Source: a virus
Virus record (IMG/VR): IMGVR_UViG_3300034101_000735
Coordinates: 1-24,344 of that record
Reading direction: 5' to 3' (one strand)
DNA length: 24,344 nucleotides
In this document: piece after piece, positions 1 to 24,344 of the stretch
How positions within the stretch are numbered: position 1 is the first letter of the stretch
Layout: each line of letters begins with the position of its first letter
Notes under the pieces: generated by a model
Databases searched by the model: none
Seen by the model: the letters and a program-made list of their open reading frames with translations, nothing else
Told to the model about the DNA's origin: nothing
Program-made: the position numbers and the translations under genes

Positions 1-402
1 AACTACGATGCAGCAGGAGTTGCATCTGGATTAGTAGATGATGTTCTAGATGGTACAACACCATTTACAGATCTTAATATTAATGATGTTGCAAAGCAGG
101 TGGCAGCAAGAACAACTTCCCTTGGCTCAGTTGTAGTAACTGCATATCAATTCAATAAGTCAAACTTTAAATCAGGTAAGTTCTTGGTTAAAATTGACAA
201 TGGCACACATAATGAAATCTCAGAAATTCTAGTAACACTAGATTCATCTGATAACGTAGCAGTTACAGAATATGCAATCGTTGGAACAAATGGTTCAAGA
301 GGAACAATTACAGCAGATGTAGATGGAACTCATTGCCGAATCAGAGTAAATCCAGTAAACGATTCAACAATTACTGTATCTGGTACAGTATTTAACGCAT
401 AA
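1..402 (+). CDS. Virion structural/fibre-like protein, C-terminal part (partial)
   Basis: The frame is open from the first base to a TAA at 400-402 and gives the last 133 residues of a protein that begins outside the window. A GTG at 100 could serve as a start, but the frame continues upstream without a stop, so I treat it as internal. The sequence is rich in Thr, Val, Asn and Ser, with short alternating hydrophobic stretches (for example SVVVTAYQF and TVSGTVFNA) as in an all-beta domain. From memory it resembles beta-sandwich C-terminal modules of virion proteins in marine phages; I cannot confirm this. It precedes two fibre-like genes in the same direction, which fits a tail or adhesion role. 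No catalytic motif is visible and the function is unknown. Confidence 0.6.
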   Translation, partial: NYDAAGVASGLVDDVLDGTTPFTDLNINDVAKQVAARTTSLGSVVVTAYQFNKSNFKSGKFLVKIDNGTHNEISEILVTLDSSDNVAVTEYAIVGTNGSRGTITADVDGTHCRIRVNPVNDSTITVSGTVFNA

Positions 403-412
403 TTAAATAAAA

Positions 413-439
413 GGTAAGGGGTCCTTTCAAAACCCCACC
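413..439 (+). other. Short stem-loop between structural genes
   Basis: GGGGT at 418-422 pairs with ACCCC at 432-436 around a 9-base loop, and GGT at 413-415 can add three pairs with ACC at 437-439 across a two-base bulge. The following bases are A-rich with no T run, so this is not a typical intrinsic terminator. It may protect the 3' end of the upstream message or pause transcription. It could also be chance. Confidence 0.3.
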
Positions 440-467
440 AAAACAATTAGGGGATATGTGAACTTAA

Positions 468-830
468 ATGGCAACAGTAAATAAAAATTTTAGAGTAAAG
501 AATGGGTTAAATGTAGCAGGTACTGCGACATTTGATACAGATATAGTTTTAGGGACAGCCCCAATATCGTTTGATACACAAACAAATAGGCTCAAGGTTC
601 AGGTAGACGGAACTTGGCAGCCTATTGCTTTATACTCAGAAATTCCAAATGAAGCAGAAATGCTTTCATTTATGGATGTAGGATTGGCTATTGATTACAA
701 TGGTCAGCCAACATATATCATTCAGGCTAATGGAGTTACTCCAACAGGAACAAACAAGTTCGTATCTGGTGGAGATCCTTCAACAACTGAATTTGGAATG
801 ACTTTTGATTCAGGAGCGTTAGTAGCATGA
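468..830 (+). CDS. Small tail-fibre-like structural protein
   Basis: This is a 120-residue protein with an ATG start and a weak AGGGGA ribosome site at 449-454, rather far away (13 bases). The N-terminus contains NFRVKNGLNVAGTATFDTD, a beta-rich motif of the kind that opens trimeric fibre segments in T4-like and cyanophage tail fibres; a related motif (NLTVTGTTTTVDST) appears in the next gene. The rest is short beta-type sequence ending in GALVA, with no transmembrane segment or signal peptide. Position between two structural genes supports a virion accessory or fibre-adaptor role. The specific function is not recognised. Confidence 0.6.
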   Translation: MATVNKNFRVKNGLNVAGTATFDTDIVLGTAPISFDTQTNRLKVQVDGTWQPIALYSEIPNEAEMLSFMDVGLAIDYNGQPTYIIQANGVTPTGTNKFVSGGDPSTTEFGMTFDSGALVA

Positions 831-852
831 CACTCAAATATAATCGTTTTAA

Positions 853-861
853 TGCTATAAT
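853..861 (+). promoter_or_regulatory. Extended -10 promoter before the long tail fibre
   Basis: TGC followed by a perfect TATAAT (856-861) forms an extended -10 box in the gap between two genes. Transcription would start near 868, giving a leader of about 24 bases that contains the AAGGGGT-type ribosome site (879-885) of the fibre gene at 892. No good -35 lies 16-18 bases upstream. A second TATAAT is at 839-844. Confidence 0.5.
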
Positions 862-891
862 TTCAATATATCAAATTAAAGGGGTGGCATA

Positions 892-3300
892 ATGTCAACA
901 GTAAGAATTCAAGTACGTAGAGGTTTAGCTTCAGAATGGACCACAGCAAATCCAGTATTAGCTGCAGGTGAAATGGGTGTTGAAACAAACACTAATAAAT
1001 TTAAATTTGGAAATGGCTCTTCTACATGGACAGCCCTTTCATACGCCGCTGCTGACACAGCAGCAATTGGCGAAATATCACAAGATGCCATAGATCAAGC
1101 TCTTTCAATGGGTGCAGGTCTTACAAAGACATATAACGATGGCGCAAATACAATAACAATAACTGTAGATACAGATGTTATTTCAACAAAAGCTTTTGCT
1201 ACATCAGAAGCATCAAATGCACAAACAGCAGCAATTTCTGCAGCCGCAACAGATGCAACAACTAAGGCCAACGCAGCACTTGCTGCAGCAGAAGATTATA
1301 CAGATACAGCAGTTAGTGGAGTAAATAACTCACTAGGAGACTACATCCCTCTTGCAGATAGAGGAGCCGTAAATGGAGTTGCCTCACTTGATGCCAACAC
1401 TAAAGTTCCACAATCACAGCTTCCTTTAAATTCATTAACAATGAATATAGCAACAGATGGATCAATTGGCGCTGCAGACATGGAAGCAGCAAACATTACT
1501 TCAAATGTTTTGCTTACAGCAAACGATGTAAATATTAGCGGTAACTTAACTGTTACTGGAACTACTACAACAGTAGACTCAACAAATGTTTCATATGCTG
1601 ATCCAATGATTTACATGGGTGATGGAAACCAGTCAAACGTTCTTGACCTAGGTATCGTTGCAGCATTTAATGATGGAACATACCAACATGCAGGACTTGT
1701 CCGTGATGCTTCAGATAATGGAATCTGGAAGCTTTTTGCGGGAGTAACAACAGAGCCTGGCACTACAATAGATTTCGCTAGCTATACAAAAGAAGATCTA
1801 GAAATTGGTCACTTGTATTCAGATTCAGCAAAAATTGGAGCAGTGACTAACCCAGAAATCCAGCATTTAGCAGGAGTACATTCTGCAATACAGACACAGC
1901 TTAACGATAAGCTAGAGGCAGTTCCTAGCGATTCTGTTGGAACACTTGAGCTTAAGGATAATGCAGTTACTGGTGTAAAAATTGCAGATACTTCAGTAGA
2001 TACAGCAAAAATTGTAAACCTTGCAGTAACTTCTGCAAAAATTGCAGATAGCGCAATTACAGAAATTAAATTAGCAGACAATTCAGTAACAACAAATAAA
2101 ATAGAAGATTCAGCAATTACTGAATCAAAAATTGCAACAAATTCAGTAACTTCTGAAAAGATTGTAAGCTCAGGTATATTAACTGAAAAGATAGCAGATT
2201 CAGCAGTAACTTCTGCAAAAATTGCAAACGTTGCAGTAACAAATGAAAAAATTGCTGATGTAACTATTACAAATGCAAAAATCTCAGCTACAGCAGAAAT
2301 AGATCAGTCAAAGGTCGCTGGATTAACTCAAGCATTAGATGCAAAAGCACCAATTGATTCACCAACTTTAACTGGAGCAGTTGTTCTTCCAGCAACAACA
2401 ACTATTGGTTTAGTTGATTCAACTGAAATTGGATACCTAAACGGAGTTACATCTTCAGTTCAAACACAAATTACAGCAGCAGCAACAGCACTTTCAAGCC
2501 ATGAAGCAGACACAACAAATATTCACGGAATTGCAGACACCGCACTTCTTGCTACAAAAGAATATGCAGATGCCGCAGAAGCAGATGCAATCACAGCAGC
2601 AGGAACAGCAGCAGACTCTAAGGTAGCAGCAGCAGTAGCAGCACTTACAAAGTCTTCAGTAGGCCTTGCAAATGTTGATAATACATCAGATGCTTCAAAG
2701 CCAGTATCCACAGCACAGGCAACAGCAATTGCTACAGCCAAATCAGAAGCAATTGCAGATGCAACAGCTCAGGTAAATGCAGTAATTGCATCTGCCCCAG
2801 CAGCACTAAATACTCTTGATGAGCTTGCAGCAGCACTTGGTGATGATGCAAACTTTGCAACAACAGTTACAACTAGTCTTTCATCTAAGGCTCCAATAGC
2901 TTCTCCAACATTTACTGGAACAGTAACAGTTGCAGCAGCAGGAGTAGCATTTACAGATGGAACTCAGACAAAGGAAGGCGTTCCTTCACGGACTGTAATT
3001 GGAACAACAATTACTGGAGCATACAATCTATCAACAGGTGGATTAGCGCTAAGAGATCAGTTAATTCCAGTTTCTGGAGCACACACAATTACAGTTCCTA
3101 CAAATGCAACTACAGCTTATCCAGTAGGAACTTCAATAAGCTTCTACCAGTCAGCTGGAGCAGACGCAGTATTTGCAGAAGCATCTGGAGTTACAATATT
3201 GAGAACTCCAGGACTAAAGCTAAGAGCATTACATTCATCAGCAACAATAACCAAGGTAGCAACAGATACATGGTTACTTGCTGGAGACTTGAAAGCGTAA
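892..3300 (+). CDS. Long tail fibre with Mtd-like N-terminal domain
   Basis: This 802-residue protein is probably a receptor-binding or tail-side fibre. Residues 1-55 (RIQVRRGLASEW, NPVLAAGEMGVETNTNKFK, FGNGSSTW) match the N-terminal domain pattern of major tropism determinant-like fibres. Around residues 215-225 is NLTVTGTTTTVDST, a beta-prism-like fibre motif. Residues 353-475 are about twelve imperfect ten-residue repeats of the type SAVTSAKIAD, expected to form a trimeric beta-helical or coiled shaft. Later come HEADTTNIHGIADT and GLANVDNTSDASKPVSTAQA, both familiar from phage fibres, then Ala-rich coiled segments and a beta-rich C-terminal cap ending in WLLAGDLKA. The ATG follows a purine-rich ribosome site at 878-886 and an extended -10 box at 853-861. 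The role is clear; the receptor is unknown. Confidence 0.85.
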   Translation: MSTVRIQVRRGLASEWTTANPVLAAGEMGVETNTNKFKFGNGSSTWTALSYAAADTAAIGEISQDAIDQALSMGAGLTKTYNDGANTITITVDTDVISTKAFATSEASNAQTAAISAAATDATTKANAALAAAEDYTDTAVSGVNNSLGDYIPLADRGAVNGVASLDANTKVPQSQLPLNSLTMNIATDGSIGAADMEAANITSNVLLTANDVNISGNLTVTGTTTTVDSTNVSYADPMIYMGDGNQSNVLDLGIVAAFNDGTYQHAGLVRDASDNGIWKLFAGVTTEPGTTIDFASYTKEDLEIGHLYSDSAKIGAVTNPEIQHLAGVHSAIQTQLNDKLEAVPSDSVGTLELKDNAVTGVKIADTSVDTAKIVNLAVTSAKIADSAITEIKLADNSVTTNKIEDSAITESKIATNSVTSEKIVSSGILTEKIADSAVTSAKIANVAVTNEKIADVTITNAKISATAEIDQSKVAGLTQALDAKAPIDSPTLTGAVVLPATTTIGLVDSTEIGYLNGVTSSVQTQITAAATALSSHEADTTNIHGIADTALLATKEYADAAEADAITAAGTAADSKVAAAVAALTKSSVGLANVDNTSDASKPVSTAQATAIATAKSEAIADATAQVNAVIASAPAALNTLDELAAALGDDANFATTVTTSLSSKAPIASPTFTGTVTVAAAGVAFTDGTQTKEGVPSRTVIGTTITGAYNLSTGGLALRDQLIPVSGAHTITVPTNATTAYPVGTSISFYQSAGADAVFAEASGVTILRTPGLKLRALHSSATITKVATDTWLLAGDLKA
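1948..2316 (+). repeat. Ten-residue tandem repeats in fibre shaft
   Basis: About twelve 30-base units encode variants of [DS]-[NS]-[AS]-[VI]-T-x-x-K-I-A, for example DSAVTSAKIA and DSAITESKIA. The DNA units have diverged while the amino-acid pattern is kept, so selection acts on the protein. Such repeats build fibrous shafts in phage tail fibres and allow length change by unequal recombination. Confidence 0.8.
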
Positions 3301-3320
3301 TTGGGAAATAGGAGAATAAA

Positions 3321-4169
3321 ATGTCAAAAAATATAGGTAGAAGAGCATCAGCTCAAGACAACTTCATTGGCCCAAATGCACCAACTGGGCTAACCGCAGC
3401 AGACCATTTAAACGGTGTTAATAACCAACGGAATTTTAACGATGGTATGATCAACCTTTCATGGACAGCACCTGCATCAGGAAACGCTCCAACACAGTAC
3501 AAGATATTTAGAAGTGGAGTAGAAGTAGGAACAGTAAATGCTCCTACTACTACATTCTCTAATACTGGATTAGTAGGTGGAACATCTTACTCTTACACAG
3601 TAAAATCAGTTGATCTCTATGGAACATCAGCAGATTCTAATACAGCATCAGCAACAGCAACAACAAAGCCAGGGGCTCCAAAAAATGCTTCAGCGGTAGC
3701 TGGAGTTAATGCAAATACTGTTTCGTGGCAAGCACCAGATTCAAATGGTGGTACAGCAATAACTAATTACTACGTTGTTGGAAATGATGCAACAACTGCA
3801 AATACAACTGCTCTATCTGTATCAGTTGCAGACACTGCTGGAACATCTCAGTATTACAATGTTTATGCAGATAATGCTAATGGAAGATCAGGTCCTTCAA
3901 ATAACACTAATACTGTTACTACTTTGGCTCCTACTTTCTTCGCACCACCGTTCTTCCCACCGTTCTTCCCACCAAGCTTCTTCGCACCACCGTTCTTCCC
4001 ACCGTTCTTCCCACCAAGCTTCTTCGCACCACCAAGCTTCTTTGCGCCACCAAGCTTCTTTGCACCACCGTTTTTCCCACCAAGCTTCTTTGCGCCACCA
4101 AGCTTCTTCGCACCACCAGTCTTCTTCGCACCACCGACATTTGGTGGAGGATTCATTAGAATCTACTAA
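3321..4169 (+). CDS. Two-Fn3-domain virion protein with Pro/Phe-rich repeat tail
   Basis: This 282-residue protein has a good ribosome site (AGGAGA, 3310-3315). Residues about 20-115 and 117-200 are two fibronectin type III domains. The first shows LSWTAPASGNAPTQYKIFR, the GLVGGTSYSYTVKSVD turn and a following strand; the second shows VSWQAPDSNGGTAITNY and YYNVYADNANG. Fn3 modules are common decorations of phage virion proteins and often bind carbohydrate. Residues about 204-273 are a low-complexity tail of FFAPP, FFPP and SFFAPP units, followed by FGGGFIRIY. The tail is strongly hydrophobic and proline-rich and carries no charge. It lies directly upstream of an operon of prolyl-hydroxylase-like enzymes, so it is a candidate substrate (inference). 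The exact place in the virion is unknown. Confidence 0.8.
   Translation: MSKNIGRRASAQDNFIGPNAPTGLTAADHLNGVNNQRNFNDGMINLSWTAPASGNAPTQYKIFRSGVEVGTVNAPTTTFSNTGLVGGTSYSYTVKSVDLYGTSADSNTASATATTKPGAPKNASAVAGVNANTVSWQAPDSNGGTAITNYYVVGNDATTANTTALSVSVADTAGTSQYYNVYADNANGRSGPSNNTNTVTTLAPTFFAPPFFPPFFPPSFFAPPFFPPFFPPSFFAPPSFFAPPSFFAPPFFPPSFFAPPSFFAPPVFFAPPTFGGGFIRIY
3936..4139 (+). repeat. Tandem repeats encoding FFAPP/FFPP/SFFAPP
   Basis: Two identical 42-base copies (3936-3977 and 3978-4019) encode FFAPPFFPPFFPPS. They are followed by 15- and 18-base units encoding SFFAPP, FFPP and VFFAPP up to 4139. Units differ mostly at third positions (gca/gcg, ttc/ttt), so the array is maintained as protein. The exact 42-base duplication looks recent and should be prone to slippage. 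Confidence 0.9.
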
Positions 4170-4178
4170 TAGTAATAC

Positions 4179-4212
4179 GCACAATAGCAAGGGGCAACCC
4201 TTGCTATTGTGC
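4179..4212 (+). terminator. Perfect 15-bp hairpin with GCAA loop
   Basis: GCACAATAGCAAGGG (4179-4193) is exactly complementary to 4198-4212, around a GCAA loop (a GNRA tetraloop). It begins ten bases after the stop codon of the Fn3 gene. There is no clean T run behind it (the next bases are TGTATAG), so intrinsic termination may be incomplete or the hairpin may mainly stabilise the upstream message. It separates the adhesion genes from the oxygenase operon. Confidence 0.65.
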
Positions 4213-4235
4213 TGTATAGACATAAATGCTACAAT
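4207..4235 (+). promoter_or_regulatory. Promoter of the oxygenase operon
   Basis: TTGTGC (4207-4212), a 17-base spacer and TACAAT (4230-4235) preceded by TGC give a good extended -10 promoter. The predicted first transcribed base, about seven after the -10, is the A of the ATG at 4242, so the message would be leaderless. The -35 box lies inside the right arm of the preceding hairpin. Confidence 0.6.
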
Positions 4236-4241
4236 GTATAC

Positions 4242-4955
4242 ATGACAAATTTAAACAATGAATATTCATTTTCTTCTAAAGAGCAGCTTTTCCCAGGCGT
4301 TTGGGTCTATAGAGATGCTATAAAAAAAGAAATTGACGTTATTAATAGATTAAATGAAATTGGAAAATCTGCTATAGAGGATAAAGATTCCAGGTACGAG
4401 TGGACCTTTGGTTATGTAGGATATAGCGAAAAAATTCCGTCTTATAGAGATTGTGAAGATATTAAAATTGGCGAAATTAAAAATCCTAGGTCTAAAACAG
4501 AAACCCTTGTATCTAGTCTTTGGTCAGATTTAAAGGAAACTCAATCTGGGCCAGTAGTAGATTACTGCAATATGCATAACGTTAAGATGAATTATTGGGA
4601 AGTAATGAATTGCATTAGATACGGAGAAGGCCAGCATTTTCAAGAGCATGCAGACCATGGATTTTCTTATAGCGCTACAGTATCTTTAGTTGGCTACATT
4701 AACGACGATTATGAAGGCGGCAATTTATATTTCCCTAAAATTAATTTAGACATTAAGCCAAAAGCTGGAGATCTTTATATCTTTCCTTCTACCTATTTGT
4801 TTTCTCATAGAGCAATGCCAGTTAAATCTGGTATGAAATTTTCAATTGTAACAATGTTAGACTATAACGATCACGCACATAGACAAGAGTTTATAGAAAT
4901 GAGATCTAAGTGGGTTGAGCAAGACCTACAATCTGGCAAAAATCAAAATGCATAA
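4242..4955 (+). CDS. 2OG-Fe(II) oxygenase 1 (prolyl-hydroxylase-like)
   Basis: This 237-residue protein belongs to the 2-oxoglutarate/Fe(II)-dependent dioxygenases of the prolyl 4-hydroxylase-like group, which oxidise a substrate while turning 2-oxoglutarate and O2 into succinate and CO2. The core is a jelly roll. The iron ligands are H136 and D138 (HxD in FQEHADHG) and distal H189 (FSHRAMP). K199, exactly ten residues after H189 as in prolyl 4-hydroxylases, would bind 2-oxoglutarate. Between them is YINDDYEGGNLYFP and IKPKAGDLYIFPS, shared with the sister genes. I chose ATG 4242 because the in-frame GTG at 4209 lies in a hairpin and upstream of the promoter. There is no Shine-Dalgarno site, so translation is probably leaderless. 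It is the first gene of the operon. The substrate is unknown. Confidence 0.85.
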   Translation: MTNLNNEYSFSSKEQLFPGVWVYRDAIKKEIDVINRLNEIGKSAIEDKDSRYEWTFGYVGYSEKIPSYRDCEDIKIGEIKNPRSKTETLVSSLWSDLKETQSGPVVDYCNMHNVKMNYWEVMNCIRYGEGQHFQEHADHGFSYSATVSLVGYINDDYEGGNLYFPKINLDIKPKAGDLYIFPSTYLFSHRAMPVKSGMKFSIVTMLDYNDHAHRQEFIEMRSKWVEQDLQSGKNQNA

Positions 4956-5670
4956 TATAGAGGCATATGTTATAAGACAAGGTCTTGGTACCCTTAGCAG
5001 CTTAACAGCTAAAAGAGACTGGATGGATAATACGTTTGATGCCCACGCATACAAATGTTTTCCAGTTAGTTTAACGAATCAGTTAGGCTGGGGAATATCA
5101 TTTCCAGAAGACATATCTTTTATTTGGGATGGAATTTCAGATAGTACGCCAGAACATGTTAAAATTTTATCTGGAGAAAAATATGCATACCCTGGAAGAG
5201 CAAACGGAACAATAAGTTTTAATACTGGGATAATGTTTAAAACAGATGAAAATCTGACTCTTCTTTCAATGCCCGTTCCAAACCTTTTTATTGATGGGGC
5301 TGTGCCGTTTACAACATTAATTAGTACCTCATTTTTTGGAGGAGAGCTGCCAGTAGCTTGGATGATAACAAAAGCAAATGAGGTTATCACAATAAAGGCT
5401 GGCACTCCAATTATTGCAGTCATACCAATAGACTTATTGGCAATAAATAATTCAGAAATAACAATGAAGCCACTATCTGATCTTCCAGAGCCCGCATTTG
5501 ACTCTAATGAATACTCTAAGGTAATATATGATTTAAATAGGACTGCTAACTGGTCTAATTTTTATAGAGACGCAGTAGACCATTTAAAGAGGAAAATAGG
5601 TTCTCATCAAGTAAAAGCAATAAGGCTAAAAGTAAATAATGATATAATGAATAAAGGAGAAACTAAATGA
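4948..5670 (+). CDS. DUF6065-like protein of unknown function
   Basis: This 240-residue protein overlaps the previous gene by eight bases and the next by four (ATGA), so it is translated as part of the oxygenase operon. It is not a 2OG oxygenase: there is no HxD...H pattern. The segment RDWMDNTFDAHAYKCFPVSL followed by NQLGWGI and WDG, and later GIMFKTDENLTLLSMPVPN and PVAWMITKANEVITIKAGTP, match what I remember of the DUF6065 family, whose function is unknown to me. An in-frame TTG at 4915 would add eleven residues, but neither start has a ribosome site; I prefer ATG 4948 because of coupling to the upstream stop. The C-terminal 50 residues are basic and helical. The family assignment is from memory and should be tested. 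Confidence 0.6.
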   Translation: MHNIEAYVIRQGLGTLSSLTAKRDWMDNTFDAHAYKCFPVSLTNQLGWGISFPEDISFIWDGISDSTPEHVKILSGEKYAYPGRANGTISFNTGIMFKTDENLTLLSMPVPNLFIDGAVPFTTLISTSFFGGELPVAWMITKANEVITIKAGTPIIAVIPIDLLAINNSEITMKPLSDLPEPAFDSNEYSKVIYDLNRTANWSNFYRDAVDHLKRKIGSHQVKAIRLKVNNDIMNKGETK

Positions 5671-6341
5671 AACTAGAAAATAATTGGAATGGCAATCAGC
5701 CTAAGTCTATTACCCCATCTGGATTTTTTGGAAATTCTTCTAGTAATATTGTAGAAATTAGAGACTTCCTTAGCATAGATGAGCGCAAGAGACTTATGGA
5801 CTTCGCATTAAATAATAAAATATGGGATGTAACAGAAACTCATAGAGACGAAGATGGTCTGGTTCTCTATGATCATACAGTTTGGGAAAACAGAGTCTGC
5901 ACATACAACTCTTTAATGGCTTCAGATCCAAGCATATTGGAGCTAATTTATAGCATGATTGAAAGATTAAAAGTTGAAGTTGATGCATTCTTTAATGTTG
6001 ATGCAAAAGAAACTGGCCCAGCAATTGTCAGATGGCCAGTTGGAACAAGACAAGAACCTCATGCAGACAAAGAATTTCATTCTGGTCCTGAAAAAGGTAG
6101 AGCAAATGACTTCCCTTGGTACGATTTAGCAGGACTATTTTATTTTAATGACGACTACGAAGGCGGAGAATTATATTTTCCGCAACACGGAATTGAGTTT
6201 CAGCCAGTTGCTGGAGCAGCATATTTTTTCCCAGGTGACATGAACTACACCCACGGAGTACGTCCAGTAAAGTCGGGAAATAGATTTACATCGCCATTTT
6301 TTTGGACGATAAAAAAACATACAGGAGAAAAACAGCCATGA
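5667..6341 (+). CDS. 2OG-Fe(II) oxygenase 2
   Basis: This 224-residue protein is the second complete dioxygenase of the operon. Iron ligands are H132 and D134 (EPHADKE) and H196 (YTHGVRP); R206, ten residues after the distal histidine, would bind 2-oxoglutarate. The central FYFNDDYEGGELYFPQHGI and the GAAYFFPGD strand mark the jelly roll. The insertion between HxD and the next strand (FHSGPEKGRANDFPWYDL) is longer than in oxygenase 1, which suggests a different substrate pocket. The start codon overlaps the previous stop (ATGA) and follows a good AAAGGAGA site at 5653-5660. The family resembles oxygenases often found among structural genes of aquatic phages; the substrate is unknown. Confidence 0.85.
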   Translation: MKLENNWNGNQPKSITPSGFFGNSSSNIVEIRDFLSIDERKRLMDFALNNKIWDVTETHRDEDGLVLYDHTVWENRVCTYNSLMASDPSILELIYSMIERLKVEVDAFFNVDAKETGPAIVRWPVGTRQEPHADKEFHSGPEKGRANDFPWYDLAGLFYFNDDYEGGELYFPQHGIEFQPVAGAAYFFPGDMNYTHGVRPVKSGNRFTSPFFWTIKKHTGEKQP

Positions 6342-7156
6342 GCGAATTAAATCACATAGAACTTTATCCAAAAATTGATGTATACAGAAATGTTTTAGAT
6401 AACCCAAATGAACTGTATGAAATTATGAACCAGTCTGAAAAAACGTCAGATGGAAAATATTTTTTAAGAACATGGGACCAGTGGGCACATTTTGGTACCT
6501 ATACACAGAAAAAAGATATGGGAGAAGTTTCTCAAGATATCTTGTCTGAAGAGATGTATATTAAAGAAAAGAAGTTTGTTGAAGAAGTAGAAGCGGCATA
6601 CACCAAAGTAGTTTTAGATTATGTGGAGAGACACGGAATTGAGCTACCAGAGGGATGGCATTTTAGTGGTTGCTCATACTCTAAATATAATGCAAAAATT
6701 GACACGCTGCTTAATAAAATGACAATGCAATATCATACAGACCATATAACTTCTCAAAAAGATATGCCAGGTGATAAATTTTTCATAACATGTACAATGT
6801 ACATTAATGATGATTATGACGGAGGAGATATTGAGTTTTATATTGACGGCAAGCTTATTAACCATAAGCCAAAGGCAGGAGATATACTTGTATTCCCATC
6901 AACTGAGCCTTATTACCATGGAGTAAAAACAATTAACACTAATGAGAAATTTTTTGTTAGAAACTTTATAATGACTCCACACAACGGAACAGAAGAGTGG
7001 CTTGCTAATCAAAGAAGATATGGGGCCTACGCTTGGGCTAAGATGGAAAAAGAAAGAATCGAGTATGAAGATAAAAGAAATATGATTTATTTTAATGACG
7101 GAGAAATACTTCCTTACGAAGAATACATAGCTATTAAAAAGGGTCAGGTGAATTAA
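6338..7156 (+). CDS. 2OG-Fe(II) oxygenase 3, with C-terminal extension
   Basis: This 272-residue protein is the longest oxygenase of the group. Iron ligands are H133 and D135 (QYHTDHI) and H194 (YYHGVKT); K204, ten after the distal histidine, is the likely 2-oxoglutarate contact. The shared core reads MYINDDYDGGDIEFY and NHKPKAGDILVFPS, with a DGG in place of the usual EGG. About 60 residues after the core form a charged, Tyr-rich extension ending in IAIKKGQVN. I chose ATG 6338 (ATGA overlap with the upstream stop, AGGAG at 6323-6327) over the in-frame ATG at 6302, which lies well inside the previous gene. Substrate unknown. Confidence 0.85.
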   Translation: MSELNHIELYPKIDVYRNVLDNPNELYEIMNQSEKTSDGKYFLRTWDQWAHFGTYTQKKDMGEVSQDILSEEMYIKEKKFVEEVEAAYTKVVLDYVERHGIELPEGWHFSGCSYSKYNAKIDTLLNKMTMQYHTDHITSQKDMPGDKFFITCTMYINDDYDGGDIEFYIDGKLINHKPKAGDILVFPSTEPYYHGVKTINTNEKFFVRNFIMTPHNGTEEWLANQRRYGAYAWAKMEKERIEYEDKRNMIYFNDGEILPYEEYIAIKKGQVN

Positions 7157-7157
7157 T

Positions 7158-7907
7158 ATGGAAAGAAATATGATTATAACTAGGCACAAGCCAGATATTG
7201 TGGAGTATGAAAACTTTTTGACACCAGAAGAGTGTAAATCTGTTATCGATGTTCTAGCAATCAAAATGGAAAAAGAACAATTAAAGTGGATGCCTATTTC
7301 ATTTTATGAATCATATTCTTCAGGCACTCCAGATCTAGATGATCCAGACACAATTGCTTGTGGATTACCAGGAGATTTTTTTCAAGTTCTTCGACAAAGA
7401 GTTATAGATGCTACAGCAGAAATGGCTGGTAAAAATCCAGAGCAAATGTCTCAGATAAGCTGGCATTCCCAGAGATGGGCACCAGGAGCGTTTGCAAATA
7501 TGCATTCTGACAATACATCTAATGACGGAGTTTCTGGAGCATTTACTAGAAGCAGATACGCAACATTTCTTTATTTAAATGACGATTTTGAAGACGGAAT
7601 TTTAAATTTTAAGCACGGTCTATCAATTGCTCCTAAAACTGGAACGCTTGTTACATTCGCTGGCGGTTTTGAAAATATGCATGAAGTTACTACAGTAAAG
7701 AAAGCTATCAGGTACACCCTTGGATCATTCTGGGATGACAGAGAAGAGTCTGACTATCCACAAGAAGTAAGAGATAAGTGGGCAGAAGAGCTTGCTGAAG
7801 TAAGAGCATACCAAAAGGTGGAAGCCTCAGAATGGGAAGCAATTAGAGAAAAAGGATTAAGAATAACTGCTCAGGGAGAAAAGTACCCAGCCAAGGATGT
7901 AGAGTAA
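7158..7907 (+). CDS. 2OG-Fe(II) oxygenase 4, divergent
   Basis: This 249-residue protein is a dioxygenase with H116 and D118 (NMHSDNT), distal H175 (NMHEVTT) and R185 ten residues later. The N-terminal part, ENFLTPEECKSVIDVL, is typical of P4H-like phage and bacterial proteins. The core motif is changed to YLNDDFEDGILNF, so the first Gly of EGG is Asp, and GTLVTFAGGF replaces the usual IFPS strand. The last 60 residues are a highly charged helical extension (Lys, Glu, Arg). It begins two bases after the previous gene with an AGGTGA ribosome site at 7146-7151. It is the most divergent of the five, so a distinct substrate or partner is plausible (inference). Confidence 0.85.
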   Translation: MERNMIITRHKPDIVEYENFLTPEECKSVIDVLAIKMEKEQLKWMPISFYESYSSGTPDLDDPDTIACGLPGDFFQVLRQRVIDATAEMAGKNPEQMSQISWHSQRWAPGAFANMHSDNTSNDGVSGAFTRSRYATFLYLNDDFEDGILNFKHGLSIAPKTGTLVTFAGGFENMHEVTTVKKAIRYTLGSFWDDREESDYPQEVRDKWAEELAEVRAYQKVEASEWEAIREKGLRITAQGEKYPAKDVE

Positions 7908-8557
7908 TGCAAAACAATGTAGAATTTAAACAATTCATAATGTTTGACTTACAAGTTTTAGATCCTAATATTTGGTACTGGGAAAATGCTCTAAGTTTTC
8001 CAGAGTACCTTGTTCAATTCATTGAAGAAGTAGACTCTGATGAACTGTCTTATGACAGAATTTCTAAGTGGAACAATTGGGTTGCAAGTAATGATGAGTC
8101 TATTATTTATGGAGCAACAAAAAATATAGTTCCATCTAATTTAAAACAAAGTACTGGCTCAGATGCTACAGATAAAAAAACATTGTATATTAGCAACAGC
8201 TTTTTGATGGCATTTGAAATGTGCTCAGATAGATATCTGAGTGGTCATGGTCTAGATAAAAATAATTATAACTTACAGCTAGATCAAGTTCCTATTAAAA
8301 AATGGAATCAAGGACAGTGGATGGGCCCTCATTTTGATGGACAAGATGGCGATACATCGCTTGCGTTTTCTCTTGTTGCATATATAAATGATGATTACGA
8401 AGGTGGAGAAATTCATTTCCCAAATCAAAATATTACTATAAAGCCAAAAGCTGGTAGCATGATAATGTTCCCTTCACAGCTTCCATATTTACATGAGGTA
8501 AAACCTATCATTTCTGGCACTAGATATATGAGTCCATCTCACGTATATATTAAGTAA
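7907..8557 (+). CDS. 2OG-Fe(II) oxygenase 5
   Basis: This 216-residue protein closes the operon. Iron ligands are H142 and D144 (MGPHFDGQDGD) and H196 (YLHEVKP), with R206 ten residues after for 2-oxoglutarate. The core reads AYINDDYEGGEIHFPNQN and IKPKAGSMIMFPS, very close to oxygenase 1, so these two look like the nearest relatives in the set. The start ATG overlaps the previous stop by one base (TAATG). An internal ATG at 7940 is possible and would remove eleven residues. The protein ends soon after the last jelly-roll strand, without an extension. A new promoter follows directly at 8563. The substrate is unknown. Confidence 0.85.
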   Translation: MQNNVEFKQFIMFDLQVLDPNIWYWENALSFPEYLVQFIEEVDSDELSYDRISKWNNWVASNDESIIYGATKNIVPSNLKQSTGSDATDKKTLYISNSFLMAFEMCSDRYLSGHGLDKNNYNLQLDQVPIKKWNQGQWMGPHFDGQDGDTSLAFSLVAYINDDYEGGEIHFPNQNITIKPKAGSMIMFPSQLPYLHEVKPIISGTRYMSPSHVYIK

Positions 8558-8562
8558 ATTGG

Positions 8563-8571
8563 TGGTATAAT
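8563..8571 (+). promoter_or_regulatory. Extended -10 promoter of the collagen-like fibre
   Basis: TGG plus a perfect TATAAT (8566-8571) is followed by six A residues and then the ATG at 8578. The predicted first transcribed base is the A of ATG, so the message would be leaderless. No convincing -35 hexamer is seen, as is usual for extended -10 promoters. Confidence 0.55.
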
Positions 8572-8577
8572 AAAAAA

Positions 8578-9690
8578 ATGAGCACAACAGGTAAAGGGTT
8601 TAGATATCCGCAATACACAGATACTCCAGATGTTCCTAGAGACTTGGGCTATCTTGCTGCCGACGTAGATGCCTACTTGGATGATCATCCAGGCCCACAG
8701 GGGCCTTCAGGCACCTTATCAATAGGCTCTGTAACAACTGTTAGCGCATCAACTCCAGCATCAGTAGTAAATGTTGGAACCCCAGAAGCAGCAATACTAA
8801 ACCTAACATTACCTAGAGGAGTAGATGGAATAATTGGAGGCCCAGGACCATCTAATATTCTTTCCATTGGAACAGTCGAAGAAGGTGTATCTGCAGCTGC
8901 TACAATAACTGGAACTAGCCCATCTCAAACCCTTAACCTTGTTTTGCCACAGGGACCAGAAGGGCCACAAGGCCCACAAGGAATTCCTGGACCAACTACG
9001 CTAGCAATTGGAACAACAACAACTGGCGCAGCTGGAACAAATGCATCTGTTACAAATACTGGAACATCAACTAACGCAGTATTTGCATTTACAATTCCAA
9101 GAGGTAACACAGGATTAACAGGACCACAGGGTCCACAAGGAATTCCTGGATCAAGTGCAACCATTGATCCAATTCCAACAACAATATCTTTAAATATTCC
9201 TACAACATCTGGTTACGGAGTAAATTCAAACTGGTATCCATTAGCAAACAACTTATTTTCAATAGGTCAGCCTATAGATGCAGGTGCTGGAGTAACATCA
9301 AATAGATTTTGGAAAACAATATACTCTAACACTGGAACAATAAATACTTCTGATGAAAGACTAAAAACAAGCATTCTTTCTTCCGACCTAGGACTAGATT
9401 TTATAAACAATTTAAATCCAGTAAAATATAAATTTATTGAGGGCGGCAAAGAAGTAGTTGATGGAGATATAGTTTCAGTTCCTGGAACAAGAATTCATTA
9501 TGGACTTATAGCTCAGCAAGTAAAAGAAGCCTTAGATGAATCTGGAGTAGAAGATTTTGCAGGCTGGGTAAAGATTGACATGTCAGAAGAAGATTCGATG
9601 CAAGGATTGAGATACGATCAGTTTATATCACCACTCATTAAAGCAGTACAAGAGCTTACAGCGAGAGTTAAAGCACTAGAAGAGGTTTAA
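8578..9690 (+). CDS. Collagen-like fibre with S74-type intramolecular chaperone
   Basis: This 370-residue protein starts with an adaptor segment (residues 1-35), then has three modules of a small beta domain (such as TLAIGTTTTGAAGTNASVTN) each followed by Gly-X-Y collagen-like triplets (GPQGPSG, GPEGPQGPQGIPGP, GPQGPQGIPG). Residues about 250-370 are an intramolecular chaperone of the peptidase S74 type. TSDERLK holds the expected Ser-Lys pair (S258, K263), and HYGLIAQQVKEALDE and LRYDQFISPLIKAVQELTAR match the conserved later part. In this family the C-terminal chaperone trimerises the fibre and then cuts itself off before or at the Ser. The collagen triplets put Pro in both X and Y positions and lie just downstream of five prolyl-hydroxylase-like genes. 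The start has no good ribosome site, as expected for a leaderless message. Confidence 0.9.
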   Translation: MSTTGKGFRYPQYTDTPDVPRDLGYLAADVDAYLDDHPGPQGPSGTLSIGSVTTVSASTPASVVNVGTPEAAILNLTLPRGVDGIIGGPGPSNILSIGTVEEGVSAAATITGTSPSQTLNLVLPQGPEGPQGPQGIPGPTTLAIGTTTTGAAGTNASVTNTGTSTNAVFAFTIPRGNTGLTGPQGPQGIPGSSATIDPIPTTISLNIPTTSGYGVNSNWYPLANNLFSIGQPIDAGAGVTSNRFWKTIYSNTGTINTSDERLKTSILSSDLGLDFINNLNPVKYKFIEGGKEVVDGDIVSVPGTRIHYGLIAQQVKEALDESGVEDFAGWVKIDMSEEDSMQGLRYDQFISPLIKAVQELTARVKALEEV

Positions 9691-9693
9691 GAC

Positions 9694-11508
9694 ATGTCAT
9701 ATAAATACAATGTCTTAAACGATAACCCACTTGCGTTTTACTTGCTAGATGAAGTTCGTTCTGGAGAAGCTGGAGTATACAGTAACTTAACAACACTATA
9801 TGCAACTTATCAGGATTTGAAGGATAATGGTGTTTCGTATGCGGCTGTTAGCGGTCTTCCAATAATTGATTACTCTGGTAATGGCATGGAAGGGTATGCA
9901 ATTAATACTTCCGACATGGAAGTTTTGCCTATCATAGGCGCGGGCGTAAGAGGAACTGAAATTAATGAAGATACACAGATAAGCTTAAAAGCATTAGGAG
10001 TTGCAAACAATAAAAACCCAGACGGAGCATTTTCATTTGAAATATGGTTTAGTCCAGATAGATCTGACTCAGAAGAATACCTAATATTAGGGGATGCCTT
10101 AAATTCAATAGGCCTATTTTATAGCAATGAAAATGTTATTTTTAAATGCAATGAGTCAGAAAGCGTATGGCACAAAATTACAAAAAATAAAGTCATTCAT
10201 GCCGTAGGAGTGTTTTCAAAAGACAAAATTTCTTTATACGTAAATGGAGAAATAGTATCAGATAAGTTTGTTACCCCAGGGTTTAAGTTTACAAATGAAA
10301 GCCTAAACTTAGCTATAGGTCCATCCAATACAAATAAAAAATTTATAGTAGACTGTGCAGCAGTCTATGGATATGAGCTCGATGACTCAAAAGTATTAAA
10401 TCATTACAGGCAGGGATATAAAGAAACAAAGTATTCACAAATAGTATATACAAAAAATGGAATATTGTTCTCATTAAATTTATCTTCAGTTAGACCAGAT
10501 GTTTCTTATAGATACCCAGGGATAAAATCTCTGGACCAGCTTGCATCTGAAGACGCATATTATAATGCAGAAGAAGGCAGGATAGAGTTTGCTAAAACTG
10601 AAACATCAGAAGCAAAATTATTTACCTTCGAAGAAAGACTATACGTCCCAAATCCAGAAAGTATAAACTCATCAAGAATTATATACGGACAAGACGTAGA
10701 CAATATTTTGATTGAAATAAAGGTACCAGATCAAGATTGGGCGGTGTGCCAAAATAATTCACCACTACCCTACTACAATAAAAATGAAAATCTTAACAGC
10801 CCGATATTTGATATAAGAGTTACAATGAGTACAGACGACTCTTCATTTGATCTACCCTATTTTGATAAACTAGAGATTGATATGTATTCGAATAAAGATT
10901 TGTATGCAGACAATTCTGGAGCTAGAATATATTCAGATTATGACTATTCAGTAGGTCAATATAATTATCCAGTAAGAATGCAGAATAAGTATAATGGACT
11001 ATCAATGAATAATGGACACGGATTTTCCGTAGATTTGCCAATAGAGCCAACGACTATTGAAATGTTCTTTACTCCAACAGGCTCACAAAATGTTTTGTTT
11101 TCATCAGACTCATCCTATATTAAATGGTCAGCAGATGGCACATTAACAAAAAGCGGGATCGATAAGATATACGTAAATGGAATAGATAGAACATCAGAAA
11201 CAAATAAGTCGACATTCTTGCTAAATGATATATCTCATCACATTCTTGTAGTATTAGATGACCCAGCCAGCAATATTAAGTTTAATCAAAATCAATTAGA
11301 CACAGAATATGGTTCTGCAAATACATATACCAATATAGCTTTTTATGAGCAAGCCTTTACATCTTCAGAGGCATTGGATAATTATAGGCTTTATTGCTCA
11401 GATACCTCAGTTGTGGTCGAAAATCCAGCTATCGTAATATCTGAAAGCAGCACTGGCTTGGACGAAACTGCCTACTTCATTAGATCATTTGACGATCAAA
11501 GCGTATAA
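9694..11508 (+). CDS. LamG/concanavalin-like virion protein
   Basis: This 604-residue protein starts three bases after the fibre gene, with an AGAGG-type site upstream. Residues about 110-240 look like a LamG (concanavalin A-like) sandwich: AFSFEIWFSPD, then VIHAVGVFSKDKISLYVNGE and LNLAIGPSN, ending in AAVYGYELDDSKVLNHYRQG. Residues about 435-570 repeat this pattern in a more degenerate form (TTIEMFFTPTG, KIYVNGIDR, HHILVVLDD, IAFYEQAFTSSEALDNYR). The N-terminal YNVLNDNPLAFYLLDE is typical of the lead-in to such phage proteins. LamG modules usually bind glycans, so a role in adhesion or as a virion decoration is likely. There is no signal peptide or membrane segment. Confidence 0.75.
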   Translation: MSYKYNVLNDNPLAFYLLDEVRSGEAGVYSNLTTLYATYQDLKDNGVSYAAVSGLPIIDYSGNGMEGYAINTSDMEVLPIIGAGVRGTEINEDTQISLKALGVANNKNPDGAFSFEIWFSPDRSDSEEYLILGDALNSIGLFYSNENVIFKCNESESVWHKITKNKVIHAVGVFSKDKISLYVNGEIVSDKFVTPGFKFTNESLNLAIGPSNTNKKFIVDCAAVYGYELDDSKVLNHYRQGYKETKYSQIVYTKNGILFSLNLSSVRPDVSYRYPGIKSLDQLASEDAYYNAEEGRIEFAKTETSEAKLFTFEERLYVPNPESINSSRIIYGQDVDNILIEIKVPDQDWAVCQNNSPLPYYNKNENLNSPIFDIRVTMSTDDSSFDLPYFDKLEIDMYSNKDLYADNSGARIYSDYDYSVGQYNYPVRMQNKYNGLSMNNGHGFSVDLPIEPTTIEMFFTPTGSQNVLFSSDSSYIKWSADGTLTKSGIDKIYVNGIDRTSETNKSTFLLNDISHHILVVLDDPASNIKFNQNQLDTEYGSANTYTNIAFYEQAFTSSEALDNYRLYCSDTSVVVENPAIVISESSTGLDETAYFIRSFDDQSV

Positions 11509-11543
11509 TTTTAAAAAAAATGTCCTAACACCATACATTTGGA

Positions 11544-11572
11544 TGGACTTTTACTAAGAATAATGGTAAACT
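11544..11572 (+). promoter_or_regulatory. Promoter of the portal gene pair
   Basis: TGGACT (11544-11549), a 17-base spacer and TAAACT (11567-11572) preceded by TGG form an extended -10 promoter. The ATG at 11582 is ten bases after the -10, so the leader would be about three bases. The 70-base gap otherwise holds an A run at 11513-11520 and a weak GTCC/GGAC pairing (11522-11525 with 11545-11548) followed by TTTT. Confidence 0.5.
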
Positions 11573-11581
11573 ATTTAACAT

Positions 11582-11920
11582 ATGGACATCTTAAATCAAA
11601 AAAGCCAAATAATCGAGGAAACAACTCTCGGAATATACGTATGGGAAATGCCAGACGGACGATGGATTGGCGACGATGACGGTAACTTTCTTTCAATAAC
11701 TTCTAAAAAGGGAAACCGTGCTAGGATGGCACTGCTAGCAGATGCAGTAAGACACTATGGAATTTATGAGGGACAGCCTAAGTTTTTGTCTGGAAGAAGA
11801 AAAATTGACGACGAAGAGTTTGAATACCAAAATCAAAGACTTAAGTGGGGTCTAACACCAGACACCCTTGATATCGGAGAATACAAAGATTCAGTTCTGC
11901 GAGGGGGATCAGTAACATGA
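11582..11920 (+). CDS. Conserved small protein upstream of portal
   Basis: This 112-residue protein overlaps the portal start by four bases (ATGA). It contains GIYVWEMPDGRWIGDDDGNF, then a basic segment (SKKGNRARMALLADAVRHYG) and PKFLSGRRKIDDEEFEYQNQ. From memory this resembles a conserved hypothetical family found in front of portal genes in actinophages; I cannot verify this here. It has no membrane segment. The coupling to the portal suggests a role in head assembly or packaging. It lacks a Shine-Dalgarno site and probably starts on a near-leaderless message. Confidence 0.65.
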   Translation: MDILNQKSQIIEETTLGIYVWEMPDGRWIGDDDGNFLSITSKKGNRARMALLADAVRHYGIYEGQPKFLSGRRKIDDEEFEYQNQRLKWGLTPDTLDIGEYKDSVLRGGSVT

Positions 11921-13500
11921 CACAATTTTTAGAAGACGGCCCAGAAGATACATACGAAGTTTCTGTAAAAAACAGCTCAGATCTTTTTTCATTTAAAAAA
12001 GAAAAAGAACACGTAGACCCATTTGCAGTAGGTATAGATGAGCTAAAAAAAATAAGAGGCTTGGGAACTAATTTTAAAAGAAAAGTAAACAGAGATTTTG
12101 CAAAATCATTTACTGGTAAAGATGGTGCGGCAACACAACAGAACCTTCTTCAGCAAGCGGTAACTGGATATGCTATGTTTGACCTTGTTCAGCCAATATA
12201 TAATCTAGAGTATTTATCTCAGATTTATGAAGTATCAACATATAACTATGCTGCGATAAATGCAAAGGTTGCAAACATCGTGGGACTTGGATATTCATTC
12301 ACTGAGACAAGAAAAACTAATGATGCTATAGATGCGATAACAGATACCAAGCAATTAGATAGAGCTAGAAGAAAGCTAAATAAACTAAAGCAAGATCTTC
12401 AAGAGTGGCTTGATACCACTAATGATGAAGATACATTTACTGAAACTTTAATAAAGGTTTATACCGATTTGGAAGCTACAGGAAACGGCTATATTGAAAT
12501 TGGTAGAACAACAGCAGGAGATATCGGATATATCGGACATATCCCAGCAAAGACAATGAGAGTAAGAAGACTTCGTGATGGTTTCATGCAGTTGCTTTAT
12601 GGCAAGGCTGTATTCTTTAGAAACTTTGGAGACATAGAAACTCCTAATCCAATTGGTGACGTTGAAGATAGACCAAATGAAATTATTCACCTAAAAAAGT
12701 ACACTCCAATGAACAACTATTATGGAATTCCAGATATTGTTGCTGCACAAATGTCACTGGCTGGTAATGAATTTGCTGGAAGATATAACCTAGATTACTT
12801 TGAGAATAAAGCGGTACCAAGATATATTATTACAGTAAAAGGTGCAAAGCTTTCTCCAGAGTCAGAAAGAAAGCTGCTAGAATTTTTCCAGGTTGGACTC
12901 AAGGGCAAAAACCATAGATCACTTTATATCCCACTTCCAGCGGATACTCCAGACAATAAAGTTGAATTTAAAATGGAACCAGTTGAGGCTGGCGCTCAAG
13001 AATCATCATTTAATATTTATAGACAGTCTAACAGAGATGAAATTCTCTTGGCTCACCGTGTGCCAATTAATAAAATTGGAACTCCAGAGGGAGTAAATTT
13101 AGCAGTTGCAAGAGACGCAGACAAAACATTTAAAGAGCAGGTTTGCCGTCCAGCACAAATGAGACTAGAAAAAAGAATTAATGCAATAATTGAAGAAAAG
13201 ACTGACGCTCTAAAAATTAAATTTGAAGAGCTTACATTGACTGATGAAGATACACAATCTCAGATAGATGAAAGATATCTTAGAATGCAGGTAATTACCC
13301 CTAATGAAGTTAGAATTAGAAAGGGTATGATTCCAGTAGATGGCGGAGACGAAATGGTAGATTTAAAGCCACAGCAGGCAGCCGATCAAAAAGCAACCGC
13401 TGGTAAAACTAGAGCCAGGGATTCAGAAAGATCCGCAGCCTCTTCCGATAAAGTCGGAGAAGGAAGAAATGCAAAAGGCGACGGAAGCAGAGTCGACTAA
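11917..13500 (+). CDS. Portal protein (HK97-like)
   Basis: This 527-residue protein forms the dodecameric ring at the capsid vertex through which DNA is packaged and to which the connector binds. Recognisable family parts are QPIYNLEYLSQIYEVSTYN near residue 90, GNGYIEIGRTTAGDIGYIGH near 190 and the segment MNNYYGIPDIVAAQMSLAGN, where portals carry a conserved PL/YG-P-x-S-like turn. Then come FENKAVPRYIITVKGA, NKVEFKMEPV and HRVPINKIGTPEG, the usual 'hRvPp..lG' element. The C-terminal 50 residues are polar, rich in Lys, Asp and Ser and probably disordered. Start codon: ATG with a GAGGGGGAT ribosome site at 11901-11909, overlapping the upstream stop. It lies directly before the protease, as in HK97-type modules. 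Confidence 0.85.
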   Translation: MTQFLEDGPEDTYEVSVKNSSDLFSFKKEKEHVDPFAVGIDELKKIRGLGTNFKRKVNRDFAKSFTGKDGAATQQNLLQQAVTGYAMFDLVQPIYNLEYLSQIYEVSTYNYAAINAKVANIVGLGYSFTETRKTNDAIDAITDTKQLDRARRKLNKLKQDLQEWLDTTNDEDTFTETLIKVYTDLEATGNGYIEIGRTTAGDIGYIGHIPAKTMRVRRLRDGFMQLLYGKAVFFRNFGDIETPNPIGDVEDRPNEIIHLKKYTPMNNYYGIPDIVAAQMSLAGNEFAGRYNLDYFENKAVPRYIITVKGAKLSPESERKLLEFFQVGLKGKNHRSLYIPLPADTPDNKVEFKMEPVEAGAQESSFNIYRQSNRDEILLAHRVPINKIGTPEGVNLAVARDADKTFKEQVCRPAQMRLEKRINAIIEEKTDALKIKFEELTLTDEDTQSQIDERYLRMQVITPNEVRIRKGMIPVDGGDEMVDLKPQQAADQKATAGKTRARDSERSAASSDKVGEGRNAKGDGSRVD

Positions 13501-13517
13501 ATCCAATCAACTACGAT

Positions 13518-13546
13518 TTGCCTTTTTAGATAGATAAGTATAAAAT
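13518..13546 (+). promoter_or_regulatory. Promoter of the protease/capsid unit
   Basis: TTGCCT (13518-13523), a 17-base spacer and TAAAAT (13541-13546) stand in the 53-base gap after the portal gene. The ATG at 13554 comes eight bases after the -10, so the message would be leaderless or nearly so, and no Shine-Dalgarno site is present. The same two hexamers at the same spacing occur before the tail tube gene. Confidence 0.55.
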
Positions 13547-13553
13547 TAAGCAT

Positions 13554-14918
13554 ATGAACATCGAAAAAAGTCAGTGGTCTTCTGACGGCCAAAACCTTCA
13601 TTTATCTGTTCCTTTTACAAAAGTAAACAGGGAGAATAGAACCGTGTCTGGATTTGCAACTCTAGATAACGTAGACCAAACTGGTGACGTAGTAACAGCA
13701 GAGGCAAGCCTAAAAGCATTCGAAGCATTTAGAGGAAACCTCAGAGAAATGCATCAGCCACTTGCAGTAGGTAAGGTTGTTTCATTTAAGCCAGAGACTT
13801 ACTACGATCAAAAATCAAAAGAATTTTACAACGGAGTTTACGTAACTTCATACATCTCAAAAGGCGCACAAGATACATGGGAGAAAGTTCTCGATGGAAC
13901 ACTTTCTGGATTTTCAATTGGCGGCAAGATTAAAGACTCAGACAACGAAATAAATAAAGTAACAGGAGAGTCTGTACGATTTATTAAAGACTACGACCTT
14001 GTAGAACTTTCAATTGTAGACTCACCAGCAAATGAAATGTGCAATATTATTTCAATAGAAAAAATGAATGGTCAACTTATTTTTAAAGGAATGGCAGCAG
14101 ATGTTGTCACAGAAAATATTTTTTATTGCGAAGATAGCGACTCTGTTTTCATCTCAACAGACAAGACATACTCATCTCCAGTTACTGGTAAAGAGGCTAC
14201 GCTAATTGGATGGGTTGAAAGCTCAGACATAAACAAATCAAAAGAGATAGATAAAGTTCTTGCTTCATTTAAGAAGTCAAGAGTTCCGTTGCCTGCAACA
14301 CAAACAATCGCAAAACAGGCAAACGTACAAGGAGGTAATGAAGTGGAAAAACTAAACGTAAAAGCTGAAGATTCAGTAGTTGTAGAAGCAACACCAGTTG
14401 CAGAAGCACCAGCTGTCGAAGCAATCGTTGAAGAGACCATGGTTGAGACTAACGTCGAGGCCGTCGAAGATGCACCAGCTGCTCAAGCAGAAGATGCAGA
14501 CTCTGCTTCTGTAGATGTCTTTAAGTCAGTAGACGCAGATGCGTCAGCTGCAGTTGAAGTACAAGAGCCTGATTTTGCAAAAATGTTAGTAGACCTAAAG
14601 GGATTCTTTGCAGATACTCTTAGCAAGGCTACAGAGGCAAATGCATTACAGGTTTCTGAAATCAAAGAAACTGTAGAGACTTTTAGCAAGGGCTTAAATG
14701 CTCAAATTACAGAATTAGCAGAAAAGCACAGCGCACTTAGTGCAGCTGTAACAGAAATAAAGGGCACCATTGATGGTGTTCAAAAGCGTGTAGATGCCGT
14801 AGAAGGCGATACAGCAATCAAGAAGTCCTCAGACCTTGGCGGGTCTGCGGTAGTAGCAACAAACAAATCAAAATGGAACGGTTCTTTCCTCGGTTCCGTA
14901 AACGAAATATTTAACTAG
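13554..14918 (+). CDS. Prohead protease fused to scaffold domain
   Basis: This 454-residue protein joins a head maturation protease and a scaffold. Residues 1-170 follow the HK97-type prohead serine protease: VSGFATLDNVDQTGDVV, then H67 (LREMHQP), S121 (LSGFSIGGK) and E151 in LVELSIVDSPANEM, the presumed catalytic positions. Residues about 180-260 form a linking domain. The C-terminal part from about residue 264 is acidic and Ala/Glu/Val-rich, then a coiled-coil-like stretch (VSEIKETVETFSKG, ITELAEKHSALSAAVTE) and a basic end, as in scaffolding (delta-domain) proteins. An internal GTG at 14343 with a perfect ribosome site may produce the scaffold alone. The gene is directly upstream of the capsid gene. 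Its own cleavage products cannot be read from sequence. Confidence 0.85.
   Translation: MNIEKSQWSSDGQNLHLSVPFTKVNRENRTVSGFATLDNVDQTGDVVTAEASLKAFEAFRGNLREMHQPLAVGKVVSFKPETYYDQKSKEFYNGVYVTSYISKGAQDTWEKVLDGTLSGFSIGGKIKDSDNEINKVTGESVRFIKDYDLVELSIVDSPANEMCNIISIEKMNGQLIFKGMAADVVTENIFYCEDSDSVFISTDKTYSSPVTGKEATLIGWVESSDINKSKEIDKVLASFKKSRVPLPATQTIAKQANVQGGNEVEKLNVKAEDSVVVEATPVAEAPAVEAIVEETMVETNVEAVEDAPAAQAEDADSASVDVFKSVDADASAAVEVQEPDFAKMLVDLKGFFADTLSKATEANALQVSEIKETVETFSKGLNAQITELAEKHSALSAAVTEIKGTIDGVQKRVDAVEGDTAIKKSSDLGGSAVVATNKSKWNGSFLGSVNEIFN
14343..14918 (+). CDS. Nested scaffold protein from internal start
   Basis: AAGGAGGT (14329-14336), a full match to the anti-Shine-Dalgarno sequence, lies seven bases before GTG 14343, which is in frame with the protease gene. 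Translation from it would give a 191-residue protein (starting VEKLNVKAEDS, read as Met) made only of the acidic, coiled-coil scaffold region. This mirrors the lambda C/Nu3 arrangement, where the scaffold is made in excess from inside the protease gene. No other internal site in this gene is nearly as strong. The use of this start is inference from sequence. Confidence 0.65.
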   Translation: MEKLNVKAEDSVVVEATPVAEAPAVEAIVEETMVETNVEAVEDAPAAQAEDADSASVDVFKSVDADASAAVEVQEPDFAKMLVDLKGFFADTLSKATEANALQVSEIKETVETFSKGLNAQITELAEKHSALSAAVTEIKGTIDGVQKRVDAVEGDTAIKKSSDLGGSAVVATNKSKWNGSFLGSVNEIFN

Positions 14919-14933
14919 GGTAGGTGAAATAAT

Positions 14934-15983
14934 ATGAGTAATGAAACATTAGAGAAAGCAATCGCAGCTGGTACAACAGCTACAGGTACTTTCGCATCAA
15001 CAACTGGTGGAGAAGGCATTCACACTGCGTCTGAAAATGGCAACGGTGGTCTTCTTAACCCAGAGCAATCAGCTCGTTTCCTAGACTATATGTTCGACGC
15101 AACCGTAATCGGAAAAGTCGCACGTACAGTTAGAATGAAGTCTGACACAACAGAAATTGATAGAGTCGGAGTAGGCGAGAAGCTTATGAAGCTCGCAACA
15201 GAAGGTGACAACACTGGCACAAACGCAGCAGTCACATTCTCAAAGATCTCTCTCACAACAAAGAAGCTACGTCTTGACTGGGAGCTCTCAACAGAGTCAC
15301 TAGAAGACAATATCGAAGGTCCAGATCTAGAAGACCACATCGCACGTATGATGGCAACTCAGGCTGGTAACGATATTGAAGACGTTCTACTTAACGGTAA
15401 CACAGCACTTTCATCAGATGCTCTTTACAAAGCATTTGACGGTGTTGTAAAGAAGGCCAAGGCAAATGCACACGTCGTAGACGCAGCAGGTGCAGGACTT
15501 TCTCGTGCTGTATTTAACTCAGCACTTAAGGCACTTCCACGCAAGTACAAGCAACGTCGTACAGACCTACGCTTCCTTGCAGGATCAAACTTGATCCAGG
15601 ATTACCTATACTCAAACTCACAGAACATTCAGAACGTTACTCCACAGGACATTGCTTCAGGCATCATCCGTGGTGATGTTCCAGTTCTTGGAGGTCCAGC
15701 AGGATATGTAGCTCCATACGCATTTGGTATTCCAATCGTTGAAGTTCCACTTCTTCCAGAGACACAGGCTGGCGATTACGCACAGGCTGCAGGATCACAC
15801 GGAGATGTTCACTTAACATTCCCTAACAACGTTGTTGTTGGTGTTAAGCGTGACGTAACTGTTTACCGATTCTTCTGGCCACGTAAGGACTCAATCGAGT
15901 ACACAATGTATACTCGTGTTGGCGTTCAAATCGAGCAGGCAGACGCTTGGGTCGTTGTAAAGAACGTTAAGGTTGCTTCCTAA
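14934..15983 (+). CDS. Major capsid protein (HK97 fold)
   Basis: This 349-residue protein builds the icosahedral shell. Pattern and position fit HK97-fold capsid proteins: a flexible N-terminus (TTATGTFASTTGGEGIH), then GGLLNPEQSARFLDYMFDAT, the helix with KLRLDWELSTESLEDN and LEDHIARMMATQAGNDIEDV (the spine helix), LNGNTAL, and a C-terminal P-domain ending in VGVQIEQADAWVVVKNVKVAS. Codon use differs from the neighbours: Arg is mostly CGT/CGC rather than AGA and there is more AAG, AAC and CAG, as expected of the most abundant virion protein. The ribosome site is AGGTGA (14922-14927). A strong terminator follows. Whether the N-terminus is cleaved by the upstream protease is not clear from sequence. 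Confidence 0.9.
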   Translation: MSNETLEKAIAAGTTATGTFASTTGGEGIHTASENGNGGLLNPEQSARFLDYMFDATVIGKVARTVRMKSDTTEIDRVGVGEKLMKLATEGDNTGTNAAVTFSKISLTTKKLRLDWELSTESLEDNIEGPDLEDHIARMMATQAGNDIEDVLLNGNTALSSDALYKAFDGVVKKAKANAHVVDAAGAGLSRAVFNSALKALPRKYKQRRTDLRFLAGSNLIQDYLYSNSQNIQNVTPQDIASGIIRGDVPVLGGPAGYVAPYAFGIPIVEVPLLPETQAGDYAQAAGSHGDVHLTFPNNVVVGVKRDVTVYRFFWPRKDSIEYTMYTRVGVQIEQADAWVVVKNVKVAS

Positions 15984-16004
15984 TTAGGAATTAATCACAG
16001 AGAG

Positions 16005-16036
16005 GCCCCCAATTAAATTTGGGGGCTTTTCATTTT
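16005..16036 (+). terminator. Intrinsic terminator after the capsid gene
   Basis: GCCCCCAA (16005-16012) pairs with TTGGGGGC (16019-16026) around a six-base loop, followed by TTTTCATTTT. This is a typical factor-independent terminator, placed 22 bases after the capsid stop codon. Confidence 0.9.
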
Positions 16037-16055
16037 AATTATACAATGCTATAAT
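16027..16055 (+). promoter_or_regulatory. Promoter of the connector operon
   Basis: A perfect TATAAT (16050-16055) preceded by TGC is an extended -10 box; TTTTCA at 16027-16032, 17 bases upstream, is a fair -35 (four of six) and coincides with the terminator T run. Transcription would start near 16062, leaving a leader with AAGGAG (16071-16076) before ATG 16083. Confidence 0.6.
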
Positions 16056-16082
16056 GGTTTTACCTAGAAAAAGGAGTATTAA

Positions 16083-16478
16083 ATGTCTTTTGACACATTA
16101 AAGGTCGCGGATCTAAAGTCAATTGCAGAAGAGTTTGCAGTTGAAACAGACGGACTTAAGAACAAGCAGGATATAATTGCAGCACTAGCAGAAGAAGGTG
16201 TTACATATGCAGTATATGAAAAAACACTTAAAGATGTAGAAGATGCAAAAGAAGAGGTCGAGGTACTTCCAGTATTTGATCCAAAGGCAGATCGCACAGA
16301 GGATACAGTATTGGTTATGATGACAAGAGCAAACCATAGATATGATATTATGGGGCACACATTTACTCAGATCCATCCGTTTGTAGCAATGCACAAAGAT
16401 TCAGCTCAACAAATTTTTGATAAAGAGGAGGGTTTTCGTTTAGCCACACCAAAGGAAGTTCAGGAATATTACGGCTAA
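16083..16478 (+). CDS. SAP/HeH-like small head protein
   Basis: This 131-residue protein has a clear ribosome site (AAGGAG, 16071-16076). Residues 1-37 (LKVADLKSIAEEFAVETDG, then KQDIIAALAEEG) form a helix-extended loop-helix as in SAP/HeH or Rho N-terminal domains, which bind nucleic acid or serve as small protein contacts. After an acidic linker (residues 50-70) is a compact domain with MTRANHRYDIMGHTF and HPFVAMHKDSAQQIFD. In many phages a protein like this follows the capsid gene; it may decorate the head or line the connector. The domain is plausible; the function is not known. Confidence 0.65.
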   Translation: MSFDTLKVADLKSIAEEFAVETDGLKNKQDIIAALAEEGVTYAVYEKTLKDVEDAKEEVEVLPVFDPKADRTEDTVLVMMTRANHRYDIMGHTFTQIHPFVAMHKDSAQQIFDKEEGFRLATPKEVQEYYG

Positions 16479-16493
16479 GCTTAAACGCAACAA

Positions 16494-17474
16494 ATGGAAA
16501 TTATAGTAGGAACAAACTCACCAGTAAAGCAAAGAGTATTTTGGAAGGGCGGGATAGCCCAAGCAGACTCTTTGCCCACTGTTAAATTTTATGATGTAAC
16601 AAATGATCCATCAGTAGAGCCTTCTATAAATCCAAACACTTTACTTCTAACCCAAACTGCCGAAGAGGCAGAAACAGATAGAGGAGTATATCTGGTATAC
16701 CCTCCAATATCTTTAACAGATAGACCAAGGACATTGAGGCTAGTTTGGGAATATGAAGTAGATGAAGAAAGTGTAACAAAAGAGCATTTGCTTGATGTAG
16801 TAAAGCCATATGTTGATTTAACAGAAGCTGCAGATTCTCTGGGATTTGGCTTTGATCAGTCGGATCCTAATTACAAAACATTTGCAGATTTAGCAGCAGC
16901 AGAAAGATATGCTAGAAAACTTATTGAAAGTTATACTGGACAAGAGTTTTATTTGTATGACGATGTAAATATAATTTACGCTACAGGATCAGAAGTGCTT
17001 CCGCTTCCATACAAGATAAATGAGATACACTCAATACACCTAAACGATATACTTCTTATAGATAGATTAAATAATATCGATAACTGGAATGTCCCAGTAG
17101 AAATATCTTCCAGTGGTTTTGGCATAAAGGTAAACAAGTCTGGATTACTAGACAATGTAGTATATACAGCAAACGGAATGATACCTCCAAGCATTAATGA
17201 TTACGGTAATGGCTCTTTTGTAAATGGAGGAGCTTACAGAATCGAAGGAAGATATGGTTGGGATGAGGTCCCACATGAAGTTCAATTAGCAACAATAGAG
17301 CTAATGAAAGATTTTTTCTCTAAGGATAAAGACTGGAGAAACAAGTACTTAAAGAGTATACAGACATTTGACTGGCAGTTTGAATATGATACTGCAACAT
17401 TTAGCGGAACTGGAAACAATTACGCTGATCAGCTTTTGTCAGGGTATGTCCTAAGCACAATGGTTTTGATATAA
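16494..17474 (+). CDS. Head-tail connector (adaptor) with N-terminal Ig-like domain
   Basis: This 326-residue protein has two parts. Residues 1-105 are beta-rich (QRVFWKGGIAQAD, GVYLVYPPISL, TLRLVWEYEVDEESV), like a small immunoglobulin-type domain. Residues about 120-326 resemble adaptor (gp6/gp15-like) connectors: a helical start (YKTFADLAAAERYARKLIES, YTGQEF), a beta core (LPLPYKINEIHSIHLNDI) and a final helix (LATIELMKDFFSKD). The adaptor ring binds under the portal. It is about twice the length of simple adaptors because of the added domain. No ribosome site is seen before the ATG and the gap to the previous gene is only 15 bases, so re-initiation is possible. Assigned by order and pattern. 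Confidence 0.65.
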   Translation: MEIIVGTNSPVKQRVFWKGGIAQADSLPTVKFYDVTNDPSVEPSINPNTLLLTQTAEEAETDRGVYLVYPPISLTDRPRTLRLVWEYEVDEESVTKEHLLDVVKPYVDLTEAADSLGFGFDQSDPNYKTFADLAAAERYARKLIESYTGQEFYLYDDVNIIYATGSEVLPLPYKINEIHSIHLNDILLIDRLNNIDNWNVPVEISSSGFGIKVNKSGLLDNVVYTANGMIPPSINDYGNGSFVNGGAYRIEGRYGWDEVPHEVQLATIELMKDFFSKDKDWRNKYLKSIQTFDWQFEYDTATFSGTGNNYADQLLSGYVLSTMVLI

Positions 17475-17902
17475 TGAACAGAATCGTAGACTCTATTCTT
17501 AGCATGAAAATAGATGTTTATGCTCAAGAAGACTATCAAGATCCAAATACTGGAGCAATTAAAAAGTCTTGGATATACCAAAGAACTATACCTTGTTTTG
17601 CAAAAGGAATAATAACCAACTCTGCCACAAGTAGGGGTGGAGACAATAGAGCAATATCTGTTAAGTATGTAGATAACCAGACTATTGAAATTAGAACAGA
17701 AACAAGATTAACATACAGAGAAAAAGTAACTAATATTAGGGATAACTCCAACAATCCAATTTGGATAGAGTTGAACTATCCAAATGATACGCCAACAGTA
17801 TTTGAAATAACAAGCTCAACACCAATAACAGACCCATTTGGTAATTTAATGGCTTACAACTCAATTGCTAAAAGATCAGAGAGTCAATTAATTGGAGACT
17901 AG
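17474..17902 (+). CDS. Head closure (stopper) candidate
   Basis: This 142-residue protein overlaps the connector by one base (TAATG). It is a small beta-rich protein: IDVYAQEDYQDPNTGAIKKS, an exposed loop (NSATSRGGDNRA), then VDNQTIEIRTETRLTYREKV and a final strand near IELNYPNDTPTVFEI. Size, the metal-free beta-barrel look and place between adaptor and neck genes fit the stopper that closes the portal channel (SPP1 gp16-like). The assignment rests on gene order; no unique motif proves it. Confidence 0.5.
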   Translation: MNRIVDSILSMKIDVYAQEDYQDPNTGAIKKSWIYQRTIPCFAKGIITNSATSRGGDNRAISVKYVDNQTIEIRTETRLTYREKVTNIRDNSNNPIWIELNYPNDTPTVFEITSSTPITDPFGNLMAYNSIAKRSESQLIGD

Positions 17903-18686
17903 TGGAGTAGCATTACTTCAAGCTTCTTCTGGTCTAGAGAGATTGATGGTGGGTGCACCTCAAACTGGAGTTTTAAGAGATAGTAATGTGGCACAAATAT
18001 CTGCATTCCTATACTATCAGGCAAATGTCGCAGCAAGATTAGAATCCAATAAAGCATTTCAGAGGTTATTTAAAACAACAATATTTAACCAGATAGAAAA
18101 AGACTTTGGGTTGTTTATTGATTCTCAGGCTAGAACAAAGCCAAAAGCCTTACATCATGTATACGAGTGGAACAAAACAGGGCAATCAACCAGTCGTCTT
18201 TTTAAATTAAACCAGTTAGATGGAGTTGGACTATCATTTAGAATTAACTATGAGTTTAAGATTTCCAAGTCTTCGGTTCCATCCAAGAATAGAGAGCAGA
18301 CAAGCAGATATGTTTTTGAAAGAAAAGCAGCTGTTATGGAAAAAGGAATGCCAGTTGTAATTAGACCAAAATCTGCTGAAAGATTAGTTTTTGAAATTGA
18401 CGGAGAAAAGGTTTTTATGCCAAAGGGCAAATCAGTTACAGTAAAAAGCCCTGGAGGCAGAGCATCAACAAATCAATTTGATTTAACATATAGCAGATAT
18501 TTTAGCGGACCAATGGTTAGCAACTCAATAAAAATGTCTGGATTCCAGAACCTATTTGGGGCTAAGTTTGAAAGAGCAATGAAAGTTCCCTCATCTATTG
18601 CCAAGGTGCGTTATTCCTTTAGTCCAGGTACAATTAGACTACAGGCCGAGGCGGCACTAACAGAAAAATTCGGAGGAGTATTTTAA
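17892..18686 (+). CDS. Neck/tail-completion protein candidate
   Basis: This 264-residue protein overlaps the previous gene by eleven bases. The frame has a stop just before TTG 17892, so TTG 17892 or ATG 17946 is the start; each is preceded by only a weak purine site. The N-terminal half is helical (FQRLFKTTIFNQIEKDFG), followed by basic and beta-rich parts (LSFRINYEFKISKSSVP, MPVVIRPKSAERLVFEIDG, KVFMPKGKSVTVKSPGG). The position between stopper and tail terminator is that of HK97 gp10-like or Ne1-type neck proteins that join head to tail. The sequence alone does not settle the family. Confidence 0.5.
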   Translation: METSGVALLQASSGLERLMVGAPQTGVLRDSNVAQISAFLYYQANVAARLESNKAFQRLFKTTIFNQIEKDFGLFIDSQARTKPKALHHVYEWNKTGQSTSRLFKLNQLDGVGLSFRINYEFKISKSSVPSKNREQTSRYVFERKAAVMEKGMPVVIRPKSAERLVFEIDGEKVFMPKGKSVTVKSPGGRASTNQFDLTYSRYFSGPMVSNSIKMSGFQNLFGAKFERAMKVPSSIAKVRYSFSPGTIRLQAEAALTEKFGGVF

Positions 18687-19192
18687 TGACTAATTATGGA
18701 ATAGACGCCATGTACGAGATAAGAAAGCATCTATGGCAAGAGCTTTTGTCAAACAACATAATTGATCAAAATGCTTACTATAGCGATAATCTAGGTGAGT
18801 CAATTATTCCAATTATCCCAGTCCAGCAAGCACCAGAAATGAATCAATTCTTGAGCGGTAAGACTCATATAGTCTACGACAAGATAGGCAGCACATATGA
18901 GGAGAACTGGATGATATGCTGCGAGAAGATATCATTTACTATATACTCAGTAGACTTTGCTGAAATCAACATAATCCGAAATATGATGATTGACGTATTT
19001 AGAAGAATGGATGATTCGGCAAGAGATCTAAATGATTCAAGGTCTACAGACAAGATAATATTCCACAATACACTAATACTTGAAATGTCCCCAACTGAAC
19101 CATCCACAGAGCTGGCAGGGTTCCTAGCAGCGGACGTAATCCTAGAGGTAAAGTACTCTAGAACCGTTGGCCCCAAAGGCAGATTTGACTAG
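18686..19192 (+). CDS. Tail terminator candidate
   Basis: This 168-residue protein starts on the overlap TAATG with a strong GGAGGAG site at 18672-18678. It shows the mixed alpha/beta outline of tail terminators (gpU or SPP1 gp17-like): an N-terminal helix (AMYEIRKHLWQELLSNN), a strand pair around YEENWMICCEKISFTIYS, a helix (AEINIIRNMMIDVFRRM), and final strands near FHNTLILEMSPTE and ADVILEVKYSRTV. The hexamer made by this family caps the tail tube and binds the neck. It lies directly before the tube gene and ends with a terminator. Assigned by synteny and fold pattern. Confidence 0.55.
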   Translation: MTNYGIDAMYEIRKHLWQELLSNNIIDQNAYYSDNLGESIIPIIPVQQAPEMNQFLSGKTHIVYDKIGSTYEENWMICCEKISFTIYSVDFAEINIIRNMMIDVFRRMDDSARDLNDSRSTDKIIFHNTLILEMSPTEPSTELAGFLAADVILEVKYSRTVGPKGRFD

Positions 19193-19202
19193 TTTGCCTT
19201 TT
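19175..19202 (+). terminator. Terminator-like hairpin after the tail terminator gene
   Basis: AAAGGCA (19175-19181) pairs with TGCCTTT (19195-19201); with two G-U pairs the stem extends to about 11 pairs around TGACT, and a TTTT run forms the end. The stop codon (19190-19192) lies within the loop side. The right arm contains the -35 box of the next promoter. Confidence 0.5.
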
Positions 19203-19222
19203 AGTTGATTGTAAGATAAAAT
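19194..19222 (+). promoter_or_regulatory. Promoter of the tail tube gene
   Basis: TTGCCT (19194-19199), a 17-base spacer and TAAAAT (19217-19222) match exactly the hexamers and spacing before the protease gene. Transcription would begin near 19229, giving a long AT-rich leader of about 75 bases before ATG 19304, unlike the other promoters here. Confidence 0.5.
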
Positions 19223-19303
19223 TATACCAAGAGGAAAAGAGCCTAGCCAGCTTAATTTAAAGTAAGTCAATATATATATATTTATTTAATGGAGGTTTTA
19301 CAC

Positions 19304-20017
19304 ATGGCAAATCAAATTGCAGGTAATGCTAAGAATATTCTAGTTGGTGCTTCACCACTATTTATCTCAAACTTAGACGTTACAACTACAGGATATGTAG
19401 AAAATTTTGCACCTGGAGAGCAGGGCTCAACAGCACCAGCTTTTTCAGCTCCAACAGCTTCAGCTGATGGAAAGTCATACACAGATACTTTGAATGAAGT
19501 AACTGCTTCAACAACACCAGCATTCTATTACAGAAACGTTGGTTACACAAACAACGGTCTTCAGGTTACATACAACCCATCATACGGTTCAGTAACAGTA
19601 GATCAGCTTCTTGATACAGCAAAGCTTTTCAAGGAGTCAATGGAAGTTATGATCGCAACAGAAATGGCAGAAGGTACTCTAGAGAACGTTCTTACAGTAT
19701 TCGGCCAAAGCTCAAGCACACTTACAGAAGGAGCAACCGTAGACAAGCTTGGTCTTGCTGGTGGTGCTCTTGGTGAGGCTCCAACAGAGCGTCAGCTTGT
19801 TGCAGTAGGTCAGGCTCCAACTTCTGGAGCAGGTGTATCAAAGGCAGAGCGTGTATACTATGCACGTCGTGTTCTTTCTGTACAACAGTCACAGTTCTCT
19901 TTGGCTCGTAACGCAGCATCAACATTCCCAGTAACATTCCGTTTGCTTCCAGACGGCTCAAAGGTCGGTCAGGAATATGGTTTCATTGTAGACCGTGTTC
20001 TTAACAAGACAGCATAA
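19304..20017 (+). CDS. Major tail tube protein
   Basis: This 237-residue protein most likely polymerises into the tail tube. I chose ATG 19304 because GGAGG (19291-19295) is eight bases before it; the in-frame ATG at 19289 lies on the ribosome site itself. The sequence is beta-rich with Thr and Ala (NILVGASPLFISNLDVTTTG, YYRNVGYTNNGLQVTYNPS), has a central helix (TVDQLLDTAKLFKESMEVM) and ends with strands VTFRLLPDGSKVG and YGFIVDRVLNKTA, the pattern of siphovirus tube proteins. Arg codons are CGT-rich as in the capsid gene, a sign of high expression. It is isolated by its own promoter and by a strong terminator. Assigned from pattern and from position before the chaperones. Confidence 0.75.
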   Translation: MANQIAGNAKNILVGASPLFISNLDVTTTGYVENFAPGEQGSTAPAFSAPTASADGKSYTDTLNEVTASTTPAFYYRNVGYTNNGLQVTYNPSYGSVTVDQLLDTAKLFKESMEVMIATEMAEGTLENVLTVFGQSSSTLTEGATVDKLGLAGGALGEAPTERQLVAVGQAPTSGAGVSKAERVYYARRVLSVQQSQFSLARNAASTFPVTFRLLPDGSKVGQEYGFIVDRVLNKTA

Positions 20018-20040
20018 TTAATTCTTATTAATTAATAAAG

Positions 20041-20072
20041 CCCCCCTAAGAAATTAGGGGGGTTTTATTATT
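20041..20072 (+). terminator. Intrinsic terminator after the tail tube gene
   Basis: CCCCCCTAA (20041-20049) pairs perfectly with TTAGGGGGG (20054-20062) around a GAAA loop (GNRA), preceded by AAAG and followed by TTTTATTATT. A textbook intrinsic terminator. Confidence 0.95.
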
Positions 20073-20099
20073 GTATTGGTATTACTGATATGATACAAT
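20071..20099 (+). promoter_or_regulatory. Promoter of the chaperone/tape measure genes
   Basis: TTGTAT (20071-20076), a 17-base spacer and TACAAT (20094-20099) preceded by TGA make a good extended -10 promoter. Transcription would start near 20106; AGGAGG (20117-20122) then stands seven bases before the TTG start at 20130. Confidence 0.65.
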
Positions 20100-20129
20100 A
20101 ATTAAGACGAGATCCTAGGAGGATTTAAA

Positions 20130-20462
20130 TTGGCAACAACAGTATATGATGTAGAAGAGATTCAACTACAAAATGGCGCAACAGTAAAGCTAAAGCCTTT
20201 AACTATTAAAGAGCTTAGAAAGTTTATGGCCGCTATCAGTAAGACAGCAGAAGTAACTACAGAAGACGAAACACTAACCATCCTAATCGATGCATGTGCG
20301 GTAGCACTAGAAAAGCAGCTTCCAGAATTGGTAGTAGATAGAGACGCATTTGAGGACGTATTAGATGTACCAACAATTAATCGTATCCTTGAAGTTTGCG
20401 GTGGCATTAAGATGGATGATCCAAATTTGCTAGCAGCAGCGGTTCTAGCTGGTCAGAACTAG
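20130..20462 (+). CDS. Tail assembly chaperone, short form (gpG-like)
   Basis: This 110-residue protein starts at TTG 20130 with AGGAGG seven bases upstream. It is mostly helical after an N-terminal beta hairpin (VEEIQLQNGATVKLKPLT), with LTIKELRKFMAAISKTA and LIDACAVALEKQLPELVVD. Size, position between tube and tape measure, and a -1 frameshift near the end identify it as the first of the two tail assembly chaperones. They bind the tape measure during tail growth and are absent from the finished tail. In lambda the pair is gpG and gpGT. Confidence 0.8.
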   Translation: MATTVYDVEEIQLQNGATVKLKPLTIKELRKFMAAISKTAEVTTEDETLTILIDACAVALEKQLPELVVDRDAFEDVLDVPTINRILEVCGGIKMDDPNLLAAAVLAGQN

Positions 20463-20791
20463 ATCTAGCTGCATTAGAAGGAGAAGTATTTCTAATAGGA
20501 AACTATAAGAATTACGAGGAATTGGAAGATAGTCTTTCAATGCCAGAATTGATTCAGACTTTTAAATCTATGCAAAAGACTGAATCAGAGAAAAGAAAAT
20601 TTTTGGCCGCAATACAAGGCGTAGAACTTGATAGCGCTGAAGAAGAACAACAAAGCAAGAGCTTTGAAGACGTAAGACGGAAGGCTCTTGGAATAACTGC
20701 AGATGCATCTGACGTTGTTTCATTACAAGGCCAGTTTGCATCAGAAGCAGGGTTTGGTATCGGAGCGGGACTCGGATACAAAAAGGAGTAA
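20130..20791 (+). CDS. Frameshifted tail assembly chaperone (gpGT-like)
   Basis: A -1 slip on AAATTTG (20423-20429) joins the first 100 residues of the short form to a 120-residue extension read from 20429 to the TAA at 20789-20791, about 220 residues in all. The extension reads ASSSGSSWSELD and goes on through LEGEVFLIGNYKNYEELED and MPELIQTFKSMQKTESE. It is helical and charged, like the T part of lambda gpGT, and ends in GAGLGYKKE. It has no start codon with a good ribosome site; a TTG at 20522 has none. The -1 frame is closed upstream by TGA 20417-20419, so the slip must lie between there and the short-form stop. The frameshift rate cannot be judged from sequence. Confidence 0.8.
20423..20472 (+). 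other. Programmed -1 frameshift site with downstream stem-loop
   Basis: The slippery heptamer AAATTTG (20423-20429) is in the right phase (A AAT TTG) to re-pair as AAA TTT. Six bases later a possible stem begins: GCAGC (20436-20440) with GCTGC (20468-20472), and inside it TCTAG (20444-20448) with CTAGA (20459-20463). The stem holds an internal loop and its stability is not computed here. Confidence 0.75.
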
Positions 20792-20794
20792 GAG

Positions 20795-23700
20795 TTGGCA
20801 GATCAAAATATAGTAACCAACATAACTGCGACGGCTAATTTTTCTAGCCTAACAGCGCAGTTACAAGCGGTTACTTCGCAACTCTTAAAACTACAAGCTA
20901 CAACAATTGGTTTAAACAAAAACTTAACTAGCCAGGTTGGAGTCATGAATCGTCAGTTTGACGAAACCATGCGCTCCACTGGCCAGTTTTCTAGACACTT
21001 CGTAACATTAACATCAGACGTATCTAAGTTTGGACAAAATTTAGATAGCGGAAGAATGAAGCTTGGCCAGTATTTTAGAACATGGCAAGGACATACACAA
21101 AAAACCAGCTCTTTAGTTAGAGACCTTGCTAAGCAGCAGGTAATGCTTGAGAATTCAATTATTCAGCCCCTTGGTAAAAATGCACAAGGCTTAATGCAAT
21201 ATAACGTAATGGTTCAATCTGGACTAGACGTTACAAAAAATAAATCAGCTCTTCTAAGACAAGAGCTTGCCATCATGAACAAGGTAATGATGGATGGATC
21301 AAATCAGCTTATTAACTGGGGTAAGAATACACAGTGGGCTGGCCGTCAGTTAACAGTAGGATTAACTGTACCTTTAGCAGCATTCGGTATGGCTGCAGCA
21401 AAAGCATTTAGGGAAGCAGATCAAGAGTTAACTCGTTTAACAAAGGTTTATGGAGGATTAACTGCAACATCCAGCGCTGATCTTCTTCAGGTTCGTAAAG
21501 ATGTTATGGCGGTATCAAGAGAATTAGCTTCTGGGCTAGGAGCAAACTTTACAGAGACTATTGCATTAGCTGCAGATATTGCTGCAACTGGAAAACAAGG
21601 CGCAGACCTAATTGACTCTACAAGACAGACAACAAGACTCGCAATCCTTGGTGAAGTTGATAGACAAGAAGCAATGAAAGCTACGCTTTCAATTCAGACA
21701 GCTTTTGGACAAAACACAATGGAGCTTGCAGAATCTATTGACTTCTTAAACGCAGTTGAAAACCAGACATCAACAACTCTAGACGATTTAGTAACAGCAA
21801 TTCCAAAGGCGGGACCAGTAGTAAAAGCACTTGGTGGAGATGTACAAGACCTCGCACTTTATTTAACTGCAATGCGTGAAGGTGGAATTAACGCATCAGA
21901 AGGTGCTAACGCATTAAAGTCTGCACTGGCATCTGTTATTAATCCAACCAAGGTTGCAAAAGAAATGTTCATGGGTTTTGGTATAGATTTATCTGGTATT
22001 GTAAATAAGAATGCTGGAAACCTAACTGGAACTATTATGGCACTTAAAGATTCTTTAGATTCTTTAGAGCCACTACAAAGAGCAAGGGCAATCGAGCAGC
22101 TATTTGGTAAGTTCCAGTTTGCCAGAATTAATGCGCTATTTGAAAATTTAGGTAAAGAAGGAAGCCAGACGCTTCAAGTTCTAGACCTTATGAAGGCTAG
22201 TACACAAGAATTGGCTTCTATTTCTGCACGAGAATTAACAGCACTTACAGAATCTGCATCTGGTAAATATAGAAGAGCACTTGAATCTGTAAAGGCAGAA
22301 CTTGCAGTAATAGGAGAGCAATTCTTAAAGGTAGGAGCATTTGTATTAAATGCTATAGATGGAATTTTAAAGTTTATTGGAAATTTACCAGGACCAGTTA
22401 AAGCAATCCTAGGATTTATTGGCGGGCTTACAGCAATTGCTGGTCCTATAATCATGCTTACTGGTGTGCTTGCAAACTTCTTTGGGTATATTATCAAGGG
22501 AATATTAGCCCTTAAAAACATTGGTAAGGGTGGAACTGGCTTTAAATTATTAACACCAGAGTTGATGGCAGCATCTGCTGCAGCTAAAACAGTAGAGCAA
22601 TCATTCTATAGCGACACAAAGGCTGCCGCAACATTCTCAGATGCAGTCATGACCCTTGCAGCTTCATTTGATAAGCTAAAGCAAAGCGCAATGAGTTCAA
22701 CTATTGCTACATCAAATAGCATGTCTACAGTTGCTGGAAATCCAGTAATTGGTGTTGGCGGAAGAATAGTAGATAAGAATAACCCTCTTATAGGCAAACC
22801 ATATTCTAGAGACATGTCTCATATGATTCCAACTGGATCAAAGACGCCACAACAAAGAGCAGACGAAACAATATTCTCAACAGTTCCTGGCCCAAAGCCT
22901 GTTAATCAAAGAATATCAAATTCCGCTCAAGTTTACATGGATACAGATCTTCCAAAGATTCCTGGAGTTACATCTGTAAATGGTGTATCCACTGGTGTAG
23001 TTGCAGCAGAAGCTGCTAAATGGCATTCTATGACGGCAGCGATTGCAATGCAATCAAAAACAGAATTAGCAGCATTAAAAACTGAAGTAGCAGCAACTGG
23101 TACAGTAACGGCATCATTAACAGATTCATACCAGGCTCTTCTTCCACAGATGACAAAAATAACATCGTTGGCTGCAAAAGAAACAGCTATGATTGTCGAT
23201 CAATTGCAGGCTGGAAAGATTACAGTAGAAGCAGCCAGAACAAAGATATTTGCTTTAAATGCACAGGTTGAAGCAATGATGGTACAAACAGCTCAAGGAG
23301 TTGCAACTGCACAAGCAAGGACATTAAGCTTGACTACAGTTCCATTGACAACACAGCCAGTTGTAAGCGCAGCTGGAAAATCAAATATGAAAGAGCTGTT
23401 CCACAAAACAGAAACTTCTAAGCTTGTAGATTCAATTGCTCGTGGACTAGGTGTTAGAACTTCTGGTGCTGGGTATAGCATGCACACAACAAAGCCTAGA
23501 TTTAATACGGGTGGAATTGTATATGATCCATCAAAGCATGGCTCAGTAGTTCCAGGTCCATCAAATATTGATTATGACATGGTCCCAGCAAGACTTCCAG
23601 AAGGAAGCTATATATTAAATCAAGCAGCATCACGTAACAATCCTGATTTAGTTAGAATGGCATCAAATGGATATAACCGTGGTGGCAAAGTTATAGATGC

Positions 23701-24344
23701 AATTCTTACACCTAGAGAGACCTACTTTGATCCAGAGTTTACGGCAGCCAATAAGCCTTTACTAGATAAAGCCAATAGCGGTTCAAGAGTTCAGCTAAGA
23801 AATAATGGCGGAATTCTGGGAGGCATGGTAACAAGAGGCATTAGGAATTATGGCAAGATGCAAGACATGTTTGATGGTCCATCAAGAGGAATGTCTGAGC
23901 TTCAAAAGGCATCTCAATATATAGATCATTTATCTGGAGTTAGATCTCCTTATGCAGACCATATTGTTCCTAACTTAATTCAAAACGATGCAACTGCAAT
24001 ATTACAGCATTCAAAAGATATGAATATGACTCCAGCTAGAGCGGTTGCAGAAGCAGAAAAAGCAGTAAGAGCCGCACTTGCAAGTCATGAAGAGTACTTG
24101 AGAACTGGCAGAGGAATGAGTTATGTAGAAGCACAACGAGCCTACATGCAAAAGAATTTCCCAGATCTTGTACTTACAAGAAAGCCTGGAGAAACAGATT
24201 TAGAATGGGCGAAAAGAAAAAGAGATAAGTCGCCATCAAATACTGCAGCGAAATTAAAAATATTAAGCATACTAAGAGGCAGATTCCCTGGCGCAGTTAT
24301 AAATCCTGGTTGGGATCGTGCACATATAGAAAGAATGTCTGGTC
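20795..24344 (+). CDS. Tape measure protein (partial, C-terminus outside)
   Basis: The frame starts at TTG 20795 (AGGAG at 20784-20788) and is open to the window end, at least 1183 residues. It sets tail length and sits in the tube lumen. Residues about 1-180 are helical. Residues about 180-480 match the TP901-like PhageMin_Tail domain: WAGRQLTVGLTVPLAAFG, ASGLGANFTETIALAADIAA, GGDVQDLALYLTAMREGG, ARAIEQLFGKFQFARIN. Residues about 522-571 are hydrophobic (GPVKAILGFIGGLTAIAGPI, then IIMLTGVLANFFGYI), the membrane-like segment common in tape measures. Near residue 903 a Gly-rich motif begins (FNTGGIV, VPGPSNIDYDMVPARLPEGS), also typical. The visible end is a charged region with no clear family. 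It is coupled to the chaperone stop four bases earlier. Confidence 0.9.
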   Translation, partial: MADQNIVTNITATANFSSLTAQLQAVTSQLLKLQATTIGLNKNLTSQVGVMNRQFDETMRSTGQFSRHFVTLTSDVSKFGQNLDSGRMKLGQYFRTWQGHTQKTSSLVRDLAKQQVMLENSIIQPLGKNAQGLMQYNVMVQSGLDVTKNKSALLRQELAIMNKVMMDGSNQLINWGKNTQWAGRQLTVGLTVPLAAFGMAAAKAFREADQELTRLTKVYGGLTATSSADLLQVRKDVMAVSRELASGLGANFTETIALAADIAATGKQGADLIDSTRQTTRLAILGEVDRQEAMKATLSIQTAFGQNTMELAESIDFLNAVENQTSTTLDDLVTAIPKAGPVVKALGGDVQDLALYLTAMREGGINASEGANALKSALASVINPTKVAKEMFMGFGIDLSGIVNKNAGNLTGTIMALKDSLDSLEPLQRARAIEQLFGKFQFARINALFENLGKEGSQTLQVLDLMKASTQELASISARELTALTESASGKYRRALESVKAELAVIGEQFLKVGAFVLNAIDGILKFIGNLPGPVKAILGFIGGLTAIAGPIIMLTGVLANFFGYIIKGILALKNIGKGGTGFKLLTPELMAASAAAKTVEQSFYSDTKAAATFSDAVMTLAASFDKLKQSAMSSTIATSNSMSTVAGNPVIGVGGRIVDKNNPLIGKPYSRDMSHMIPTGSKTPQQRADETIFSTVPGPKPVNQRISNSAQVYMDTDLPKIPGVTSVNGVSTGVVAAEAAKWHSMTAAIAMQSKTELAALKTEVAATGTVTASLTDSYQALLPQMTKITSLAAKETAMIVDQLQAGKITVEAARTKIFALNAQVEAMMVQTAQGVATAQARTLSLTTVPLTTQPVVSAAGKSNMKELFHKTETSKLVDSIARGLGVRTSGAGYSMHTTKPRFNTGGIVYDPSKHGSVVPGPSNIDYDMVPARLPEGSYILNQAASRNNPDLVRMASNGYNRGGKVIDAILTPRETYFDPEFTAANKPLLDKANSGSRVQLRNNGGILGGMVTRGIRNYGKMQDMFDGPSRGMSELQKASQYIDHLSGVRSPYADHIVPNLIQNDATAILQHSKDMNMTPARAVAEAEKAVRAALASHEEYLRTGRGMSYVEAQRAYMQKNFPDLVLTRKPGETDLEWAKRKRDKSPSNTAAKLKILSILRGRFPGAVINPGWDRAHIERMSG

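Follow-up and report, generated by a model that had tools for sequence, protein, structure and literature searches.

Prolyl hydroxylases are the closest known relatives of the enzymes described here. Each of them works alone, on collagen, HIF or EF-Tu, the last being the substrate of the P. putida prolyl 4-hydroxylase (P4H; 4iw3). Among viruses, L230 of mimivirus, a giant virus of amoebae, is reportedly a collagen lysyl hydroxylase fused to a glycosyltransferase, and serves as a precedent for a virus whose 2OG hydroxylase can act on a repetitive, fibre-type protein of that same virus. 2OG oxygenases are also common in aquatic phages, where their role is usually guessed to be in host metabolism. 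T4-like cyanophages carry 1-5 2OG-Fe(II) oxygenase genes per genome (PMC3037559), and S-SCSM1 carries 24 (PMC9602691). These cyanophages are myoviruses; the function of their PF13640-type genes is not investigated in the parts of the two papers drawn on here, which likewise describe no array of fixed order that is linked with a Phe-Pro tail. No report of hydroxylated phage virion proteins was found in searches of open-licence literature.

Here we describe a cassette of at least five hydroxylase-like enzymes that, as far as gene content indicates, occurs in a large freshwater phage family only where a virion-type protein with a Phe-Pro (FP) tail is present. The window, meaning the whole stretch of DNA analysed, comprises 24,344 nt (positions 1 to 24,344 of IMGVR_UViG_3300034101_000735), with the array region at 4242-8557. 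Judging from its structural genes, the window phage is a freshwater relative of the Stanwilliamsviridae. Its capsid protein is 58-62% identical to those of the Streptomyces phages LilMartin, Sham and Faust, its portal, protease, capsid and tape measure genes occur in the same order as theirs, and its capsid and portal module is homologous to that of Stanwilliamsviridae-like actinophages. Unlike the window phage, LilMartin and Sham have no annotated oxygenase in the 35-37 kb around the capsid gene, and they enter the portal tree as phages without the array. On the question of an actinobacterial host, a WhiB gene is present in 13 of 18 relatives and the window has no host record; the carriers of the cassette are freshwater actinophage-like siphoviruses.

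The features of the locus are listed in Table 1. A preliminary description had counted five intact 2OG-Fe(II) oxygenases in one operon. All five are indeed PF13640 members above the curated cut-off (33-51 bits against a gathering threshold of 27) and are free of internal stops. The residues named at the time are exact (H136/D138/H189/K199; H132/D134/H196/R206; H133/D135/H194/K204; H116/D118/H175/R185; H142/D144/H196/R206), with the distal Arg or Lys exactly ten residues past the distal His in every enzyme. The gene count itself was too low, as the region holds six genes, the missed one (g2) encoding a DUF6065 protein rather than an oxygenase.

Table 1. Coordinates of features in and around the oxygenase array of the window
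Feature	Coordinates	Strand	Evidence
Fn3-domain tail-region protein, 282 aa, C-terminal Phe-Pro repeat (FFAPP/FFPP); candidate substrate	3321..4169	+	Pfam fn3 E 5.3e-9; PHROG tail matches
Phe-Pro repeat of Fn3 protein, residues 206-272, ~20 Pro per 50 aa	3936..4136	+	read from translation
Terminator-like hairpin between Fn3 gene and array, 15-bp stem, GCAA loop	4179..4212	+	RNA folding energy -33.3 kcal/mol, z -7.7
Extended -10 promoter element TGCTACAAT, six nt 5' of g1 ATG	4227..4235	+	TGnTACAAT at same distance in relatives
2OG-Fe(II) oxygenase slot 1 (g1), 237 aa	4242..4955	+	PF13640 E 2.5e-13; PDB top match Bacillus P4H
DUF6065 protein (g2), 240 aa	4948..5670	+	PF19541 E 1.6e-28; AF2 pLDDT 85; Foldseek best matches dUTPases
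2OG-Fe(II) oxygenase slot 2 (g3), 224 aa	5667..6341	+	PF13640; PDB P4H/P3H1
2OG-Fe(II) oxygenase slot 3 (g4), 272 aa	6338..7156	+	PF13640; AF2 pLDDT 92.9; Foldseek P3H1, PHD2, P. putida P4H
2OG-Fe(II) oxygenase slot 4 (g5), 249 aa	7158..7907	+	PF13640; PDB P3H1/P4H
2OG-Fe(II) oxygenase slot 5 (g6), 216 aa	7907..8557	+	PF13640; PDB PKHD hydroxylase, P4H, PBCV-1 P4H
TATAAT six nt 5' of collagen-like gene ATG; separate promoter	8566..8571	+	sequence
Short-collagen-like fibre carrying a Peptidase_S74 chaperone domain; flanks array, no tie to it	8578..9690	+	PF13884 E 3.7e-14

The closest relatives of the array enzymes are prolyl hydroxylases, by profile for g1, g3, g5 and g6 and by fold for g4, with PKHD-type hydroxylases also near; NCBIfam returned PKHD-like matches only, all below threshold. 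The top profile and fold matches (Bacillus P4H 3itq/5hv0, PBCV-1 P4H 5c5t, human P3H1, PHD2 and P. putida P4H 4iw3) share with the array the PF13640 core and the HxD...H motif followed ten residues on by a basic 2OG anchor. Profile matches of g3 to a designed chlorophyll protein and of g1 to interleukin-10 were set aside as short-stretch artefacts. From these profiles and models, peptidyl hydroxylation of the prolyl type is the most likely activity of all five oxygenases. In contrast to those prolyl hydroxylases, they form five distinct orthogroups in one phage cassette beside a Phe-Pro repeat. Each slot of the array is a single clade, giving five ancient, separately conserved orthogroups, with which the earlier suggestion that each enzyme has its own target is compatible. 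Because the H, D and H residues do not vary among the unique related oxygenases (426 of 426) and dN/dS is low (mostly 0.03-0.15, indicating purifying selection), conservation of the catalytic residues is, on this comparison, far beyond chance. Gene order and slots are kept across lineages as well. Full-size relatives encode 7-14 such oxygenases each, some of them away from the array. A sulfotransferase joins the array in one relative (L139).

The DUF6065 protein scores 100 bits against PF19541 (cut-off 26.6), and a sequence-profile search of the PDB gave nothing solid for it. Its predicted model matches trimeric dUTPase in Foldseek with a probability of 1.00 (E 4.8e-4; TM 0.65 by target length and 0.43 by query length). 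In a hand alignment, STSFF and AGTPI occupy the positions of the catalytic Asp motif (GVIDADYRGE) and the GDRIAQ motif of dUTPase, and the Asp is absent; g2 has a dUTPase-like fold and is probably not a dUTPase. Pairs of DUF6065 and oxygenase genes recur in relatives away from the array, beside lone oxygenases. No DUF6065 match was found in cultured phages, nor in genome contigs by an initial search; a second search of genome contigs found one, binned as Chitinophagaceae, which itself carries the same phage cassette.

The preliminary description proposed that the phage hydroxylates its own virion proteins and called for a survey of oxygenase count against Pro-rich or collagen-like fibres. Across 124 related loci (76 with the array and 48 array-free), the array and the FP tail occur together in 70, and the tail is missing from all 48 array-free loci. 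Six loci with array and no visible tail look like exceptions, but five of these are truncated: the tail lies just beyond the fetched locus in L411, is present in the genome of L111, and L113, L398 and L424 are cut at a locus or contig end. This leaves L193, which has a shortened repeat, as the sole exception. On the portal tree, all eight independent changes of array and tail agree (8/8; sign test p ~0.008). Whole array-free contigs (23-95 kb) have mostly 0-1 PF13640 matches and 0-2 FFxPP matches without a Phe-Pro repeat, as against 5-12 PF13640 matches in array contigs, most of which have 5-23 FFxPP matches and the rest variant repeats. Support for virion hydroxylation thus survives for the FP tail, through co-inheritance, and is lost for the collagen-like fibre, which does not track the array.

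The Phe-Pro repeat of the Fn3 protein is kept beside the array in relatives, and where Fn3 homologues lack it (e.g. G002) the array is absent too. Relatives also encode a second tail-region FP protein a few kb upstream, unlinked to the array and seen only in array genomes. In L161 and L299 it ends in the same residues as the Fn3-FP protein, and the ends of the two FP proteins are of one kind in five genomes. In many relatives a Hint domain, of the self-cleaving type, follows the Phe-Pro tail.

Co-inherited protein hydroxylases acting on Phe-Pro tails are, from these comparisons, the best explanation of the locus and a reasonably probable one, against which count the need for five or more enzymes on one repeat, the inclusion of small-molecule enzymes in PF13640 and the further oxygenases that these phages carry outside the array. 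Since the array and the Fn3-FP gene are adjacent, their joint inheritance may in part reflect no more than linkage within one cassette. The two could form a single host-range or host-type module without any enzyme-substrate relation, the oxygenases acting on host metabolites, envelope or polysaccharide. The sulfotransferase of L139 would suit such a module, as would the auxiliary roles (nitrogen metabolism, capsule, secondary metabolites) guessed for phage 2OG enzymes in the portions of the literature cited (PMC3037559, PMC7824862, PMC9602691). We nevertheless hold it to be unlikely, as the collagen-like gene, though just as near, is not inherited along with the array, the distant second FP protein was likewise seen only in array genomes, and the top matches of the oxygenases are peptide hydroxylases.

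That the main substrate is instead the collagen-like Gly-Pro fibre, as with collagen and animal P4H or mimivirus L230, was the version favored earlier, and is very improbable even though its gene adjoins the array and collagen-type hydroxylases are among the closest structures. Its longest run of Gly-X-Y triplets is six, and it ends in an S74 chaperone domain, which tempers its description as a Gly-Pro-rich collagen-like fibre. It is kept in 25 of the 48 array-free loci and missing from 25 of the 76 array loci, and independent pairs on the portal tree change more often in opposite directions than in the same one; no association with the array was found in the 124 loci or on the tree, and the fibre was rejected as its substrate. 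Unlike L230, the array has no glycosyltransferase. We give barely more than nominal weight to DNA or nucleotide modification or repair by AlkB/TET-like oxygenases with a dUTPase-like partner. The fold of DUF6065 and the DNA endonuclease labels of related PHROG families point that way, but the oxygenase profiles fit prolyl and PKHD hydroxylases rather than AlkB, the stretch that holds the catalytic Asp in dUTPase seems to have been replaced, and the array is surrounded by genes for the tail and follows one of the tail proteins in its distribution. Least probable of all is an ordinary moron cluster without a single function; phages with many unrelated 2OG genes do exist, S-SCSM1 being the example from the cited part of its description (PMC9602691), but here order, slots and catalytic residues are kept across lineages and presence is tied to the FP tail.

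If tail hydroxylation is correct, the six genes would constitute a conserved protein-modification cassette, with the C-terminal Phe-Pro tails of two proteins, the Fn3 protein next to it and the second, upstream tail-region protein, as its main substrates. Each enzyme would bind Fe(II) through HxD...H and 2OG through the distal Arg or Lys, and would add hydroxyl groups to Pro, or to residues close by, in the repeat. The hydrophobic FFAPP/FFPP tail may thereby become more polar, or primed for further decoration, before its putative display on the virion, and DUF6065 may have an accessory role, for instance in scaffolding or in binding the substrate. A more elaborate and rather doubtful possibility is an extensin-like display, in which prolyl hydroxylases and a repurposed dUTPase-fold partner would modify virion Phe-Pro tails, self-cleaving Hint domains could leave a reactive C-terminus, and a tunable adhesion surface would result. 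As the array comes and goes as a unit with a single candidate substrate, tail hydroxylation is directly testable by the mass shift of one peptide. If it holds, post-translational hydroxylation would be a phage means of tuning the proteins on the virion surface, and calling such enzymes "auxiliary metabolic genes" would have to be reconsidered.

Within the array, genes overlap or abut as expected of the coupled operon proposed earlier, which does not extend to the flanks. A terminator hairpin and a leaderless extended -10 promoter belong to the array alone, which is therefore, on sequence grounds, not co-transcribed with its neighbors; the collagen-like gene has a TATAAT of its own. We infer a leaderless transcript starting from the extended -10, from which the cassette would be transcribed. 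With a separate promoter the array need not be expressed together with the structural genes, which counts against tail hydroxylation. A generic sigma-70 promoter scan was uninformative (64 found against 60 expected), and the conserved extended -10 was recognized only through comparison of relatives. At the position of the window's hairpin, other relatives also carry GC-rich hairpins, though their sequences differ.

The window holds a siphovirus structural module on a 24.3-kb IMG/VR fragment, with genes for tail fibres, an Fn3-domain protein, the oxygenase array, a short-collagen-like S74 fibre, a LamG protein, portal, protease, capsid, connector proteins and tape measure. Its capsid protein shares 58-62% identity with those of Streptomyces phages of Stanwilliamsviridae, and scans of IMG/VR returned at least 600 stretches with capsid and portal relatives. 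Of 18 long relatives, 13 carry WhiB genes, which suggests that the hosts may be actinobacterial.

Each of the six array genes (g1-g6) abuts or overlaps the next. Five match PF13640 above its curated cut-off, and the second is DUF6065. The catalytic residues listed in the preliminary description were reproduced exactly, and the array is real and conserved. Selection on similarity and length, without use of the motif, gave 426 unique relatives of these oxygenases, and H, D and the distal H are present in every one; the distal Arg/Lys is largely kept in family alignments. All five oxygenase slots form one clade each in a quick tree (support 79-99), and are thus old, separate orthogroups. Values of dN/dS against six relatives are mostly 0.03-0.15 for all six genes. 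Apart from insertions and losses, gene order in relatives is g1-DUF6065-(X)-g3-g4/g5-g6, and the total of such oxygenase genes is 7-14 on contigs of about 110 kb. PHROG families 2297, 274 and 3531 match the array oxygenases over the oxygenase domain; their labels ('DNA endonuclease', 'DNA endonuclease V', 'ferrochelatase') look like annotation carry-over.

Among PDB entries, profiles of g1, g3, g5 and g6 matched Bacillus P4H, PBCV-1 P4H, P3H1 and PKHD hydroxylases, and the g4 model (pLDDT 92.9) matched P3H1, PHD2 and the structure of P. putida P4H together with EF-Tu. The DUF6065 model (pLDDT 85) resembles trimeric dUTPases, but dUTPase activity appears unlikely because, by hand alignment, the catalytic Asp segment seems to read STSFF. 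Away from the array, DUF6065 also occurs next to or close to single oxygenases in three long relatives (G018, G020, G023).

Between the Fn3 gene and the array lie a perfect 15-bp hairpin and, six nt 5' of the ATG, TGCTACAAT. TGnTACAAT keeps its distance in close relatives, though hairpins there differ; more distant relatives are variable. Judged by the hairpin and the conserved TGnTACAAT, the array is most likely a separate, leaderless transcript. The collagen-like gene has a -10 of its own.

The comparison covered 124 loci that extend 9 kb or more upstream of the portal. Array and Phe-Pro repeat occurred together in 70 and were both lacking in 48, and the repeat never occurred without the array (0/124). 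Five of the six loci with an array and no detected repeat are explained: the repeat protein lies directly upstream of the locus as first taken (L411), is present in the genome (L111), or would lie beyond the sequence end (L113, L398, L424). The sixth, L193, has a shortened repeat that is full in its close relative L103. The portal tree has nine array changes and eight independent pairs, and array and repeat were concordant in 8/8 (sign test about 0.008). Tail and array coincide for 75 Fn3 homologues and are both missing for four; one (L193) has the array alone, and six tail-only entries are all the second Phe-Pro protein of array contigs. Over whole contigs, Pfam finds 0-1 oxygenase in array-free relatives, whose FFxPP matches are at chance level only; two more relatives without the array, G002 and G023, have 2-4 oxygenases. 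In some array-free relatives, other modification-type genes and other Hint proteins that contain Pro occupy a comparable position. In G002, an Fn3 protein without the repeat accompanies a different enzyme set at the corresponding place (two oxygenases, weak DUF6065-like proteins and unknowns).

Linkage alone could account for part of this association. More than linkage is indicated by the second Phe-Pro protein, several kb distant, and by the collagen-like gene, which is equally close yet does not follow the array (on average 0.4 agreeing and 3.8 disagreeing portal-tree pairs). The earlier proposal of virion hydroxylation therefore gains genuine support for the Phe-Pro tail, which tracks the array, and forfeits it for the collagen-like fibre. 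We infer that the enzymes may hydroxylate the tail, and both the residue modified and a virion location of the Fn3 protein are likewise putative. Mimivirus L230 is reportedly a viral precedent for a fibre protein modified by the virus's own enzyme. For phage 2OG enzymes, published accounts propose nitrogen metabolism, DNA repair, and capsule or secondary metabolites (PMC3037559; PMC7824862; PMC9602691).

In many relatives (34 unique tails), a Hint/intein-like domain follows the repeat, starting C...T..G..KAKDI..GD and ending VYD...WFI..N or LVHN/AYNGC. It matches Pfam Intein_splicing at E 5.1e-5, under the cut-off, and could self-cleave to expose the Phe-Pro tail. Some genomes encode two different tail-region proteins with like Phe-Pro ends (the same last residues, or a Hint domain in both), as though one machinery maintained the resemblance. 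Two relatives have a Sulfotransfer_2 gene (PF03567, E 3.6e-7 in L139) immediately 5' of the array, and a small protein with four Cys (DUF6171-like, E 1.9e-5) is found repeatedly next to oxygenase, DUF6065 or Phe-Pro genes. The same Fn3-Phe-Pro/oxygenase/DUF6065 cassette is present on L436, a contig that was assigned to a Chitinophagaceae MAG by binning and is probably a phage fragment. A 156-aa His/Arg/Ser-rich ORF in the window is the Phe-Pro repeat in another frame; such ORFs hide truncated Phe-Pro genes at contig ends (L116, L424).

Positions of features in the window, related loci (L) and longer related contigs (G)
Feature	Sequence	Position (nt)
Fn3 protein with Phe-Pro repeat	window	3321..4169
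TTG ORF, other frame	window	3775-4245 (+)
Oxygenase/DUF6065 array	window	4242-8557
Collagen-like gene	window	8578..9690
Hint-type tail	L094	953-2233
Hint-type tail	L144	705-2267
Hint-type tail	L233	165-1448
Hint-type tail	G018, G011, G005, others	
Paired Phe-Pro ends	G028	7117 + 14814
Paired Phe-Pro ends	G020	45437 + 53246
Paired Phe-Pro ends	G022	85102 + 90792
Paired Phe-Pro ends	G005, G018	
Sulfotransfer_2	L139	990-1697
Sulfotransfer_2	L113	107-811
Four-Cys protein	L161	933-1169
Four-Cys protein	L217	4800-5039
Four-Cys protein	L228	6171-6413
Four-Cys protein	G023	78120
Different enzyme set	G002 (L247/L248)	73306-80028
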